Below are positions 1-64,000 of a stretch of 64,000 nucleotides of DNA, piece by piece. Below the pieces are notes generated by a model that was not told the origin of the DNA, did no database searches, and saw only the letters and a list, made by a program, of their open reading frames with translations. Each line of letters opens with the position of its first letter. The first letter of the stretch is position 1. Position numbers and translations under genes: made by a program. Origin of the DNA: Halobacteriovorax sp. HLS (GTDB lineage: Bacteria > Bdellovibrionota > Bacteriovoracia > Bacteriovoracales > Bacteriovoracaceae); assembly GCF_004006665.1 (NCBI RefSeq), contig NZ_QOCL01000014.1, positions 434,001-498,000 of the forward strand, written 5' to 3'.

Positions 1-105
1 TTCTATAATTTGTTGAACTTCTATTTCTGACTTTGGCATAAATACACCATCTATATTCCTGTGAATATCGAGTGTGTTTAGTGCATAATTTCTTAAAGCA
101 GTCAT
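1..105 (-). CDS. N-terminal fragment of probable FAD-linked oxidase
   Basis: This is the first 35 codons of a gene that runs off the left edge of the window. The ATG at 105-103 lies 14 nt after the stop of the upstream gene, so the two probably share a transcript. A second in-frame ATG at 111-109 sits directly against the purine-rich GTGAG, leaving no spacing, so 105 is the better start. The visible peptide contains 'FMPKSEIEVQQII', which resembles the opening of FAD-binding (PCMH/VAO) oxidases, where a 'P+S..EV..I' segment leads into the FAD-binding domain. The catalytic part is not visible, so the family call rests on this one segment. Confidence 0.45.
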   Translation of the reverse strand, partial: MTALRNYALNTLDIHRNIDGVFMPKSEIEVQQIIE

Positions 106-119
106 ATTCATCTCACTTT

Positions 120-833
120 TTAGGCAGTTTTCTTAATGTCTTCATTTTCAATTGTTCTAAAATCAATGATTTCATCATAGAACTTCTTATATCTCTTTCC
201 TGCATTTCTGGATTCAAGTGAGAAAGAAGTCATTGCCATTGCTCGAAATTTTTCGTTCATGATATGTGGAGCTGCAAATGTAGAAAGTTCACAGTCATTA
301 TTAATATAGTTATAGCCTTGTTTTAATCTAATATTATAAACCTTAAACTTATCCGATGCGGCAGTAATAAATGTATTAATATTTTCATCTTGGTGATGAA
401 GATAGTAAAATGCCATCATCATCTCAGACAACAGAAGCTTCTCATCAGCTGAGAGGTTAGGGTTAATTGTATAGTTATTAGTATAGCAAATTGTTTCATT
501 ACTATTGATAAACTCTTGACACGAATTAGATAATTCATCTTTCTTGTTAACAAACATATGCTCAATAAATGGGAAATCTTTTAAGTAATTTTCTGTTTGT
601 TTGTTTGTAATTGAGCGTAAGCAGATTTGAGGAATGAGTTTACCTTCTTCTTCAGTTGCAATAACTAAATGTGTTCCAATGAAGTCAAAACAGTCTTGAG
701 GAATTGATTTTTCTCCATAGTACTTTCGATAGCCTTCAAACCGCAAGGCGAGAATATCTGAAAGTAGCTCCCTTTGCTTAGGACTAAACGCGTAAGAGCT
801 TACGAGATCCGAAAGAATAACAAATTTCCACAT
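120..833 (-). CDS. GNAT-fold, autoinducer-synthase/N-acyl amino acid synthase-like protein
   Basis: A 237-aa protein starting MWKFVILSDLVSS. The start at 833 is fixed by a strong GGAGG about 8 nt upstream; the open frame extends further 5' but without a better ribosome site. Residues about 25-80 contain a segment of the form 'LR..GY...YG....Q.CFDFIGTHLV', followed by 'PQICLRSI'. This resembles the N-terminal half of the GNAT-like acyl-transfer fold in LuxI-type and FeeM-type N-acyl synthases, where the D..D and R positions bind substrate. The C-terminal half (about 140-237) is mostly helical and not recognised. There is no signal peptide. It lies 14 nt upstream of a probable FAD oxidase in the same orientation. 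Acyl-ACP or acyl-CoA dependent acylation of a small amine is a guess from fold resemblance only. Confidence 0.4.
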   Translation of the reverse strand: MWKFVILSDLVSSYAFSPKQRELLSDILALRFEGYRKYYGEKSIPQDCFDFIGTHLVIATEEEGKLIPQICLRSITNKQTENYLKDFPFIEHMFVNKKDELSNSCQEFINSNETICYTNNYTINPNLSADEKLLLSEMMMAFYYLHHQDENINTFITAASDKFKVYNIRLKQGYNYINNDCELSTFAAPHIMNEKFRAMAMTSFSLESRNAGKRYKKFYDEIIDFRTIENEDIKKTA

Positions 834-1061
834 GTAAATAACCTCCGTTTTGTAAATAAAGGTTATTATGCATGGAATCTTAAAATAATAGTAAGACTTA
901 TATAATATCAATACTTTGAGTTAGAAAGGTAAGAATTATTACAATAAATTTAATGGCAGATACGCAGATTTCTTCATATATTTACTTCAATATTTCTTGA
1001 AAAAAATCCTGCAAGCCATTGTTATATTTGACTTGGTGGGTCGCTAGAGATAAAAGGATTT

Positions 1062-2525
1062 ATGGAATTATACATTCACGCCATCGTGCTTATTTCTTGC
1101 TCAATCGTATTAGGAAACTTCCTTTTGTTTCTAACGATTAATGTAAAGAATAAGTTTAAAAATGATCTCGAGAGATACACTCTCTATTTCTGGTCAAGTG
1201 TGATTCCTGTTTTCTTGATAGGGTCCCAGCTAGAGAACCTAAAGCTAATTCCATTTGTTACTACCATTTCAATTTTTACAACAAAGTCGTTACGAAGTTT
1301 TTGGTGTGGCCCTGGCTATAAGCTAGGTCGAGAAAAAGTTATTCTAATGATCTCATCTTTACTTTTTGCGAGCTCAGTTTACTTATATTTTTATTTTGAT
1401 CATCCGTATTTTTACGCTATTCCAATAGCTCTAGGACTTAATATTTATCTGGCAGAAGTTTTATACTGTGTGAAGTGTGAAGTTAAGGCGGTGAGTGTTT
1501 ACGAAAAATTATGTATCATTCCACTATGTATTGGGTTGTACAATAATTTCTCTCCTATATTCGGACAGCAGAATATTGTTTTTGATGTAATTGGATGGTC
1601 GACAGCACTCATTCTCTATCAATTTGTTTCAATTCTTATGCCTCTTATTATTTTGGATGCCAGAAAAGAGACAGAGAAAGAAAATCTTGAAAAAGTGGTT
1701 GAACAAAAGACGAGAGAACTTGTTCATGAGAAGTTAGAAATTTCTCAAAAACATAAAGAAGCAGTTCTACTTTCTAAAGAGAATGAGTTTCTTTTCAATA
1801 CGCTCTCTCATGATATTGCCACTCCTGTTCAAACAGTGGACCTCTTTATAGATCAAGCTTTAAGAAGTTGTGAAGATGAGAAAATGACGAAGTATCTAAC
1901 TAAAGTTTCAAAGCATATAGAAACAATTGTCGGTCTAATTAAGAGTACGAAAATCCAAAGACAGATGAACGCTAAGAAAAATTATAGTAATAAAGTATTA
2001 ATTGATATTGAAGATAGTCTCAAGAAATGTGTGGAAGTAATAGAGCCTTCATTGACTAAGAAAAATATTAAAGTCGTTGTAAAAAATAGTCTACAAAATG
2101 GAGTCACATTTCTAGCCGACCCTTCAGTTTTTGTTCTTTCAATCTTAGGTAATATCCTTTCAAATGCTGTTAAATTTACACCTGTTAACGGAAAGATAAC
2201 GATAAAAACATATAAGTATGAAAGCTCAATTATTGTTGAAGTTCAGGATTCTGGAGAAGGTATAAGTAAAAAGAAAATAGATCAATTACATAAACTTGGT
2301 TATATGGCGACGACTAAAGGTACTCTCGGAGAAGAGGGAAGTGGTTTCGGTATTTCTAATACATATAGATTTGTAGAATTATATGATGGAAGTTTATCTT
2401 TTGATAATAATGAAGAGGGGACATTAGTTGTTCTGTCTTTCCCAGTTGCTAGTGAAGCTGATTCTTTTTATATTCCGAAAATAGATATAGGCTCTAAGAA
2501 AGATTCTACTACTAGTTTACAATAG
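1062..2525 (+). CDS. Orphan membrane sensor histidine kinase
   Basis: A 487-aa sensor kinase. The first about 200 residues are hydrophobic, with six or seven likely membrane helices and no large periplasmic loop, so it probably senses membrane or intramembrane cues. A charged coiled coil (about 205-245) leads to a HisKA-like box 'LSHDIATPVQ' with the phosphoacceptor His250. The HATPase domain has an N box 'NILSNAVKF', a G1 box 'DSGEGIS' near 396, and a 'GSGFGISN' G2 box. The box reads HD rather than the commoner HE. No full response regulator is adjacent; the nearest receiver-like protein (2902-3243) lies beyond an oppositely oriented gene. The start has AAAGGA upstream. The signal is unknown. 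Confidence 0.88.
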   Translation: MELYIHAIVLISCSIVLGNFLLFLTINVKNKFKNDLERYTLYFWSSVIPVFLIGSQLENLKLIPFVTTISIFTTKSLRSFWCGPGYKLGREKVILMISSLLFASSVYLYFYFDHPYFYAIPIALGLNIYLAEVLYCVKCEVKAVSVYEKLCIIPLCIGLYNNFSPIFGQQNIVFDVIGWSTALILYQFVSILMPLIILDARKETEKENLEKVVEQKTRELVHEKLEISQKHKEAVLLSKENEFLFNTLSHDIATPVQTVDLFIDQALRSCEDEKMTKYLTKVSKHIETIVGLIKSTKIQRQMNAKKNYSNKVLIDIEDSLKKCVEVIEPSLTKKNIKVVVKNSLQNGVTFLADPSVFVLSILGNILSNAVKFTPVNGKITIKTYKYESSIIVEVQDSGEGISKKKIDQLHKLGYMATTKGTLGEEGSGFGISNTYRFVELYDGSLSFDNNEEGTLVVLSFPVASEADSFYIPKIDIGSKKDSTTSLQ

Positions 2526-2528
2526 CTC

Positions 2529-2828
2529 TTATTGCTTCGGGAGGTTTGGGTCTTCTGGCATACATACAACACAGCCATACTCATCTCTTTGTATGTGACT
2601 TGCTATTTCATCATCTTGCTCAGATCTAAGGTTAAAGAGCTCTTCTTCATCGGCCCCAAGACTTGTCGCTAAAGTTTCTGTCAAAGAAGGAGCGTGGATT
2701 TTCACTTCTATACCCATATCTTCCATTTTATGTGCATAATCAAATGCTCTTTCATGTTCACTGAAATCACATTCAAATAATACTTCACCAGATTGGGCCT
2801 CAATAACTTTGATTCTACTTTTTGACAT
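2529..2828 (-). CDS. Small acidic hypothetical protein
   Basis: A 99-aa soluble acidic protein, convergent with the histidine kinase (3 nt between stops). The N-terminal half looks like a small alpha/beta unit (a strand around 5-20, then 'ERAFDYAHKMEDMGIEVKI'). Next come a Thr/Leu-rich helix 'PSLTETLATSLG' and a strongly acidic stretch. The tail holds two cysteines in 'CVVC'. There is no signal peptide or membrane segment. I do not recognise a family. Codon use and the clear ATG start suggest a real gene. A regulatory or adaptor role is possible but nothing in the sequence shows it. Confidence 0.6.
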   Translation of the reverse strand: MSKSRIKVIEAQSGEVLFECDFSEHERAFDYAHKMEDMGIEVKIHAPSLTETLATSLGADEEELFNLRSEQDDEIASHIQRDEYGCVVCMPEDPNLPKQ

Positions 2829-2901
2829 TTTTTGCTTTCCCTCTAATTAACGGTTTGTTAAAAACCTAAAATAATATTATCACGACGAGGATTGCTAAGA
2901 A

Positions 2902-3243
2902 ATGAAAAAGCTCTATTATATTGAACAGGAAGTCTTTTTGAGAGATCTGTTGGCCGAGCTGTGTAAGCAAAGCCCTGAATTTCAGTGCTATAGCAGTGAT
3001 GAGGGAAGAAATAGCCTCTATTTTTTTCAAGATATTAAGCCTGATGTCATTGTGGTGGACTGGGCAACAATTTCTTCGTATGAAGAAGAGTTATTTGGTG
3101 AATTGAGTCAAGTTCCAAATATTTCAGTTGCGATTACACATGAGAGTGAAGTTGAATTACCTGAGCAGTGGAAGAAGAGAGCTAGAATTACTCTGGAAAA
3201 ACCAATTCTTGCCAAGGAGTTTCTAAAAAATCTCTTTTCCTAA
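2902..3243 (+). CDS. Stand-alone degenerate response-regulator receiver domain
   Basis: A 113-aa protein about the size of a single CheY-like receiver. 'KLYYIEQEVFLRDLL' is the first strand and acidic turn, though the usual DD/ED pair is only E-x-E. 'PDVIVVDW' supplies the expected phospho-acceptor Asp after strand 3. 'SVAITHES' matches the Thr/Ser switch strand, and 'TLEKPI' carries the conserved Lys-Pro after strand 5. There is no output domain. The acidic pocket is altered, so phosphorylation may be weak or absent. It could partner the orphan kinase at 1062-2525, since no other receiver lies nearby, but that pairing is an inference. Confidence 0.65.
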   Translation: MKKLYYIEQEVFLRDLLAELCKQSPEFQCYSSDEGRNSLYFFQDIKPDVIVVDWATISSYEEELFGELSQVPNISVAITHESEVELPEQWKKRARITLEKPILAKEFLKNLFS

Positions 3244-3269
3244 GAGGCTATTTGAACCATAATACTTAT

Positions 3270-3362
3270 ATGGATAAAGAACTTGTTGTAATTATTGGCT
3301 CATTGGTCGCTATAGTCATTATTGTCTTCTTAACAATCTATTTTCGCAGTGGGTTGTTTTAA
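3270..3362 (+). CDS. Possible 30-aa single-pass membrane microprotein
   Basis: A short frame ATG...TAA coding for 30 residues: MDKELVV, then a continuous hydrophobic stretch 'IIGSLVAIVIIVFLTIYF', then a positively charged RSGLF tail. The composition is that of a one-helix inner-membrane protein with the C-terminus inside. It begins 27 nt after the receiver gene in the same direction. The upstream region lacks a good Shine-Dalgarno sequence, which keeps confidence low. The hydrophobic core is unlikely to arise by chance in AT-rich spacer, but such frames do occur. Confidence 0.35.
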   Translation: MDKELVVIIGSLVAIVIIVFLTIYFRSGLF

Positions 3363-3398
3363 AAACCCCATAAAACCTTCTATTTGATGCATCTCGTA

Positions 3399-3426
3399 TT
3401 CAAGAGACGTTAATTTGTCCTATAAT
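3399..3426 (+). promoter_or_regulatory. Candidate promoter for the uracil-catabolism operon
   Basis: A perfect -10 hexamer TATAAT lies at 3421-3426, with a weak -35 (TTCAAG) 16 nt upstream at 3399-3404. Because the -10 box overlaps an upstream in-frame ATG at 3425, it also argues that translation of the first gene starts at 3464 and not earlier. Confidence 0.4.
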
Positions 3427-3463
3427 GGACGATTGTTTTTGTTTAATGAATTACGGAGTAATT

Positions 3464-4942
3464 ATGAATCAAATAGTATTTCCTTCATCTCAAATTGAGG
3501 CCTTGAACTTAATTGGTGGTGAATGGGTTAAAGGATCGGCAGAGGCCATTGAAGTGCATTCTCCATATAGTGGAAAAGTTGTTGGTACAACATATTGTGC
3601 AAGCTCAGATCAGGTTGATCAGGCAATTTTAAAAGCGAAGTCTGCGAGTTCTGCTTGGGGAAAAACTCCTCTTAAAGAAAGAACTCAGATCATGTTTAAA
3701 TTTAGAGAGATTCTACTAAGAGATATCGACAAGATTTCAAATATAGTAGCGCTAGAAAATGGTAAGCTGCTTGCTGAAGCTAAGGCCGGTATTTTTAAAG
3801 GAATTGAAGTTTTAGAGTATGCGATTAGTCTGCAAAATTTGGACTCAGGCTCTAAGATGGAAGTCTCAAGAGGAGTTCAATGCGAGTATAGACGTGAACC
3901 ACTTGGAGTTGTTGCTTCTATCACCCCATTTAATTTTCCAGCAATGGTTCCTATGTGGACAATTCCTATTGCTCTTACTTTAGGTAATTCATACGTTTGG
4001 AAGCCTTCTGAGAAAACACCATTAACTGCTACCCTTATTGGAGAAGCTCTGATCGAAGCCGGTCTTCCTGCAGGAGTTTTGACTATTTTAAATGGTACTG
4101 TTGATTGTGTTAATGGAATTATTGACCATAAAGATGTTAGTGCTGTTGGATTTGTTGGCTCTTCAAAAATTGCAAAAATTGTTTACGCAAGAACAACTGC
4201 TCTTGGAAAACGTGCTCTTTGTCTAGGTGGTGCAAAGAATCATATTATTTTATTGCCTGATGCTGATCCAACTATGGCGGGGACAGGTATTGCTGACTCA
4301 TTTACAGGATGTGCTGGTCAAAGGTGTATGGCCGCATCAGTACTTCTTGCAGTAGGTGATGTAGAAAAACAAATCGAAAGTATTGTAGAAAGAGCTAAGA
4401 GCACTTCTCTTGGAGATAAGATGGGCGCTATTATCACTAAAGAGCAACACGACTTTTTAAACTCTGCAATTGAAAGAGCTAAGCAAGCTGGAGCTAAAGT
4501 TTTACTAGATGGTAGAGATGCTCAAAAGCCTTCGAATTATGAGGGGGGGTACTGGCTAGGTCCAACGATACTTGACGGTGTTACAGTTGACTCAGAAGCT
4601 TCTAAAGTTGAACTCTTCGGTCCAATCATAAGTATCATCCGTTGTGAAAATATCTCTAAAGCAATTGAAATCGAAAATGCAAATGAGTATGGAAATGCGG
4701 CAAGTGTTTTCACTAGTAATGGTGGTCTGGCTGAAATGGTCGCTTCACAAGCAAAGGCCGGAATGGTTGGTATTAATATTGGTGTACCAGTTCCAAGAGA
4801 GCCATTTAGCTTTGGAGGAATCAATGATTCTAAATTTGGATACGGTGATATCACTGGCGAACATAGTTTAAATTTTTGGTCTAATGTAAAAAAAGTTACG
4901 ACAAAGTGGCAGATGCAGAATGACCACAATTGGATGAGTTAA
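3464..4942 (+). CDS. mmsA: CoA-acylating (methyl)malonate-semialdehyde dehydrogenase
   Basis: A 492-aa member of the aldehyde dehydrogenase superfamily. The family oxidises malonate or methylmalonate semialdehyde with NAD+ and CoA to acetyl-CoA or propionyl-CoA plus CO2. Start 3464 is chosen because GGAG lies 7 nt upstream; the longer frame from 3425 would begin inside a -10 box. Visible signatures are 'ITPFNFPAMVPMW', 'VWKPSEKTPL', the nucleotide-binding 'GFVGSS', and 'LGGAKNH'. In the last, the general-base Glu of ordinary ALDHs is replaced, as is typical of this CoA-dependent subfamily. 'GCAGQRCMA' carries the catalytic Cys288. It heads a five-gene operon with Urc1, Urc4, Upp and Udk, so its likely substrate here is malonate semialdehyde from uracil breakdown. 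Valine or inositol catabolism is the alternative, but no genes for those are nearby. Confidence 0.88.
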   Translation: MNQIVFPSSQIEALNLIGGEWVKGSAEAIEVHSPYSGKVVGTTYCASSDQVDQAILKAKSASSAWGKTPLKERTQIMFKFREILLRDIDKISNIVALENGKLLAEAKAGIFKGIEVLEYAISLQNLDSGSKMEVSRGVQCEYRREPLGVVASITPFNFPAMVPMWTIPIALTLGNSYVWKPSEKTPLTATLIGEALIEAGLPAGVLTILNGTVDCVNGIIDHKDVSAVGFVGSSKIAKIVYARTTALGKRALCLGGAKNHIILLPDADPTMAGTGIADSFTGCAGQRCMAASVLLAVGDVEKQIESIVERAKSTSLGDKMGAIITKEQHDFLNSAIERAKQAGAKVLLDGRDAQKPSNYEGGYWLGPTILDGVTVDSEASKVELFGPIISIIRCENISKAIEIENANEYGNAASVFTSNGGLAEMVASQAKAGMVGINIGVPVPREPFSFGGINDSKFGYGDITGEHSLNFWSNVKKVTTKWQMQNDHNWMS

Positions 4943-4961
4943 TATAATTTTAGGAGAAAAT

Positions 4962-6224
4962 ATGAATAACGATAAATTTGAAAGAACAAGTCACGTAGTA
5001 CTGACTTCACACAGCAATCAAATCTTTAAAGAATCACTGCCTATTAACTGGGGAGCGAAAACAGCAAAAGAAAGAGGTCCAGTTGTTGCGACAATTTCTG
5101 AAAAAGAAAATCGTAATGCTATCGGTAGTCACAGTGGTTCGTATACAGTTTATAGAGCGCTATCTATTGCGAATGGAGATTTTCCAAAAGATCATAGACC
5201 GGAGCTTTTTAATACACATTCGCCTGTTACCATTAAGCCTCAGGACTCATGGTTTGATCCTGACAAGATGGTTGCAATTGATCCTTGGGGTGCTTGTGTC
5301 CAAGAGATGTACACTGATTATTTGAAAGAAGGTTATAATATCAAACCTACAATTGCTGTTACTCAGGCAAGGTTACATATACCTGAAATTTTTGAAGCTA
5401 TTAAGAATGGTCGATTGAAAGTTGATGGTGATATTGTTGCTGACGATGGTTCAGTTAAAGTCACTAAAGTTGCCTTTGAACCTGTTTGGTATCTTCCAGG
5501 TATTGCGAAGAGACTTGGAATTAAAGAAGGTGAATTAAGAAAAATCCTTTTTAATGAAACAGGTGGAATGTTTCCTGAACTTGTAACAAGACCGGACTTA
5601 AAAGTGCTATTGCCACCAATTGGTTCAACAACTGCTTATGTATTTGGGGATATTAACAAACTTTCAGACCCTTCTGTAGAGCTTACTTGTAGAGTGCATG
5701 ATGAGTGTAATGGATCAGATGTATTTGGTTCAGATATCTGTACTTGTCGTCCATATCTAACTTATGGAATTGAACAAGCAACTAAAACGGCTCAAGAGGG
5801 TGGTGTTGGATTTATTGCTTACTATAGAAAAGAAGGAAGAGCACTCGGTGAAGTGACAAAATTCTTAGTTTATAATGCTAGAAAGAGACAAGAAGGTGGG
5901 GACTCTGCTGAAACATATTTCAAAAGAACTGAGTGTGTTGCAGGTGTTGAGGATGCACGTTTCCAAGAATTTATGCCTGATATTCTTCAGTGGTTTGGAA
6001 TTAAAAAAATTCATAACCTACATTCAATGAGTAATATGAAATACGATGCAATCGTTAAAAGTGGCATTGAAGTCGTTAATAGATTATCAATTCCAGACGA
6101 ATTGATTCCTGCAGATGCTCAAGTGGAAATGGAAGCTAAAAAAGCAGCTGGTTACTTTACTCAGGGAGATATTAAAGACGGCGCGGCACTAAAAGAAGTC
6201 GTTGGAAGAAAACTAGAGGAGTAA
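4962..6224 (+). CDS. urc1: GTP cyclohydrolase II-like uracil-catabolism protein Urc1
   Basis: A 420-aa protein whose C-terminal half (about 200-400) is a RibA/GTP cyclohydrolase II domain. The zinc ligands are visible as C249, C260 and C262, with the C-x10-C-x-C spacing of RibA, then 'YYRKEGRALGEVTKF'. The segment corresponding to RibA's catalytic-Tyr 'GYDTVEAN' reads 'GGDSAETYF', and 'HSMSNMKYDA' replaces RibA's 'TNNPKKVE'. Both differences are hallmarks of the Urc1 branch. In yeast Urc1 is needed to open the pyrimidine ring of a uracil-derived nucleotide or nucleoside. The extra about 200-residue N-terminal region is normal for Urc1. RBS AGGAG precedes the ATG by about 8 nt. The gene lies 19 nt after mmsA and 3 nt before the DUF1688 gene. 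A plain riboflavin role is unlikely, because RibB, RibD, RibE and RibH are absent and Urc4 is adjacent. Confidence 0.85.
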   Translation: MNNDKFERTSHVVLTSHSNQIFKESLPINWGAKTAKERGPVVATISEKENRNAIGSHSGSYTVYRALSIANGDFPKDHRPELFNTHSPVTIKPQDSWFDPDKMVAIDPWGACVQEMYTDYLKEGYNIKPTIAVTQARLHIPEIFEAIKNGRLKVDGDIVADDGSVKVTKVAFEPVWYLPGIAKRLGIKEGELRKILFNETGGMFPELVTRPDLKVLLPPIGSTTAYVFGDINKLSDPSVELTCRVHDECNGSDVFGSDICTCRPYLTYGIEQATKTAQEGGVGFIAYYRKEGRALGEVTKFLVYNARKRQEGGDSAETYFKRTECVAGVEDARFQEFMPDILQWFGIKKIHNLHSMSNMKYDAIVKSGIEVVNRLSIPDELIPADAQVEMEAKKAAGYFTQGDIKDGAALKEVVGRKLEE

Positions 6225-6227
6225 TTT

Positions 6228-7427
6228 GTGAGAGAAGAAATTAATTACCTCTTAAGTGCTAAGGCCGTAAGAGAGAGAACTAGGAAGATTTTTGATTTAA
6301 GTCTTGCTGGAAAAACAAACTTTGAAGTTCATGAAGATAAGCTTCCTGAAGTTTGTGAATATGTACTAGAAGTTATCAAAGATAATTATCCTACTTTGGA
6401 AATTCCTTTTCATTCAAGATGGGGACACTTTCAAGTTGGAAATATTGATCGAAATTCTAAGTTAGATGATCGTTTAAAAGGTTTAGACCCTCTAGAAGTT
6501 GCAAGAACAAAACTTGATCTTGTGATTAGTTCAGTGCTTCTTGATGCTGGAGCTGGTCCAACATGGTCATTTGATGAAGAGGGAACAAGCTTTTCAAGAT
6601 CAGAAGGTCTTGGCGTTGCGAGCTGGCATATGTTTATGAATGGAGAGTTATCAAATGATGGCTCTTTAAGAGTAGATAGTTCAAAGTTAATCAATTTGAC
6701 TGCTAAAGATATAGAAAAGGCCTTTCAAGTCGGACCAAATAATCCTTTAGTTGGAGTTGAAGGTAGAGCAGGTCTGCAGGTAAGTCTTGGGAAATGTGTT
6801 GCGTCTAAGAAAGAGATTTTTAAAGATGGAAGACCTGGAAATATCCTAGACTATATGCTGGAAAAATTCGGTAAAGAGTTTGCGGCAACGGATCTTTTAG
6901 AAACTGTTCTTCACCACTTTGGAGATATTTGGCCTTCTCGAATATCTGTAGATGGTGTTAGTCTCGGAGATGTTTGGAATCATCCTGCACTTGGAGAAAA
7001 AAATAATTTAGAGTCACTTGTTGCCTTTCATAAATTGTCTCAATGGCTAACTTATTCACTCATCGAGCCTTTCGTTGAAGCTGGTTGTACTGTTCACTCG
7101 GTGAATAAAATGACAGGTCTAGCTGAATATCGTAATGGTGGACTTCTTATTGACTCTGGACTTATCTCCTTAAGAGATCCGTCAATGAGTGAGAAGGCAC
7201 ATAAGCCAGATAGTGAAATTATTATTGAGTGGAGAGCTTTAACGGTAACTCTACTTGATCAAATGGCGGACATAATTAGAAAGAAGCTAAATTTTACTGA
7301 AGATGAATTTCCTCTAGCAAAAGTACTAGAGGGAGGAACTTGGTGGGCCGGCAGAAGGCTTGCTAAGAAAAATAGAGCGGACTCATCACCACCGCTTAAA
7401 TTAGATAGTGATGGAACAGTTTTTTAA
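6228..7427 (+). CDS. urc4: DUF1688 family uracil-catabolism protein Urc4
   Basis: A 399-aa DUF1688 (Urc4/Urg3) protein. Family hallmarks include 'LLSAKAVRERT' at the N-terminus, 'IPFHSRWGHF', 'LDLVISSVLLDAGAGP.W', 'R SEGL.VAS' and 'NPLVGVEGRAGLQ'. The biochemical activity of Urc4 is not firmly established; in yeast it is required for the URC pathway that breaks uracil into a C3 unit and urea via ribosylurea. Translation starts at GTG 6228, with GAGGAG in the end of urc1, so the two genes are tightly coupled. The tail 'GGTWWAGRRLAKKNR' is also well conserved in the family as I recall it. It is soluble and cytosolic. Confidence 0.85.
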   Translation: MREEINYLLSAKAVRERTRKIFDLSLAGKTNFEVHEDKLPEVCEYVLEVIKDNYPTLEIPFHSRWGHFQVGNIDRNSKLDDRLKGLDPLEVARTKLDLVISSVLLDAGAGPTWSFDEEGTSFSRSEGLGVASWHMFMNGELSNDGSLRVDSSKLINLTAKDIEKAFQVGPNNPLVGVEGRAGLQVSLGKCVASKKEIFKDGRPGNILDYMLEKFGKEFAATDLLETVLHHFGDIWPSRISVDGVSLGDVWNHPALGEKNNLESLVAFHKLSQWLTYSLIEPFVEAGCTVHSVNKMTGLAEYRNGGLLIDSGLISLRDPSMSEKAHKPDSEIIIEWRALTVTLLDQMADIIRKKLNFTEDEFPLAKVLEGGTWWAGRRLAKKNRADSSPPLKLDSDGTVF

Positions 7428-7441
7428 ATTACGGAGAATAT

Positions 7442-8071
7442 ATGACAAAGAATTTTTGTGAGTTAACTCACCCAGTATTACGGCACAAGCTATCTCTTTT
7501 AAGAGATAAGAATACTAACTCTAGGGCCTTTAGGGATATTATGAATGAGGTTGGCCGATTTTTAGCATATGAAGCAACTAAAGAGCTTCCTGTTAAAATG
7601 ATGGAAGTGGAGACTCCGGTTATGAAAACTTCTACTGAGTTTGTAGAAGATTATCCAATGGTTGTTTCTGTCCTAAGAGCTGGAAATGGTCTGCTAGATG
7701 GAGTTTTAGATACGCTACCATTCTCTGCAGTTGGATTTGTAGGAATCTATAGAGATAAATTTATTAATAATACTGTTGAGTACTATTTTAAACTACCTGA
7801 GAAAAGTGAAGGCAGAGATGTTCTTCTTCTCGATCCAATGTTAGCAACAGCTGATACGGCCATTGCTGCCCTTGATAGACTTAAAGAGTATAAAGTAGGA
7901 AAAATTAAAATGCTAACTCTCTTAGTAAGCCCAGAAGGTTTAGAGAGAGTTCACCATTTTCACCCTGATGTGGATATTTATACTGTTAGCAAAGAAAATG
8001 GTTTAAATGAAAAAGGTTACCTACTTCCTGGATTAGGTGATGCCGGAGACAGGCTTTACAATACAAAGTAG
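7442..8071 (+). CDS. upp: Uracil phosphoribosyltransferase
   Basis: A 209-aa enzyme making UMP from uracil and PRPP. 'SVLRAGNGLLDG' is the conserved uracil-PRTase segment. 'LLLDPMLATADTA' is the PRPP-binding loop, normally DPMLATGGTA; here the GG is replaced by AD. 'LPGLGDAGDRLYNT' is the C-terminal uracil-recognition signature. GGAG lies 7 nt before the ATG. In the yeast URC pathway this activity (Urc6) feeds uracil into the route as UMP, so its position in a urc1-urc4 operon fits catabolism as well as salvage. The altered loop might reflect specialisation, but that is only a suggestion. Confidence 0.93.
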   Translation: MTKNFCELTHPVLRHKLSLLRDKNTNSRAFRDIMNEVGRFLAYEATKELPVKMMEVETPVMKTSTEFVEDYPMVVSVLRAGNGLLDGVLDTLPFSAVGFVGIYRDKFINNTVEYYFKLPEKSEGRDVLLLDPMLATADTAIAALDRLKEYKVGKIKMLTLLVSPEGLERVHHFHPDVDIYTVSKENGLNEKGYLLPGLGDAGDRLYNTK

Positions 8072-8077
8072 GATGTT

Positions 8078-8689
8078 ATGAGTATTATAATAATTGGAGT
8101 TGCTGGTGGAAGTGGGTCAGGTAAAACGACCTTTGCTTCCCGCTTGAAAGAAAAGCTTGGTCTTGAGCACTGTAGTGTCCTTGGTCAGGATAGCTATTAT
8201 ATTGATCAGTCAAATCGATTTGATCATGACGGAGGATCTGTTAACTTTGATCATCCTGAGTCTCTTGATTTTGATCTCATGGCAGAGCACCTCCAATTAT
8301 TAAAGAAGGGAAAGGATATTTCTGTTCCAATATATGACTTTGCGACACATACAAGAAGTTCAGACACTGTTTACTTAACTCCTAAGAAAATTGTATTTGT
8401 TGACGGAATTCTCATTTTTTCTCAGCCTAAAGTTGTTGAACACCTTGATCATAAAGTCTTTATTGATTGTCCTGAAGAGCTAAGGTTCTCAAGAAGGCTC
8501 AATAGAGATGTTGTTGAAAGGGGAAGAACTGAGGAGGGCGTAACAAATCAATTTAAAAAACAAGTTAAGCCTATGCATGACCTTTTTGTAGAGCCTTCCA
8601 AGAATCACGCATGTGATATAGTAAATGTTGATAATTTTGATGAGAAGCTTGAGTCTTGGTTAAATAAAATTAAAGCTTCTATCAAATAA
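8078..8689 (+). CDS. udk: Uridine kinase
   Basis: A 203-aa P-loop nucleoside kinase of the uridine/phosphoribulokinase family, phosphorylating uridine and cytidine to the monophosphates. The Walker A 'GGSGSGKTTF' is near residue 10. It is followed by 'LGQDSYY', 'NFDHPESLDFDL', 'VPIYDFATHTR' and 'VFVDGILIF', all in family order. It begins 6 nt after upp and ends the operon. In the yeast URC pathway the corresponding kinase is Urc5, so the operon encodes both the uracil and the uridine entry points. No obvious terminator follows; a weak 4-bp stem lies around 8692-8709. Confidence 0.93.
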   Translation: MSIIIIGVAGGSGSGKTTFASRLKEKLGLEHCSVLGQDSYYIDQSNRFDHDGGSVNFDHPESLDFDLMAEHLQLLKKGKDISVPIYDFATHTRSSDTVYLTPKKIVFVDGILIFSQPKVVEHLDHKVFIDCPEELRFSRRLNRDVVERGRTEEGVTNQFKKQVKPMHDLFVEPSKNHACDIVNVDNFDEKLESWLNKIKASIK

Positions 8690-8726
8690 TACCATTTGTA
8701 ATAGGTACTGATCTTTTCTCAAAGAA

Positions 8727-10055
8727 CTACTCAATGATAAACTCTTCTTGAAGAGGATCATCTGGAGCAAGGATAAAGCGATTTAGATCAAGCGGTTCAA
8801 AAATAAAGTCGGGGACTCTAACCCTATAAAAAATCCCTTTTTCGTGGTTATGCGTGGCTATAATATTGGTCTTCGAAACGACCTTCGAGTGAGCATCTCC
8901 ACTACTATATGGAATATAAAGATCATAGTGTTCTTGTTGATCTAAGAAGTAGTTAATAATTTGGGCCTTAAGGTTAACCATATCCTCTTTATCGTGAGTA
9001 GAAACAAGATAGCTATTAGGAGTTGATCGCTGAATTATTTTTTGTCCCATTGGGTCTGGATGAAGATCCTTTTTGTTATAAACAATAATTTGATCTTTAT
9101 TAGTAACTCCTAACTCCTTTAAAACGGTTTGGGTTACTTCTAAGTGTTTCTTATAGTGAGGGTCCGATATATCACATACGATAATGAGAAGATCTGCCTC
9201 AATGGCTGACTCTAAAGTAGTTTTAAAACCATCAATAAGAGTATTTGGAAGGTTAGATATAAAACCTACGGTGTCAATTAAGATCATAGGCGGTTTCGTA
9301 TCAGGGTTTAGCATTCTGTAAGTTGAGTCTAGAGTTGCGAATAATTTATTTTCCTCGAGTACATCGACACGACATAGCCTATTCATTACAGATGACTTTC
9401 CTGCGTTGGTATATCCTACGAGGGCAGCTGTTACGGCTTGGTTTTGTCTTTTCTTTTTTTGTTGTTCTCTAGACTTTCTAACATCTTGAAGCTCTTTTTT
9501 ATAGAACTCAATACGTTCTCTAACAATACGACGATCTAGCTCGATTTGCTGTTCTCCCTCTCCACCTCTGACTCCAATTCCACCCTTTTGTCTCGAAAGG
9601 TGAGTCCAAAAACCTGAAAGTCTTGGAAGAAGATATTGTAAGCGCGAAATTTCTATCTGAATTTTGGCCTCTTTGGTTCTGGCATGCTGGGAGAAAATTT
9701 CTAGAATAACATGGCATCTGTCTACAACAGACATATCTGTTATTGCTTTGATATTTCTTATTTGTGAAGCAGTTAGTTCACAATCAAAAACGAGAAGAGT
9801 TGAACCTTCTTGTTTAGCTGCATCAGCGATTTCCTTTATCTTTCCAGACCCTAATATTGTCGCAGGTTCTACCGTCTTTCTATTTTGAACATACTGATCA
9901 CCAGTTTCTATTTCTAAAGTTCGTAGAAGTTCTCTTAGTTCATTTAGTGAGCGGTTAGTATCTTTTTCTGTTTTATGTTCTTCAAATTTTGGACAAACGA
10001 GAGAGACCATTGATGCTCTTGCATCTTTTGAGATGTGAAATTCTGTATCAAGCAT
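8727..10055 (-). CDS. hflX: Ribosome-associated GTPase HflX
   Basis: A 442-aa GTPase that, in the family, binds the 50S subunit and rescues or splits stalled and heat-damaged ribosomes. The N-terminal HflX domain has 'ATILGSGKIKEI' and 'LLVFDCELTASQIRN'. The linker carries 'LSRQKGGIGVRGGEGEQQIE', the family's glycine-rich signature. The G domain shows G1 'GYTNAGKSS', G3 'DTVGF' and G4 'NKKD'. An additional about 90-residue C-terminal region follows. The start overlaps the end of panC by 8 nt, so it is the last gene of a coaBC-panC-hflX transcript. Its coupling to CoA genes is an arrangement I would not have predicted from function. Confidence 0.94.
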   Translation of the reverse strand: MLDTEFHISKDARASMVSLVCPKFEEHKTEKDTNRSLNELRELLRTLEIETGDQYVQNRKTVEPATILGSGKIKEIADAAKQEGSTLLVFDCELTASQIRNIKAITDMSVVDRCHVILEIFSQHARTKEAKIQIEISRLQYLLPRLSGFWTHLSRQKGGIGVRGGEGEQQIELDRRIVRERIEFYKKELQDVRKSREQQKKKRQNQAVTAALVGYTNAGKSSVMNRLCRVDVLEENKLFATLDSTYRMLNPDTKPPMILIDTVGFISNLPNTLIDGFKTTLESAIEADLLIIVCDISDPHYKKHLEVTQTVLKELGVTNKDQIIVYNKKDLHPDPMGQKIIQRSTPNSYLVSTHDKEDMVNLKAQIINYFLDQQEHYDLYIPYSSGDAHSKVVSKTNIIATHNHEKGIFYRVRVPDFIFEPLDLNRFILAPDDPLQEEFIIE

Positions 10056-10902
10056 AGTTAATTTTTACCAAAGTATTATCGATGAGCCTAGTTGTTCCAA
10101 GCTTGTATGCTCCGGCAATTACAACTTCAGTAGTTGTAATACTTACTTCATCGAGGTTAGTTGCATCTAGTATTTCTAGATAGTTCCAATTAGAATCTTT
10201 TAAGGTAGATTCGAGTATTGTATTTATTTCTATTACGGCTTCATTATAAGTGAACTCTTCCAATAAAGCTTGTATTGAAAAGATAGTTTTAGAAAGAATA
10301 AGCGCATTTTCTCTGTCTTTTTCACAAAGGTACTGATTTCGACTAGATCTCGCAAGACCGTTGGCTTCGCGATGAATTGGAAGCATGATAATCTCTACGT
10401 CTAGCATGAGGTCTTCTACCATTCTCTTTATAATAAGAACCTGCTGGTAGTCTTTTTGCCCAAAGTATGCTTTTTGGGCCTTAACAAGTGCAAATAGCCT
10501 ATAAACTACAGTTGTCACTCCATCGAAATGAGTAGGTCTATCTAAAGCGCATAGTTTATTTGTTAGTCCAGATACGCTGATATTAGTAGAGTAATCTTGA
10601 GGATATATTTCATCATTAGATTTCGGGGCCAAGATAATTATGTTTGGATCAAGACTTCGTATTTTTTCAGCATCAGCTTCTAGGGTTCTTGGGTATTTGT
10701 CAAAATCTTCATTTGGTCCAAATTGTTTTGGGTTTACAAAAATAGTGACAACAGTAAGATCATTCTCTTCTAATGAAGCAGAGATTAAACTTAGGTGCCC
10801 TTCATGTAGGTTTCCCATAGTAGGAATCAGTCCAACACTTTTATTTGTAATTGAGCGTCTAAACTTAAGAAATTCATTCACACATGTAAAAATGTTATTC
10901 AT
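10048..10902 (-). CDS. panC: Pantothenate synthetase
   Basis: A 284-aa pantoate-beta-alanine ligase that joins pantoate and beta-alanine using ATP. The start at ATG 10902 is preferred over the TTG at 10908, because GAGGAG sits 7 nt before it. Signatures are 'IPTMGNLHEGHLSLI' (the HIGH-like ATP site), 'TIFVNPKQFGP', 'THFDGVTTVV', 'YFGQKDYQQ' and 'REANGLARSSRN'. It overlaps the end of coaBC by 8 nt and the start of hflX by 8 nt, so all three are co-translated. Beta-alanine supply is not encoded here: no panD is visible. Confidence 0.96.
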   Translation of the reverse strand: MNNIFTCVNEFLKFRRSITNKSVGLIPTMGNLHEGHLSLISASLEENDLTVVTIFVNPKQFGPNEDFDKYPRTLEADAEKIRSLDPNIIILAPKSNDEIYPQDYSTNISVSGLTNKLCALDRPTHFDGVTTVVYRLFALVKAQKAYFGQKDYQQVLIIKRMVEDLMLDVEIIMLPIHREANGLARSSRNQYLCEKDRENALILSKTIFSIQALLEEFTYNEAVIEINTILESTLKDSNWNYLEILDATNLDEVSITTTEVVIAGAYKLGTTRLIDNTLVKINYA

Positions 10903-12133
10903 TCGCAATCTCCTCGGAGATTTTAGCAGCGAGCTCTACTTTCGTAAGTCTGCCGCAGAAAGTGATTTTGGCATTTTTCATTAATGAGTATTGTGCGCTA
11001 TCTGTTCCAAACCCGAGTTGCTCTTCATTTTCTTTCGTCAGTCCAGAGTGGACGTGAGTACCAATAAGAAGATCGACTTTTTTTCGATTCCACTTTTCTA
11101 GTAATACTTCTTCGCTTAAATCTGTTTCTGCAGCAAAGCCAATGACTTTGAGGTTTTTGTCATTTTTTTCAAGGACAGATTTTAAAACATCAACTGCTTT
11201 TAATATTGGCAAGGAATCTTTCATGGAGCTTTTTTTAAGCTTAGAGGAAGTCTCTAAAAATTCAATGTCAGAAATTGCTGCAGCCGAAATATATGCGCTT
11301 GCACCTTGGATACTTTCATGGACAGTATTGTACATATCTCTAGTGGTGATAATACGCTTAAGTGAGAAGTTCGGATGGTCTACGAGGTTATTTAAAGTAC
11401 TTATAGCATTCTTTCCTGCAATTACTTCGACAGTAAAGCCTTGATTTAGTAAGTTTTTCGCAAGCTCATAACCAGTTTTACCAGTACTAGCATTAGTTAG
11501 GAATCTTACTGGATCAATAGGAGAGATCGTAGCTCCTGTAGTGATGACAACCTTCTTTTCTTTAAAAGAAGAATTAAAAGACTCAACTAGATCTTTAATA
11601 ACATCAATCGCGGCCAATTTACCTTCTCCCAAATCACCACACGCTAATTGACCATTTTGCGTAGAAAATACATGTACCTGTGCAAGAGAATTTACTTTCT
11701 CTAGCATAGAAATATTTTCTCTTACAAAAGGATGGTTGAGCATATTTGTGTTCATTGCTGGGAATAAAAGAATTGGTTTGCTTTGATCTATGGCCAAGAA
11801 AATAGAACTTAATAAATCATCAGCGCGAGCATGAGAAAATTTAGAAAGTGTATTTGCTGATAGTGGTGCTACGACAAATTTATCTGCCCACTTCGCTAAC
11901 TCAATGTGGAGTACAGAACCTATTTGGTGTTCATTTGTAGGATATTTAAAATCATCAGTAGATTCGTAAACTTCAGCGGCCCCAAGGTATTTAAAAACTT
12001 GTGGTCTTACAAACTCGATGGCACCACGAGATAAAACCACTTTTACTTCATGGCCTTGATTCACAAATAAGCGAACGAGATCGAATGTTTTGTAAGCAGC
12101 AATCGAGCCGCAAACGCCTAATAATACTTTCAT
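10895..12133 (-). CDS. coaBC: Bifunctional phosphopantothenoylcysteine synthetase/decarboxylase
   Basis: A 412-aa two-domain enzyme for steps 2 and 3 of CoA synthesis. The N-terminal CoaC flavoprotein domain (about 1-185) shows 'GVCGSIAAYK', 'HIELAKWAD' with the catalytic His, 'PAMNTNML' and the 'CGDLGEGKLA' segment with its Cys. The C-terminal CoaB domain (about 190-412) has 'TTGATISPIDPVRFLTNASTGK', close to the usual GGT.EPIDPVR..TN.SSG. It also has a lysine-rich 'KLKKSS' followed by 'ILK..DVLKSV'. It is the first gene of coaBC-panC-hflX. The spacer to the divergent gene at 12270 holds no consensus promoter that I can point to. Confidence 0.95.
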   Translation of the reverse strand: MKVLLGVCGSIAAYKTFDLVRLFVNQGHEVKVVLSRGAIEFVRPQVFKYLGAAEVYESTDDFKYPTNEHQIGSVLHIELAKWADKFVVAPLSANTLSKFSHARADDLLSSIFLAIDQSKPILLFPAMNTNMLNHPFVRENISMLEKVNSLAQVHVFSTQNGQLACGDLGEGKLAAIDVIKDLVESFNSSFKEKKVVITTGATISPIDPVRFLTNASTGKTGYELAKNLLNQGFTVEVIAGKNAISTLNNLVDHPNFSLKRIITTRDMYNTVHESIQGASAYISAAAISDIEFLETSSKLKKSSMKDSLPILKAVDVLKSVLEKNDKNLKVIGFAAETDLSEEVLLEKWNRKKVDLLIGTHVHSGLTKENEEQLGFGTDSAQYSLMKNAKITFCGRLTKVELAAKISEEIANE

Positions 12134-12269
12134 TTTTTACCCAAAAAGAGTTTATAGACTCCTAGTGTTGAAAAGAATAGACTCTCTGCGCTATGCCCTG
12201 TAAAATACGACTATACCTATTCACATTTCAAACATTTAGAGCGATGTTATCCTAGCAGAGGAGAAAATT

Positions 12270-12503
12270 ATGAATTTTGGAAAATTTAATGTGATAAGCC
12301 AGAGAAATGTTCAGGCGCTTGAGGAGACTCATGAGTTGATGCTTATCAATTTAGACCATATCATTTCAGTAAAACCAATCAAGATTCCAATGGACGATAA
12401 AGTCGTAGATGGGTATTGGATTCGCACTACGAATGGAAAAAAATATAGAGCGACTTCTGTTCCTGATATGATTTCAGATTTAATTGATAAGGATCTAGAC
12501 TAA
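12270..12503 (+). CDS. Small hypothetical protein, possibly beta-rich
   Basis: A 77-aa protein behind a strong GAGGAG, 7 nt before the ATG. The sequence 'LMLINLDHIISVKPIKI', an acidic turn, then 'DGYWIRTTNGKKYRATSVPDMI' reads as a set of beta strands ending in a helix. The layout recalls small 'position-effect' domains such as LytTR or FlbD-like proteins ('I..V.....I.L.NG..Y.V.....EI'). I cannot assign a family. It sits alone on the plus strand between two halves of a CoA biosynthesis block and ends inside a hairpin terminator. It is soluble, with no signal peptide. Confidence 0.6.
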   Translation: MNFGKFNVISQRNVQALEETHELMLINLDHIISVKPIKIPMDDKVVDGYWIRTTNGKKYRATSVPDMISDLIDKDLD

Positions 12504-12518
12504 GCTCTAGATCCTTTA
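12491..12518. terminator. Hairpin terminator between convergent genes
   Basis: A perfect 9-bp inverted repeat GGATCTAGA / TCTAGATCC (12491-12499 and 12506-12514) with a 6-nt loop is followed by TTTAAT. The left arm codes the last residues of the small plus-strand gene and the loop contains its stop codon. The convergent methyltransferase gene ends 8 nt past the stem. Confidence 0.65.
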
Positions 12519-12521
12519 ATA

Positions 12522-13346
12522 TTAGAATACTCTTGCTTTTGCCTGGATGAATGAATAGTAAAAAACTGCGTTAGGATCACTGGCAACTTGTTCCATCTCT
12601 TTTTTCATCTCTTCTACAACCTCCTCAGTAACTCTTTCGGCCTCAATGAGTTGGTCAGCAGCACTGAGCATAAGCTCATGCCAAAAATCAATATATTCCT
12701 TTCTCTGCTTTGGTCTTCTATTGTCTAAGTGCCAAGTTATAGTCTCTGTATGAATGTCTTTAAAGCCTTGTTGTAAGAGTAAATTACCTAACTTGGCACC
12801 TACAAAAGGATCACCATTCATGTCATATTGATAGTCATTAAAGGCCATCCAATATTTCCAGACATTAGGTGAGTAAGGGTCTAAAAAGAATGAAGTATTC
12901 AAAACTTCTGTAATATAAACTGGAGAGCCTGGACGTAGAACTCTTCTTACTTCACTTAAAACTTTTTGAGGGTTTGGAATATGCTCAAGTACCCAGCATA
13001 GGAATGCACCATCAAAATCATCGCCTTGAAATTGCATTTTAGTTGCGTCCATAGACTTAAAGCTAAAACGATCCTTAGTGTCGGCCTTGCTGCTAATATA
13101 CTTTGTTGCTGTTTCTAATTGCTTTTCACTTCTATCAATTCCAGTTACTTTAAGATTTGGAAATCTTCTAAGAAGAATTTCTGTTTGAGCACCAACACCA
13201 CAGCCAACTTCGAGAATATGCTTTTGCTCCGAAAAATTGATTTCTTTATAAACAGTGTGCTCAGCAAAAGCCGCTTGCTTTGAAAGTCGTTCCTGCTCGG
13301 TAGAGCTGAATCCATGAAGGTATGGGAAATCTGTTTTATTATTCAT
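12522..13346 (-). CDS. Class I SAM-dependent methyltransferase
   Basis: A 274-aa protein with a standard Rossmann methyltransferase core. Motif I is 'ILEVGCGVGAQTEI' near residue 65, the acidic ribose-binding loop is 'VTGIDRSEKQL', and post-I/II is 'GAFLCWVLEHIPNPQKVLSEVRRVLRPG', as in UbiE/UbiG-like or Methyltransf_11 proteins. The C-terminal third (about 175-274) is helical and may shape the substrate site; the substrate is unknown. Its ATG overlaps the end of the pantothenate kinase-like gene by 8 nt, so it is the last gene of the KARI-panB-coaX transcript. A metabolic tie to pantothenate is not evident. Confidence 0.85.
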   Translation of the reverse strand: MNNKTDFPYLHGFSSTEQERLSKQAAFAEHTVYKEINFSEQKHILEVGCGVGAQTEILLRRFPNLKVTGIDRSEKQLETATKYISSKADTKDRFSFKSMDATKMQFQGDDFDGAFLCWVLEHIPNPQKVLSEVRRVLRPGSPVYITEVLNTSFFLDPYSPNVWKYWMAFNDYQYDMNGDPFVGAKLGNLLLQQGFKDIHTETITWHLDNRRPKQRKEYIDFWHELMLSAADQLIEAERVTEEVVEEMKKEMEQVASDPNAVFYYSFIQAKARVF

Positions 13347-14043
13347 TTAATTTATCCTCGTTTATATATGAGTATATTTCATATAAGGCATAGTGAATAA
13401 GGTTTTTCTCATGGATAATTTTTCCACGAAAGATTTCTTTTGCAGCCGTATAGAAAAGAGATGAGAAACCACCGCTTATATAAATTTGATCAATTTCATA
13501 GTCTTTTAATAATTTTTCAAGCCATGAGATTTGAGAAAACTTTAAGGCGCTTGTAATAGCAGAGCTTGTAGAGTTTGGTAGGGAATCGAAGAGGTTTAAA
13601 TCTTCCACATCATTTAGGATGGGTAGGTTTGCTCCACTACCATAGGAATTTAGTTGAGTTCTTAGACCTGGAAATATAAACCCGCCTTTAAATCCTGTAC
13701 TATCAATGAAGTCAACAGTTGTAAATGTCCCAGCATCAATAAGTAAGCTCTTTAGAGCGTCACTTCTTTTATATATGTAATAGGCTTGATGAAGCCTATC
13801 TTCTCCTAAGGTTCTTTCATAGCTTACTGACATATCTAGAAAGTTTGAATCACCTCTATACTTAGAAAGTTCAATATAGTTAATCCCTTGTAAGTTACTT
13901 TTTTTTCCGACACTTGAAGCAATGGCCGCGATATCACTGTCAAAATGATATTCGCTAAGTGGCGTTACACTAATAAGCTTAGAGTCTTTAAAAAGTCCTA
14001 CATGAGGATGAGAATTTCCGTTATCAATGGACTGAAGATTCAT
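13339..14043 (-). CDS. coaX: Type III pantothenate kinase-like protein
   Basis: A 234-aa acetate/sugar kinase-fold protein of the CoaX type, which phosphorylates pantothenate with ATP. The start at ATG 14043 gives the family's N-terminal phosphate motif at once ('QSIDNGNSHPHVGLF', normally D.GNT). 'GEDRLHQAYYIYKR' matches the conserved 'G.DR....A' pantothenate segment. 'LLIDAGTFTTVDFID' and 'FKGGFIFPGL' match phosphate-2 and the glycine-rich loop, and 'IYISGGFSSLF' matches the adenosine motif. The N-terminal Asp is kept, while the usual Thr is Ser. At 234 residues it is slightly short for the family. It overlaps panB by 20 nt, which supports a role in CoA synthesis. Divergence makes me slightly cautious. 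Confidence 0.78.
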   Translation of the reverse strand: MNLQSIDNGNSHPHVGLFKDSKLISVTPLSEYHFDSDIAAIASSVGKKSNLQGINYIELSKYRGDSNFLDMSVSYERTLGEDRLHQAYYIYKRSDALKSLLIDAGTFTTVDFIDSTGFKGGFIFPGLRTQLNSYGSGANLPILNDVEDLNLFDSLPNSTSSAITSALKFSQISWLEKLLKDYEIDQIYISGGFSSLFYTAAKEIFRGKIIHEKNLIHYALYEIYSYINEDKLNE

Positions 14044-14830
14044 TTTCTTTATAGGAAACTTTTTTATTCTTAGTAAGATAGTCTCCAATGAGCTCTTTTT
14101 TAAGTTCAAAAAAGTTTGCAATAGGTGTACAAAATTTTGGAGGGCGATTTGGTCCCATTTGAAGCAGATCATTTAGAACGAGTACTTGACCATCTGTTTG
14201 ATCACCTGCTCCAATTCCAATTGTTGGAATTGAAAGTTCTCGAGTTATAAGAGTGGCAATATCTTTTTGAACACATTCTAGAACAATACAAAATGCTCCT
14301 GCACTTTCAAGTTCTTTTGCTTCTTTTAATAGTTTCGTTGCGGAGGCATCATCTTTTCCATGAACATAGTAACCTCCAAGCTCATGTACAGATTGAGGAG
14401 TAAGGCCAATATGTCCCATAACAGGAATTCCAATTTGAGTAAGTCTTTTAACGAGTTCAAGCTGATAAGGGTATGCACCTTCAAGCTTTACTGATTCAGC
14501 TCCAGAGTATTGAAATAGTTCTGTTGCGCTTTGAATACCTTGTTCAATTGTAGAGTAAGTTCCAAATGGAAGGTCGGCAACTATAAATTTGTTAGGGGCG
14601 CCACGTTTAACAGCGGCTGCAAAAACTTTTATTTCGTCTAACTTAACTTGAATAGTCGTATCGTAACCAAGGATAACATTTCCGAGGCTATCTCCAACGA
14701 GAATAATATCTAATTCAGTTTCATTGAGCATTTGAGCAGTTTGAAAATCATAGCAAGTTAGCATCTGAAGAGGGGCGTGACCTTTTTCTAATTTAGTATC
14801 TTTGATTTTTAGAGTTGTTAATTTTTTCAA
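14024..14830 (-). CDS. panB: 3-methyl-2-oxobutanoate hydroxymethyltransferase
   Basis: A 268-aa enzyme adding a hydroxymethyl group from methylene-THF to alpha-ketoisovalerate, giving ketopantoate. 'MLTCYDFQTAQ', 'ILVGDSLGNV.LGYDTT', 'ADLPFGTY', 'SVKLEGAYP', 'VMGHIGLTPQ' and 'PTIGIGAGDQTDGQVLV.ND' are all present and in order, including the Mg-binding Asp residues. The annotated start is a TTG at 14830, with no in-frame ATG before residue 23 and no strong Shine-Dalgarno sequence. Translational coupling to the KARI-like gene, whose stop is 7 nt away, may compensate. It overlaps coaX by 20 nt. Confidence 0.94.
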   Translation of the reverse strand: MKKLTTLKIKDTKLEKGHAPLQMLTCYDFQTAQMLNETELDIILVGDSLGNVILGYDTTIQVKLDEIKVFAAAVKRGAPNKFIVADLPFGTYSTIEQGIQSATELFQYSGAESVKLEGAYPYQLELVKRLTQIGIPVMGHIGLTPQSVHELGGYYVHGKDDASATKLLKEAKELESAGAFCIVLECVQKDIATLITRELSIPTIGIGAGDQTDGQVLVLNDLLQMGPNRPPKFCTPIANFFELKKELIGDYLTKNKKVSYKENESSVH

Positions 14831-14837
14831 TTCAATT

Positions 14838-15776
14838 CTACTTGTTTATGAGTTCAGGGCCTAGCTCATTATGAACGACCACTAATTCCTCAGCTTCCCA
14901 TCTCGTTAATACCTCAGATCGTAAGCTATTAAAATCTAGAGTTTCGCATTCTGTAAAAAATTTCTTATTCCAGATATCTTCTGCTAGTGAGTCTAGTTTT
15001 TGGTGATACTGCTTGTCAAAGAGGATTTGTTGGGCCTTTTCACCACCTATCAAGGCGTTAGGGCTGATTAGCTTAAAAAACTCAATGGGCCCCATCTTAA
15101 CCATAGCGTCAGCTATGAGTTTTACTTCGAGCCAGCATTCTAAGTATGCGATTTCTCGTTTCACGCCTTTCTCTCGAAGTTTGTTATACGAATGGAGTGC
15201 ACCGTAGGGAAGAATCGAACACAGTAGCGTCTGTTCACTAAATAGATCTGCATTTGTCTCTTCTAGGAATGTTGTCTCATATGGGCCTGCGGTAATTCCA
15301 ATGCTTTTAGCTATTGTAAAAATTAGCTCTGAAGAAGCTGTTTTATCTCCTGAGATACCCTCAAGAGAGTAGGCAGCACCTAGTTTTCCTTCGTTTTCAA
15401 ATTGAAATCTTACTTCGCTTGCAATTGCTTTTGGAGCAAGAAGTAGATGATTGAGCTTTGGAAATTTTTCTTTTAAGTTAAAAGCGCTATAGCTATAGCC
15501 ATGGGCATAAATTATATTTGATCCATCTTGGAGTCTAGGGGCCAAATTGCTTAAAGTTTCTAAATGAGTATGGTCAGGTGTAAGTAGAATAAAATTTTTA
15601 TAATCAGATAGCTCATTTGATTCTAGATTGAGAAGCTGATAGCCTTTTTTTATAGCAAATGCTTTAGAAGAGGAATTTTCTCTAAGCGCTATTAGAACTT
15701 TATGACCTGAATCTGTTAGATTTGCTGCCCAGGCCTTTGCTTGTGAGCCAAGTCCTATAATGACGAGTTCATTCAT
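14838..15776 (-). CDS. Ketol-acid reductoisomerase-family protein, probable ketopantoate reductase
   Basis: A 312-aa class I KARI-like (IlvC) protein. The N-terminal Rossmann domain has 'IIGLGSQAKAWAANLTDSG', close to IlvC's 'GYGSQ.HA.A.NL.DSG'. The C-terminal knotted domain keeps 'ADLFSEQ' and 'LECWLEVKLI.D', which contain the Asp/Glu metal ligands of IlvC. It lies directly upstream of panB (7 nt), and neither ilvB/N nor ilvD is nearby. IlvC is known to reduce ketopantoate in organisms lacking PanE. I therefore infer that this copy supplies pantoate between PanB and PanC. A conventional branched-chain role cannot be excluded. AAGGGAAG precedes the ATG. Confidence 0.72.
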   Translation of the reverse strand: MNELVIIGLGSQAKAWAANLTDSGHKVLIALRENSSSKAFAIKKGYQLLNLESNELSDYKNFILLTPDHTHLETLSNLAPRLQDGSNIIYAHGYSYSAFNLKEKFPKLNHLLLAPKAIASEVRFQFENEGKLGAAYSLEGISGDKTASSELIFTIAKSIGITAGPYETTFLEETNADLFSEQTLLCSILPYGALHSYNKLREKGVKREIAYLECWLEVKLIADAMVKMGPIEFFKLISPNALIGGEKAQQILFDKQYHQKLDSLAEDIWNKKFFTECETLDFNSLRSEVLTRWEAEELVVVHNELGPELINK

Positions 15777-15842
15777 TTGTCTTCCCTTTGTAAGTTCAAA
15801 TAGTTATCATTATTGGGCACATAATTCAATAAAGGTATTTGT

Positions 15843-16631
15843 ATGAATAGCAGTCTTTTTAGGACAGAAACCGAGCTTAGTCTTGAGGAAATTCTTCTCA
15901 ATAGAGGACTGTTCTTTGGTGAGACTCCCTTTACGACACTATTAATGTCTGACGGAAATATAGTAGGGCTTGAACTTCATATGCTTCGGCTTAAGAAATG
16001 TGTTGAGTACTTATTCAAAGTTGATTTCAATGATTATGACTCTCTTGTTCGAGAATCACTTATGAAGGCCTATGAAAAAATAGGGCAATACTATATACGC
16101 ATAACATTTTATAAAACATTATCCGGAAAGATTGATTTTTTCATTTATAAAGATGTGTTTACTGCAAAAGAATCGAGCTTAGAGCTTGGACTATCTAATA
16201 GTATAAAAGGTAAGAGTTTAATTCCAAGTTTTCTTAAAGTGGGAAACTATCTAGAATATTCAATGGAATTAAGCGAAAGGACTGACTGTAATGAATTGCT
16301 CTACGTTGATTTTGAAGATTATATATTGGAATCTGGGACATCTAATATATTTATTATTAACGAAGAAGAAATTCTAACACCTAGTTTAAGAAGTGGAGTT
16401 CTAGATGGAGTAACTAGACAGATTCTACTACAGTTTTTGTCGCAAGAAGATTACAGATTTAAAGAAGCAGATATTAAATTAAGCGTGCTAGATACGGCCT
16501 CTGAGATTTGGCTGTGTAATGGATTACGTGGTATTCGGGTTGTAGATAGATTTAAAACTAGAAAGTTATCAAATAGTGTATGGACAACACTTAATGATAA
16601 GTATGAAAAATTTTGTGAGAAGTTATGGTAA
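15843..16631 (+). CDS. Class IV PLP aminotransferase (PabC/IlvE/DAAT fold)
   Basis: A 262-aa fold-type IV PLP enzyme. 'LNRGLFFGETPFTTL' is the family's N-terminal signature ('DRGF.YGDG.FET'). 'HMLRLKKCVEYL' follows. The PLP lysine is expected in 'SFLKVGNYLEYSM', and 'ILESGTSNIFI' is the PLP-phosphate segment ('E...SN.F'). 'LTPSLRSGVLDGVTRQILL' completes the pattern. It could be aminodeoxychorismate lyase, a branched-chain aminotransferase or a D-amino-acid aminotransferase; these cannot be told apart by eye. It overlaps yacG by 7 nt. It is divergent from the KARI-panB operon, with a 66-nt shared promoter region. If it is an IlvE-type enzyme, its substrate alpha-ketoisovalerate is also that of PanB. 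Confidence 0.82.
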   Translation: MNSSLFRTETELSLEEILLNRGLFFGETPFTTLLMSDGNIVGLELHMLRLKKCVEYLFKVDFNDYDSLVRESLMKAYEKIGQYYIRITFYKTLSGKIDFFIYKDVFTAKESSLELGLSNSIKGKSLIPSFLKVGNYLEYSMELSERTDCNELLYVDFEDYILESGTSNIFIINEEEILTPSLRSGVLDGVTRQILLQFLSQEDYRFKEADIKLSVLDTASEIWLCNGLRGIRVVDRFKTRKLSNSVWTTLNDKYEKFCEKLW

Positions 16632-16858
16632 AAATATTAAAAGTAAATTGTCCCAATTGTAAAAAAGAATTTAATTACTATCATTCTGATTTCAGACCAT
16701 TTTGCTCTGAGAGGTGCAAAATGGTCGACATGGGACATTGGCTTAATGAAGGTTATACTGTTCCTGTAAGAAAATCACCGGATGAAGAACTAAATATTGA
16801 TGAGTTCGAAATAGATGAAGCCGACCAAGGATTTGGAAATTTCTATGATGAAGAATAA
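16625..16858 (+). CDS. yacG: DNA gyrase inhibitor YacG, zinc-binding
   Basis: A 77-aa YacG-family protein. The four zinc cysteines C9, C12, C27 and C31 are in 'VNCPNCKKEF' and 'PFCSERCKMVDMGHWL', matching the family signature 'PFCS.RC...DLG.W'. In E. coli YacG binds GyrB and blocks DNA binding by gyrase. The C-terminal about 30 residues are acidic ('DEELNIDEFEIDEAD'), as is common. The gene overlaps both neighbours (7 nt with the aminotransferase, 14 nt with the phosphatase), so all three are probably co-translated. Confidence 0.92.
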   Translation: MVKILKVNCPNCKKEFNYYHSDFRPFCSERCKMVDMGHWLNEGYTVPVRKSPDEELNIDEFEIDEADQGFGNFYDEE

Positions 16859-17702
16859 AAGATCAGACATAAAAGATGCCCTTAAATTTTCAATTGACCT
16901 TTCTTATAAGGCAGGAGAAATTTTATTAAAATATCAAAAAAAATTAAACTCTTTAGAAATAACAAATAAGCAAGCTCAAGGTGTAGCATCTAGTGCAGAT
17001 ATTGCATCAGAAAAGTTTATTATAAAATCTATTTTAAAAAAATTTCCTGATCATCATATTCTTGCCGAGGAGAGTGCCTATGCTCAATTCGGAAATAAGA
17101 AAAAGGCCTACGAAGTCTTCAAGGAAAAAGAATGGACATGGGTTATTGATCCTCTTGATGGAACGAATAATTATTTAAATGGATTAGACTACTATGCTAT
17201 TTGTATTTCTCTTCTGCACTTTGGAAAACCAGTTGTAGGGGTTGTATATAGACCTTCAAATGGAGACTGTTTCTTTGCTAGCTCATTTGAGCAAAGCAAG
17301 TTTCAAAATATAAGAAATCATAAGAAATCTAAAACTCTTTATAGCGACAATAACCCTAAGAAGTTAAAGCAAGCGCTTCTCAGTACAGGCTTTGTTTGTG
17401 AAAAAGGAATTCCATTTGATCATGAGTTCTCAGTTTTTAAGCATATGATGGCCAATTCAAGAGGAATTAGAAGAATGGGAAGTGCTGCTCTTGATTTATG
17501 TCTTGTTTCTAGCGGTGTATTTGATGGGTTTTGGGAAAAAGGACTTGCTCCTTGGGATATGGCTGCAGCAGGGCTAATTTGCATTCAAAGTGGAGTCAAA
17601 GTAACTGACTACAATGGTAAGGAGTTTCAACCTTTTTGTGAATCAATCTTGGCAGCGAGGACACCTTTTTATAAGAACTTAAAAAGAGAAATCAATAGAT
17701 AG
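16845..17702 (+). CDS. Inositol monophosphatase-family phosphatase
   Basis: A 285-aa Mg-dependent sugar-phosphatase of the IMPase/SuhB/CysQ family. Metal-binding motifs are 'ILAEESAY' (E-E), 'WVIDPLDGTNNYLNGLDYYAI' (DPLDGT) and 'APWDMAAAGLICIQSG' (WD). The substrate could be inositol-1-phosphate, histidinol-phosphate or PAP. I chose the tandem ATGATG at 16845, which has TTGGAA 7 nt upstream and overlaps yacG by 14 nt; an earlier ATG at 16815 would overlap by 44 nt with no ribosome site. It has an unusual Lys-rich insert near 165-180. No membrane segment is seen. Confidence 0.88.
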   Translation: MMKNKRSDIKDALKFSIDLSYKAGEILLKYQKKLNSLEITNKQAQGVASSADIASEKFIIKSILKKFPDHHILAEESAYAQFGNKKKAYEVFKEKEWTWVIDPLDGTNNYLNGLDYYAICISLLHFGKPVVGVVYRPSNGDCFFASSFEQSKFQNIRNHKKSKTLYSDNNPKKLKQALLSTGFVCEKGIPFDHEFSVFKHMMANSRGIRRMGSAALDLCLVSSGVFDGFWEKGLAPWDMAAAGLICIQSGVKVTDYNGKEFQPFCESILAARTPFYKNLKREINR

Positions 17703-17742
17703 TTGATATTTTTGCTCAGATAGTGAAAACATTGAACTCCTG

Positions 17743-17770
17743 TTGACAGGATTTTGTAAGGCCCTATAAT
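17743..17770 (+). promoter_or_regulatory. Consensus sigma-70 promoter
   Basis: A perfect -35 TTGACA (17743-17748) and a perfect -10 TATAAT (17765-17770) are separated by 16 nt. The predicted transcript starts about 35 nt before the GTG of the coiled-coil membrane protein at 17812. This is the best match to the consensus that I found in the window, which predicts high and constitutive expression of the gene behind it. Confidence 0.75.
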
Positions 17771-17811
17771 TTTACATAGATATAATCTTTTAGCATTCCA
17801 AGGATGGAGAC

Positions 17812-18789
17812 GTGACTGAGACACTAAAAAGGTTCGTAAGAGAAGTTTCACAATTTAGTGATGAGACTCTAATTATTACCTTGTCTATATTAATTCTAGT
17901 ACTAGTAATTCTTGTCGTTTATTGGCATTACAATAAGAAGAAGTTTCACCAGCTATCACATCAGATACCTGCTAGCGTTTTAAAGACATACCTAGATTCT
18001 ATTATTCAAAATTCAACTTCATTAAAGTCGTCACTGTTTAGAGGCGGTGGTTTAGATATCGGTTCAGGTATTCCTTCAGTTGTTCCTGTTGGTGACTTGC
18101 CGATTGGTAATATTTCCGTTGGAGATAGTTCAGAAGAATTAAATCAGAAAAATGCAGAGATTGCATCATTAACACAAAGACTTATGGATAAGGACCGTCA
18201 GTTGGCTGAAATTGATGACAAGCTTCGTGAAGCTCAAGCTGCATCATTAAGTTCTGGTGGAGATAGTTCTGAAGAAGTTGCAATTCTTCAGGCGGAGATT
18301 GAAAAGTTAAGAGCAGAGTTGGAAGCATTAAAAAGTGCTGCCCCAGCTGATGGCGGTGATGACGCTATGGCCGCTCAACTAACTGAAGTAACTAAAGAGC
18401 GAGACGAGTTGAAAGAAAGACTCATGGAATATGAAATTATTGAAGAAGATCTTGCAAATTTAAAAAGACTTCAACAAGAGAATGATCAGCTTAAGAAAAC
18501 AATTGCTGATTTACAAGCGGGTGGTGGAGAAGCTCCTGCACCAGTACCTACTCCAGAAGAACCGGAGCCTGCTGCTGAAGCTCCTGTTGAGGAAGCAGCA
18601 CCTGCAGCCGAAATTCCTGCTGAAGCTCCAGCTGATGATGATCTTGAAGCGCAGATGGCCGCGGCAATCACTGAAACTCCTGCGGCCGAAGCAGCTGCAG
18701 AAGCACCTGCTGATGATATTCCTGCAAATGAAGGTGAACAGAAATCGGCAGAAGAATTATTATCTGAATTTGAAAAGATGCTTGGTTAA
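17812..18789 (+). CDS. Membrane-anchored coiled-coil protein with Ala/Pro/Glu-rich tail
   Basis: A 325-aa protein starting at GTG 17812; the overlapping ATG at 17804 meets a stop after three codons. One membrane helix (about 20-41, 'LIITLSILILVLVILVVYW') is followed by KKK, predicting a cytoplasmic C-terminus. A Gly/Ser-rich linker (about 75-105) leads to a long coiled coil (about 108-240) rich in E/K/L heptads. The last about 85 residues are low-complexity Ala/Pro/Glu, ending in an amphipathic 'SAEELLSEFEKML'. No enzyme domain is seen. The architecture suits a scaffold or tether at the inner membrane. Expression should be strong, given the consensus promoter in front. The tail's low-complexity repeats leave long open frames on both strands that are not genes. 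Confidence 0.75.
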   Translation: MTETLKRFVREVSQFSDETLIITLSILILVLVILVVYWHYNKKKFHQLSHQIPASVLKTYLDSIIQNSTSLKSSLFRGGGLDIGSGIPSVVPVGDLPIGNISVGDSSEELNQKNAEIASLTQRLMDKDRQLAEIDDKLREAQAASLSSGGDSSEEVAILQAEIEKLRAELEALKSAAPADGGDDAMAAQLTEVTKERDELKERLMEYEIIEEDLANLKRLQQENDQLKKTIADLQAGGGEAPAPVPTPEEPEPAAEAPVEEAAPAAEIPAEAPADDDLEAQMAAAITETPAAEAAAEAPADDIPANEGEQKSAEELLSEFEKMLG

Positions 18790-18802
18790 ACCTAGGACTT
18801 CT

Positions 18803-19582
18803 ATGAATATAAAAATATTAGTATCTCTATTAGTTTTCTTTTCAGCTTCATGCTTTGCAAGTATTGATAAGCAAGCGAGTCAAAAAGTAATAACGGCTTC
18901 ACTTTTAAAAAAGTTTTCTAAAGACTCTAATAAGAAAGAGTTACTTGCTTTAAAAAAAGAAGTTATCTCTTATAGAGGAAAATCTGTTCCTGCTCTGGTT
19001 CAGGTGATGAAAGATGGAAAGTATCCAGAAAAGAATAAGTGGGTTGCAACATTTCTTCTTGGTCAAGTCATGGGAAAAAAATCAGCTCCATATATATCTA
19101 AATTCTTAGCTCATCCTAGTTGGGTCATGAGAATGGCTTCTTTGAAAACTCTCTTGGCCCTAAAGGGAACAGAGTATAAAAGATCATTTAGTACTGCACT
19201 TAAAGATAAGTCTTTCATCGTAAGGTCACAGGCCTTAGATAATATCTCTAAGCTTAACTTAACTTCTGAAGCACCTTTTGTCTGGCAAATGCTCTATGAT
19301 AAGAGGAACTACTACAACCCTAAAGCAAAGAAGGGTGAAAAGACGGCGAGTTTAAAGAGAACTAACCTTATTAAGAAAGTTATTACAACAGTTGGAGATT
19401 TAAAGTTTGAAAAAGCTAAGAAGCCTCTCTTATCGATGATTCAAAAGTCAAAGTATGAAGATATTTTTAAAGAAATGGATACTTCATTAGAGAAAATTAC
19501 TGGAAAAAAGTCGCCAACAGGCTCTGTTGATATTAAAAAGAGATACTGGTCAAAAGTTTCTTTAGCTTCCCAAACATTTTAA
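18803..19582 (+). CDS. Secreted HEAT-repeat-like protein
   Basis: A 259-aa protein with a signal peptide (MNIKILVSLLVFFSASCFA, cleaved after A-x-A-like CFA). The Cys in SASC could also be read as a weak lipobox. The mature part contains helix-turn-helix repeats of HEAT/PBS-lyase type, such as 'SVPALVQVMKDGKY', 'APYISKFLAHPSWVMRMASLKTLLAL' and 'ALKDKSFIVRSQALDNISKL'. These make an alpha-solenoid that usually binds proteins in the periplasm. The start at ATG 18803 has AGGA 8 nt upstream; longer readings of this frame run into the coiled-coil gene and are spurious. It is 13 nt after that gene, so the two probably form an operon. The partner is unknown. Confidence 0.75.
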   Translation: MNIKILVSLLVFFSASCFASIDKQASQKVITASLLKKFSKDSNKKELLALKKEVISYRGKSVPALVQVMKDGKYPEKNKWVATFLLGQVMGKKSAPYISKFLAHPSWVMRMASLKTLLALKGTEYKRSFSTALKDKSFIVRSQALDNISKLNLTSEAPFVWQMLYDKRNYYNPKAKKGEKTASLKRTNLIKKVITTVGDLKFEKAKKPLLSMIQKSKYEDIFKEMDTSLEKITGKKSPTGSVDIKKRYWSKVSLASQTF

Positions 19583-19610
19583 GCTAGAAGTTTTCTTCTA
19601 GCTCTTTACT
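19582..19610. terminator. Bidirectional hairpin terminator at a convergent junction
   Basis: A perfect 9-bp stem AGCTAGAAG / CTTCTAGCT (19582-19590 and 19595-19603) with a TTTT loop lies between the stop of the HEAT-repeat gene and the stop of the convergent lipoprotein gene. Plus-strand transcripts leave it into CTTTACTCTTTTT. The stem includes the last base of one stop codon and codes the end of the other gene. Confidence 0.65.
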
Positions 19611-20150
19611 CTTTTTCTCTTCTATCTTTTTAAGCTGATTGTCTATGGTAATTACTCTCTCAATTCTATAGAGAAGAGATTTCTCAAGAATTCCGTCACT
19701 TCTCTCGACTTTCCATCCTTGTAGAAAATCTTGTTCTACCATTTGTCTTTTGAAAACTGTTATCTTTGAAACTTCTCTGTTTCCACTAAATCCTTTAACG
19801 ACATTGACAATAAGTTTGAATCTAGCTGCTTTGACCGAGTCTCGACTACCAAATGAGTCTGAGAAATTTAGCTGAAGCGTATTGTCTATCCATCGTGTCT
19901 TTATTACTCCGGCCTCTTGATTTTGCAGTGCGAGGTCATACTTTTGCATAACTTGGAGTACCGCTTGCCATGATTGATTATAGGTGGATTTAAATAGTTT
20001 TGATGGAATCTCAAACTCTTCAGCGATATGTTGAAATTGTTGATAGCTTCCACAGCTACTTAGAGTTAGAGTAAAACTTATAAATAAGATATTTAATGAT
20101 CTTTTATATAGTTTTTTATTAAGAATAAGATAATAAATTTGTTTTAACAT
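19584..20150 (-). CDS. Lipoprotein, possibly BamC-like
   Basis: A 188-aa protein with a Lys-rich N-terminus, a hydrophobic helix and a lipobox 'LTLSSCGS', so it should be a lipoprotein. The mature part has 'STYNQSWQAVLQVMQKYDLAL....EAGVIKTRWID', then 'RFKLIVNVVKG..' and 'ITVFKRQMVE'. This resembles the helix-grip repeats of BamC/NlpB-type proteins ('W..L...L......V...D...G.I.T.W'). The C-terminus is Lys/Glu-rich. The start has a poor ribosome site. Gene order gives no functional clue: it is convergent with the HEAT-repeat gene and divergent from kdsD. A BamC role is a structural guess. Confidence 0.65.
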   Translation of the reverse strand: MLKQIYYLILNKKLYKRSLNILFISFTLTLSSCGSYQQFQHIAEEFEIPSKLFKSTYNQSWQAVLQVMQKYDLALQNQEAGVIKTRWIDNTLQLNFSDSFGSRDSVKAARFKLIVNVVKGFSGNREVSKITVFKRQMVEQDFLQGWKVERSDGILEKSLLYRIERVITIDNQLKKIEEKKSKELEENF

Positions 20151-20159
20151 TGGTATAAT
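20151..20159 (+). promoter_or_regulatory. Extended -10 promoter for kdsD
   Basis: The sequence TGGTATAAT gives a perfect -10 (20154-20159) with the extended TGn motif. No recognisable -35 lies upstream, as is usual for extended -10 promoters. The kdsD ATG is 45 nt downstream. The divergent lipoprotein start codon abuts the motif at 20150. Confidence 0.45.
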
Positions 20160-20204
20160 TTTAACTCATATGTTTTATTCACCCAAGTAAATATTGAGAA
20201 AGTT

Positions 20205-21191
20205 ATGAGTAAAGTTGATATTTTAAAAGAAGTTCTCCTATTAGAGGCTAAATCAATAGAGATTGCTTCAAGTAGACTTAATAATGAGTCAGTTCAAAGC
20301 ATTGAAAAGCTTTTTGGAAGCCTTATCGAGTCTGGAGGAGATTTAGTCTTTTGCGGTGTTGGTAAGTCTGGACTGATCGGTTTAAAATTAGCGGCCACCT
20401 TTTCATCTCTGGGCCTTCGTTCTTTCTTTTTACACCCAACTGAAGCATTACACGGCGACTTAGGGAGACTTACAAAGAAAGATGCAATTGTTTTTCTAAG
20501 CAAGTCTGGAACTACTGAAGAAATCTTGAAAATAATACCATTTTTACCAATGAGTAAGGATAATATCGTAGGGCTCTTAGGCGCTACTCAAAGTGAGATT
20601 GGTTCTCACTGTGGTGTTTTCTTCGACTGTAGTGTTGATAAAGAGGCCTGTATAAATAATCAGGCACCAACAACAAGTTCTACTGTCACGCTTGCGATGG
20701 GGGATGCCCTTGCTGTTTTCTTTGAACATACTGTAAACCTATCTAAGGAAGGCTTTGCTAAGAACCACCCTGGAGGATTTCTTGGAAAGAGCTTGAGAAT
20801 GAAAGTTGCGGATCTAATGTGGAAGGAGTCTGATTGTGCTGTTGTTTCTGCGGATAAGTCTTTAAAGGATGTTATATTAGAGATGACTAATAAGCCTCTC
20901 GGAGCTTGTGCTGTTTTGGATGGGGACAAATTCATAGGATTGATCGTTGAAGGGGATATTCGAAGAACCTTGTCTCAAGAAGGAGCAGACCTATCAAGTT
21001 GTGTTGACTCATTCTATAATAAAAGTCCTATTTCAATATCTAGTTCTACTCTTGCATATGATGCGTTGAAGGTGATGGAAGAGAGAAAGAACCCAATAGG
21101 AGTTCTTCCTGTTATCGAAAATGAAAAGTTCATGGGCTTTTTAAGGTTACATGACTTACTTAAGGCCGGCCTTAGTTCTTCAAAGGTCTAA
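20205..21191 (+). CDS. kdsD: D-arabinose-5-phosphate isomerase
   Basis: A 328-aa KpsF/GutQ/KdsD enzyme interconverting ribulose-5-P and arabinose-5-P, the first step of Kdo synthesis for LPS. The N-terminal SIS domain (about 25-180) contains 'VFCGVGKSGLIGLKLAATFSSLG', 'LHPTEALHGDLG', 'ALVFLSKSGTTEEI'-type sugar-phosphate motifs, and 'NNQAPTTSSTVTLAMGDALA', the classic KdsD segment. 'NHPGG.LGKSLRMKVADLM' then leads into a pair of CBS domains (about 200-328). It shares its last 20 nt with the end of lnt on the other strand. Confidence 0.95.
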   Translation: MSKVDILKEVLLLEAKSIEIASSRLNNESVQSIEKLFGSLIESGGDLVFCGVGKSGLIGLKLAATFSSLGLRSFFLHPTEALHGDLGRLTKKDAIVFLSKSGTTEEILKIIPFLPMSKDNIVGLLGATQSEIGSHCGVFFDCSVDKEACINNQAPTTSSTVTLAMGDALAVFFEHTVNLSKEGFAKNHPGGFLGKSLRMKVADLMWKESDCAVVSADKSLKDVILEMTNKPLGACAVLDGDKFIGLIVEGDIRRTLSQEGADLSSCVDSFYNKSPISISSSTLAYDALKVMEERKNPIGVLPVIENEKFMGFLRLHDLLKAGLSSSKV

Positions 21192-22797
21192 ATTTATTCA
21201 TTACGGCTACAAGTATAAGAAGAGCAATAGCAAAAGCAATCGTTAACCAAATTCCATATTTTTGAAATGGGGTTTTATATCTTTTACTAGAAAGGAGTTG
21301 AAGATCTTGAACCTCTTCCACAAACTGCTCCGAGCGTTTTGTCTCATCTCCATTTGCATAGATAACTGAAGTTATTCCCGTATTTGTCATTCTAATGATA
21401 GGTAGTTGAAACTCTAGTGCGCGCCATTTTGATAGATATAGGTGTTGGAAAGGTTCAGCAGTTTTTCCATACCAACTATCATTAGTTAAGTTCACTAGAA
21501 ATTCTGGATCACCTTTTAAGTTATTCAAATGCTCGCGTATAAAATTTGAAAAGAGAATTTCATAGCATATTGCTGAAACAAATGGTGTGCCTTTGTTCGT
21601 TTCAAAAAGTGTCATACTCTCGCCACTGGCAAAGAATGAGATATTTTGAATATACTTAGCGAGATATTTATTTAGTGGTCCAAAGGGAAGACCCTCTCCA
21701 AAAGGAATCAGCTTTATCTTTCTAAATTTGTTTTTAAATTTCCCGTCATTTCCAAAGTGAAAGGCTGCATTATATTCAGTTTGGAAGTAATTATCATTTT
21801 TGCGAGATGACTGATCATATCCTCCTGTGAAGAGCTCTGCTCCAGTGCTAGTGATAATCGATTTTATTAATTCAGGAACGTATCGATCATTAGTGCTCAT
21901 TTGTGCTGAGTTTAGAAGCCTTGGGTAAGCTGTTTCTGGCCAAAATATTAGGTCAATTTTTTGATCAGCAGGTTTAGTACTTAGTTGAAAATATTTGTCG
22001 AATACTTCATCAAATGCGTGTGCCATTCCATTTTCTGAACTAATCTTTAGAAAATTTCCAATATTTGGTTGAACTAAACGTATTTGATGAGTCGAACTTG
22101 CTTTATTCTGTGTTCTTTCTAAAGGGGAGATAATATTTATTAATAAAATGATACAAAAAACGAAGTGTGCCATTTTATCAGATTTTTTAAATTTAAGTTT
22201 GCTCACTAGTGAAAGAGCAATCCAGAAATTAATGAAGGAAAATAGGGGCGCTCCAAAGACTGGTGCCAAGGCTAAATTGGGTGCTAATTGTAGCCAGTTG
22301 TGACCTATGTGAGCAGGGAATTGTTGAGGAGTAAAGTACTCAAACAAAGTTAAAATTATCGCGTAGACAATATTTCGATTAGTAGTTACTGAAATAAAAG
22401 ATGAACTTTTAATAGAGATCTTCTTATAGTAGCGATGAAAAATAGTAAAAAGTATTAAATGTGGACAAATAAAAAATGAAAAAACTAATCCAAGAGTCCA
22501 ATTCAGTGGAAATGGAATTTGTCCGAATTCATTTAAAGTCTCAGGTATCCAGTAATAGCCTAAGATATTATATCCAACACTAAAAGCAATGACACTGAGT
22601 AAATCCATCCAGATGGAGCGCTCTTGCATCTCTTTATTACTAAAACTCAAACTGTAGATTAAAAAGGCCATCCCAATAATTGTCCCAAAGAAAAAGCTTG
22701 GAGCAAATGTCATTGGAAAAGAGCTAGCATAGAGAAGACCACCTATGAAAGGTAGGGCTAAAGTTGTTGTCCATTTATTTTGAAAAGGTGAGTTCAT
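21172..22797 (-). CDS. lnt: Apolipoprotein N-acyltransferase
   Basis: A 541-aa inner-membrane enzyme adding the third acyl chain to lipoproteins. The N-terminal part has six or so membrane helices. The periplasmic nitrilase domain (about 240-490) carries the catalytic triad context: Glu in 'IFWPETAYP', Lys in 'RKIKLIPFGEGLPFG', and Cys in 'SAICYEILFS'. It also has 'LVNLTNDSWYG', 'QHLYLSKWRALE' and 'MTNTGITS'. A last helix lies at about 510-530. Its presence agrees with the many lipoprotein genes in the window. The C-terminal codons overlap kdsD by 20 nt, tail to tail. Confidence 0.95.
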   Translation of the reverse strand: MNSPFQNKWTTTLALPFIGGLLYASSFPMTFAPSFFFGTIIGMAFLIYSLSFSNKEMQERSIWMDLLSVIAFSVGYNILGYYWIPETLNEFGQIPFPLNWTLGLVFSFFICPHLILFTIFHRYYKKISIKSSSFISVTTNRNIVYAIILTLFEYFTPQQFPAHIGHNWLQLAPNLALAPVFGAPLFSFINFWIALSLVSKLKFKKSDKMAHFVFCIILLINIISPLERTQNKASSTHQIRLVQPNIGNFLKISSENGMAHAFDEVFDKYFQLSTKPADQKIDLIFWPETAYPRLLNSAQMSTNDRYVPELIKSIITSTGAELFTGGYDQSSRKNDNYFQTEYNAAFHFGNDGKFKNKFRKIKLIPFGEGLPFGPLNKYLAKYIQNISFFASGESMTLFETNKGTPFVSAICYEILFSNFIREHLNNLKGDPEFLVNLTNDSWYGKTAEPFQHLYLSKWRALEFQLPIIRMTNTGITSVIYANGDETKRSEQFVEEVQDLQLLSSKRYKTPFQKYGIWLTIAFAIALLILVAVMNKFRPLKN

Positions 22798-22863
22798 AAA
22801 CTAGATAATACTTCTCAATGAAGTAATTGCCAATTTTAGTTTTTTACAGGTACAATTATATAT

Positions 22864-23529
22864 ATGGAAATTTCAAATGAGCCAAGGAATGGTTCAAGTT
22901 CATTTTTACCAAGACCAATTAAAGACACTGTTCGGTGTCCTGAGTGTAAATCCGTGTTCATTGATAATAATGAATGTGAATCTTGTGGTTTTCAGATGGG
23001 ATTTGACTTTCTAGGAGATCCTCTTGGTGAGAAAAGTTTCTACTCAATTCGAGAGAATTACTGGGAAGTTCTAGGTCCAGTTGTAAAACTTCATAAAGAA
23101 CTCGAATTTTTAGATAAATCAAAATTTCAGCGATACCAACGAAAGCTACTTTTCAGATATAATGTACTATTAGATTACTTCTACAACTGCCGTGATTATG
23201 GCCTAGACGATAGAAATCTTTATCTTCAAGAGTTTACAGATTTAATAATTGAATTAGTTCGCTATGATGTTGAGGAAGTAGAGCTTTGGAAGAAATTTGA
23301 AAATAGTGAAGAGAATGAATATCTCTCACACTTATTCAGTAGTATTCAAGAGTCTATTTCTAAGGGGAGGGAAGTTAAGCGAAGTGACTTGTCTCTATTT
23401 CTATCAATTTTAAATTACAGGGTATTTGGTCTTGTTAGGATCGGTGTGATAGCTGTAACGTTCTTAGGGGTCATTGGTGTAGTTGCAGCCGCGCTATCAT
23501 TTTACCGGTATATGATTTTTAGTTATTAA
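22864..23529 (+). CDS. Zinc-ribbon protein with C-terminal membrane anchor
   Basis: A 221-aa protein. The N-terminus has a two-CxxC zinc ribbon ('VRCPECKSVF...NECESCGFQMG', cysteines near 25, 28, 38 and 41). The middle (about 60-185) is helical, charged and unrecognised. The C-terminus is one long hydrophobic stretch (about 193-217), so it should be tail-anchored with the ribbon in the cytoplasm. It is convergent with the subtilase gene, the two overlapping by 4 nt. Zinc-ribbon/tail-anchor proteins of this layout occur in Deltaproteobacteria-like genomes, but I know no function. Confidence 0.65.
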   Translation: MEISNEPRNGSSSFLPRPIKDTVRCPECKSVFIDNNECESCGFQMGFDFLGDPLGEKSFYSIRENYWEVLGPVVKLHKELEFLDKSKFQRYQRKLLFRYNVLLDYFYNCRDYGLDDRNLYLQEFTDLIIELVRYDVEEVELWKKFENSEENEYLSHLFSSIQESISKGREVKRSDLSLFLSILNYRVFGLVRIGVIAVTFLGVIGVVAAALSFYRYMIFSY

Positions 23530-24764
23530 TTCGCTTTCTTGTAATAAATTATTCCATTTTCATTTTTCGTATTAAACTTTTGAGCAACTTCTCTTTTTAC
23601 GAGAGGCTTTTGTGCAAGAGATCTTTTTTGATTAGACTCTTTTGTAAATTGAGCAGCTAGTGTGTGTGCCTTAGAAGCGTCTAGTCTTCCTCCAGAAGAG
23701 CATTTTGCCATTAATGAAACTTCTTTTCTTGCTGACTTTTTAACAATCATTCTTAGTTGCTCTGCTGTTAGTGTAGGGTAGTGTGACTTAATTAGTGCAG
23801 CTACTCCTGAAACAAATGCCGTTGCTTGGCTTGTCCCCGTCAGATAACCTGATCTATTATTTGGAAGGGCCGACTTTATTCTGTAACCAGGTGCAGATAT
23901 ATCAACAGTCTTCATTCCATAGTTTGATGAAGATAAAACTTTCTTACTTTGATCGTGAGCAGTTACAGTAATAATATTCTTTAAACCGTAGCTTGCAGGA
24001 TAGTAAGCGTTATCTTTATTATCAATATTTGATTCTTCATTTCCTGCAGCAGCAACAACTAAAATACCTTTTGCTTCTGCTCTTTTTAGAATTTCAAGCT
24101 CCCTTCTATCTGGCTCTGGTCCACCACCAGAGTAATTGATAATATCAACACCCATGTTTACAGCATAGTCTAGAGCTTCAATTGTTGAATTCAAGTTATC
24201 TTGTCCATTAGCAGTTCTGTTGTAGTATTTTAAAGTTAAGATTTGTACAGTTGGAAAAACACTCTTTATTATTCCAGCGACATGAGTTCCATGTCCATGA
24301 TCATCATTTGGTTTACTTGCCGAAACTTTCCCTTTTGAGAAGTCTAGTCCGTAGTTTAGTTGACTTGATTTTCCCTGAAGAACATGAATATTCTTTTTAA
24401 GAAATGGATGGTCAGGATCAATACCTGTGTCAATAACTGCGACAACTATATCTTTCGTTTTTTTATAATTTTTCCATGCTTTAATTAAGTTAATAGAAGA
24501 TGAGTTATTATCCGGATCAATACCCCAACTTGCGTATGTCGACTTAAGAAGATTGAGGTCTAGTGAGTCCTTATCTCTAACAATTGCAGTTTTTGGATTG
24601 AAGTAAGTCTTCTTAGTTACTTTCTTTAAGAGCTCTGGGCTTAAGCTAGATTTCTTATTTCTAGCGTGTCCTGAGTCGGCCATAGTAGGCATTGAAAGCA
24701 AGGCCATAGAAAGACCAAGGCTTAGAAGCATTTTAGAAAATTTTGGTTTCAAATCTTGTGTCAT
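23526..24764 (-). CDS. Secreted subtilisin-family serine protease
   Basis: A 412-aa S8 peptidase. The N-terminus has a signal peptide (hydrophobic 'MLLSLGLSMALLSMPTMADS'). The catalytic triad is visible: Asp112 in 'VIDTGIDPDHP', His158 in 'HGHGTHVAG' and Ser312 in 'GTSQATAFVSG'. The oxyanion-hole Asn is in 'AAAGNEES'. The 55-60 residues between the signal and the catalytic domain are too short for a normal I9 propeptide. A basic C-terminal tail of about 60 residues follows. GGAG precedes the ATG. In a predatory organism it could help digest prey protein, but nothing in the context shows that. Confidence 0.92.
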   Translation of the reverse strand: MTQDLKPKFSKMLLSLGLSMALLSMPTMADSGHARNKKSSLSPELLKKVTKKTYFNPKTAIVRDKDSLDLNLLKSTYASWGIDPDNNSSSINLIKAWKNYKKTKDIVVAVIDTGIDPDHPFLKKNIHVLQGKSSQLNYGLDFSKGKVSASKPNDDHGHGTHVAGIIKSVFPTVQILTLKYYNRTANGQDNLNSTIEALDYAVNMGVDIINYSGGGPEPDRRELEILKRAEAKGILVVAAAGNEESNIDNKDNAYYPASYGLKNIITVTAHDQSKKVLSSSNYGMKTVDISAPGYRIKSALPNNRSGYLTGTSQATAFVSGVAALIKSHYPTLTAEQLRMIVKKSARKEVSLMAKCSSGGRLDASKAHTLAAQFTKESNQKRSLAQKPLVKREVAQKFNTKNENGIIYYKKAN

Positions 24765-25090
24765 TTGTCCAAACTCCGTGTGGATAATATAGTTAAGTTT
24801 TGCAGAAATGTCTCGATTGTGATCATTTCTATATACACCTATTACTTAAGCAAAGAGCGGGCCAATAAAGTGACTCTAAAAACAGTAGCTTAGCAATGAA
24901 AGTGTCTAATCTTTTGATAATCATTAAGGGGGATGTCTAAACTTTATACGATTTTTTATGAGTGATTTGCTTAGAAAATAGACTATCTCTTTTGTTTGAT
25001 ATTTTTGGCGTCAAAGTGGTGACGACTTTTATCGACACTCTGACCCTAGTTACTCCCGATCTTTTGTAAGTTATCGAAAGTTTATGGTCA
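24765..25090. other. Long intergenic region between divergent genes
   Basis: About 330 nt between the subtilase start and the sigma-54-type promoter. I find no open frame with a ribosome site, no strong hairpin followed by a T run, and no repeat. It should hold the subtilase promoter (minus strand) and possible upstream activator sites for the sigma-54-type promoter. I could not identify a convincing palindrome for either. Confidence 0.5.
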
Positions 25091-25093
25091 TCT

Positions 25094-25110
25094 TTGGCAT
25101 CGTGTTTGCT
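25094..25110 (+). promoter_or_regulatory. Candidate sigma-54 (RpoN) promoter
   Basis: The sequence TTGGCATCGTGTTTGCT matches the -24/-12 consensus (TTGGCAC-N4/5-TTGCT). GG is at 25096-25097 and GC at 25108-25109, giving the invariant 10-nt gap. A start about 12 nt downstream (near 25121) would leave a leader of about 38 nt before the small lipoprotein's ATG at 25159. It predicts dependence on an enhancer-binding activator, which should have sites in the long region upstream. Confidence 0.6.
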
Positions 25111-25158
25111 TTATAGTCTGTAGAAGTCCAGGAAGGGCGAAAAAACAAGGATGTTTTT

Positions 25159-25377
25159 ATGAAATCAATTTTACTATCATTAACATTTATTTTCGGGTTA
25201 CTATTTTCAATGGCATCATGTCAGAATTTGAAAAGTCATAGAACGATGAGCTCATATGATATTAGAAGTGAAATCGTCTATACAGGAAGTTATTCTCTAG
25301 AAAATAAAGTAGCTGCTATTGTAAAGAATGCAAATGCTACTAAATCAATATCAATGAGAGCATCAGAAATTGATTAA
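25159..25377 (+). CDS. Small lipoprotein behind a sigma-54-type promoter
   Basis: A 72-aa precursor with a hydrophobic signal and lipobox 'FSMASCQN', leaving about 50 mature residues: Ser/Arg/Lys-rich, with 'SYDIRSEIVYTGSYSLENKV' and no cysteine after the lipidated one. AAGG lies 7 nt before the ATG, and an overlapping ATG at 25151 meets a stop after two codons. It is monocistronic, with its own promoter and a strong terminator. I do not recognise the mature sequence. A small, separately controlled lipoprotein suits an envelope-stress or developmental role, but this is inference. Confidence 0.7.
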   Translation: MKSILLSLTFIFGLLFSMASCQNLKSHRTMSSYDIRSEIVYTGSYSLENKVAAIVKNANATKSISMRASEID

Positions 25378-25378
25378 A

Positions 25379-25406
25379 AAAAAGAGCTCGTTTGAGCTCT
25401 TTTTAT
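25379..25406. terminator. Strong bidirectional rho-independent terminator
   Basis: A perfect 11-bp stem AAAAAGAGCTC / GAGCTCTTTTT (25379-25389 and 25394-25404) with a GTTT loop. Its U and A tracts make it work from both sides, ending the small lipoprotein gene and the convergent dksA-like gene. Confidence 0.88.
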
Positions 25407-25429
25407 TTAAATTAAATTTAATTGTAATA

Positions 25430-25801
25430 TTAACCCACAGAGTGGAAGTGACCTAGTTCTCTTTCTCGCTCTTCAGCATGTGTAATACACAGAGTTGTCC
25501 AAGGCTGGTTTGTTAGCCTTTTTTGTCCGATAGGATCATCACAGTCTTCACAAAGACCATAAGTTTTATCTTCTATTCTTTCTAGGGCTGCTTCAATTTG
25601 GCGAAGTTTAGCTCTTTCTCTATTTCTCATATTGAAAGTAACTTGCTGATTTATTACACTTTGAGCTAAGTCAGCTTCATCTGCTAAGTCATCAGTAGAA
25701 ATATGTAAGTCTTCTGTAGAATTAAGTAAACCGCCATTTAGAATTTGCTGACGTTTCTCTAGTAAGAGTTCTTTAAAATGATCGAGATTGACCTTCCCCA
25801 T
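25430..25801 (-). CDS. DksA/TraR-family zinc-finger regulator
   Basis: A 123-aa DksA/TraR-type protein. These enter the secondary channel of RNA polymerase and modulate transcription with ppGpp. I set the start at ATG 25801 because AGGAGG lies 6 nt upstream; the open frame continues 15 codons further without a ribosome site. The coiled coil includes a tip-like 'DDLADEADLAQ'. The zinc finger is 'CEDCDDPIGQKRL' followed by 'TLCITHAEERE', so the fourth ligand is His rather than the usual Cys. At 123 aa it is shorter than E. coli DksA. It is single-gene and monocistronic. Confidence 0.88.
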   Translation of the reverse strand: MGKVNLDHFKELLLEKRQQILNGGLLNSTEDLHISTDDLADEADLAQSVINQQVTFNMRNRERAKLRQIEAALERIEDKTYGLCEDCDDPIGQKRLTNQPWTTLCITHAEERERELGHFHSVG

Positions 25802-25979
25802 ACCATTCCTCCTTGAATACGCGTCAACAACAAAATTGCTGAGCATGGTTGGCCTTATAATATTTTAGACTATTCTAATGACACAATACAAGAGATATTT
25901 TTTACCCCATAAATAACTTCTAAAAAGGCGTCAAATTTGTTCTAATGACCGAGGTTTACTATCAACAATAGGAGATAAT

Positions 25980-26459
25980 ATGAGTGATTCAAAAGAAATT
26001 GCAAAGGCCGTTGGTCATATACCGTCTGGACTTTTTATCGTAGCAACTAAAACTGGTGATCAACTTGATGGATATCTTGCGAGTTGGGTTCAGCAAATCA
26101 GCTTTAGTCCTTTAATGATTGCGATAGCAATTAATCCTGATAGACCTGGCTATAATTCAATTATTGCTGGTGAAACTTTTACTGTGAATATTGTGGGAGA
26201 TCACGATATGAACTTCTTAAAACACTTTTGGAGTGGTTATGATCCTGAGAATTCTCCTTTTAAAGTCATTGATCATGAAATTTCTTCGAATGGCGGAATT
26301 TTGATAAAAGGTGCCAAGTCGATTTTAGAGTGTCGTTTCAAAGATAAAATAAAGCCAGGTGACCATGAATTAATTCTTGCAGAAATTACAGCAAGCTATG
26401 TAATGAATGATGACTCTAAGCCAAAGGTTCATATTAGAAAATCTGGTTTAGATTACTAA
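25980..26459 (+). CDS. Flavin reductase-like FMN-binding protein
   Basis: A 159-aa split-barrel protein of the flavin reductase-like (HpaC/Flavin_Reduct) family. The pattern 'IPSGLFIVATKTGDQ..GYLASWVQQISFSPLMIAIAIN..RPGYNSI' is the family's N-terminal signature ('.TGV.VVT.....G...SW....S..P....V'). 'TVNIVGDHDMNFLKHFW' and the later 'HELILAEI' follow in family order. It binds FMN and probably supplies reduced flavin to a partner oxygenase or acts in redox defence. AGGAG is 7 nt before the ATG. recQ starts 21 nt later, but a functional link is not evident. Confidence 0.85.
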   Translation: MSDSKEIAKAVGHIPSGLFIVATKTGDQLDGYLASWVQQISFSPLMIAIAINPDRPGYNSIIAGETFTVNIVGDHDMNFLKHFWSGYDPENSPFKVIDHEISSNGGILIKGAKSILECRFKDKIKPGDHELILAEITASYVMNDDSKPKVHIRKSGLDY

Positions 26460-26479
26460 TTTTTAAAAAGGTATTGAGA

Positions 26480-28273
26480 ATGCAAAGAGCACTTGAAATT
26501 TTAAATAAAGTTTTTGGTTATGATGACTTTAGGTTTAATCAAAGAAGTGCTGTAGAAAGTATTCTCTCTAAGCGAGATACTTTCGTTTTAATGCCTACAG
26601 GAGGAGGGAAATCTCTTTGTTATCAAATACCGATGTTATCTATGGATGGTGTCGGAGTTGTGATCTCTCCTCTGATTTCTCTAATGATTAACCAGGTTAA
26701 TGCCTTAAAAATAAATGGTGTAAGTGCAAACTATTTAAATTCAACTCTCTCTAGTGAGGAGTACAATGACGTTCTTTTAAGTTGTCGTAGTGGTGAAACG
26801 AAGATTCTCTATCTATCACCAGAAGGCCTTAAGTCCCCACGAGTTATTGAGTTTTTAAAAAATATAGAACTTTCTATTATAGCAATTGATGAAGCTCACT
26901 GTGTCTCTCAATGGGGGCATGAGTTTAGACCTGATTACAGAGAGCTGAGTTCACTTAAAGTGAATTTCCCTGAAACTCCTCTGATTGCCCTTACTGCGAC
27001 AGCAGATGAAAAAGTTAGAAAAGACATTGTAAATCAACTAGGTCTAGAAAACCCTTTGGAGCTTGTTTCAAGTTTTGATAGACCAAATATTAAGTATCAA
27101 ATTCGCCCTAGAGAAAAAGGTATTGATCAGCTTGTAAAGTTTATTAAGGAATCTCACGAAGATGAGTGTGGAATTATTTATTGCCAAACGAGAAACAAAG
27201 TAGAGACTACTGCGAATAAACTTAAGGCCCTAGGCTTCAATGCTTATGCCTATCATGCAGGACTTGATCCTGAAGAAAGGCATAGGGTTCAAGCTCTATT
27301 TGAAAGCAGCGACAATATTATTATTGTTGCAACGATAGCTTTTGGTATGGGAATTGATAAACCGGATATTAGATTTGTTTGTCATATGGGGCTTCCTAAA
27401 AATATTGAAAGTTATTATCAAGAAACAGGACGGGCTGGGCGAGATGGCTCAAGTGCAAATGCTTGGATGATTTACGGGCTTGATGACTTGATTAGAAATA
27501 AACAGTTTTTAGAGAACTCTGATGCTTCTGGTGTATATAAGGAGCTAGCGAATAGTAAAATTGAGTCGATGCTGTCATTTTGTGAATTAACAACATGTAG
27601 AAGACGATTTCTTTTAAATTACTTTGATGAGAATGTTTCAGCAGATTGTGGCAACTGTGACTGTTGTCATGATGAAGTACATAAAGAGGATGCAACTCTA
27701 GAGGCGAGAAAGGCACTGTCTACAGTATTTAGAACGGGGCAGAGGTTTGGTGTAAATCACCTAATAGAAGTTCTTCAAGGTAAAGTGACTTCAAAAATTT
27801 TGAATAACTCTCATGAAGAACTAGGAGTGTTTGGACTTGGAAAAGATAGAAGCGAAAAATATTGGAGAAGGTTATATCGAAATCTTATTTTTAGAAAATA
27901 TCTTACCTATGCAAGTTTAGAATATAAAACACTGAAGTTAGATCAAAAATCTTCAGAGGTCTTAAAAGGCAATGAAGAGTTCTATGTATTAAAAGTAGAG
28001 GACTCTCGTCCATTGCGAAAAAAACCTGCCGAGTCTTTAAATTTGAATGATCAAGATCAAATTCTTTTTGAGGAGCTAAGAAACTTACGAAAGGATTTGG
28101 CCCTTAAGTTGGATATTCCTGCATATCTAATCTTCCCCGATAAGACTTTGATTGAGTTAAGTAGTGTTAAGCCGATGAATGAAGTTGAAATGCTCGAGAT
28201 CAATGGTGTTGGAGTTAAGAAGTTCGAACGATTTGGAGCAGATTTCTTAGAGAAAATTTCTTACTTTAAATAA
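26480..28273 (+). CDS. recQ: ATP-dependent DNA helicase RecQ
   Basis: A 597-aa superfamily 2 helicase, moving 3'-5' on DNA in recombination and repair. The start is taken at ATG 26480 (AAGG 8 nt upstream) rather than TTG 26474. Motif I is 'MPTGGGKSLCYQIP', motif II 'AIDEAHCVSQWGHEFR', and motif III 'ALTATA'. Motif V/VI is 'ATIAFGMGIDKPDIRFV' and 'YQETGRAGRDG'. The zinc subdomain has 'TTCRRRFLLNYF' and 'CGNCDCC'. A winged-helix RQC region follows, and a C-terminal HRDC domain (about 515-597) ends the protein. This is a complete, canonical RecQ. Confidence 0.96.
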   Translation: MQRALEILNKVFGYDDFRFNQRSAVESILSKRDTFVLMPTGGGKSLCYQIPMLSMDGVGVVISPLISLMINQVNALKINGVSANYLNSTLSSEEYNDVLLSCRSGETKILYLSPEGLKSPRVIEFLKNIELSIIAIDEAHCVSQWGHEFRPDYRELSSLKVNFPETPLIALTATADEKVRKDIVNQLGLENPLELVSSFDRPNIKYQIRPREKGIDQLVKFIKESHEDECGIIYCQTRNKVETTANKLKALGFNAYAYHAGLDPEERHRVQALFESSDNIIIVATIAFGMGIDKPDIRFVCHMGLPKNIESYYQETGRAGRDGSSANAWMIYGLDDLIRNKQFLENSDASGVYKELANSKIESMLSFCELTTCRRRFLLNYFDENVSADCGNCDCCHDEVHKEDATLEARKALSTVFRTGQRFGVNHLIEVLQGKVTSKILNNSHEELGVFGLGKDRSEKYWRRLYRNLIFRKYLTYASLEYKTLKLDQKSSEVLKGNEEFYVLKVEDSRPLRKKPAESLNLNDQDQILFEELRNLRKDLALKLDIPAYLIFPDKTLIELSSVKPMNEVEMLEINGVGVKKFERFGADFLEKISYFK

Positions 28274-28305
28274 GAAATAGCTCCAAGTGAGCTTACTTCT
28301 TATTT
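28268..28305. terminator. Bidirectional hairpin at the recQ/mltG junction
   Basis: An outer 9-bp stem AAATAAGAA / TTCTTATTT (28268-28276 and 28297-28305) encloses an inner 5-bp stem AGCTC / GAGCT (28279-28283 and 28289-28293). The outer arms are A- and T-rich, so they act as the U tract in each direction. It spans both stop codons of the convergent genes. Confidence 0.6.
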
Positions 28306-29327
28306 AGGTCTCTCCAAGACTTTCCTTTTCTATTTTTTGAATTCTTTTGATACTCGTTAACAGCTTTTAGGTGTTCTTTATAAGTTTTAGAGAAGATGTG
28401 AGTTCCGTCATTCTTACTTACAAAGTAAAGATATGAGTGCTTATTAGGATTAAGAACAGCATTAATAGATTCAAGACCTGGATTAGATATAGGGCCCTTA
28501 GGTAGTCCCGAAATCTTATAAGTATTGTAAGGAGTCTTTTCTAACAAGTGTTTCTTTCTAAGGTTACCGTTATAGTTTTCCCAGATACCATATATAGTTG
28601 TAGGGTCAGATTGAAGTCTCATTCTTTTTGCTAATCTATTTACAAAGACTCCTGCAATTTCTGGTCTCTCAAAGCTTGCCCCTGTTTCTTTTTCGACTAC
28701 TGAAGCAAGAATGATAACAGAGTGTTTAGATAGATCAGATAGTGAGAAGTCCACTTCAGCTGTTTTCTTATTGAATGTGGAAACCATAGACTTTATAACT
28801 AAGTCTGCAGGACTATTTTGAGTGAAGTGGTATGTATCTGGATATAAATAGCCCTCTATTCTACTGGCCGGAATATCTAGCGAAGAAGCGAAATCAGGGT
28901 CTTTAGCAAGCGATATAAATTCTTTAGCAGAAGTTATTTTATTAGTTTCTAGAATTTTCGCAATCTCAAATAAGTTCTTGCCTTCAGGAATAGTCACGCT
29001 TGTTGTTACGCTCTTACCTGTAGTAAGGAGTTTGATTATATCAAGCATATTAGAACCAGGCTCAATTATATAAACGCCGGCCTTAAAGTTCTCCATATTA
29101 TTATTTATCTTATTATATCTATAGAAAAGCTTTGAACTATTAATAAAGCCCTCTTTATCGAGTTTAAAATTAATCTTTCCAAAACCTTCTCCAGGCTGAA
29201 TCGTGAAGCTTTTGGCCTCTCCTTCATACTTCCATAGAGCGATAGAGTGATAAACTTTAGCTCCACCTGCAATGATTCCAAGCAGCGGTGCTAATACTAA
29301 AATAATAAATAAGTTCTTTTTTGACAT
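28293..29327 (-). CDS. mltG: Endolytic murein transglycosylase MltG
   Basis: A 344-aa YceG/MltG protein that cuts nascent glycan strands and sets peptidoglycan chain length. One N-terminal membrane helix (about 5-25) is followed by a LysM-like region ('SFTIQPGEGFGKINFKL'), then 'VTIPEGKNLFEIAKILE'. The catalytic domain carries 'ASVVEKETG', holding the essential Glu, then 'VFVNRLAKRMRLQSDPTTIYG' and 'SGLPKGPISNPG', all diagnostic. It is 41 nt downstream of ruvX in the same direction and probably co-transcribed; mltG and ruvX (yqgF) are often close in bacteria. Confidence 0.96.
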   Translation of the reverse strand: MSKKNLFIILVLAPLLGIIAGGAKVYHSIALWKYEGEAKSFTIQPGEGFGKINFKLDKEGFINSSKLFYRYNKINNNMENFKAGVYIIEPGSNMLDIIKLLTTGKSVTTSVTIPEGKNLFEIAKILETNKITSAKEFISLAKDPDFASSLDIPASRIEGYLYPDTYHFTQNSPADLVIKSMVSTFNKKTAEVDFSLSDLSKHSVIILASVVEKETGASFERPEIAGVFVNRLAKRMRLQSDPTTIYGIWENYNGNLRKKHLLEKTPYNTYKISGLPKGPISNPGLESINAVLNPNKHSYLYFVSKNDGTHIFSKTYKEHLKAVNEYQKNSKNRKGKSWRDLNKK

Positions 29328-29368
29328 AGTCTACCTAGGATATAAGGCAATTGAGAAAGGGACAAGCC

Positions 29369-29836
29369 CTAAGAGCTAGTTTTTGTTATAAAATCTTCTA
29401 AAATGATGGTCGCTGCAACTTCGTCAATTTTCTTAAGGTCAACTTTAAAGTTATATCTTGCTGAACTAAGCATTCGTTCTTTAGCTGCAGTAGAGCTTAA
29501 AGTTTCATCCTGAAGATAGACTTCAATATCTGGAAAATGGTTCGTAAGCTTTTTATGAAACTTAAGGACAGTTTTAGTCATCTCAGACTCGTTTCCATCT
29601 AAATAGAGAGGAAGTCCTAGTACAATCACCTCAATAAAGTCCTCTTCAATGAATACTTCTAACTCTTGGAGGAGCTGCTCATCGCTTTGAAAGATAATCT
29701 TTCCTCTAGGTTGAGGCATTGGTTCTCTTGAAGGAGTGAATTGAGCTAGACCTGTTACTTTAGTACCATAGTCTATTGAAAGGATATTTATACCCTTGAA
29801 TTTATTGAAGTTTGGGTAGTTCGTAAAGTCAATCAT
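29369..29836 (-). CDS. ruvX: RuvX/YqgF family RNase H-fold protein
   Basis: A 155-aa RNase H-like nuclease of the RuvX/YqgF family, known for 16S rRNA 5' processing and proposed as a Holliday-junction resolvase. The start at ATG 29836 is preferred to a TTG 12 codons earlier. Motifs are 'ILSIDYGTKVTGLA' (first acidic residue), 'VIVLGLPLYLDG' and 'YLQDETLSSTAA', which carries the DE pair. 'KIDEVAATIILEDF' provides the last Asp. It heads the ruvX-mltG pair. The ribosome-binding site is weak. Confidence 0.93.
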   Translation of the reverse strand: MIDFTNYPNFNKFKGINILSIDYGTKVTGLAQFTPSREPMPQPRGKIIFQSDEQLLQELEVFIEEDFIEVIVLGLPLYLDGNESEMTKTVLKFHKKLTNHFPDIEVYLQDETLSSTAAKERMLSSARYNFKVDLKKIDEVAATIILEDFITKTSS

Positions 29837-29883
29837 CGTTCTGTTTCTACAATGAATATTGCTATGTGACAACTATTATCATC

Positions 29884-29913
29884 TTGACATATTTGTCTCA
29901 AATCTAGGATAAT
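29884..29913 (+). promoter_or_regulatory. Promoter of rho
   Basis: A perfect -35 TTGACA (29884-29889) and a near-perfect -10 GATAAT (29908-29913) are spaced by 18 nt. It gives rho an untranslated leader of about 105 nt, room for the autogenous Rho-dependent attenuation known from other bacteria. I see no strong hairpin in the leader. Confidence 0.6.
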
Positions 29914-30027
29914 GATCTCAACTAATCAAAACACCACAATCCATCGAAATTTATCTAGAATATTCCTCGAGGATTTTAAAACCAAAATAAAACTAATCCA
30001 AAAATTTATTATCAGGAGACAGGATTA

Positions 30028-31275
30028 ATGCACCTTAATGACCTAAGAGAAATGGAAATTAAAGAACTCATCGAAAAAGGTGAAACTTTAAAAGTAGAAA
30101 ACGCATCGGGAATGAAAACTCACGAGCTTATTTTTGCTATCTTAAAAACAACATCAAAGAATAAAGAAGATATTTTTGGCTCAGGTGTTTTAGAGATTTT
30201 ACCAGATGGTTTTGGATTTCTTAGATCTCCTGGCTATAATTACCTTCCTGGTGCAGATGATATTTACGTTTCTCCAAGTCAGATTAGAAGATTTGGTTTA
30301 AGAAAAGGTGACTCAGTTGAAGGTCAAATTCGTTCTCCTAAAGATAATGAAAGATACTTCGCTCTTCTAAAGGTAGGTACAATTAATGGCCATACTCCAG
30401 AAGCACATAAGAAAACAGTTCTTTTTGATAACTTAACACCACTATACCCTCAAAAGAAAATTAACCTAGAGTCTAAGCCAACAAATTATTCAACTCGTAT
30501 GATTGATTTATTTGTACCTCAAGGATTTGGTCAGAGATGTTTGATTGTTGCACCTCCTAAAGCAGGTAAGACAATGCTACTCCAGGAGATAGCAAACTCT
30601 ATTACTGATAATCATCCAAACTCAAAGCTGATTGTTCTTCTAATTGATGAAAGACCAGAAGAAGTTACTGACATGAAGAGAAATGTTCAGGCTGAGGTTG
30701 TATCGTCAACTTTTGATGAGCCTGCCAATAGACACGTTCAAGTTGCAGAAATGGTTTTAGAAAAAGCGAAGAGACTTACTGAAGCAGGCGAAGATGTAAT
30801 TATCTTACTTGACTCAATTACGCGTTTAGCTCGTGCATATAATACTGTTGTTCCACCTTCTGGGAAAATCCTTTCAGGTGGTGTTGATTCTAATGCTCTT
30901 CATAGACCAAAGAGATTCTTTGGTGCTGCTAGAAATATTGAAAATGGTGGGTCTCTTACAATTATCGCAACTGCGCTTGTTGATACGGGCTCTAGAATGG
31001 ATGAAGTTATTTTCGAAGAGTTTAAAGGAACTGGTAACTCTGAAATTCAGCTTGATAGAAAGCTACTTGAAAAGAGAATTTTTCCTGCTCTTGATATTAA
31101 TAAATCTTCGACACGTAAAGAAGACTTACTTATGGATCCATTGGATCTTCCAAGAACTTATGTTCTTAGGAAAGTTCTTCACCCAATGTCGACGATTGAT
31201 GCAATGGAGTTTATGCTCCAAAGAGTTACTAAGTCTAAGACGAACTCTGAGTTCTTAGACTCAATGAACTCTTAA
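30028..31275 (+). CDS. rho: Transcription termination factor Rho
   Basis: A 415-aa hexameric RNA-dependent ATPase. The N-terminal Rho-N helix region (about 1-45) is followed by the RNA-binding cold-shock-like domain ('[30 protein letters not shown]'). The ATPase core has P-loop '[12 protein letters not shown]', '[11 protein letters not shown]', the Walker B region '[16 protein letters not shown]' and the Q-loop '[10 protein letters not shown]'. It is compact and lacks inserts. AGGAG and a further AGGA lie before the ATG. The following prfA may be partly co-transcribed past a hairpin. Confidence 0.97.
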
Positions 31276-31297
31276 GTAAATTATATATACTTTATTA

Positions 31298-31321
31298 ACG
31301 CCCTTCCATAGTGAAGGGCGT
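31298..31321 (+). terminator. Hairpin between rho and prfA
   Basis: A perfect 9-bp GC-rich stem ACGCCCTTC / GAAGGGCGT (31298-31306 and 31313-31321) with a 6-nt loop, followed only by ATTTGATTT. The weak U tract suggests partial termination or processing rather than a complete stop, letting prfA be read from rho at a lower level. The spacer between the stem and the prfA ATG holds its AGGA ribosome site. Confidence 0.5.
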
Positions 31322-31342
31322 ATTTGATTTAGGAATAATGCT

Positions 31343-32416
31343 ATGTCTATGTTTGATAAACTTGATTCTGTTATAGATCGGTTTGAAATGCTAAATGAAA
31401 AACTCGCAGACCCTTCTATTTATGATAGACAGGATGAGTTTAAGAAAATTTCTAGTGAGAGATCAAATCTTGAAGAAGTTGTAAATGTCTATAAAGAGTA
31501 TAAGCAAATCAAAGAAGATATTGAAGAAGCAAAAGAAATCTTAAAGAATGAAAAAGATGAAGATATGCGTGAAATGGCCAAAGAAGTTCTTAATGAATCT
31601 GAGCCACAAATTCTACCAATGGAAGAGCGCTTAACAATCTTACTTCTTCCGAAAGATCCTCTCGATGACAAGAACGTAATGGTCGAAATTCGTGCTGGAG
31701 CTGGTGGAGATGAAGCATCTATTTTTGTTGGTGATGTGTACAGAATGTATGCGAACTACTTTAGAGACCTTGGCTTTAAAACTGAACAAGTATCAATAAG
31801 TGAAGGTGACGAAGGTATTAAAGAAATTATTTTCTCCGTTTCTGGGGATAAGGTTTACTCAAAGCTTAAGTATGAGTCAGGTGTTCACAGAGTACAAAGA
31901 GTTCCAAAGACTGAGTCTCAAGGACGTGTACATACATCGACAATTACTGTTGCTGTGATGCCCGAGACAGATGATCTTGAGTTCGAACTTGATTTAAATG
32001 ATGTTAGAATAGATGTTTATAGATCTGGTGGAGCTGGTGGACAGTCAGTTAACACTACAGACTCCGCTGTACGTGTTACACACATTCCAACAGGTACCGT
32101 TGTTGCTAACCAAGATCAAAAGTCACAGCTTAAAAATAAAGAGAAGGCCCTAAGAATTCTAAAAAATAGAATTTACGATAAAATGCTTCAAGACAAGAAT
32201 GCTATTGAAGCGGCCGAAAGAAAAGGTCTTGTCGGAACTGGGGACAGATCAGAAAGAATTAGAACTTATAACTTTCCACAGGGGCGTTTAACTGATCATA
32301 GGATTGGTCTAACTCTCTACTCTTTAGATAAGATTATTGAAGGGGACATGGCACCTGTGACGGATGCTCTAATCGCTCATAATCAAGCAGAACTTTTAAA
32401 GGGCCAAGAAGAATAA
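31343..32416 (+). CDS. prfA: Peptide chain release factor 1
   Basis: A 357-aa RF1, which recognises UAA and UAG. The GGQ loop 'RSGGAGGQSVNTTDSAVR' triggers peptide release, and Gln there is the substrate of PrmC, encoded next. The central domain has 'SGVHRVQRVPKTESQGRVHTS', the family signature. In the codon-recognition loop position I see 'RVPKTESQGR', not a P-x-T motif, though alignment would be needed to place it. Its stop overlaps the prmC start by one base, so methyltransferase and substrate are made together. Confidence 0.96.
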   Translation: MSMFDKLDSVIDRFEMLNEKLADPSIYDRQDEFKKISSERSNLEEVVNVYKEYKQIKEDIEEAKEILKNEKDEDMREMAKEVLNESEPQILPMEERLTILLLPKDPLDDKNVMVEIRAGAGGDEASIFVGDVYRMYANYFRDLGFKTEQVSISEGDEGIKEIIFSVSGDKVYSKLKYESGVHRVQRVPKTESQGRVHTSTITVAVMPETDDLEFELDLNDVRIDVYRSGGAGGQSVNTTDSAVRVTHIPTGTVVANQDQKSQLKNKEKALRILKNRIYDKMLQDKNAIEAAERKGLVGTGDRSERIRTYNFPQGRLTDHRIGLTLYSLDKIIEGDMAPVTDALIAHNQAELLKGQEE

Positions 32417-33315
32417 TGGCCCTTATGAGTCTAGGTAGTTTTACTGAAAGTTTTTTTAGTGAAAAGCAAGAGCAACTTTTAAAAACTTACCCAGGTTTGT
32501 CTATTCGAAGACTTAAAGACGAAATAGAATCCTTTGCATTACAAAAGCATGTAGATGCTGATGAGTTATTTGAACATCAGTATATTCCAAGTGGAGAAAA
32601 TCCTCTTACTCATTTTTTTAATAGCTTAAATCGTGGATATCCACTTGAGTATATCCGGGGGAGAGCGTACTTCTATAAATCTGAATTTCACGTATCACCT
32701 AGTGTTCTTATTCCAAGAAGTGAAACAGAGATTCTTGTTGAAACAGCGACTATTCTTTTAAACGATTGGCTTAAAAAAACTGATGAGTCATTACGAGTTC
32801 TAGATATTGGTACTGGAAGTGGTGCGATTATCATTTCTTTATTACAAGAAATTGATCGCCCTCTATCGAGTTATGCTACAGATATTTCGAAAGAAGCCTT
32901 AAAAATAGCACGCAGAAATTTCTTCAATCTTAGATTCACCATACCTAGAGAGTCTAGCTTAGATTTAATTTGTACAGATAGGATGAAGGATTTAAGAGAA
33001 GAGAAGTTTCATCTCATAGTGAGTAACCCTCCATATATTAAAGAAGACGAAGATAGAAAATTTGTACACAATCAAGTGGATACTTTTGAGCCCCACTTGG
33101 CCCTGTATTTAAAAGACGGGGAGTACTATGATTGGTTTGAAGAACTTTTTCAAGATGTATCAAACTCTTTGTATGAAGAAGGAGTTTTTATCATGGAAGG
33201 CCATGAAGATCATCTTGAAGATTTAAGAATACAATGTGAAAAATTTAATTTTAAAACAGTGAGTTTAATTAAAGATTATACTCAAAGAGATCGCTTCTTA
33301 ATTGCTAAGAAGTAA
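32416..33315 (+). CDS. prmC: Release factor glutamine methyltransferase
   Basis: A 299-aa HemK/PrmC enzyme that methylates the GGQ glutamine of release factors. The N-terminal helical recognition domain (about 1-95) includes 'GYPLEYIRGRAYFYKSEFHV', and 'VLIPRSETEILVE' is the linker signature. The catalytic domain shows 'VLDIGTGSGAIIISLL' for SAM binding and the 'LIVSNPPYI' NPPY box. It is coupled to prfA by an A of the TAATG overlap and followed 9 nt later by murA, an operon order frequently seen in bacteria. Confidence 0.96.
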   Translation: MALMSLGSFTESFFSEKQEQLLKTYPGLSIRRLKDEIESFALQKHVDADELFEHQYIPSGENPLTHFFNSLNRGYPLEYIRGRAYFYKSEFHVSPSVLIPRSETEILVETATILLNDWLKKTDESLRVLDIGTGSGAIIISLLQEIDRPLSSYATDISKEALKIARRNFFNLRFTIPRESSLDLICTDRMKDLREEKFHLIVSNPPYIKEDEDRKFVHNQVDTFEPHLALYLKDGEYYDWFEELFQDVSNSLYEEGVFIMEGHEDHLEDLRIQCEKFNFKTVSLIKDYTQRDRFLIAKK

Positions 33316-33324
33316 GGATATATT

Positions 33325-34578
33325 ATGGATAAACTAATTATTACTGGTCCTTGTCGCTTAAGCGGTACGGTTACAATCTCTAAGGCAAAGAATGCATACC
33401 TTCCTATATTGGCCGGAGTTTTACTCAGCGATAAGAAGATTGTTTTAAACGAAGTACCAAATTTAAGAGATATTAATACAATGCTGACACTTCTAGGGAA
33501 TCTAGGGGTAGGCATTACTAGAAATGGTAAAACAATTACTTTTGACCCTTCTACTCTTAGCTCACATGAAGCAACTTATGATCTAGTTAAGACGATGAGA
33601 GCTTCAATTTTTACTTTAGGGCCAATTCTAACAAGAATGAAAAAGGCTAAAGTTTCTCTACCTGGAGGTTGTGCAATTGGAACTAGACCAATTGACTTGC
33701 ACCTTTCGAATTTAGAGAAAATGGGAGCTAAGATTACGCTTGAAGGTGGTTATGTTTATGCTGAAACAGATGGTCCTCTAAAAGGAGCAAATTTACTTTT
33801 GGCATTTCCTTCTGTTGGTGCAACAGAGAACTTAATGATGGCGGCTGTATTTGCTGAGGGAAAAACAGTTATTGAAAATGCAGCACTTGAGCCAGAAATA
33901 GACGATCTTGCAAATTTTTTAAATGCTATGGGAGCGAAAGTTTCAGGAATAGGTTCTACACGACTTGAAATAGAAGGAGTGAAAACTCTTAATGAAGTTG
34001 AATATACAGCAATAGGTGATCGTATAGAGGCCGCTACATATATAATGGCTGCTTTAGCAACAGGATCTAATGTTAAAGTTGAAGGATTCAATCCTGCTCA
34101 TCTTGAATTTGTAATTGATCTTCTAAAAGAGATGGGGGCCAAGATTAATATTGGTGATAATTTTGTCGAAATTTCTGAGAGTTCTCTCAACTCCGCAAGA
34201 ATCGATACAGCACCTTTTCCTGGTTTTCCAACTGACGTACAGGCCCAAATGATGGCCCTTGTTACTCAGGTTAAAGGAAATACGATTATCACAGAACATA
34301 TTTTTGAAAATAGATTCATGCATGTTCCAGAATTAAATAGATTGGGAGCGAGTATAGAGCTTCGAGGAAATAGCGCGTTTATTGATGGAGGACATCCTTT
34401 AAAAGGTGCTCCTGTGATGTGTACTGACCTCAGAGCATCAGCGGCCTTAGTTATTGCTGCTCTTGCAAGTGAAGGAAAGACGGAGATTGATAGAGTTTAT
34501 CACTTAGATAGAGGCTACGAAAACCTAGACCAAAAATTTAAAAAGTTAGGTGCTAATATTGAGAGAATAGGAAACTAA
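33325..34578 (+). CDS. murA: UDP-N-acetylglucosamine 1-carboxyvinyltransferase
   Basis: A 417-aa MurA, the first committed enzyme of peptidoglycan synthesis. 'SKAKNAYLPILAGVLL' holds the catalytic Lys, where the usual 'KNA' signature is present. Cys116 in 'PGGCAIGTRP' is the PEP-binding, fosfomycin-target cysteine. 'TIENAALEPEID' and 'AQMMALVTQVKG' match the C-lobe. Because the cysteine is retained, sensitivity to fosfomycin is expected if uptake allows. It sits between prmC and a HIT-family gene. Confidence 0.96.
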   Translation: MDKLIITGPCRLSGTVTISKAKNAYLPILAGVLLSDKKIVLNEVPNLRDINTMLTLLGNLGVGITRNGKTITFDPSTLSSHEATYDLVKTMRASIFTLGPILTRMKKAKVSLPGGCAIGTRPIDLHLSNLEKMGAKITLEGGYVYAETDGPLKGANLLLAFPSVGATENLMMAAVFAEGKTVIENAALEPEIDDLANFLNAMGAKVSGIGSTRLEIEGVKTLNEVEYTAIGDRIEAATYIMAALATGSNVKVEGFNPAHLEFVIDLLKEMGAKINIGDNFVEISESSLNSARIDTAPFPGFPTDVQAQMMALVTQVKGNTIITEHIFENRFMHVPELNRLGASIELRGNSAFIDGGHPLKGAPVMCTDLRASAALVIAALASEGKTEIDRVYHLDRGYENLDQKFKKLGANIERIGN

Positions 34579-34579
34579 T

Positions 34580-34924
34580 ATGAGTAACTGCATTTTTTGT
34601 AAGATTGTGGCCGGTGAAATTCCCTCTACAAAGGTTTATGAAGATGAAAAGGTTTTAGGCTTTAAAGATCTTAACCCTATGGCAGAAGTGCACAACTTAT
34701 TTATTCATAAAGATCATACTCAAGATTTAAATGATCTAAGTGATAATAAGCAAGATCAATTAGGTGATATATTTAGTGCGATCTCTAAGTACTCTAAAGA
34801 ATCGAAACTCGCTGAGGATGGTTTTAGAGTTGTCACAAATATAGGAAATAATGGAGGACAAACTGTTTTTCATACACACTTCCATGTTCTGGGTGGACAG
34901 AGGCTTGGAGGGTTTGGTTCATAA
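34580..34924 (+). CDS. HIT-family (HinT-like) nucleotide hydrolase
   Basis: A 114-aa histidine-triad protein of the HinT/PKCI branch, hydrolysing purine nucleoside phosphoramidates. 'CIFCKIVAGEIPS.KVYED' is the N-terminal signature with paired cysteines. 'DLNPMAEVHNLFI' follows, and 'NNGGQTVFHTHFHVLGG' supplies the HxHxH triad. It lies 1 nt after murA, the last gene of the prfA-prmC-murA-hit block. Confidence 0.95.
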   Translation: MSNCIFCKIVAGEIPSTKVYEDEKVLGFKDLNPMAEVHNLFIHKDHTQDLNDLSDNKQDQLGDIFSAISKYSKESKLAEDGFRVVTNIGNNGGQTVFHTHFHVLGGQRLGGFGS

Positions 34925-35004
34925 GTGAATTATGAACAACTCAAGCTTCCATCCGTCTTCCTATAAGTCTATTAAGGCCTTATAACTCCCTTAAAGGAGT
35001 TCAA

Positions 35005-36609
35005 ATGAAACGATTATTATTCTTATGCTTAATTACTTTAATATCATGTTCTAAAAAAAATGAGTTATCTCGCCAAGAATCTCGTGAGAATCAACCAGAA
35101 TCGATTACGACAAAAAATGAAGGCCCCTCTTCTAATGTCTCCCGTTTTCCTGTGCTGTCTCTTGGCCTTGAACCTAGTATAAATCTAGAGTTGATTGGTA
35201 GTACAAATGGTAAGGTTTTAAATAAAGAGTTAAATCTAAAACCAAGAAACTTTATTAGATCTAAGATGGAGAGGATCTTATTTAATAAAAGTTCCGAAGT
35301 TATAAAGTTAGAAGACTTATTTAAGTTCGAGTACTTCTTAGAAACAAGAGATAGAGTTAAGTTATTTGAGGGATTATCATTTTCAGATGTTACTGAATAT
35401 ATTGTCTCAGCTTCAACTAGGTTTAAAGTTAGTAGTAATCAAAAACAAGGTGTGGTTAGAGATATTTCTTATAAGTTTTCTTATTTTGATGGTAATAGAG
35501 ATGCTGAAATAAGCAGTGTCTATGAAGATTTAATCAGATATGAAAATGAAAATGAAATCATTGATTTAACGAGTGTTCAAAAAAGAGAGTATTCATTTCT
35601 ATCGAGTCGATCATCATTTAGCGAACTCGTAAATATTTTCATAACAGGAAAATCTCTTCTTTACGAAATTGTAGATTATGAACATGATAAACGATCTCTT
35701 CGAGATTGGATTTTAAAAGAGTCTTCAACCTCTAGTCATCTTCTAATCTCAACTAAAAAAGAAACACTACATTTTAAAATTCTAAATGGAGAAACAATAC
35801 GTGAAGCAATACAGAGACAAGCTAAGTCTTATGAAATTTCTCAAAATAATAATATAAAAGAAATTAATGGAAATAAGGGAGAGTTTTTAGTCTTAGATAA
35901 AGTTGATATCGATAGAGAGCTGGAAGCTGGTGATATCTTTTCAATCTATCTAAATGAGCAGTCTTCAGTACCATCATTTGGCTCTTTTGCAATTTATCAA
36001 GAAGGTGACTCACTAGAAGTCTCTGGATTTCAAAAGAAAACAGGTACGTTGGAATTCTATATAGAGTTATCTCGTAAGAGCTACTCTTTATCTCATGAGA
36101 ATTACTCTCTACCCGTGAGAGCTAAATTTCTATCTGGTTGCAATCAGCACGGTGAAAATTGTATTAGCAGTGCTCCACTTCAATCTCAGCCAAGAACTTG
36201 TGAAATCGAAGCATCCTCTCTTATTGGCACTGAGTTTGTACAAATCTCTGAAAATCAAAAAGATTATATTAATATAAATTTGGACGGACATTCCCATTCT
36301 TTAAATGATCTCATCGAAAAAGACATGGTCACTGTTAATCAAAGTTATGGTGTATTACATATTATATTGAATAACTTCAATTCTCTAAATGATTACAGAG
36401 AAGTTACTATTTCTACTACTTCAGACCTTAAGGTGGCCCAGGAGTATAGAAGATCTAAGAATTGTTTTCTATTTGATTGGATTAGACAAATGGGTCCAGG
36501 CGAAAATAACTATGGTAGACAGTTAGACTATATCGAAGGTTTTAATGCAATGGAAAGAGATGTAATGATTGGAGAAGATTTTAGAATGAATGTATTAAGT
36601 ATAAAATAG
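35005..36609 (+). CDS. Large uncharacterised lipoprotein
   Basis: A 534-aa precursor with a short signal and lipobox 'LITLISCSKK', so the mature protein is lipid-anchored. The mature part is rich in Ser, Glu, Lys and aromatic residues, with no long hydrophobic stretch. Strand-like segments ('FKILNGETI', 'GEFLVLDKVDI', 'GDIFSIYLNEQ', 'GSFAIYQEGDSLEVSGF') suggest a beta-rich body. A few cysteines ('SGCNQHGENCISS', 'RTCEIEAS') cluster near residues 385-410, likely disulphide-bonded. AAAGGAG precedes the ATG. I recognise no family. It opens an island of exported proteins of unknown role. Confidence 0.7.
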   Translation: MKRLLFLCLITLISCSKKNELSRQESRENQPESITTKNEGPSSNVSRFPVLSLGLEPSINLELIGSTNGKVLNKELNLKPRNFIRSKMERILFNKSSEVIKLEDLFKFEYFLETRDRVKLFEGLSFSDVTEYIVSASTRFKVSSNQKQGVVRDISYKFSYFDGNRDAEISSVYEDLIRYENENEIIDLTSVQKREYSFLSSRSSFSELVNIFITGKSLLYEIVDYEHDKRSLRDWILKESSTSSHLLISTKKETLHFKILNGETIREAIQRQAKSYEISQNNNIKEINGNKGEFLVLDKVDIDRELEAGDIFSIYLNEQSSVPSFGSFAIYQEGDSLEVSGFQKKTGTLEFYIELSRKSYSLSHENYSLPVRAKFLSGCNQHGENCISSAPLQSQPRTCEIEASSLIGTEFVQISENQKDYININLDGHSHSLNDLIEKDMVTVNQSYGVLHIILNNFNSLNDYREVTISTTSDLKVAQEYRRSKNCFLFDWIRQMGPGENNYGRQLDYIEGFNAMERDVMIGEDFRMNVLSIK

Positions 36610-36626
36610 TAGGAATTAACCTACTA
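36607..36626. terminator. Short hairpin at a convergent junction
   Basis: A 7-bp stem TAGTAGG / CCTACTA (36607-36613 and 36620-36626) with a 6-nt loop. It includes both stop codons of the facing genes. T residues follow on the plus side (CTTTATATT), A-rich DNA on the other. The stem is weak but well placed. Confidence 0.45.
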
Positions 36627-37385
36627 CTTTATATTCTCAGAAAGGCCATTAAATAGAGAACCAATGATGGCCTTTTGCATTCTATTTAATTCATATACTT
36701 CGGCCATAATAACAACAGGGCTCTTTTTAATTGTCGCGGTAATTACAACCTGACCTTTTTCACTATTATATTCAATGATTTCGAAAGTACTATTAAAGTC
36801 CTTTTCATAATTCTTCATTATTTTTGCTTCAAGCTCTCCGCCCTCAGATGGATTAGGAATTCTGTCTCCTTCAACTTTTACTTGAATCAGCTTGTTTTTT
36901 TCATGCTCTTTTTTTCCCATAAGAATATCGTTGAAAATTATTCTTATAGATTTTGCTCCTAAATTAGACTTAAGTATGAACCAAAGCTCTTCAAAGAATG
37001 TCGTTCTATCATTTGGCCAAAGTCCGTTTAGATGATTAATTACTTTAAATAACTCTTCTACGAGAGTCACATTATTTTGAAGTAACCAGTTATCATGAAC
37101 TCGTGAGAAAATACTCTTAGCGCTATTAAAGTCTAATTTTTCAAAATTATTAAAATCAATATTCGCTTCTTTGGAAGATCTGATTGGGAAGAATTTACTA
37201 TCTTCTAGTAGAGCTGACTTTAAATCCTCACTTTCAATAAGGTCTTCTTCATAAAAAAGTGCTTGAATATCAGCGTTCTTTATTTCGGCCAAGTCTAATA
37301 TTTTACCATTATCATTTTCAATATTATTAAATGACTTTAAGAGAAATTGATTCTCCGACTTTATAAAACCTACATTGAATTGCAT
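36624..37385 (-). CDS. Uncharacterised soluble protein
   Basis: A 253-aa acidic protein, with no signal peptide or membrane segment. Residues about 1-90 are charged and mixed, and about 90-150 are helical ('NWLLQNNVTLVEELFKVINHLNGLWPND'). The C-terminal about 100 residues read as alpha/beta with 'ITATIKKSPVVIMAEVYELNRMQKAIIGSLF'. The 'W..L....TL..EL...L..LWP' helix is reminiscent of regulators with helical domains but I cannot name one. It is convergent with the lipoprotein gene at 35005. Confidence 0.6.
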   Translation of the reverse strand: MQFNVGFIKSENQFLLKSFNNIENDNGKILDLAEIKNADIQALFYEEDLIESEDLKSALLEDSKFFPIRSSKEANIDFNNFEKLDFNSAKSIFSRVHDNWLLQNNVTLVEELFKVINHLNGLWPNDRTTFFEELWFILKSNLGAKSIRIIFNDILMGKKEHEKNKLIQVKVEGDRIPNPSEGGELEAKIMKNYEKDFNSTFEIIEYNSEKGQVVITATIKKSPVVIMAEVYELNRMQKAIIGSLFNGLSENIK

Positions 37386-37524
37386 TTGTGTGTGTCCTGT
37401 CTAAATTTTTTCAAATTCTATCTTATGCCTTTAGAAATGTGAATAAGAGAAGGAGACAAGAGCATAATTAGAGGAAAAAAGCGCCGAAAATGCTTACTTA
37501 TGACACGTGTGGTAAAATTAATGC

Positions 37525-38157
37525 ATGAAATACTGTCTTCTTTTTGCGCTTATTTTTGTTAGTTTCGCTTCGTTTGGGCAAGATGAACGGCAATTTAGGG
37601 CGCTATTTTCTGCTGAGTTAAATAAGGATATTTCGAAGGAATCCGTGCAGAGCTACAAGTATGAAGTCAATACGCCACTATATAAAATTGATTTAAACTC
37701 TGATCATAGAAAGGAGTCTGTATTCTTTGAATCTAAAGACGGTGAGTCTTGGATACATATTCTTGGTTATGACCTCAAGAGAATTAAGTCATTTAAATTT
37801 GAAACAAATGGATATGGGGCAAATCTTTATAAAATCCGAATAAAAAACCTATCTGATACAACGCTTGTACTTGTTCTTTATTTTTATGAAGGTCTTACTA
37901 AGTACACCGAGTTAAATTCTACTTCGAGGCTTTATTTTTTAACAGTTGACCAAAATAGTTTGGATACTGTCTCTTTTAAAAAAGGACCTGTTTTTTGGGA
38001 AGAGAAGAGGACTCTGCAAGGTCACTATCATCAACGACCAAATTTTCTGAGTTTTGTTGATTTAAATAAAAATGGAACTAGAGAAATAATTGTTAAACAA
38101 GGATCTAGCTCTAGTGTTTATATGTATAACGGCGAAGGTCGCTGGATAGACTTCTGA
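37525..38157 (+). CDS. Exported protein with calcium-loop-like repeats
   Basis: A 210-aa protein with a signal peptide (MKYCLLFALIFVSFASFG). Two Asp/Asn-rich turns, 'YKIDLNSDHRKESVFF' near 55 and 'FVDLNKNGTREIIVKQ' near 185, have the D.N.DG.E.I pattern of VCBS/FG-GAP or EF-hand-like calcium loops. The intervening sequence is beta-rich ('ILGYDLKRIKSFKFE', 'TLVLVLYFYEGL'). It is probably periplasmic or surface-located. It lies 83 nt before the next lipoprotein gene in the same direction. The function is unknown. Confidence 0.65.
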   Translation: MKYCLLFALIFVSFASFGQDERQFRALFSAELNKDISKESVQSYKYEVNTPLYKIDLNSDHRKESVFFESKDGESWIHILGYDLKRIKSFKFETNGYGANLYKIRIKNLSDTTLVLVLYFYEGLTKYTELNSTSRLYFLTVDQNSLDTVSFKKGPVFWEEKRTLQGHYHQRPNFLSFVDLNKNGTREIIVKQGSSSSVYMYNGEGRWIDF

Positions 38158-38242
38158 CCAATCTACTCAAATAAAATTATTCAAGAAGAGCTTCAAAAAA
38201 CCGATAATTATATTAGCGTATATAAGAAATATTGGACTTTTG

Positions 38243-40138
38243 ATGAATAAGACTAGAATACTATTATCACTATCTTTCCTGCTGCTTTCAGCTTGTTCTA
38301 CTACTAAGGTGAATACAAGGGAAGTCGCCTCTCTTGGAGATGTTGCTCCTGCCGAAAAGGGAGCCTGTATTCAAGTCATTAAAACTTTTATAGGGGCCAA
38401 GAAAGTAGTTAAAAAGAAAGGATTGTCAGATTTTTTTCCTTCTAAATCTCCTTATGCTCCAGAAAAGTTAAAAGCACTTTCTAAAGTAGAGTCTGTCCTT
38501 TCGGATAAAGAATTTATTGTTAATGACTTCAGTTCAATTAGAAAAAGATTTAGTACTTACTCTTATTCTAAGATTTCCTCAGATTCTTCAAAAGAAGTGG
38601 ATGCTGTCGAGTTTAACACTTGGGTGCAGATGAATATGTCCAAGATTTCGTCAGAGCTATCAGATGAGTTAAGTTTTGCTCAAGCGTTTGATGAATTACT
38701 ACCTTTGTTTAAGAAATGGAAAATAGAAAATGGTTTTTCCTTTAAAAATCTTGCTAAGCTCAAAAAGAAAAGTCCAGAGTTTGTTAGTGCCAAGAAAGAT
38801 GTCATTTCTTTTGCTGCTGATGGATATAACTCGATAGTTAATAAGAAATTGTCGAATTACTCAAACTACAAAGAGTTTTTAGAAGATGCGGCAAATTCTA
38901 TTTCCAATTTTCACATCATTGAAGAGAACTTTCAAGGTGATGATTTCTTTAGATGGTTATCGGAGAATGACTTACTTTCAGATGAATTATTTAAAAAGAT
39001 GAAAAATAACGTGCAAGAAGATCAAACTATGGGAGACTTTTTGGCAGGAAATTACTCTACATTTCTTCCTTTCTCTAAGAAACCCCTAGGTCCAAAAAAG
39101 TCTGTAAGACAAAAAATGCAAGACTTTGTTGTTGGAATGTTTACTAAGCATGAATCTGCTTTAAAGAGTTGTGGTGATGACCCAGATTGTATTGCCAGAG
39201 AGTCTAGAACTTTCTTTGAAAAGTTAATGGGCGCAGATCGTTTTAAGAAAAACTTCAGTTGTTTAAGACAATTTCCACAGGCCAGAAACGCAATGTATGT
39301 AGATTTTGTAACCTCTTGGGCAATGTTAGGAATAATGTATAAGAGCAATGAGGATGAGTTCCAACGCTTTCCATGGGAGATTGCTACTAATGGTTTAATC
39401 TTTACACCTATAATGTCTGAAATCAATTGTCAGGCTTCTTTTCAGACGCGTAATGCTTTTGGTGGTGCAGTAAATCTAAGCAAGCAACCAAGTAAAACTG
39501 CCAGCTTCCTTAGAAATTGGAGAAGAATGGCCGGAGTAAGCCTTGTTTCAGGGGTCAGTCTTGTTGGACTTGGGGTTACATATAATGAGTTATATTCTTC
39601 ATTGGGAGTTCCTGTTGAAAATACTGGAAACTTACAAGAGCAGATTAAGTTATTGCCTTTTATGTTTATGTGGTCTGGAGTGTTAGGAAGTCTTAAAAAT
39701 ATCGCGATTACTAACCCTCTTAAATATAAAGTGATTCCTAAGCTTGCAGGTATGATTCAGACAAAAACAGGAATCGCCGCCACAGGTGTTGCCGGACTAA
39801 CGGCCTTAAATTTTGGCTTCGCCTCTGGAGCAGAATTTTATGAGAGTTGGAGCTTTAATGAAATATGGAGATATCATGTCCTTCCAAAGTATCTTGAGAT
39901 TGCAGGTTACGATAGAGAAGGTGATGAAGAGTTAAATGGTCGAACGACAATTAATGCATTTGATGAATCAAGAGATATATATATCACTGAATATGATAAT
40001 GGAGTTAAGACTAGTGTTACGGTTGAGAAGTCATATGATGATGAGGGAAAAGAGTATATCAAAGTTGAAGATATAGATTTAGAGATTCCAGACTATATTT
40101 TAGAAGAAAGTGTTGAAGGGATTCCTAAGGTCAACTAA
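38243..40138 (+). CDS. Large lipoprotein with C-terminal hydrophobic segments
   Basis: A 631-aa precursor starting at ATG 38243 (the adjacent TTG at 38240 is less likely), with lipobox 'LLLSACSTT'. Residues 40-400 are helical and Lys/Ser-rich, with cysteine pairs such as 'SCGDDPDC' near 310. The region 430-530 has three hydrophobic segments ('GVSLVSGVSLVGLGVTY', 'LLPFMFMWSGVLGSL', 'GIAATGVAGLTALNFGF'), unusual for a lipoprotein and suggesting membrane insertion or pore-like helices. The last 100 residues are acidic and soluble. No family is recognised. It is convergent with the small protein at 40140. Confidence 0.65.
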   Translation: MNKTRILLSLSFLLLSACSTTKVNTREVASLGDVAPAEKGACIQVIKTFIGAKKVVKKKGLSDFFPSKSPYAPEKLKALSKVESVLSDKEFIVNDFSSIRKRFSTYSYSKISSDSSKEVDAVEFNTWVQMNMSKISSELSDELSFAQAFDELLPLFKKWKIENGFSFKNLAKLKKKSPEFVSAKKDVISFAADGYNSIVNKKLSNYSNYKEFLEDAANSISNFHIIEENFQGDDFFRWLSENDLLSDELFKKMKNNVQEDQTMGDFLAGNYSTFLPFSKKPLGPKKSVRQKMQDFVVGMFTKHESALKSCGDDPDCIARESRTFFEKLMGADRFKKNFSCLRQFPQARNAMYVDFVTSWAMLGIMYKSNEDEFQRFPWEIATNGLIFTPIMSEINCQASFQTRNAFGGAVNLSKQPSKTASFLRNWRRMAGVSLVSGVSLVGLGVTYNELYSSLGVPVENTGNLQEQIKLLPFMFMWSGVLGSLKNIAITNPLKYKVIPKLAGMIQTKTGIAATGVAGLTALNFGFASGAEFYESWSFNEIWRYHVLPKYLEIAGYDREGDEELNGRTTINAFDESRDIYITEYDNGVKTSVTVEKSYDDEGKEYIKVEDIDLEIPDYILEESVEGIPKVN

Positions 40139-40156
40139 TTTAAGAGGCCTTAGGAA
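40122..40156. terminator. Inverted repeat at a convergent junction
   Basis: A 9-bp stem TTCCTAAGG / CCTTAGGAA (40122-40130 and 40148-40156) with a 17-nt loop contains both stop codons. No U run follows on either side, so termination would be modest. Confidence 0.4.
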
Positions 40157-40565
40157 AGTTCATATCATCATCGTCATTACTAGGCTTTTTCGAGTTTAGA
40201 TCAACTACATTATTAGGTGCTTCATGATCAAGATCTTTAACCCCTTTCATGAGTCCTAGCCAAACTGCAATAGGTAATACCATTACCATTAAAAGAACAA
40301 GAACTTGATTCGTTGTAGAAGTTGTCTTCTCTTGCATTTGATTTAGAGTCTTTTGTTTAACTTCTTTTTTAGTCTTTACAGGAGTTAGGGCCTTCGTTTT
40401 TTTCTGATTGAAGTTATAAGGCGTTGCCTTTTCAGGTGCTACATCATCGTACTGGTCAATTGATATCCCAGTAACTGGCTCGACGGCAGGCTTTCTCGCA
40501 AAAGACATATTTGTCATTAAAAACATAAAAAATACTAAAATTAGGCATTTACTGATTTGTCTCAT
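40140..40565 (-). CDS. Exported protein with C-terminal membrane helix
   Basis: A 141-aa protein. A signal-like hydrophobic N-terminus (about 7-24, 'CLILVFFMFLMTNMSFA') is followed by a Lys/Thr-rich periplasmic linker (about 25-85). A membrane helix (about 88-108, 'VLVLLMVMVLPIAVWLGL') and an acidic cytoplasmic tail with DDDD complete it. This architecture is shared by small envelope spacer or adaptor proteins. No family is recognised. It is divergent from the LuxC/LuxE-like operon, with a 140-nt shared region. Confidence 0.6.
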   Translation of the reverse strand: MRQISKCLILVFFMFLMTNMSFARKPAVEPVTGISIDQYDDVAPEKATPYNFNQKKTKALTPVKTKKEVKQKTLNQMQEKTTSTTNQVLVLLMVMVLPIAVWLGLMKGVKDLDHEAPNNVVDLNSKKPSNDDDDMNFPKAS

Positions 40566-40575
40566 AGTTAACCAT

Positions 40576-40605
40576 TTGATAATACATTGTAATATTAGGT
40601 AAAAT
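40576..40605 (+). promoter_or_regulatory. Candidate promoter of the LuxC/LuxE-like operon
   Basis: A -35-like TTGATA (40576-40581) and -10-like TAAAAT (40600-40605) are spaced by 18 nt, each one base from consensus. The start codon of the operon lies about 100 nt downstream, and the leader holds a direct repeat AAGTGAG near 40675-40702. It is the best candidate in the 140-nt divergent region. Confidence 0.4.
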
Positions 40606-40705
40606 CCCTAAATATTTTTCAATAAAGTAGGGAGAGTCCTTACTTTATGATACATGGCAATAGTATTTTATATAAGTGAGAAAAATTCACCCAAAGTGAG
40701 TAGAG

Positions 40706-41869
40706 ATGGAAACAAATATCGAAAAGGCAAATCTTAGTGATGTTAATGAATTACTTTCATTATATCTTAGTGTTTATGGCGAAGATTACCCATTAGAAGT
40801 TGGAACAAAACGCTCGGTTATGACTGATGCGCTTCAAAGACCTGAAGAGTTTTATTGGTACGTGATGAGATGCCCTGAGAAAAAAACGATAGCAGCTTCC
40901 GGAATTATTCAGGTCGATGTCCCAAATCAAATTGCAAAGCTTTCAGGTGTTGCTGTTCATAATGAATATAGAGAACATGGCCTGGCCACTAGATTAATTT
41001 CTTATGCTGTTAATGAAGTCCTAAGAGAAAAGAAAATAGTTAATTCAATTTATGCAACTGCTAGAACTATTTCTTACTCATCTCAAAATATGTTAATGAG
41101 AAATGGATTCATTCCATTAGGATTCTTTCCAAATTGTCGTAAAATAAAGTCATATGAAACACTTGCTCTCATGGCCATTTTCGGAGATGGGATTTTAGAA
41201 AAGCGAAATCCTATAAAAGCACTACCTGAGTCGATTTATTCATTTGCTTCTCTCGTCGAAAAAGAAATTTCAGGAAGAGAGAATTTTTATACTTGCCAAG
41301 AGCATACACCAAAAAAACCAAAGAGCTTTCACGATCTATCCTCAAAAGAAGGTGAATTTGAATTTATCTTTGCTCCAAAATTTGTTCAAAAAAGATTTGA
41401 TGAAATATTTAAAGATGATACGGAGTCTTTGTTTTATCCATTTCATCGTCCAAATTTACTAATCTCCAATATGGAAAATGGAATTGAGTTCTTTGCAGCA
41501 TTCAGTAAGAAAGATCACTACTGTGTGATTATCACTGCAAATAAAAATATATCAACTCTCGGAGAGAGTTTGAATAAAATGCTATTTGCGATGAAGGATA
41601 TTGGTATTTACTATGTTGAAACTATGGTTAGAACAGACCGTTTTGATGCGATTAGATATCTTACTGGAAATGATTTTTTGGCCTCGGCATTGTATCCAGC
41701 TATGAAAATAGAAAATGGAGTTCCACAAGATTATGTCCTACTAACTAGAACGATGGTTCCTTTAGACTTTAGTGAAATTTCAATTTCAGATAACTTAAGG
41801 CCTTATTTTGATCACTATGCTAAGCAGTGGATCGGAAATCATCTGAATACACTAAAGGTCGATGTATGA
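40706..41869 (+). CDS. GNAT acetyltransferase with a second GNAT-like C-terminal half
   Basis: A 387-aa protein. Residues about 1-170 are a GNAT domain: 'VAVHNEYREHGLATRLISYAV' is motif A with the R-x-x-G-x-A acetyl-CoA loop, and 'SSQNMLMRNGFIPLGFFPN' is motif B. About 210-387 is a weaker repeat of the fold, ending 'YLTGNDFLASALYPAMKI...DYVLLTRTM', the same 'GF....FPA.....D.V.L..' shape. The second half lacks a visible acetyl-CoA loop. It overlaps the LuxE-like gene by 4 nt (ATGA) and leads an operon with LuxC- and PaaK-like proteins, so it probably acylates a product or carrier of that pathway. Confidence 0.8.
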   Translation: METNIEKANLSDVNELLSLYLSVYGEDYPLEVGTKRSVMTDALQRPEEFYWYVMRCPEKKTIAASGIIQVDVPNQIAKLSGVAVHNEYREHGLATRLISYAVNEVLREKKIVNSIYATARTISYSSQNMLMRNGFIPLGFFPNCRKIKSYETLALMAIFGDGILEKRNPIKALPESIYSFASLVEKEISGRENFYTCQEHTPKKPKSFHDLSSKEGEFEFIFAPKFVQKRFDEIFKDDTESLFYPFHRPNLLISNMENGIEFFAAFSKKDHYCVIITANKNISTLGESLNKMLFAMKDIGIYYVETMVRTDRFDAIRYLTGNDFLASALYPAMKIENGVPQDYVLLTRTMVPLDFSEISISDNLRPYFDHYAKQWIGNHLNTLKVDV

Positions 41870-43020
41870 ATGAGTTAAAAGTTCCCAACGCTCAAAAACT
41901 TTTGAAAGTTCAACAGTTGTGTGACATCGAAACTCCATATAGTAATCATGCAAAGAGCGATGGGCTCTTTGTCGAAGCGATGAAAGAGAATATTCAATGG
42001 CATATCGAAAATAATGAATTTTACTCAAAGTTAATCAGCTCAAAGAATTTTAATATCAATGAATTTAACTCTATTGATGATCTTAAGAAAATTCCCTTCA
42101 TTATCGCAAATTTTTTTAAATTTCATGAAGTTAAATCTATAGATGATTCGGATGTTTCTTTACATTTAACATCATCTGGAACTACTGGACAAAAATCGCA
42201 AATATTCTTTGATGATTGGACAATTGGTAGTGCCCAAAGAATGGTTGATTGGATCTATCAAAGCAATGGGTGGATTACTGAAGATAAAACTAATTACCTT
42301 CTATTCACTTATGAACCCGAAGAGGGGAGTAAGCTAGGTACTGCTTATACAGATAACTTTCTATGTAAGTATGCCCCTATCAATGCTGTCCATTACGGAC
42401 TTCGTTATCTCGGAAAAAAAGAAGGACACAAGTTCGATGTCTTTGGTTGTATAGCGGCCCTTCAAAGGTATGAAAAGGAAGGTCTCCCTGTAAGAGTATT
42501 CGGATTTCCTTCATTCTTTTATTTTACTTTAACAAAGATGAAAGAATTTGGAATGGAGCCATTAAAACTAAATCCAGAGTCTTTAGTCTTCTTAGGAGGT
42601 GGTTGGAAAGGCCATCAGGATAAAGCAATCTCAAAGGATGAATTCTATTCTCTATGTGAAGAGATGTTAGGTATTCCAAATGCTCGACTTAGGGATGGAT
42701 TTGGTTCTGTAGAGCATTGTATACCTTATATTGAATGCTCTAAGCATCGCTTTCATATCCCTACGTGGTCTAGAGTTCTTGTAAGAGACGTTTTAACTTT
42801 AGAAAGTTTAGAAGATGGTGAAATTGGATATCTTAATTTTATATCACCTTACATTACATCGGTACCTGCTAATAATGTCTTAATGGGAGATTTAGCGAGA
42901 AAGTATTCAAAGTGCGAATGTGATTTAGATACACCTTGGTTTGAAGTCCTAGGGCGCGCTGGTATCTCTAAAAATAAAAGCTGTGCAGTCGCTGCAAGTG
43001 AATTGTTGGATAAGGTATAA
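41866..43020 (+). CDS. LuxE-like acyl-protein synthetase
   Basis: A 384-aa member of the LuxE/acyl-protein synthetase family, part of the ANL-type adenylating enzymes without a separate C-terminal lid. The start at ATG 41866 overlaps the preceding stop. 'HLTSSGTTGQKSQIFFDD' is the adenylation P-loop; 'YLLFTYEPEEG' and 'VFGFPSFFYFTL' follow. 'LVFLGGGWKGHQ' and 'RDGFGSVEHCIPYIEC' are signature regions of LuxE. In luminous bacteria LuxE activates fatty acids as acyl-AMP and passes them through a Cys for reduction by LuxC. A LuxC homologue is the next gene. There is no luxA or luxB, so it is not bioluminescence. Confidence 0.88.
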   Translation: MNELKVPNAQKLLKVQQLCDIETPYSNHAKSDGLFVEAMKENIQWHIENNEFYSKLISSKNFNINEFNSIDDLKKIPFIIANFFKFHEVKSIDDSDVSLHLTSSGTTGQKSQIFFDDWTIGSAQRMVDWIYQSNGWITEDKTNYLLFTYEPEEGSKLGTAYTDNFLCKYAPINAVHYGLRYLGKKEGHKFDVFGCIAALQRYEKEGLPVRVFGFPSFFYFTLTKMKEFGMEPLKLNPESLVFLGGGWKGHQDKAISKDEFYSLCEEMLGIPNARLRDGFGSVEHCIPYIECSKHRFHIPTWSRVLVRDVLTLESLEDGEIGYLNFISPYITSVPANNVLMGDLARKYSKCECDLDTPWFEVLGRAGISKNKSCAVAASELLDKV

Positions 43021-43021
43021 T

Positions 43022-45412
43022 ATGAAGATTTTAGCGAAAAACCTTGAGGTTATTAGTAAGGATCAACTTGAGGCCTTGGTGGAAGAGTCATTGGAGTTAG
43101 AGTTATCACTAAGTGATTTAATAAGTACTCTTGATGACTTTTCTAAAAAAGTACTAGAGCTGGACTATGACCGCGAACTTCTAAATGAAGTTTCTAAGTT
43201 TTGCTCGAAAGAAGAAATTGAAAATAAAGTAAATGTTGAGCTTGGCTCTCTTGATTCTTTTAGTCTTAAGAAAGAGGATTTTAGCTCTGTTGCGATGGAA
43301 AGCTTCTATCCATTAGGAGTTGTTCTCCATATCACGCCATCAAATTCTCCAGGTCTTTCCTTTCTTGCGATGGTCGAGTCCTTATTAGGTCTAAATACAA
43401 ATATTGTAAAAGTCAGCCGTAGAGATTCTGATGAGATATTTGATTTTTGCAATTTATTATTCGAATGTGATCAAAGTGGGAAAATAAAAGATAAGACGAT
43501 TATATTGAAATCAAGTGATCTTGAATTGTCTGAGTTAATAAATGTAAGTGATGCTGTTTCTTGTTGGGGTGGAGATTCTTCAATAGAGACTATTCGTCAA
43601 AGTGTGCCAGTAAGCAAAAGATTCATTCCGTGGGGACATAAAATTTCATTTTCCTTAATATCTAGGAGTGTTTCTTATATAGAGTCTGCTAAAAAGTTGG
43701 CAGAGGATATTGTAAAGTTCGATCAGCAAGCATGTTCTGCTCCACAGATATGCTATCTTTTAGATGCTAACTTTGAAACTCTTAAAGAATTTTCAGGTGT
43801 TTTATCTAAAGAGTTAGATAGATTAAGTGAGTCTAAGCAGCTAGCAACGCTAGATATTCAAGAGCAAGCAGAGCTTACAAATATTAAAGAGCTATTAAAC
43901 TTAGAATCTCTTTTTAATGAAAAGATGGTCCTTGAGAGTAACACTAATAGTTGGCGGATTTATATTGAAATGGATTCGACCTTTAAAGCATCTCCACTTA
44001 AGAGATCTATTTGGGTTAAGCCTATTACTAAAAATTCTTTAATACCTATTCTAAGACAACACAGATCTCACTTACAAACTGCTGGGATTCTTCTAGGAGA
44101 AGAGTTTTCTGATATAACTAAACAGCTCTATAAGGCCGGAGTTGTAAGAGTTAGAGAATTAGGAACTATGCAAGACTCATACTCTGGTGAACCACATGAT
44201 GGTGAGCAGGCCCTCAGAAGGTTTGTAAAGAGAATCTCTCTGGATGTTCCTCAATTGAAGACAAAGTATAGATTTAGTGAGCTTGCATTAGAACAGAGGG
44301 CTAAAAGAGTTTCAAAAGTTATGACTAAGGAAGACTTTCAGGCGTTGGTTCCAAAGCATGAACTGGCCCACCTATTCTTTAGAAGTGGAGGAAGTTCTGG
44401 AAAAACTGCAATTTCCCCGTTTTCCTATAATGCTTACCATACTCAAATGCAGGCCGCTGCAGAAGGTCTGTACGCCGCTGGACTTGATCCTATGAGTGAT
44501 CGTGTTGCAAACCTCTTTTTTGGGGGAGGACTTTATGGAGGTTTTTTAAGCTTTTACACAATTTTAGAAAAGCTTAAAGTTGTTCAATATCCATTAGCGG
44601 CTTATGAAGACAAGTGTTTTGTAGCATCTATATTGGCAGAATGTGAGGTTAATACGATAGTCGGAATGCCTTCTTACATTATTGAACTATATGAATCTCA
44701 AAAAGAACTTTTAAAAAAATCAAAAATAAAGAAAATATTCTTTGGTGGTGAACACTTTGGTAAGAAGCAGCGTCAATGGCTGTGTGATGAATTTGGTGTA
44801 GAGCTTATTCGCTCTGCAAGCTATGGCTCTGTTGATGCTGGTCCGCTTGGATTTCAGTGTGAATATTCTGAAGGTGGTATTCATCACTTAAATGAATCAA
44901 TACAGGACCTTGAGATTTTAAAGGTCGACTCGGACGAAGCTGTAGAAAGTGGAGAGATTGGAAGACTTGTCTTTACATCTAAGGCCAGAGATTGTGTTGA
45001 TATTGAACGGTATGACTTAGGAGATCTGGGCCGATGGATTACTGATACTTGCCCTTGTGGACGTAAGAATAGGAAATTTGAATTATTAGGAAGGCATGGG
45101 GATATTTTTAGAGCAGGTGGAACATTCTTTAATTTTCTTAAATTTCAAAAATTGCTCTTAGATGAGTTTGAGTATGATGACTCGTTTCAAATAGTGATTA
45201 CAAATAATAATTCTAAAGATCATCTTCTGCTGAGAGTTGTTGACAAGAAAATTACAAATTCCTTAGTTGTTGAAAAATATAGGGATCTTAAAGAAGCTAT
45301 TGAAGTTGAAAAAATGCTTCTCTTCGATATTGATTATACCTCTCACGAAGGGATGGACCATTCTTCAAACAGTGGAAAGCTATTACGAGTTATAGATAAG
45401 AGGATTATATGA
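43022..45412 (+). CDS. Acyl-CoA reductase (LuxC-like) fused to a PaaK/LuxE-like adenylation domain
   Basis: A 796-aa fusion. Residues 1 to about 420 form a LuxC-type acyl reductase: 'YPLGVVLHITPSNSPGLSFLAMVESLLGLNTNIVKVSRRD' is the nucleotide-binding half, and 'FDQQACSAPQICYLL' carries the catalytic Cys238. Residues about 440-796 form an adenylation domain with P-loop 'FRSGGSSGKT' near 454. Also seen are 'VANLFFGGGLYGGF', 'TIVGMPSYIIEL', 'KKIFFGGEHF', 'SASYGSVDAGPLG' and 'YDLGDLGRW'. A C-terminal 'NSGKLLRVIDKR' ends the protein. Joining the activating and reducing steps in one chain implies channelling of an acyl-thioester or acyl-AMP to aldehyde. It is 1 nt after the LuxE-like gene and overlaps the next by 4 nt. 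Confidence 0.85.
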   Translation: MKILAKNLEVISKDQLEALVEESLELELSLSDLISTLDDFSKKVLELDYDRELLNEVSKFCSKEEIENKVNVELGSLDSFSLKKEDFSSVAMESFYPLGVVLHITPSNSPGLSFLAMVESLLGLNTNIVKVSRRDSDEIFDFCNLLFECDQSGKIKDKTIILKSSDLELSELINVSDAVSCWGGDSSIETIRQSVPVSKRFIPWGHKISFSLISRSVSYIESAKKLAEDIVKFDQQACSAPQICYLLDANFETLKEFSGVLSKELDRLSESKQLATLDIQEQAELTNIKELLNLESLFNEKMVLESNTNSWRIYIEMDSTFKASPLKRSIWVKPITKNSLIPILRQHRSHLQTAGILLGEEFSDITKQLYKAGVVRVRELGTMQDSYSGEPHDGEQALRRFVKRISLDVPQLKTKYRFSELALEQRAKRVSKVMTKEDFQALVPKHELAHLFFRSGGSSGKTAISPFSYNAYHTQMQAAAEGLYAAGLDPMSDRVANLFFGGGLYGGFLSFYTILEKLKVVQYPLAAYEDKCFVASILAECEVNTIVGMPSYIIELYESQKELLKKSKIKKIFFGGEHFGKKQRQWLCDEFGVELIRSASYGSVDAGPLGFQCEYSEGGIHHLNESIQDLEILKVDSDEAVESGEIGRLVFTSKARDCVDIERYDLGDLGRWITDTCPCGRKNRKFELLGRHGDIFRAGGTFFNFLKFQKLLLDEFEYDDSFQIVITNNNSKDHLLLRVVDKKITNSLVVEKYRDLKEAIEVEKMLLFDIDYTSHEGMDHSSNSGKLLRVIDKRII

Positions 45413-46653
45413 GTAGTTACTCTTTTTCAGAGTTATTAGAATTTGTACGAGAAAAATCGCCATACTATAAAAATCTCTATAGTGAGTTGCCAACTGATGT
45501 GAAAATTGAGCAATTACCAATAACTGATCAAGAAGTGTTTTGGAATAATAATTCGTTTCATGGTAACTCGGTCATGACTGATAGATTTTCAGATGGAGTT
45601 GTTTTTAAAAGTGGAGGAACTACCGGAAATCCAAAATTTAGTATCTTTACTAAAAGTGAGTGGGATCAATTTACGACTGACTTTGGTAAGGGGATGGATA
45701 AACTCAAAATGAAAGATGGTGATAGATGCGCTAATCTTTTTTACTCAGGTGATCTCTATGCTTCATTTTTATTTATTAATAAATGTGTCGAAAAAATGAA
45801 AACCTCTGTTACTCAATTTCCTGTAACCGGTCAAACTGATGTAGAAGAAACTCTACGCATAATAAAAGAATATGATGTAAATGTTTTATTAGGAGTTCCA
45901 ACTTCCCTGATTAATTTAACTTCGCATTGTAATGTTGATATGTCTCATGTAGATCAAATATATTATGGTGGAGAGCCGTTATTTGAAGATCAAAAGGAAA
46001 TTCTTCTAAGAACATTTCCTAACGCTTATATTTCGTCAATAGGATATGCAAGTGTTGATGGTGGTCAGCTTGGTTATGTGGATGATTCTTGCTCTTTAGG
46101 AGAGCATCGAGTTTTTGAAACAACTATTATGGAAATCGTTGACGAAGACACGGGCGAAATTATTAAAGAAGTAAATAGAGTTGGAAAGCTAGTCTTTACT
46201 AATCTAACGCGAAAGCTTATGCCTATCATAAAGTATCCTGTGGGCGATATGGCCAGCTGGACTGAGGTTGGAACTAAATTTAAGTTATTAGGTAGATCGG
46301 ATGAAGGGGCTAGAGTGGGTCCTATTACAATAAATAGGGATGATATACTTTCTATTTTCAGATCTTTAGATATCGAAAAACAAATTCAAAACTTTCAAAT
46401 GATTATCGATAGAAATAATTCAAAAGACTTCTTGAAGCTTGTTATTGGCTCTGCCGATGAGGAGTCTTTGAAAGAGTGCCTTGAAAAGTTGGACTTAATT
46501 CAGGCCTTCTATAAGCAAAGAAAAATGTATTTGACTGAGCTTGAGAAAGGGCTTGTAGAGAAGTTTTGCTATGAGGTTGTAAATATTGATAAATTAACGA
46601 AGAATCCTAGAACAGGTAAACTAAGATTAGTTATAGATAAGAGACATAATTAA
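45409..46653 (+). CDS. Stand-alone PaaK/CapK-like adenylating enzyme
   Basis: A 414-aa phenylacetate-CoA ligase-like protein. The P-loop 'FKSGGTTGNPKF' is near residue 67; 'CANLFYSGDLYASFLF', 'VLLGVPTSLINL', 'DQIYYGGEPLFEDQ', 'SIGYASVDGGQLG' and 'YPVGDMASW' follow. 'RTGKLRLVIDKRHN' ends it. These segments align, in the same order, with the C-terminal half of the preceding fusion, so one arose from the other by duplication. It may activate a second acid or serve as a partner subunit. Overlap of 4 nt with the fusion shows co-translation. The substrate is unknown. Confidence 0.82.
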   Translation: MSSYSFSELLEFVREKSPYYKNLYSELPTDVKIEQLPITDQEVFWNNNSFHGNSVMTDRFSDGVVFKSGGTTGNPKFSIFTKSEWDQFTTDFGKGMDKLKMKDGDRCANLFYSGDLYASFLFINKCVEKMKTSVTQFPVTGQTDVEETLRIIKEYDVNVLLGVPTSLINLTSHCNVDMSHVDQIYYGGEPLFEDQKEILLRTFPNAYISSIGYASVDGGQLGYVDDSCSLGEHRVFETTIMEIVDEDTGEIIKEVNRVGKLVFTNLTRKLMPIIKYPVGDMASWTEVGTKFKLLGRSDEGARVGPITINRDDILSIFRSLDIEKQIQNFQMIIDRNNSKDFLKLVIGSADEESLKECLEKLDLIQAFYKQRKMYLTELEKGLVEKFCYEVVNIDKLTKNPRTGKLRLVIDKRHN

Positions 46654-46719
46654 CTATCTTCTCTTAGATCATATGTACGTGCTATCATTTTAATATACTA
46701 ATTTTAAACGGATAGACTC

Positions 46720-48081
46720 TTGAAAATTCTTGTTGCTCAATCAAATTTAAAACAAAAAGATAGATTCAACCTCTATCTTGATAATTTACCTACAAATGTT
46801 GAGGTATTTGAAGTAGCGAACTATGTTCAATTGCAAAGCTCTTTAGAGCAGATGGATGATATTGATCTGGTGATTGCTAGTCATGATAGCTCCACTTTAG
46901 AGGGAATGAAGATCTCTACTTTTATATCTCAATCACATGAGTGTGATCTGATTGTTAATTCAGATAGTTCCTTAGAAGAGAATTTTGAAAGAAAGTCTTT
47001 TGATGCTCTTGGAGATAGGGCACATCAAATCGAAAATAAAATAAATTGTGAATCATTTCATAATTTAATTTTAGATATTCTTAAAAGAAGAAAAGAATTA
47101 AATTTTGCTTATACGCAAGAGAAATATCGAAAAGTACGACTAATATACTTTCTACGATTTAATAGAGTTTTGTGTGATGTATTTATAAAGATTGGTGAAG
47201 ATAAATTTGTTAAGGTCTTAAAGAAAGATGACATTTATACTCGTGAGGATTTACAAAAATATCGTGATAAAGAAGTAAAATACCTCTATATCGATAATGA
47301 TGACTACGATGACTTTGGAGCAGGGCTTGCTCAAACACCGTTTCTAATTGAGGACAAATCTTTGTCTGCTGAATTTGTTGAAGATGCAGTTATAAACACA
47401 TTGGATATAGTTCACGAAATGGTTGCAGAGTCGGGTGTTACTGAAGAAGTATTAAACCTTGTAGATTATACTGTTTTTCAAATTGAAAATAACCTAGATG
47501 ATGATCGAGTCTTAGGAAAGTTATTAGATAATTTTAGAGGTCGAAAAGATTATATTCTTGATCATAGTTATATGATGGCATACTTTTCTAATTCTATTTG
47601 TTCTCATATGGATTGGGACTCTGAAGAAATTAGAAAGAAACTCTCTTATGCTGCTATTTTGCAAGACTTAACTGTTAGTGACGCTAAGATTGCATATGAT
47701 GTAAATTTACAAACAGCTGAAATGATCAATTACTCAGTTGAAGAGATCGAGATCTATAAGAAGCACCCTGAAACGATAGCAAAACTTATTGCAAATAATG
47801 ATAAGATTCCATTGAATGTAGATGAGATTGTATTATGTCATCATGAAAGGCCTGAAGGGACTGGCTTTCCAAGAGGGTTAAGTCATCATCGTGTATCTCA
47901 GTTAACAGCTGTTTTTATCGTAGCTCATGTATTTGTTGATGAGCTTTATAGGTGCGAGTTTGAATTAGATAAAATCACTGAGATTCTAGAAAGAATGAAA
48001 GTTTCATATGATTTCGGAAACTATAAAAAGCCATTCCAGGGGCTTGTAAATGTGTTCAAAAAAACGCTTCTAGTCGGTTAG
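46720..48081 (+). CDS. Degenerate HD-GYP domain protein
   Basis: A 453-aa protein starting at TTG 46720, with GGA 7 nt upstream. Residues 1-115 look like a degenerate receiver-type domain. About 130-205 is a beta-rich middle, and about 215-453 an HD-GYP-like domain. The first His ('DHSYMMAYFSN') and 'LCHHERPEGTGFP' (the HHE..GTGYP region) are present. The HD motif itself reads 'ILQDLTV' (HD to QD, and the following GK lost), and the late Asp in 'VAHVFVDEL' is displaced. Metal ligands are thus partly missing. It is probably not an active c-di-GMP phosphodiesterase, and may act as a binding or signalling platform. Confidence 0.78.
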   Translation: MKILVAQSNLKQKDRFNLYLDNLPTNVEVFEVANYVQLQSSLEQMDDIDLVIASHDSSTLEGMKISTFISQSHECDLIVNSDSSLEENFERKSFDALGDRAHQIENKINCESFHNLILDILKRRKELNFAYTQEKYRKVRLIYFLRFNRVLCDVFIKIGEDKFVKVLKKDDIYTREDLQKYRDKEVKYLYIDNDDYDDFGAGLAQTPFLIEDKSLSAEFVEDAVINTLDIVHEMVAESGVTEEVLNLVDYTVFQIENNLDDDRVLGKLLDNFRGRKDYILDHSYMMAYFSNSICSHMDWDSEEIRKKLSYAAILQDLTVSDAKIAYDVNLQTAEMINYSVEEIEIYKKHPETIAKLIANNDKIPLNVDEIVLCHHERPEGTGFPRGLSHHRVSQLTAVFIVAHVFVDELYRCEFELDKITEILERMKVSYDFGNYKKPFQGLVNVFKKTLLVG

Positions 48082-48926
48082 TTAGAACTGCTAATAGATA
48101 ATTTCATTTCAGAATCTACTCCAATCAGCTGACCTAGTTCTAAAGGAATCCATGTATTTTCACCATGAAGTGGCTCACTTGAAAATATTAAGTGATTAAC
48201 TTTTCCTGTTACAGTTGGAGCTTCACATTCTACACTAAAGTGTGGACAAGTATCTCGTTCCACACACTTTACTTTGAAAGTAGAGTAATACAGCTTCTTT
48301 CCTCCTTGATGTGCCACCATGGTACTTCCATTTGTTAGCAGAAATGTTAAATAGGTCTCTGTGTTCTTCCCTTCATCGTGAGGACAATAGTCTCCAACAA
48401 TGCTAGTGAGCTTTTTTATGGATTTCTTTATGGATGCTTGAAGAACTTCAATAGAACAATCTAACTTAGTTGTATCTGTTACATCATCAAGGTCTGATAG
48501 TAAAAAATAGAATAGCAATTCCGAATCTGTCGATCCTAAAATAAATCTCTTAAATCTAGGCTTTATCTCATCGAGTAGTTGATCTTTGAACTTGTCGAAG
48601 TTTTTAATATTTCCATTATGAGCGAAGACCCATGGCCCATACTGGAAAGGGTGAGTGTTCAGTAGACTTACTTTGCCTAGAGTAGCATTTCTTATATGTG
48701 CAATTACAGTTTCTGAGCTTACAACACCAGATACGGTTTTAAAAATTGAGTCATTTACAGCTGTTTTTTCTGACTTAATAAGGTGTGGTGAACCTGCAAT
48801 ATAGTAACAAACTCCCCATCCATCAGGGTGCCTATTGCTTTGCACTTCTAAGGCATTCTCAGCACTCACTAAACTATGGTGAACCTGACTTTGAATAATA
48901 GATCTAAAACCAAATAATCTACACAT
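48078..48926 (-). CDS. Class II glutamine amidotransferase (YafJ-like)
   Basis: A 282-aa Ntn-hydrolase of the YafJ/GATase_4 group. It begins MCRLFGF, with Cys2 as the N-terminal nucleophile. 'NRHPDGWGVCYY', 'VIAHIRNATLGKVSLLNTHPF', 'WVFAHNGNI' and 'GSTDSELLFYFLL' are the family's glutamine-site motifs. No acceptor domain is fused, so the nitrogen acceptor is not known; related proteins form the glutaminase part of gamma-glutamyl or amido-transferring enzymes. It ends 4 nt inside the HD-GYP gene's stop region on the opposite strand. Confidence 0.92.
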   Translation of the reverse strand: MCRLFGFRSIIQSQVHHSLVSAENALEVQSNRHPDGWGVCYYIAGSPHLIKSEKTAVNDSIFKTVSGVVSSETVIAHIRNATLGKVSLLNTHPFQYGPWVFAHNGNIKNFDKFKDQLLDEIKPRFKRFILGSTDSELLFYFLLSDLDDVTDTTKLDCSIEVLQASIKKSIKKLTSIVGDYCPHDEGKNTETYLTFLLTNGSTMVAHQGGKKLYYSTFKVKCVERDTCPHFSVECEAPTVTGKVNHLIFSSEPLHGENTWIPLELGQLIGVDSEMKLSISSSN

Positions 48927-49001
48927 ATTAATCCTACGCTATAATTGACTAATTATAGCATAGGCAAAAGCTAGAAAAAGAAGATTGAAAAAAATTCTAG
49001 T

Positions 49002-49658
49002 TTAGTAGTTTTGGAAAAGAGTTTCATCCCATTGATCCTTAGGGGAGTTTTTGATGAAAGAGAGAACTGAACGGCATAAGAAGCGCACATTTCTTTCGTT
49101 AAACTCTTCTGAGAAGTGTTTAAGATTACACACTTTTTCTCTGATTATAGAAGAGTTGAGAATAATTGCCGTGTGAGTAATATGTGAGAAAATAATTTTC
49201 ATTGCCCAGTAGCGAGCATCCATTGAAACTTCCTCTCCAACCTCTTTAGTAATTATCTCAAGAAGTATTCCTCCTCCAGGAGGTCCAAAGTGTCCATTCT
49301 CATCACTGACATGTTCTTTAGGGATTTGTACATTATCATTTAAAATAACCTTAAAGGTTGTTAATAGTGAATGTCCATTCTCTAGAAAGTGCCTAAAGGC
49401 CGTTATTGTGAACTCTTCAGTAGTCATTTCTTGTCCTTCAAGAACGACTTTAAAGATCTTCTCAAATTCACAACAATTTTGATCGAATAATTCACAATAT
49501 AAATTATTTTTATTCTTAAAGTGATAATTTACTGCCGCTAAGTTAACCCCTGCTTCTTTGGCAATATCTCTAATTGATGTGCCATCGAAACCATAGTTAG
49601 CAAATAGTTTGTTGGCACTTTCAAGAATTTTAGCTTTAGTCTCATTTACTTTTGTCAT
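49002..49658 (-). CDS. TetR-family transcriptional regulator
   Basis: A 218-aa regulator. The start at ATG 49658 is used because the frame further upstream runs into the end of the RND gene. The TetR helix-turn-helix is 'TKAKILESANKLFANYGFDGTSIRDIAKEAGVNLAAVNYHFKNK', matched as separate short segments: 'LFANYGFDGTSIRDIA' and 'GVNLAAVNYHFKNK'. The C-terminal ligand domain resembles that of CerR/TetR_C_24-like repressors of lipophilic-compound pumps. Being last in the tolC-RND-tetR operon, it is probably the local repressor; a palindrome in the promoter fits its operator. Confidence 0.92.
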   Translation of the reverse strand: MTKVNETKAKILESANKLFANYGFDGTSIRDIAKEAGVNLAAVNYHFKNKNNLYCELFDQNCCEFEKIFKVVLEGQEMTTEEFTITAFRHFLENGHSLLTTFKVILNDNVQIPKEHVSDENGHFGPPGGGILLEIITKEVGEEVSMDARYWAMKIIFSHITHTAIILNSSIIREKVCNLKHFSEEFNERNVRFLCRSVLSFIKNSPKDQWDETLFQNY

Positions 49659-49668
49659 TAGACACCCA

Positions 49669-52600
49669 TTATACAGGCTCGTTTGCCATATCACTAGTTT
49701 CTTCGTCTATCTTTTTTCTATTAAGAAGTTTTCCTGTGAAATTTGTGAAATCTTCAATAATTGCATACGCAGGAGGAATAAAAGATAGTGTCAAAATCGT
49801 TCCTGAAACAAGCCCCCAGGCCATGGCCATAGTCATTGGGACTAAAGTAGGGTCAGAACCACCAACACCATAGGCGGTAGGAAGAAGTCCACTTACAGTT
49901 GTTAAAGATGTTACTAGTACTGCTCTAAGTCTCATTCCTGAAGCTTTAACTAGAATTTCATCTAAAGAGAACTTACCTTCAGCTCTCATTTCATCAATAA
50001 ATGAGATTAGAACGATTCCTGAGTTCACAATAATTCCTGCCAGACCAATAATACCAATTAGGGCCAAGAATGAAACAGGCCTTGGGCGATCCATATATCC
50101 ACTTAGAATTGGGGTTGCAAATGCAATTGAAAACCCGAGTAATCCAAGAGGAATAGTCATCATAATGATAAGTGGTCTTAAGTATGATTTAAATAGAAAT
50201 ACAAGTATTGCAAAAATTCCGATTGAGGCCATGAGACCGGCTTGGGCCAAGCTTTCCATAGACTCTTTCGTCGATTCAGCAACTCCTCCAAATACTAAAG
50301 ATACACTTGGGTATTGAGACTTTAGCTCGTCATATGTTTCTTTTAAGATATTATTAGCATCCATTTGAGTTATCTTTGTCTCATTTACAGAGCCTGATAA
50401 GTTCTTTGATCTTTTAAAGTCAAATCTCTTTATTTGGGGAGAACCTGGTCTAGTTTCAAAGGTTGCAAAAGTTCCAATTGGAACAAGATTTCCTCTTTGA
50501 TCAAGGATATGTACATTCTTTAATTGCTCTATGTTCTGTCTATTTTTCTCTTGTAAGCTTACACGAAGATCAACATCTTTATTATTTAAAGTTACCTCTG
50601 AAATAACTCGTCCAGAGATTGCACTCCTAACAGTGTCTCCAGAAGTGAAGACTCCAAGCCCTAATTGATCGGCCTTAATATAATCAATATTAATAAAGAC
50701 TTCATCATCACCAATAACATCATCTACTTTTAAGTCAATAATACCGTCAACAGATGAGAGCCTATCTTTTACTTTTCCAATAAATGCGTCTAGCTCTTCA
50801 CCATTATTTGATCTAAAGGTTGCATCAATGTCGCTTCCTACTGGAGGACCATTAACTTGGGCCTCAAATGTTAGAGACGAGTATCCGTCAGAAGAGATAT
50901 TCGATCTTAGTTTTTCTAAGGCATCAGTGTGAGTAAGATTAATTTTAGCTTCGTCAGTAACATAGATAAAAACGATCCCAACATTATTACCTTCAGAAGC
51001 TTTAGGATCAGTTAATTGTACTTTTGATTCTCCAGACTTCGTAACAATATGCTTTATATCGTCACCAAGAACATCTTTAATTTTTAAAGATAACTCTCTG
51101 GCCTTCAAATTGGTTTCTTCAAGTTTTGTACCATTTGGAAGTTCAAATCTAGAGATATAAATTTCGGTTTGATCAGCAGGGAAGAGAATAAACTTATTTC
51201 CAACTGTCATCATACCTATTGCAAATACTATTAAGAAGGTAAATCCAGTCGCCGCAATATATCTTCTTCTGATTAGTAGGGCCATGAACACTTCAAACTT
51301 CTGTTCAAATTTGTGAAACCAGTCTTTCTTTGCTTCGTTATTCTCGTCAAGCTTAATACTATTTCCAGCAGAGACAAGTCTCATTGGAAGAAAGAAAAAA
51401 CTTTCAACAAGCGACAGAAGAAGAGAGATCGTCACAACGATTGGAATCCACTTTATGAATTGACCCATGATGCCTTTCGTAACAAGCATCGGCAAAAATG
51501 CTGCAATAGTTGTAAAGGCGGTGGCAGTTATCGGTAACCAGAGAGATCGAATCGACTCTAAAGCAGCTTCTTCGGGAGATCTCCCTTCTTGTCTTAATCG
51601 TGTAAAATTCTCACTTATAACAACAGAGTTATCTACTAGCATCCCAAGAGCGATAACTAGAGCAAGAATGGTAATAGTATTTAAATTCATTCCAAATGCT
51701 GGCATGATTCCTAAGGTACCCATAACAGCTAGTGGAAGTGATAAAGATGCCATAATTCCAATTCTTCCAGGAAGGAAGATAAATAGGAAAACGACAACAA
51801 GTAATAACCCAGAGAGTGCATTATTTGCTAAAACATCTAGTTTATCTTTTACCTTTATTGATTCGTTTAGATATACTTCAAACTTTACTTTCCCATCGTA
51901 AATTTTTTCAAACTCTTTCATTTTAAGTTCAACATTATTTACAAGTTTAATAGTATCAGCACCTGCTTTTTTAGTCACAGTAACTAGCGATGCTTCTTCG
52001 CCATTGTATCTTGTACGAACTTTAATTTCTTCTTCACCATCTACAACGGTTGCAACATCTTTTAGATATATGGATTGCCCTGTAAAGTTTGATCTAATTA
52101 GGACATTGCCTAACTCTTGGGCGTTTTTAATTTTACCTTCAAGCCTTAGTAACTGTTGAGTAGAAGCCTGCTTAAGATTTCCACCCGGAATATTAACGTT
52201 TCTGGCTTGAATTTTTGCGATGACTTCACTCATTCCAATATGATGCTTTATAAGGGCTTCATTATTAATTTCAATCTGAAATGTTCTCTTTGCAAATCCT
52301 GATAGTGTAACACCTTTAACGAGAGGGTTATCTTCTAATTCATCTTTTAATTGATCGGCAATAAGGTCTCTATTTCTGTTTGTATTATCTGCAATTACTG
52401 CAATTTGAAAAACAGGCATCTCTTCCGATTTAATCTCTGTAAACTTTGGTCTATCAATTAGATCGTTTGGAAGTTTTGTTGTTCGGTCTACTGCTTTTTG
52501 GATATCATTCATAACCGTTTCTACAACAAGTCCCGATCTATCCATATCAACTCTAATTACGATGGTACTAAGACCTGATTGGCTTATTGATTTTACATCT

Positions 52601-52836
52601 TTTAACCCACTCACTGAACGAATTTCATCTTCGATTGGCTTTGTTATTTTAGTTTCGATATCTTCGGCCGTCGCTCCATCATATCTAGTCGTAACTAATG
52701 CGGTTGCAAAACTCACATTAGGATATGATTCGGCATTCATTTTCTTGAGGCCCATCGCTCCATAAATAATTAGACCTATCATGAGAATGATGGAGAGCTT
52801 ATTATTGTCTATAAAGAAGTGTGCAATTTTTTTCAT
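49669..52836 (-). CDS. RND-family inner-membrane efflux transporter
   Basis: A 1055-aa AcrB/HAE-type or MMPL-neighbouring RND pump with 12 membrane helices and two large periplasmic loops. The N-terminus 'FFIDNNKLSIILMIGLI' and 'ESYPNVSFATALVTTRYDGATAEDIETKIT' follow the family pattern. The proton-relay segment in helix 4 reads 'GMLVDNSVVISENF', with VDN in place of AcrB's VDD. 'RSLWLPITATAFTTIAAFLPM' and the helix 11-12 region 'VLVTSLTTVSGLLPTAYG' are present. It is encoded between a TolC homologue and a TetR regulator, but no membrane-fusion protein is present in the operon. Confidence 0.93.
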   Translation of the reverse strand: MKKIAHFFIDNNKLSIILMIGLIIYGAMGLKKMNAESYPNVSFATALVTTRYDGATAEDIETKITKPIEDEIRSVSGLKDVKSISQSGLSTIVIRVDMDRSGLVVETVMNDIQKAVDRTTKLPNDLIDRPKFTEIKSEEMPVFQIAVIADNTNRNRDLIADQLKDELEDNPLVKGVTLSGFAKRTFQIEINNEALIKHHIGMSEVIAKIQARNVNIPGGNLKQASTQQLLRLEGKIKNAQELGNVLIRSNFTGQSIYLKDVATVVDGEEEIKVRTRYNGEEASLVTVTKKAGADTIKLVNNVELKMKEFEKIYDGKVKFEVYLNESIKVKDKLDVLANNALSGLLLVVVFLFIFLPGRIGIMASLSLPLAVMGTLGIMPAFGMNLNTITILALVIALGMLVDNSVVISENFTRLRQEGRSPEEAALESIRSLWLPITATAFTTIAAFLPMLVTKGIMGQFIKWIPIVVTISLLLSLVESFFFLPMRLVSAGNSIKLDENNEAKKDWFHKFEQKFEVFMALLIRRRYIAATGFTFLIVFAIGMMTVGNKFILFPADQTEIYISRFELPNGTKLEETNLKARELSLKIKDVLGDDIKHIVTKSGESKVQLTDPKASEGNNVGIVFIYVTDEAKINLTHTDALEKLRSNISSDGYSSLTFEAQVNGPPVGSDIDATFRSNNGEELDAFIGKVKDRLSSVDGIIDLKVDDVIGDDEVFINIDYIKADQLGLGVFTSGDTVRSAISGRVISEVTLNNKDVDLRVSLQEKNRQNIEQLKNVHILDQRGNLVPIGTFATFETRPGSPQIKRFDFKRSKNLSGSVNETKITQMDANNILKETYDELKSQYPSVSLVFGGVAESTKESMESLAQAGLMASIGIFAILVFLFKSYLRPLIIMMTIPLGLLGFSIAFATPILSGYMDRPRPVSFLALIGIIGLAGIIVNSGIVLISFIDEMRAEGKFSLDEILVKASGMRLRAVLVTSLTTVSGLLPTAYGVGGSDPTLVPMTMAMAWGLVSGTILTLSFIPPAYAIIEDFTNFTGKLLNRKKIDEETSDMANEPV

Positions 52837-52847
52837 TCTATTCTCTC

Positions 52848-54290
52848 TTATATATTTAATTCACATGGAATTTCTGTGTAAACTGAAAAGTAGTCTAAAA
52901 GTGTTGTCATAATTTGAAGCTGACTCTTAATTTCAAGTAGGTTACTTGAGAAGTATTGATTTTGATCTTGAATTAATTCTCTAACCGTAAGCCTGGCCTG
53001 ATTATACTTCTTTTGTGATTCTCTAAAGCTAAGTTCTAACTTTGAGCTATTAATTTGTTGCTGCTTCATTACTTCTTGAAGTAATAAAATATTTTTTATA
53101 ATTTGATTGTGATAAGCATTAACTCTTCCTACAAGTTCCTCTTTTTGAGAAAGATATCTCTTCTTTTCAAGTAACTTCTTTAACTCCATTGATTTCTTAT
53201 TACTTTCTCCTAGTGGAATATTGAGCACGACACCGGCCGAGAAGGCGTTTTTTCCATCATCAGTAAATTCACTCCACGAATTACCATAACCTGATGTTTT
53301 ACCAAGTCTCTGCAGTTGGGAGTTAAACTGAATATTCATGTCTGAATATGAATTAGTAAGCTTTCGTTGCCCATCATACTCATTTCTTAAGTTCGCTAAT
53401 ATCTCATCGTAGTTCGTGTATTGCATTGGTGGCTCTTGAAACTTACTAATAAGGGCAGTGCATGCAAATATTTGATTAGCAGCTTCCTTAATATTATAGG
53501 TACCAAGTTTTAATTGTTTATTGGAAAGTTCTGGAATTAACTCTTTAATTTGCTGAAGATAAACTTCTCTTTGATACTTTAAAGTAATAATATTTGCTTT
53601 ACGATCCGCTAATTGAGACTCATATCTCGCAACTTCACCAGAGTCAGCGATATTATTTTTAAACCGTTTTTTAGAATCATCAAGTTGAGTTTGCGCAAAC
53701 TTTTCAAGTTGGTTTGAAATATTAATTTGCTCTTGATTTGCAACTAGTGACCAGTATATTTTTCTAACATTTTGATGAAATGATTTCTTTTGAATATCTC
53801 TCTCACTCCCTGCGCGCTTTGCTGCCTCTTCAAATACGTCTCTTTGAGATTTCGTAAGTCTTCCTAAGAAGTTCTTATATAGATCAACACTAACCTCAAA
53901 TCCTACTCCCGTTTTTGTTCCGTTGTAGACTTGTGAGTTCGTAATTTGTTCTGAGAAAGTATTTACGCCCAGACTTATTCCACTATCTAGAGGCTTGGTT
54001 AGACCAAGTTTATAATACTTTGTAGGAGAAGTTACTGGCATTTGAGCACTAAAAGAATTCTCATTTGTTTTTGCGTAACTAGCATTACCATCAAGCCTTA
54101 AGTCGAAGTTGTCTTCGAAGCTCTGTCTAGTAAGGTCGACAGCAAGAAATGATGCTTCGATGGCCAAAGTGTTTGGCGCGCTCGAGTCTACTTTCTCTTT
54201 TAATAACTTCTCAGTAAGAATGACTTCTGTCGAAGCGAGTAGAGGAGAAGTTGTACACATGAGCAGAATTGCTAAGTGAGCTTTTTTCAT
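52848..54290 (-). CDS. TolC-family outer-membrane efflux channel
   Basis: A 480-aa outer membrane efflux protein with signal peptide (MKKAHLAILLMCTTSPLLAS). It has the long alpha-helical coiled coils and internal repeat of the TolC/OEP fold: 'DARLTKSQRDVFEEAAK..' and 'NQEQINISNQLEKFAQTQLDDSKKRFKNNIADSGEVARYESQLADRKANI' (segments), and a second set around 'RQLTVRELIQDQNQYF'. It is first in a tolC-RND-tetR transcript, 11 nt before the RND gene. The distant C-terminal pair 'CTALI' and 'EIPCEL' could be disulphide-bonded. Confidence 0.88.
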   Translation of the reverse strand: MKKAHLAILLMCTTSPLLASTEVILTEKLLKEKVDSSAPNTLAIEASFLAVDLTRQSFEDNFDLRLDGNASYAKTNENSFSAQMPVTSPTKYYKLGLTKPLDSGISLGVNTFSEQITNSQVYNGTKTGVGFEVSVDLYKNFLGRLTKSQRDVFEEAAKRAGSERDIQKKSFHQNVRKIYWSLVANQEQINISNQLEKFAQTQLDDSKKRFKNNIADSGEVARYESQLADRKANIITLKYQREVYLQQIKELIPELSNKQLKLGTYNIKEAANQIFACTALISKFQEPPMQYTNYDEILANLRNEYDGQRKLTNSYSDMNIQFNSQLQRLGKTSGYGNSWSEFTDDGKNAFSAGVVLNIPLGESNKKSMELKKLLEKKRYLSQKEELVGRVNAYHNQIIKNILLLQEVMKQQQINSSKLELSFRESQKKYNQARLTVRELIQDQNQYFSSNLLEIKSQLQIMTTLLDYFSVYTEIPCELNI

Positions 54291-54334
54291 TAATTATTTC
54301 CTTGCTTAGAATATATAATTCAAATGTTTGTATG

Positions 54335-54363
54335 AATTTAAACGAACGTTTGATTTGTTGCAA
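54335..54363 (-). promoter_or_regulatory. Promoter and candidate TetR operator of the efflux operon
   Basis: On the minus strand a -35-like TTGCAA (54363-54358) and -10-like TAAATT (54340-54335) are 17 nt apart. The inverted repeat AAACG-AA-CGTTT (54340-54351) lies in the spacer and touches the -10. A second repeat-like CAAATGTTTG at 54321-54330 lies downstream. A repressor there would block RNA polymerase, which fits autoregulation by the TetR protein encoded third in the operon. Confidence 0.5.
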
Positions 54364-54411
54364 GTTAATTTTCAATGCGTAAAGTTAGACATTATTAATT
54401 TGTTAGTAAAA

Positions 54412-56382
54412 TTAGCTATTTAGGGTATCTAGTTCATCATAAAGAGCAAGAAGCTCTTCTTCTAAAGTATCTTTCTTGATGGCCAAGTCTGAGTAGAGTT
54501 TACTGGTATCTTCATCCATATTTTCGAAGTTGAACTTTAACATTAACTTTTCGATCCCCTGAATTGAACTTTCTGCTTTCTCAATGAGTTTAGGTAACTC
54601 CTGAAGCCTTAGTTTCTGAGTATTGTTTAATTTACTTTCAGCCGTTTCAGTAGGGACTTCCGGCTCACTAACTTCTTCTTTGGGGTGTTGTCTTTCTTGT
54701 TCTTCATCTTCGCCATCAATAATATGCTCAAGTGCTAGTGCTTCTAAATAAGGTTCGGCCTGAGCGTAACCTCCAACAAATTGCTCTATTGTTCCAGCAT
54801 CAATCACCCATGTTTTATTAGTAACGTTGGAGAGAAAAGATCTGTCGTGAGAGATGAGTATTAACGAACCTTTGAAATTTATTAAAGTATCTTCAAGTAT
54901 TTGAAGTGTTTCAAGGTCTAGATCGTTTGTCGGCTCATCAAAAATCCAGACATCAGCACTACGAGTAAGGTTCTTCGCAAGTTGCAGTCTGCTCTTTTCA
55001 CCACCTGAAAGTGTTTTTATTGGACGGTGAAGGTCATCTTTTAAAAAAAGAAAGTCTTCAAAGTATCCTGCAATATGCTTCTTTCTTCCATCTGGTAGAT
55101 CAACGTGATCTGAACCATCACCAAGAATATCGAAAGGGGTTAAGTTTGGATCAAACTCGTCTTTCTTTTGCGAAAAATATTGTATTTGAAGGTCTTCAGC
55201 GTTCTTCAGCTTACCGCTAGTGACTTTTAATTCTTCTAGAATCAGTTTTACTAAAGTTGTTTTACCAACACCATTTTTCCCAATAAGTCCTATACGGTCA
55301 CCCTTATAAACATTAAGGTTCACATCCTTAAAGACATCCTTACCAGGGTAGGAGAAGGTAACGTCTGTTAATTCAACCAGACTTCGTGTTTGCCTTCCCG
55401 AAGTTGAAACATTTAATAGTAGAGCTTTCTTCGCTTCACCTTTGAGGTTAGAAACTTTGCTCTTTAAGTCATTAAAGCCTTCAACTCTTTTCTTAGACCG
55501 TGTTCCTCTGGCCTTGATTCCCTGCCTCATCCAGGCCTGCTCTCTACTAAGAGAGTTCTTAAGTTTATTGAGTAATTTCTTTCTTGCTTCTTCCTGCTCA
55601 GACAAGAAGTCTAAATAATCAGTATAAGAACCATTGAATGTTTCAATCATTCCTCTTTGTATATGAAAAATTCGAGAACTAACTTTTCCTAGTAGATATC
55701 GATCATGTGTAATAAGCATAAATGTTTTGTTGGAGTTCATTAACTCATTTTCAAAAAGCTTAATCGTTTCAATATCAAGATGGTTTGTTGGTTCATCCCA
55801 TAAAATTAAATTCTCTCTAGCTGTAAAGCCTAAGCTAAGTAAAATCTTTTTTTGTTCTCCACCACTAAGCAAAGAGACATCAGCTTCAAAGTCATAAATA
55901 CCGAAGTATTTCAAGTATGATTCAAAAGATCCAATTAGCTCCCAGCTTTGAAGATGATCTAGTTTTTGTAAAAGATCTTCTTGCTTTTCTATGAGCTCAT
56001 CACTTAGTTCCGTTTCTAGTCTAAGATTTAATTGATCAAGTTCTGAATGAATTTTCTGATGTTCAGGATAGAAAGTGAAAAAGAATTCTTTGATTGTAAT
56101 CGATTTTCCGACTTCAAGGTTCATTTCTTGAGGAACCAAAAATGAAGAAAAACCACTATTATTTTCGCCACCTGAATTCGCTTTATCAAAACTAAATGGA
56201 GGTGTCGCATGATCAGGTTTGAGCTTGTCTGCTAGTATTTTAAAGAGGGAGGACTTTCCTTGCCCATTTAGTCCAAGAAGCCCAATTCTATCTCCATAAG
56301 AAATGGTAAAACCAGTTCCTGTGAATAAGTTCTTTGTTCCGAGATTTAAATGAATATTACTTAAAGTACATAGTAGGGCCAT
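54412..56382 (-). CDS. ABC-F family ATPase (Uup-like)
   Basis: A 656-aa soluble protein with two ABC ATPase domains and no membrane part. First domain: Walker A 'GLNGQGKSSLFKIL', signature 'LSGGEQKKILL', Walker B 'NLILWDEPTNHLD'. Second: Walker A 'GKNGVGKTTLVKLI', 'LSGGEKSRLQL', 'VWIFDEPTNDLD'. A Lys/Arg-rich linker (about 265-310, 'GIKARGTRSKKRVEGF') joins them. A C-terminal coiled coil (about 590-656) identifies the Uup branch, which in E. coli acts on ribosomes and on DNA structures. An acidic insert (about 540-575, EEQERQHPKEE) precedes the coil. It is 29 nt downstream of the second histidine kinase's end region and in the same direction. Confidence 0.93.
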   Translation of the reverse strand: MALLCTLSNIHLNLGTKNLFTGTGFTISYGDRIGLLGLNGQGKSSLFKILADKLKPDHATPPFSFDKANSGGENNSGFSSFLVPQEMNLEVGKSITIKEFFFTFYPEHQKIHSELDQLNLRLETELSDELIEKQEDLLQKLDHLQSWELIGSFESYLKYFGIYDFEADVSLLSGGEQKKILLSLGFTARENLILWDEPTNHLDIETIKLFENELMNSNKTFMLITHDRYLLGKVSSRIFHIQRGMIETFNGSYTDYLDFLSEQEEARKKLLNKLKNSLSREQAWMRQGIKARGTRSKKRVEGFNDLKSKVSNLKGEAKKALLLNVSTSGRQTRSLVELTDVTFSYPGKDVFKDVNLNVYKGDRIGLIGKNGVGKTTLVKLILEELKVTSGKLKNAEDLQIQYFSQKKDEFDPNLTPFDILGDGSDHVDLPDGRKKHIAGYFEDFLFLKDDLHRPIKTLSGGEKSRLQLAKNLTRSADVWIFDEPTNDLDLETLQILEDTLINFKGSLILISHDRSFLSNVTNKTWVIDAGTIEQFVGGYAQAEPYLEALALEHIIDGEDEEQERQHPKEEVSEPEVPTETAESKLNNTQKLRLQELPKLIEKAESSIQGIEKLMLKFNFENMDEDTSKLYSDLAIKKDTLEEELLALYDELDTLNS

Positions 56383-56412
56383 GCGACACTATATATTCTG
56401 ATACCAGATATA

Positions 56413-57765
56413 TCAAGCGGCCATTGCCTTTTGGATAGGAAGTTTTAGGGTAAAACATGTATTTGTATGAGTTCTATCGATAAATAAGGCCCCATTATGT
56501 TTTACTGCAATATCTTTAGAAATACTTAGTCCAAGACCTGTTCCTTTTCCAACTTCTTTGGTGGTAAAGAAAGGAGTAAAAATTTTCTCTTCAACTTCCT
56601 TAGAGATCCCTTGTCCGGAATCTGTAACAGAGATAATAATATTTTCATAGGACTTAACTACTTTTAATTCTATCCATGGTGAAGGAGTGTGCTCAATTGC
56701 ATGAAAGGAGTTATTTAAAAGATTTAGTAAGATTTGTGATATTTGAATGGGTTGGCAAAAAATCTGCTCATCAGGGCAAGTGTTTTTTACATTATAGGAG
56801 ATTCCATTACACTTAAATCTTTCATGGATTAGTGATTCGATATCTTCTATTATATAGGCAGTACTTATGAGTTCAAAATCATCTTCACTTCCATCTCTGG
56901 ACATTTTCTTTAAACCACGGATGATCTTAGTTATTCTTTGGATACTAATATGACATTTTTGAATCATATTTTTTACTTTTTCTTCTGAGTCTTCTTTTCC
57001 AAAGCTTCTATCTATACTTCTAATATTCCCACTTAAGATAGTGAGAGGGTTGTTTATTTCATGAGCGATACCCGAAGCCATTTCACCTAAGGCAGCAAGC
57101 TTAGAGGATTGAACGGCTTGCTTTTCAGACTCGACTAATTTTAAAGATGATTGTTTTAATTCATTGATGAGATTTAGGTTCTCAATATTGAGTTTGATAT
57201 TTTGTATAATAAATTCATATAGTTTTTTTGAGAAGATTGCTGTTGCAGAAAAATAGATGAAAATTAATATACCTACAGTTTTTCCCATATCAATATTAGA
57301 AAGAGTGAAAAATAATGAAGCGGGTATGAGTGTGAAAAAAAGCATTGCCATTGTTGAGTTTTTTGAAGAGGCATTTCCAATTAAGCTTCCAGATGAAACA
57401 CCACATATAAGTGCTAGGTAGGTTAGTTGTATTCCAAAATTATCATGAGGGATGAAAAGGAAGCACGCGCTTCCCCATTGCATTCCTACAAGGGAAGAGA
57501 CTGACGAATATAGGAGTTCCCAGTTCTTAGCTGAGAGGGCCTCTTTGTTAGAGTGATACTTATTAATAATGATATATCTAACAATACATAGAACAAGATA
57601 GCTAGAAAGCCATGCGCTTATCTTCCAGGTGTTCTGGGGAGTGTAAACGATGTACGCGAGAACAGTTGCAGCACATAAGGCCATTATATATACACTGGCC
57701 TTCTTTTCGAAAAGATAGTCTATTCTCTTAAAATGTAGTTGGTTTTCACCTTGTGGGTCATCCAT
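56413..57765 (-). CDS. Membrane histidine kinase (orphan)
   Basis: A 450-aa sensor kinase. The first about 185 residues hold six or so membrane helices. A coiled linker (about 195-220) precedes the HisKA box '[19 protein letters not shown]' with His235. The HATPase domain shows '[16 protein letters not shown]' (N box), 'VTDSGQGIS' (G1) and '[19 protein letters not shown]' (G2). This is the NtrB-like HPK4 type. The conserved HE..NPL motif indicates it can also be a phosphatase. No response regulator is adjacent. It lies 30 nt before the ABC-F gene in the same direction. Confidence 0.92.
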
Positions 57766-57972
57766 TAAAGTCTTTTTCGGTTCAAAACTTGCTAAATTAA
57801 AGTTAATTTAAGCTTAAGTTCATGGTGAAGTGGCTGTAATTACGAACTATAAACAATAAATGTGGGAAAAAAATTCCTGTTGAAAGATTAGCGGTTTTTG
57901 AAATGTATAATAATTAAAGCACTATGGTGAAGAGGTGAACCTGTCAAGGAGGTCGTCATCAATTTTCCAGCA

Positions 57973-58638
57973 ATGGCCGCCAAAACTTATCAGAGATTTC
58001 GCAATGATTTACATATGCTGAAAATCACTAATGAGGTAATGAAGAGGCTCAAGAAAATTTCTTCTCCTATAAAAAGAGCTCGTTATGTTCATAAAGAGGT
58101 TAATAAGAAATTATCCGCTTTATTCCAAGACCCAGTAGTTCAAAAACATATCTCTTGTAGAAAAGGTTGTTCAGCTTGTTGTCACACACAAGTTAGTGTC
58201 TCTGATGATGAAGCCGCATTGCTTGCAAAACTTGTTCAAAATGGACTCAAAATTGATCTTAAAAAACTAAAAGATCAATCAAGAGTTAGTAAGAGTGCTT
58301 CTTTATGGTATTCACTACCTTTTGAGAGACGTGCTTGCGTTTTTCTAGATGAGAATAAAGAATGCTCTGTTTACAATGACAGACCGGCTGTTTGTAGAAC
58401 TAATCATGTAATTGGAGATCCACAAAACTGCTCAACACAAGACGGTGAAGTACGTTCTGTTCAACTACTAAATACTTTTGAAGCTGATATGGCCATAATG
58501 GCAGGTTTTGGAAGCTGTAAAGAAAACGGTGCACTACCTAATATGTTACTAGATCTATTGAGTAAAAGTAGTGATGATAAACTTAACGAGACTCTTTCTC
58601 CACAAAGAAGCTTGTCTGAGGTTTTCAAAGAAATGTAA
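57973..58638 (+). CDS. YkgJ-family cysteine-cluster protein
   Basis: A 221-aa Fe-S or zinc-cluster protein of the YkgJ/CxxCxxCC type. The cluster is in 'ISCRKGCSACCHTQVSV' near 60-75, with further Cys in 'RRACVFLDENKECSVYNDRPAVCRTN' (the family's second block), 'CSTQ' and 'GSCKENG'. Function is unknown in the family; redox or metal roles are suggested. The start is doubtful: a strong AAGGAGG lies 20 nt upstream of the only ATG, and an in-frame ATC lies 5 nt after it. I annotate the ATG. Confidence 0.82.
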   Translation: MAAKTYQRFRNDLHMLKITNEVMKRLKKISSPIKRARYVHKEVNKKLSALFQDPVVQKHISCRKGCSACCHTQVSVSDDEAALLAKLVQNGLKIDLKKLKDQSRVSKSASLWYSLPFERRACVFLDENKECSVYNDRPAVCRTNHVIGDPQNCSTQDGEVRSVQLLNTFEADMAIMAGFGSCKENGALPNMLLDLLSKSSDDKLNETLSPQRSLSEVFKEM

Positions 58639-58656
58639 TCATTATATATTCTCTGT

Positions 58657-59289
58657 ATGAATATATGCCCCCTTTGTCATGAATCAAAAAATATACATTA
58701 TTTCAAAGACCGTAGAACCTTTTTACGATGCTTAAGCTGCAATTTAGTTTTTGTAGAAAGAGAAGACCTTCTGCCAATTAATGAGGAAAAGAAGATTTAC
58801 GATCTACATGAAAACGATCCAGACGATATTAGGTACCATGAGTTTCTTAATCGCTTATTAATTCCAATGAATAAATATATTAAAGGAATAGGATTAGATT
58901 TTGGTTGTGGTCCCGGTCCTGTAGTCTCTCAGATACTGAAAGATAGAAAAACTGAAGTGTTCGAGTACGACCCCATTTTTAACAATAATCTCGATATCCT
59001 AAATTTTGAGTATGATTATATTATTTGTAGTGAAGTAATAGAGCATATATATGAAACTGAAAAAAGTATTGAACTTTTACTTAAGTTGTTAAAACCACTT
59101 GGTGCACTTGGAGTAATGACATCTTTTTACCCAGATGATATGAGTAAGTTTAAAGGTTGGGGCTATAAGAATGATCCAACGCATGTACGCTTCTTTAGCG
59201 AGGATACTTTTCGATGGATTGCTATTAAGTACAATCTTGAAATTGAAATCCCACGTAAGAATGTAGTTATTTTAAAGAGGAAATTGTAA
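58657..59289 (+). CDS. SAM methyltransferase with N-terminal zinc ribbon
   Basis: A 210-aa protein. The N-terminus has a zinc ribbon ('ICPLCHES' and 'LRCLSCNLVF', cysteines near 4, 7, 25 and 28). The rest is a small class I methyltransferase: 'GIGLDFGCGPGPVVSQIL' is motif I, and 'EYDYIICSEVIEHIYETEKSIELLLKLLKPLGALGVMT' covers the middle motifs, read in short pieces. The layout resembles the C-methyltransferase-like proteins with N-terminal CxxC ribbons (Methyltransf_13/14 neighbours). It overlaps the next gene by 1 nt. The substrate is unknown. Confidence 0.85.
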   Translation: MNICPLCHESKNIHYFKDRRTFLRCLSCNLVFVEREDLLPINEEKKIYDLHENDPDDIRYHEFLNRLLIPMNKYIKGIGLDFGCGPGPVVSQILKDRKTEVFEYDPIFNNNLDILNFEYDYIICSEVIEHIYETEKSIELLLKLLKPLGALGVMTSFYPDDMSKFKGWGYKNDPTHVRFFSEDTFRWIAIKYNLEIEIPRKNVVILKRKL

Positions 59290-59624
59290 TGATTAAAATG
59301 TATGGAATACCTAATTGTGACACCGTAAAAAAAGCGAAGAAGGCCCTTGAAGCAAAAGATATAGCTTTTGATTTTATTGATTTTAAAAAAAGTGCACCTA
59401 CAAAGAAAAATCTTAAAGATTGGAAAGCTTTTCTAGGTGAGTGGCCTATCAATAAAAGAGGAACTACTTTTAGAAAATTAAAAGAAGAGTTTGAATCTGC
59501 TAATGATACTCAAACAGTAGAACTAATTATTGAAAACTCTTCTGTCATTAAAAGACCTATTCTTGAAAAAGATGGAAAAGTTCTATGCTTAGGTTTTGAT
59601 AAAGAGATTTTTGAAAGCTTGTAA
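59289..59624 (+). CDS. ArsC/Spx-like thioredoxin-fold protein (YffB type)
   Basis: A 111-aa member of the ArsC/Spx/YffB family. It starts 'MIKMYGIPNCDTVKKAKKAL', in which a single Cys (Cys10) sits in the N-C-D-T-V context of YffB rather than CxxC. 'LLKDWKAFL'-type and 'NKRGTTFRKL' follow, then 'SVIKRPILEKDGKVLCLGFD', the family's cis-Pro and R-P region. It could be a glutathione-dependent reductase. The absence of ars genes makes arsenate detoxification unlikely. Confidence 0.9.
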   Translation: MIKMYGIPNCDTVKKAKKALEAKDIAFDFIDFKKSAPTKKNLKDWKAFLGEWPINKRGTTFRKLKEEFESANDTQTVELIIENSSVIKRPILEKDGKVLCLGFDKEIFESL

Positions 59625-59629
59625 TCATC

Positions 59630-60391
59630 ATGAATAAAGAAGAGTACTTAAAAAGAAAAAAACAGGCCTCTGAAGACTTTGAAAAAGAGCCTCGAAGAGT
59701 TGTTTGTAAAAGATGCAGAAGAACAATGAACTCATGTCTTTGTTCTTCTATTGTTAGTATTCCGACAAAGACTAAGTTTGTTCTTTTGATGCATCCTATG
59801 GAAGCTAAGAAAGAGAAGGTTGGAACAGGGAGACTAACGCATGCTAGTTTACCTAACTCTGAAGTCATCATGGGGATTGATTTTACAAATGATTCCAGAG
59901 TAAATGAACTAATAGGGGATAAGACTAAGTCTTGCTATGTCATGTATCCTGGAAAGAGTGCAATCAATATTAGTAGTGAAGTTTTTGAATTTGATTATAC
60001 AAAGAAAGAGCTTGTTGTTTTTGTCATCGATGCTACTTGGCCATGTGCTAAGAAAATGATGAAGCTCTCCCAAAACTTATTGGAACTTCCAAGGTTGTGC
60101 TTTGATCCTGAAGTTAAGTCCCGCTTTGAGATAAAACAACAACCGATGGAGTATTGTCTATCTACAATTGAGTCTGTTCATTACTTTTTAGGTGCTCTTG
60201 AAGATCAGGGGCATGAGCAACTTGATGGTGCTCAGGAGTCACTCTTAGGAACGCTTAAAGCATTAGTTGATTATCAAATAGCTTGTGAAGAAGATCCTAA
60301 TAGGCAAACTTATAGAAGAAATGCTTTTACTCCGGTAGAGAAGAGAAAGAAGTCCGTTAAGTGGAGATCGCGAAGCCTTTTCGTGGATTAA
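59630..60391 (+). CDS. tapT: DTW-domain tRNA-uridine aminocarboxypropyltransferase
   Basis: A 253-aa DTW-domain protein. This family transfers the aminocarboxypropyl group of SAM to uridine of tRNA (acp3U). The N-terminal 'RVVCKRCRRTMNSCLCSSI' is a zinc-binding Cys cluster. 'VVFVIDATWPCAKKMM' holds the D.TW motif. 'LPRLCFD' and 'RFEIKQQPMEYCLSTIESVHYFL' match the conserved TapT C-terminal segments. It begins 5 nt after the YffB-like gene, the last of a run of four closely spaced small genes. The symbol is given by family and is not certain. Confidence 0.88.
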   Translation: MNKEEYLKRKKQASEDFEKEPRRVVCKRCRRTMNSCLCSSIVSIPTKTKFVLLMHPMEAKKEKVGTGRLTHASLPNSEVIMGIDFTNDSRVNELIGDKTKSCYVMYPGKSAINISSEVFEFDYTKKELVVFVIDATWPCAKKMMKLSQNLLELPRLCFDPEVKSRFEIKQQPMEYCLSTIESVHYFLGALEDQGHEQLDGAQESLLGTLKALVDYQIACEEDPNRQTYRRNAFTPVEKRKKSVKWRSRSLFVD

Positions 60392-60561
60392 TCCTCAATT
60401 ACCCTTATTGCCAACCTTTTAAGCTAGTGCTCTAGAGTCACTAGATGTGATTAACTTACCGAAATTGTTTGTTTTTGGTCTTATCTACCCAATTCATTTA
60501 GTCAATATTAGAAGGTAGAATAAAATAGTTATTATAAGTATTTAAAAGGATGGGTAGTCAA

Positions 60562-62898
60562 ATGAAGACTATATTATCATACATTACAAAATGTATTCTC
60601 GTTTACACTATAAGCTTCACTTTAGTGCAGGTTCAGGTTCTACTTCCGATCCAATCTCTGAAGCATTCTGCGGGATATGTTCAGGCCGAGACTGGTGTCG
60701 CTGAGGATGGAGTTGCAACTGAGAGTGGTCAGACAACTTTGGATAGCAAAGGTGAATCAGCAGCTATGGACTTAGTTCTAATGATGGCCTTTGGAATCTT
60801 TACTTCTAGAGCTGTTGTAATGTGTAAGCCAGTTCCAACGGACGTTATGATTGCAGCTGCTGGTGGTATTGCTTATCTTGGAGCTGAAATTATGGCCTTT
60901 AATGGCTTCAAAGATATAAAGAAAAAAAATGTCATTAATTATAAAATTAGAGAAGATGGTCAAAATACTGAGCAAATAGATTATCTCAAGGATCAGAAGA
61001 AGGGTTATGAAGATATTGCTAAGACTGCAAAGCAGAAAAAAATGATTCAAACTGTTGCTGCAGCTGCTTACGGGATTGCTGCTGCAACTGCATGGATAAA
61101 AATGGCGCTTCTAAATACTGAGAAGAGTGGTTGTGCAGCTTGTATAGGCTCTACGTCTGTCAATATCGCATCACAAGTTGCTCTTGAGGGACCACCAGCT
61201 CCTAGTAAAGTTAAGGGAACATCGTTGCTTACTCTCTGTTCTGCAATTGCTGGAACGATAATAACAGATACTGCTGCCTGGACAACTGCTTGTTCTGCTT
61301 CTGTTGGGACTGCTGCTCCAGCTTGTGCGCAAGTTGCTGTATGCACTGCTGCTGCGGCGTCTTGTACGAGTCTCGTAGCTACTTGTGCTGCAGAGACTGC
61401 TGTTTGTATTCCTTCTACTGCTGTTGCGCTAAACCCTGGAGAGGATGCTTCATCACACTTTGTACACAATAGTTTGAAGTTTCCTGATCTGGCTTTTGGT
61501 TTAACTGAAGAAGATATTCAAGATGTGTATAGAGACATTCAAATTGAAGATTTAAAAAGAACCTATGGGGTGAATTCTTTTATAGAGTCGACAAACCCTT
61601 TATATGATTTAAATAAGTCATTAAAAATTACGGGTAGTAATGTTGAAGAGCAAATTAACTCTTATATGCAAAGTAGAGATAGTATAAGGTTTTACAAGGG
61701 TGAAAAACAAACGGCCTCAATTCAAGAGTATCAGAGTCTCAAAGAGTCGTTTTTTCAATCTTTAAATAGTGCAAATGATAACCGTTACTCAAATTCTTTA
61801 CAACTTGCAATTGATTATGGAATTGATTTAATTATTCCATCTGCTCAAGCAAGCTCGTTTACAACAATATTAGGCGGTTCTGTAGCGATTGTTCTTGGCG
61901 CTGTATTTAGTCTTGGACAAACAGTAGATACATTCTTAGCCACTCCAGGAACTAGAGGCGTTGCGTGGCTTTTAGGAGCTGGTCTTGCTATGGCCGCAGC
62001 ATCAAAGACAGGAAGTATTCAAGAAGAAGCAGAGGAGAATGCTGAAAAAATTCAGAAAATCATCGACCAAATGAATCGTATTAACAAACAAAGTACGGAT
62101 ACGTTATCTGGTACAAACCTTAGTATCCCTTCTAAGATTCCTTACCCTTTAAAAGGAAATGATGGAATAATTATTGATAATAAGAAGCTTCCATGTGCTG
62201 ATACTGATAAAAATGTAGTTTGTCAGAAATTATCTCCTCAGGTTGAAAATAGCCAAGGATTTGCTCAGCTTGGAGGAACAATGGGTGGTCTTGCTCTGAG
62301 CGCGGCTCAGGCCGGTGATGACCTTTTTGGGAATAGTAGGATATCAAGTTCTGGGGTCGATAATATGGTTGGTCTTGCAAATCAAAATAATGCTATTCAA
62401 AAAAGAGTGAGAGCCATCAAGAAGAAATTGAATGACCAAATTGTTGCAAATGGTGGAAAGGCAATTAACTTTGATAAAATGAATGACAAGCTTTTAGCCA
62501 AACTTAGAAAAAGAACTCAGGATGCATTAAATAAGTCAGGAAAGTCTGCTAATGATGTTCTTGCTAGTATTGGTCAGGGAGCTTCAACAAAAGAAGACTC
62601 TAAGGAAGAAAAAGTAGCAATCAAAGGACCAGGAGAAGTAAAGCCTACAACAGGTGGAGCTGCTAATAGTAAGAAAGCCCCGGTTTTTACAATGGATCTT
62701 GATGAGGATAATCAAAACACTGGGATAAGTGCTGATGAGGTTGCTGCAAATCAACTAGCTGCCAATCAGTTAAATGCTGAAGCATCAGATGATATTGTTA
62801 CAAATAAAGGCGTATCAATCTTTAAAGTAATCTCTGTTAGATATTTAAAATCTGGCTTTTCAAGACTACTCGAAGAAAAAGAAAAGACTAAGAAGTAA
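60562..62898 (+). CDS. Large exported protein with Ala/Cys-rich core
   Basis: A 778-aa protein starting at ATG 60562 (AAGGA 11 nt upstream; a nearer ATG at 60550 leaves no space). It begins with a signal-like hydrophobic segment (about 8-25). It has several membrane-like stretches ('AMDLVLMMAFGIFTSRAVVM', 'VTDVMIAAAGGIAYLGAEIM', 'IQTVAAAAYGIAAATAWIK'). An unusual core near 215-290 has Cys at short intervals in Ala/Thr/Val ('CSAIAGT', 'TTACSASVG', 'PACAQVAVCTAAAASC'). Later come two more hydrophobic segments near 440-490 and a Lys/Glu-rich helical C-terminus. It is not recognised. Surface, adhesion or type IV-secretion-like roles are speculation. Confidence 0.6.
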   Translation: MKTILSYITKCILVYTISFTLVQVQVLLPIQSLKHSAGYVQAETGVAEDGVATESGQTTLDSKGESAAMDLVLMMAFGIFTSRAVVMCKPVPTDVMIAAAGGIAYLGAEIMAFNGFKDIKKKNVINYKIREDGQNTEQIDYLKDQKKGYEDIAKTAKQKKMIQTVAAAAYGIAAATAWIKMALLNTEKSGCAACIGSTSVNIASQVALEGPPAPSKVKGTSLLTLCSAIAGTIITDTAAWTTACSASVGTAAPACAQVAVCTAAAASCTSLVATCAAETAVCIPSTAVALNPGEDASSHFVHNSLKFPDLAFGLTEEDIQDVYRDIQIEDLKRTYGVNSFIESTNPLYDLNKSLKITGSNVEEQINSYMQSRDSIRFYKGEKQTASIQEYQSLKESFFQSLNSANDNRYSNSLQLAIDYGIDLIIPSAQASSFTTILGGSVAIVLGAVFSLGQTVDTFLATPGTRGVAWLLGAGLAMAAASKTGSIQEEAEENAEKIQKIIDQMNRINKQSTDTLSGTNLSIPSKIPYPLKGNDGIIIDNKKLPCADTDKNVVCQKLSPQVENSQGFAQLGGTMGGLALSAAQAGDDLFGNSRISSSGVDNMVGLANQNNAIQKRVRAIKKKLNDQIVANGGKAINFDKMNDKLLAKLRKRTQDALNKSGKSANDVLASIGQGASTKEDSKEEKVAIKGPGEVKPTTGGAANSKKAPVFTMDLDEDNQNTGISADEVAANQLAANQLNAEASDDIVTNKGVSIFKVISVRYLKSGFSRLLEEKEKTKK

Positions 62899-62905
62899 TT
62901 AAATA

Positions 62906-62932
62906 GGTCAGCGTTAAGCTGGCCTTTTTTTT
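62906..62932 (+). terminator. Rho-independent terminator
   Basis: A 7-bp stem GGTCAGC / GCTGGCC (one G-U pair) with a GTTAA loop, followed by eight T residues. It closes the Ala/Cys-rich protein gene, 8 nt after its stop. The U run makes it plus-strand specific. Confidence 0.9.
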
Positions 62933-63014
62933 GGACAATTTTTTTCAGATCTTCGAGACTCGGATAAATTATTTAATCTTGAATGATAATTGAATTATTG
63001 TAGAAGAGAAAAAA

Positions 63015-63091
63015 TGGCGGTCCCGGCAGGATTCGAACCTGCGACCATTCGCTTAGAAGGCGAATGCTCTATCCAGCTGAGCTACGGAACC
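63015..63091 (-). tRNA. tRNA-Arg (anticodon UCU)
   Basis: A 77-nt tRNA gene including an encoded CCA. The acceptor GGTTCCG pairs with CGGGACC (one wobble). The D arm contains AGCTCAGCTGGATAGAGC. The anticodon stem TTCGC/GCGAA holds the loop CTTCTAA, so the anticodon is TCT, reading AGA/AGG. The T arm has the GGTTCGAATCC consensus. This is the tRNA for the commonest Arg codon in the window's genes. It stands alone between two protein genes; no integrase or repeat marks it as an integration site. Confidence 0.96.
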
Positions 63092-63243
63092 GTGATTACT
63101 CTTTAAAGACATTGGAGACTTAAATTAAGCCCCTTTTCGACTTTTGTCAAGATTCTTTCAAATGATAAATTATTTAAATTACAACACTTAGGTATTTCCT
63201 TGTAAAATATTCCTAATCTTTGTGATAGAGATAGTACTAATAT
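63092..63243. other. Spacer between tRNA-Arg and the next gene
   Basis: An AT-rich spacer of about 150 nt. It should hold the tRNA promoter on the minus strand and the promoter of the downstream gene. No convincing -10/-35 pair, hairpin or open frame was seen. Confidence 0.4.
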
Positions 63244-64000
63244 ATGAAACTAAATAAAATTACAATTAACTCGAAAGAAGCTTTGGCAGACCACATCAAG
63301 TCTGGCAAGGCCAGCTATTACTATAGCTCGGCAACTTCCACAGTTATTCCTTACGATAAGATTGAGAGTTACTTAAGTCATCTAGACGGAGATGACCTCT
63401 TTTGGGTCAACTTATCTACAATGCCTGAAGAGATGGAATTAGATGATAGTGGAGTTCTAACCATTTCTGGACCTGTTACTTGGCAAAGTGCTAAGCAGTA
63501 TTGTCGCTCAAAAGGAAGAGATATTATGACTTCTCCAACTGAAGAGCTTGCTTCAGTACTTTCTGGTCTTGCGACCTCTGCCACTGGGGAGAGGTGTTTT
63601 GGTTTTGGAACCTTGAGAGATCAAGTTGAGCAAATTGAATATTGCTCAGATAAGGGAGAATTTATTCTGTTGAATTCTAGTCGAGAGATTGAAGAGAGTG
63701 AGGCCTTAAGAAGGTATAGAGAAACTTACTCTAGGTATATTGATTTTAAAAATGCTCCATTTCCAAGAATGCTAAATGAAACAGACCAATTGATCGGAAC
63801 TGAGGGGCAGCTAGGTGTAGTTACACAAGCAAAGATTAGAACAACGACTTTCGATGAAAGAACATTTATCTTCATTAAGCTACCTCGCTGGGAGCAGGAG
63901 ATGATTGCTCACTTAGAAGTTTTTGAAAAAGTTCAAAGCTTTAGAGATCGAATTTTCTCTTGTGAGTTACTCGATTTTAACTCTATGAAAAACCTTCCAG
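63244..64000 (+). CDS. FAD-linked (GlcD/VAO-type) oxidase, C-terminally cut by the window edge
   Basis: An open reading frame of 252 codons from ATG 63244 to the right edge with no stop. 'GPVTWQSAKQYCRSKGRDIMTSPTEELASVLSGLATSATGERCFGFGTLRDQVEQIEY' (read in short pieces) follows the FAD_binding_4 layout. 'LIGTEGQLGVVTQAKIRT' is the near-diagnostic 'G.EG.LGVIT.A...' motif of FAD-linked oxidases. 'SSREI' and 'LLNSSR' follow the central fold. It is likely a D-lactate/glycolate-type or alkyl-DHAP-type oxidase, and the C-terminal half is outside the window. The upstream ribosome site is weak. Confidence 0.8.
   Translation, partial: MKLNKITINSKEALADHIKSGKASYYYSSATSTVIPYDKIESYLSHLDGDDLFWVNLSTMPEEMELDDSGVLTISGPVTWQSAKQYCRSKGRDIMTSPTEELASVLSGLATSATGERCFGFGTLRDQVEQIEYCSDKGEFILLNSSREIEESEALRRYRETYSRYIDFKNAPFPRMLNETDQLIGTEGQLGVVTQAKIRTTTFDERTFIFIKLPRWEQEMIAHLEVFEKVQSFRDRIFSCELLDFNSMKNLP

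Follow-up and report, generated by a model that had tools for sequence, protein, structure and literature searches.

The chemistry of LuxE and LuxC is established for the enzymes of luminescence, and the LuxC-LuxE complex of luminous bacteria is available as a solved structure (PDB 7xc6). Both proteins also occur without light in flagellin glycosylation islands (PMC4875605, PMC7874193), where LuxE, LuxC and an adenylating enzyme are embedded among pse and glycosyltransferase genes together with an ACP and a ketoreductase, and a LuxC-like protein is held by the mel2 locus (PMC1793995). Paired adenylation and reduction is found in the acid reductase GriC/GriD of grixazone biosynthesis (PMC10179220) and in EhpF/EhpG of phenazine clusters, which carry out the two steps separately, from acid to aldehyde, and belong to larger clusters that also produce the acid itself. 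Carboxylic acid reductase (CAR) has its adenylation, carrier and reductase domains, in that order, in one chain. Adenylating enzymes of the PaaK type include phenylacetate-CoA ligase, ClxA, NatL2 and AjiA1. Regarding the GNAT family, Pat acts on AMP-forming acyl-CoA ligases, as reviewed in PMC4053389, and the sensor-fused ACT-GNATs of actinobacteria acetylate AMP-forming ligases (PMC6434083).

The cassette reported here lies on the forward strand of the window, which is the whole stretch of 64,000 nucleotides that was analysed. It consists of a tandem GNAT (40706..41869, 387 aa), a LuxE-type acyl-protein synthetase (41866..43020, 384 aa), an acyl reductase of the LuxC type that continues into a fused PaaK-type adenylation domain (43022..45412, 796 aa) and a stand-alone PaaK-type adenylating enzyme (45409..46653, 414 aa). 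Its LuxC and LuxE are homologous to those of luminous bacteria and keep both catalytic Cys; nevertheless, unlike the 7xc6 systems, the cassette is devoid of luciferase, its LuxC has a C-terminal PaaK, and a second PaaK and the tandem GNAT are added. It shares with the glycosylation islands the combination of LuxE, LuxC and an adenylating enzyme without light, but it stands alone and has the fusion and the GNAT instead of their surroundings. It resembles GriC/GriD and EhpF/EhpG in separating adenylation from reduction, although the likeness to GriC/GriD is one of chemistry only, the profile of the stand-alone PaaK finds EhpF structures with weak scores, and the cassette, unlike both pairs, is not part of a larger cluster making the acid. 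The CAR architecture was not found: the fusion runs from LuxC to PaaK, and Pfam detects no carrier domain in it. The adenylating modules have the fold and the adenylation motifs of the PaaK-type ligases mentioned above, none of whose solved members is fused to LuxC. The cassette GNAT may act on AMP-forming ligases as the Pat-type and ACT-GNAT enzymes do, some of which are sensor-fused (PMC4053389, PMC6434083); unlike them, it is tandem and encoded beside its putative targets, or has an RsbW-like HATPase as fusion partner. Occurrence of LuxE and LuxC outside light production is already known; the architecture of the cassette was not found described. Literature searches for the gene set, with most subscription journals outside their scope, returned no description, and none of the GriC/GriD, mel2 and glycosylation-island texts describes a LuxC-PaaK fusion accompanied by another PaaK and by a tandem GNAT, in agreement with the original prediction, which knew of no described pathway with this exact gene set.

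The first gene contains a GNAT domain (PF00583, 5.1e-08) in its N-terminal part. The second one matches the LuxE family (PF04443, 3.9e-31, 108.7 bits against a cut-off of 24.9) and PDB entry 7xc6_E (2.7e-24), and since it exceeds the cut-off and has the C-terminal Cys it is a member of PF04443. On the same grounds, score and active-site Cys, the fusion belongs to PF05893 (5.3e-79, 266.4 bits against a cut-off of 21), with its LuxC part at about 43163-44230. In its C-terminal part Pfam gives AMP-binding_C_2 at 0.001, under the cut-off of that family, and NCBIfam PaaK models span residues 448-807 in the numbering of the 809-residue ORF; this PaaK domain is located at about 44327-45409. The fourth gene matches AMP-binding (PF00501, 1.8e-07) and, by profile, PDB 4r1l (2.4e-30). 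No likely membrane segment appears in any of the four proteins, the highest 19-residue Kyte-Doolittle mean being 1.31.

The raw list of ORFs (40706-41869, 41827-43020, 42983-45412 and 45409-46653, all on the same strand) exaggerates the overlaps, since the LuxE frame is open from GTG 41827 and that of the fusion from GTG 42983; starts were therefore reassigned from ATGA overlaps or 1-bp spacing. For LuxE the most likely start is ATG 41866, whose ATGA shares bases with the stop of the GNAT gene, and for the fusion it is ATG 43022, 1 bp past the LuxE stop, while the fourth gene overlaps the fusion through another ATGA. Two of the three junctions then overlap by 4 bp and the third is a 1-bp gap, so the four genes are still tightly coupled. 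The gene set and domains stand as originally predicted; the overlap does not at that one junction.

The LuxC Cys of the fusion (codon 43733-43735) aligns with the Cys of the solved complex (7xc6_A) and is invariant in the 44 fusions aligned, as is the C-terminal acyl-acceptor Cys of LuxE (codon 42982-42984) in 26 sequences. Both PaaK modules have an invariant Asp, Arg and Lys (23 sequences for the stand-alone PaaK), which we take to be those of motifs A7, A8 and A10 of the adenylating superfamily; the A10 Lys is K799 of the fusion in the numbering of the 809-residue ORF, encoded at 45377-45379, and K404 of the stand-alone enzyme, encoded at 46618-46620. The predicted model of the fusion (pLDDT 87.6, pTM 0.78) matches LuxC of 7xc6 and PaaK-type ligases in Foldseek. 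That of the GNAT (pLDDT 88.6) has two domains, with full-length matches to the tandem GNATs 2wpw, 2wpx and 3tt2. The second half of this protein is strongly conserved (P245, F246, P249, G300, E305 and D342 are invariant in 46 sequences) and, judging from secondary structure and the Foldseek matches, looks like a diverged GNAT domain. According to the titles of their PDB entries, the ligands of PaaK-type relatives are phenylacetate, 3-amino-4-hydroxybenzoate, salicylate and 2-hydroxyisobutyrate. Because the relatives with known ligands take such acids, an aromatic or small acid would be as likely a substrate as a fatty acid. An operon activating and reducing a fatty acid had been proposed; the acid activation and reduction set is retained, with the LuxE Cys, the LuxC Cys and three adenylation sites intact, but the fatty acid loses its place as the expected substrate.

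A single scan of 84,980 species genomes gave 194 stretches encoding relatives, from which the best 80 loci were kept; the following counts rest on the 79 of these with a usable fusion, with partners sought within five genes. LuxE accompanies the fusion in 69/79 loci, a second PaaK in 69/79 and some GNAT in 66/79. The exact order GNAT-LuxE-LuxC/PaaK-PaaK, skipping MFS and unassigned ORFs, is present in 48/79 loci, among them Bdellovibrionota, Actinomycetota, Pseudomonadota and Candidatus Melainabacteria. The neighbourhood search that had been recommended for LuxE, LuxC and GNAT thus confirms their co-occurrence. Among these best 80 of 194 loci the fusion is found in at least nine phyla, one archaeon included, which rules out a local oddity of one genus. 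Some absences of LuxE in GC-rich actinomycetes are probably losses in ORF calling, caused by overlong ORFs. Nevertheless, not all the parts are essential, because in Bacillota and Bacteroidota either the GNAT or the second PaaK is often missing, and a deep variant (L048-L051), at about 25% identity, has no stand-alone PaaK.

Within the Bacteriovoracaceae, the family to which the window belongs, 47 of 95 genomes have both GNAT and LuxE, 46 have neither and two have a single gene, one each way (G025 and the fragmented assembly G034). Fisher's test gives p 7e-25, or 4e-11 by genus, values that are indicative given that the genomes are related. Chance adjacency is excluded by this 47/1/1/46 distribution together with the 48/79 loci in exact order.

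In the tree of the fusion, a quick one whose branches are long and whose tips include some metagenome bins, phyla are intermixed: Bdellovibrionota needs six changes, while Actinomycetota forms one clade. This intermixing suggests horizontal transfer of the cassette. Copies are present on plasmids as well. A Streptomyces plasmid carries PaaK-MFS-GNAT-LuxE-LuxC/PaaK, and two Salmonella plasmids of conjugative type carry LuxE-LuxC/PaaK-PaaK near recombinase genes, with a GNAT annotated beside the cassette in one of the two; over this stretch they are 99.8% identical to each other. The search of phages gave partial matches only, and in E. coli genomes nothing closely matched the DNA of the copy on the Salmonella plasmid.

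A transporter of the MFS type, belonging to one sequence cluster, is located in the operon or adjoining it in 22 loci (best 80 of 194), and the archaeal operon has a MATE pump; the operon of the window is without a transporter gene. Since the operon has no recurrent gene for a synthase, glycosyltransferase or aminotransferase across the surveyed loci, the precursors would come from common metabolism. Related to signalling, a longer GNAT cluster with an RsbW-like HATPase_c_2 domain comprises six loci, five betaproteobacterial and the archaeal one. The HATPase domain is confirmed by Pfam in L101 and L121, its profile is weak on L108 and L128, and L107 and L109 are relatives within the cluster. 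The archaeal locus, L121 of Methanomassiliicoccus, reads AMP-binding, SpoIIE/HATPase, STAS, HATPase/GNAT, LuxE, LuxC/PaaK and MATE/HATPase, and by its domain annotation holds the whole SpoIIE-STAS-HATPase partner-switch set. SpoIIE genes adjoin the operon in L094, L102, L110, L101 and L109 (on the opposite strand in L101), and GGDEF genes lie upstream of it in L108 and L128. In the window, 66 bp downstream of the operon, a degenerate HD-GYP-type protein (46720..48081, forward strand, 453 aa; PF13487, 1.3e-09) has QD in place of the HD motif and GFP in place of GYP; a degenerate HD-GYP protein is found at the same place in L052, L053, L054 and L127, and it is a probable lineage-specific companion, outside the core cassette. 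Regulators neighbouring the operon in single loci may be there by chance, an explanation not easily sustained for the HATPase-GNAT fusion and the archaeal operon.

The best explanation, to which a probability of about 0.5 is given, is that of a self-contained, mobile operon producing a small aldehyde, as such or converted further, with its own exporter in many lineages. Gene content and order, the intact catalytic residues, the linkage, the plasmid copies and the association with transporter and switch genes are observed; every reaction in the operon is something that we infer, and so are its substrate, its product and the export of that product. The best-supported core would be acid activation, relay to LuxC and reduction with NAD(P)H, because this LuxE/LuxC chemistry is established in luminescence and the residues are kept. 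LuxE would adenylate a carboxylic acid and form a thioester on its own C-terminal Cys; the acyl group would then pass to the LuxC Cys and be reduced by NAD(P)H to the aldehyde, and the fused and stand-alone PaaK modules would adenylate a second acid. Alternatively, the fused PaaK could load the LuxC Cys directly, in the style of carboxylic acid reductase, with LuxE serving another acid. The GNAT might transfer an acetyl or acyl group either to the product or, at their A10 lysine, to the adenylating enzymes, and the output could be tuned by signalling modules that differ among lineages. Counting against the small-aldehyde operon, three adenylating sites are present per one reductase, a ratio that it leaves without explanation. 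The lack of a transporter gene in the window's operon, the loci devoid of the GNAT or the second PaaK, and the possible coincidence of neighbouring regulators in single loci weigh against it as well. A more specific version, in which bacteria and an archaeon share an operon for an aldehyde-based signal or antagonist and RsbU/V/W-type switching gates the enzymes through the HATPase-GNAT fusion, is speculative and rather improbable. The presence of one compact set in predatory bacteria, actinomycetes, betaproteobacteria and an archaeon makes a product of general role likely. A small-molecule pathway of this kind, mobile as it appears, would extend LuxE/LuxC chemistry beyond light and glycan modification; with four genes, or five with the MFS transporter, it is small enough for whole reconstitution, and the HATPase-GNAT fusion would link partner-switch signalling directly with metabolism.

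Other uses of the same enzymes have to be weighed against this small-aldehyde operon. In Aeromonas and enterobacteria, luxE, luxC and an AMP-dependent synthetase are found within flagellin glycosylation islands, and LuxE by nature acylates a protein Cys, so that LuxE and LuxC could provide an acyl or alkyl group to modify a glycan, lipid or protein of the envelope. Yet glycosyltransferase, pse, maf and flagellar genes do not recur among the annotated neighbours, which rules out a flagellin glycosylation island as such, whereas a transporter of the type used for soluble molecules does; moreover, the cassette is found in streptomycetes and an archaeon, whose envelopes are quite different. For these reasons modification of the envelope is unlikely, and an exported small molecule is more likely than the unusual lipid or alkylated surface molecule put forward in the original prediction. 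Supply of a fatty aldehyde consumed inside the cell, or stress defence, in the manner of lux or mel2, is more unlikely still. It would agree with the LuxC and LuxE homology and with the role of mel2, a locus resembling lux by which Mycobacterium marinum is protected from reactive oxygen and nitrogen species (PMC1793995). However, a clear LuxE is absent from mel2, which depends on genes similar to LuxA, LuxG and LuxH that do not recur at the cassette. In its own genome, PF00296 finds no luciferase-family gene, with the control positive in 10/14; the absence of luxA and luxB noted earlier is thereby borne out and a luminescence (lux) operon ruled out. LuxD (PF02273) has no match in this genome either, in a search whose control likewise matched nowhere. 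The genome has one copy of LuxE, and one strong and one weak match of LuxC (21.7 against a cut-off of 21 bits). The NCBIfam equivalog cut-offs of LuxC and LuxE are far off, at 95 bits against 750 (NF052251) and 101.8 against 550 (NF052244), and the PaaK equivalog TIGR02155, with a cut-off of 646, scores 72.6 bits on the fusion and 61.6 on the stand-alone enzyme.

A different question concerns the GNAT, which could be a dedicated lysine acetyltransferase of the Pat type, inactivating the adenylating enzymes encoded beside it in the operon at the A10 lysine, with the HATPase as its sensor in some lineages. Given that the HATPase fusion exists, this option is a serious one, although somewhat short of even odds, and it fits the small-aldehyde operon as regards the other three genes. 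The GNAT tightly co-occurs with adenylating enzymes, and a profile comparison with PDB sequences places it, weakly, closest to protein N-acetyltransferases. Its fusion to HATPase in six loci resembles the ACT-GNAT sensor fusions (PMC6434083). The A10 Lys is invariant, but that is expected in every active ligase anyway; besides, the operon has no deacetylase and many of the fold matches of the GNAT are small-molecule acetyltransferases. GNATs encoded outside the operon in G020 and G083 were considered as linkage in trans and rejected because they form a paralogue-like subfamily. Their neighbourhoods gave no lead, and the same subfamily is also present in G022 and G028, which carry the operon GNAT too.

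Immediately 3' of the operon, at a distance of 66 bp, lies a gene for an HD-GYP-type protein (window 46720-48081), whose position after the operon is conserved among close relatives. The HD motif of this protein is degenerate (QD) and GYP is changed to GFP; it is possibly an inactive effector of the c-di-GMP type. Further downstream (window 49002-52836), a TetR-type regulator, in which Pfam detected TetR_N, adjoins a large minus-strand ORF whose sequence alone suggests an RND-like efflux protein. Upstream of the operon there are four uncharacterised genes (253, 210, 632 and 141 aa; window 36624-40565); their order is maintained within the genus and partly within the family, and a Pfam search of them returned no family above the cut-off.

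In a Bdellovibrionaceae bin (L073:9752-12253), the LuxC and PaaK parts are encoded by two separate adjoining ORFs; either the gene is naturally split there or the assembly is faulty. In the search alignment, a single in-frame stop lies within the LuxE match of each of two genomes of the window's family (G068:C10:101356-102426 and G091:C40:8339-9412). Some genomes of this family contain a second subfamily of tandem GNAT outside the operon (L132:8458-9639, L133:8790-9968, L134:8685-9878, L135:85-1365 and L136:7689-8873), with signalling genes nearby in several of these loci.

In the archaeon Methanomassiliicoccus, the operon (L121:3693-14177) comprises SpoIIE/HATPase, STAS, HATPase/GNAT, LuxE and LuxC/PaaK, together with a MATE pump that carries a fused HATPase domain. 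LuxE, LuxC/PaaK and PaaK genes are also found on two Salmonella enterica plasmids (L143:7680-13438 and L142:7680-12557; CP054717.1 and CP053580.1), with a GNAT annotated beside them in one of the two. Both plasmids were typed as conjugative, and recombinase genes are located close to the set.
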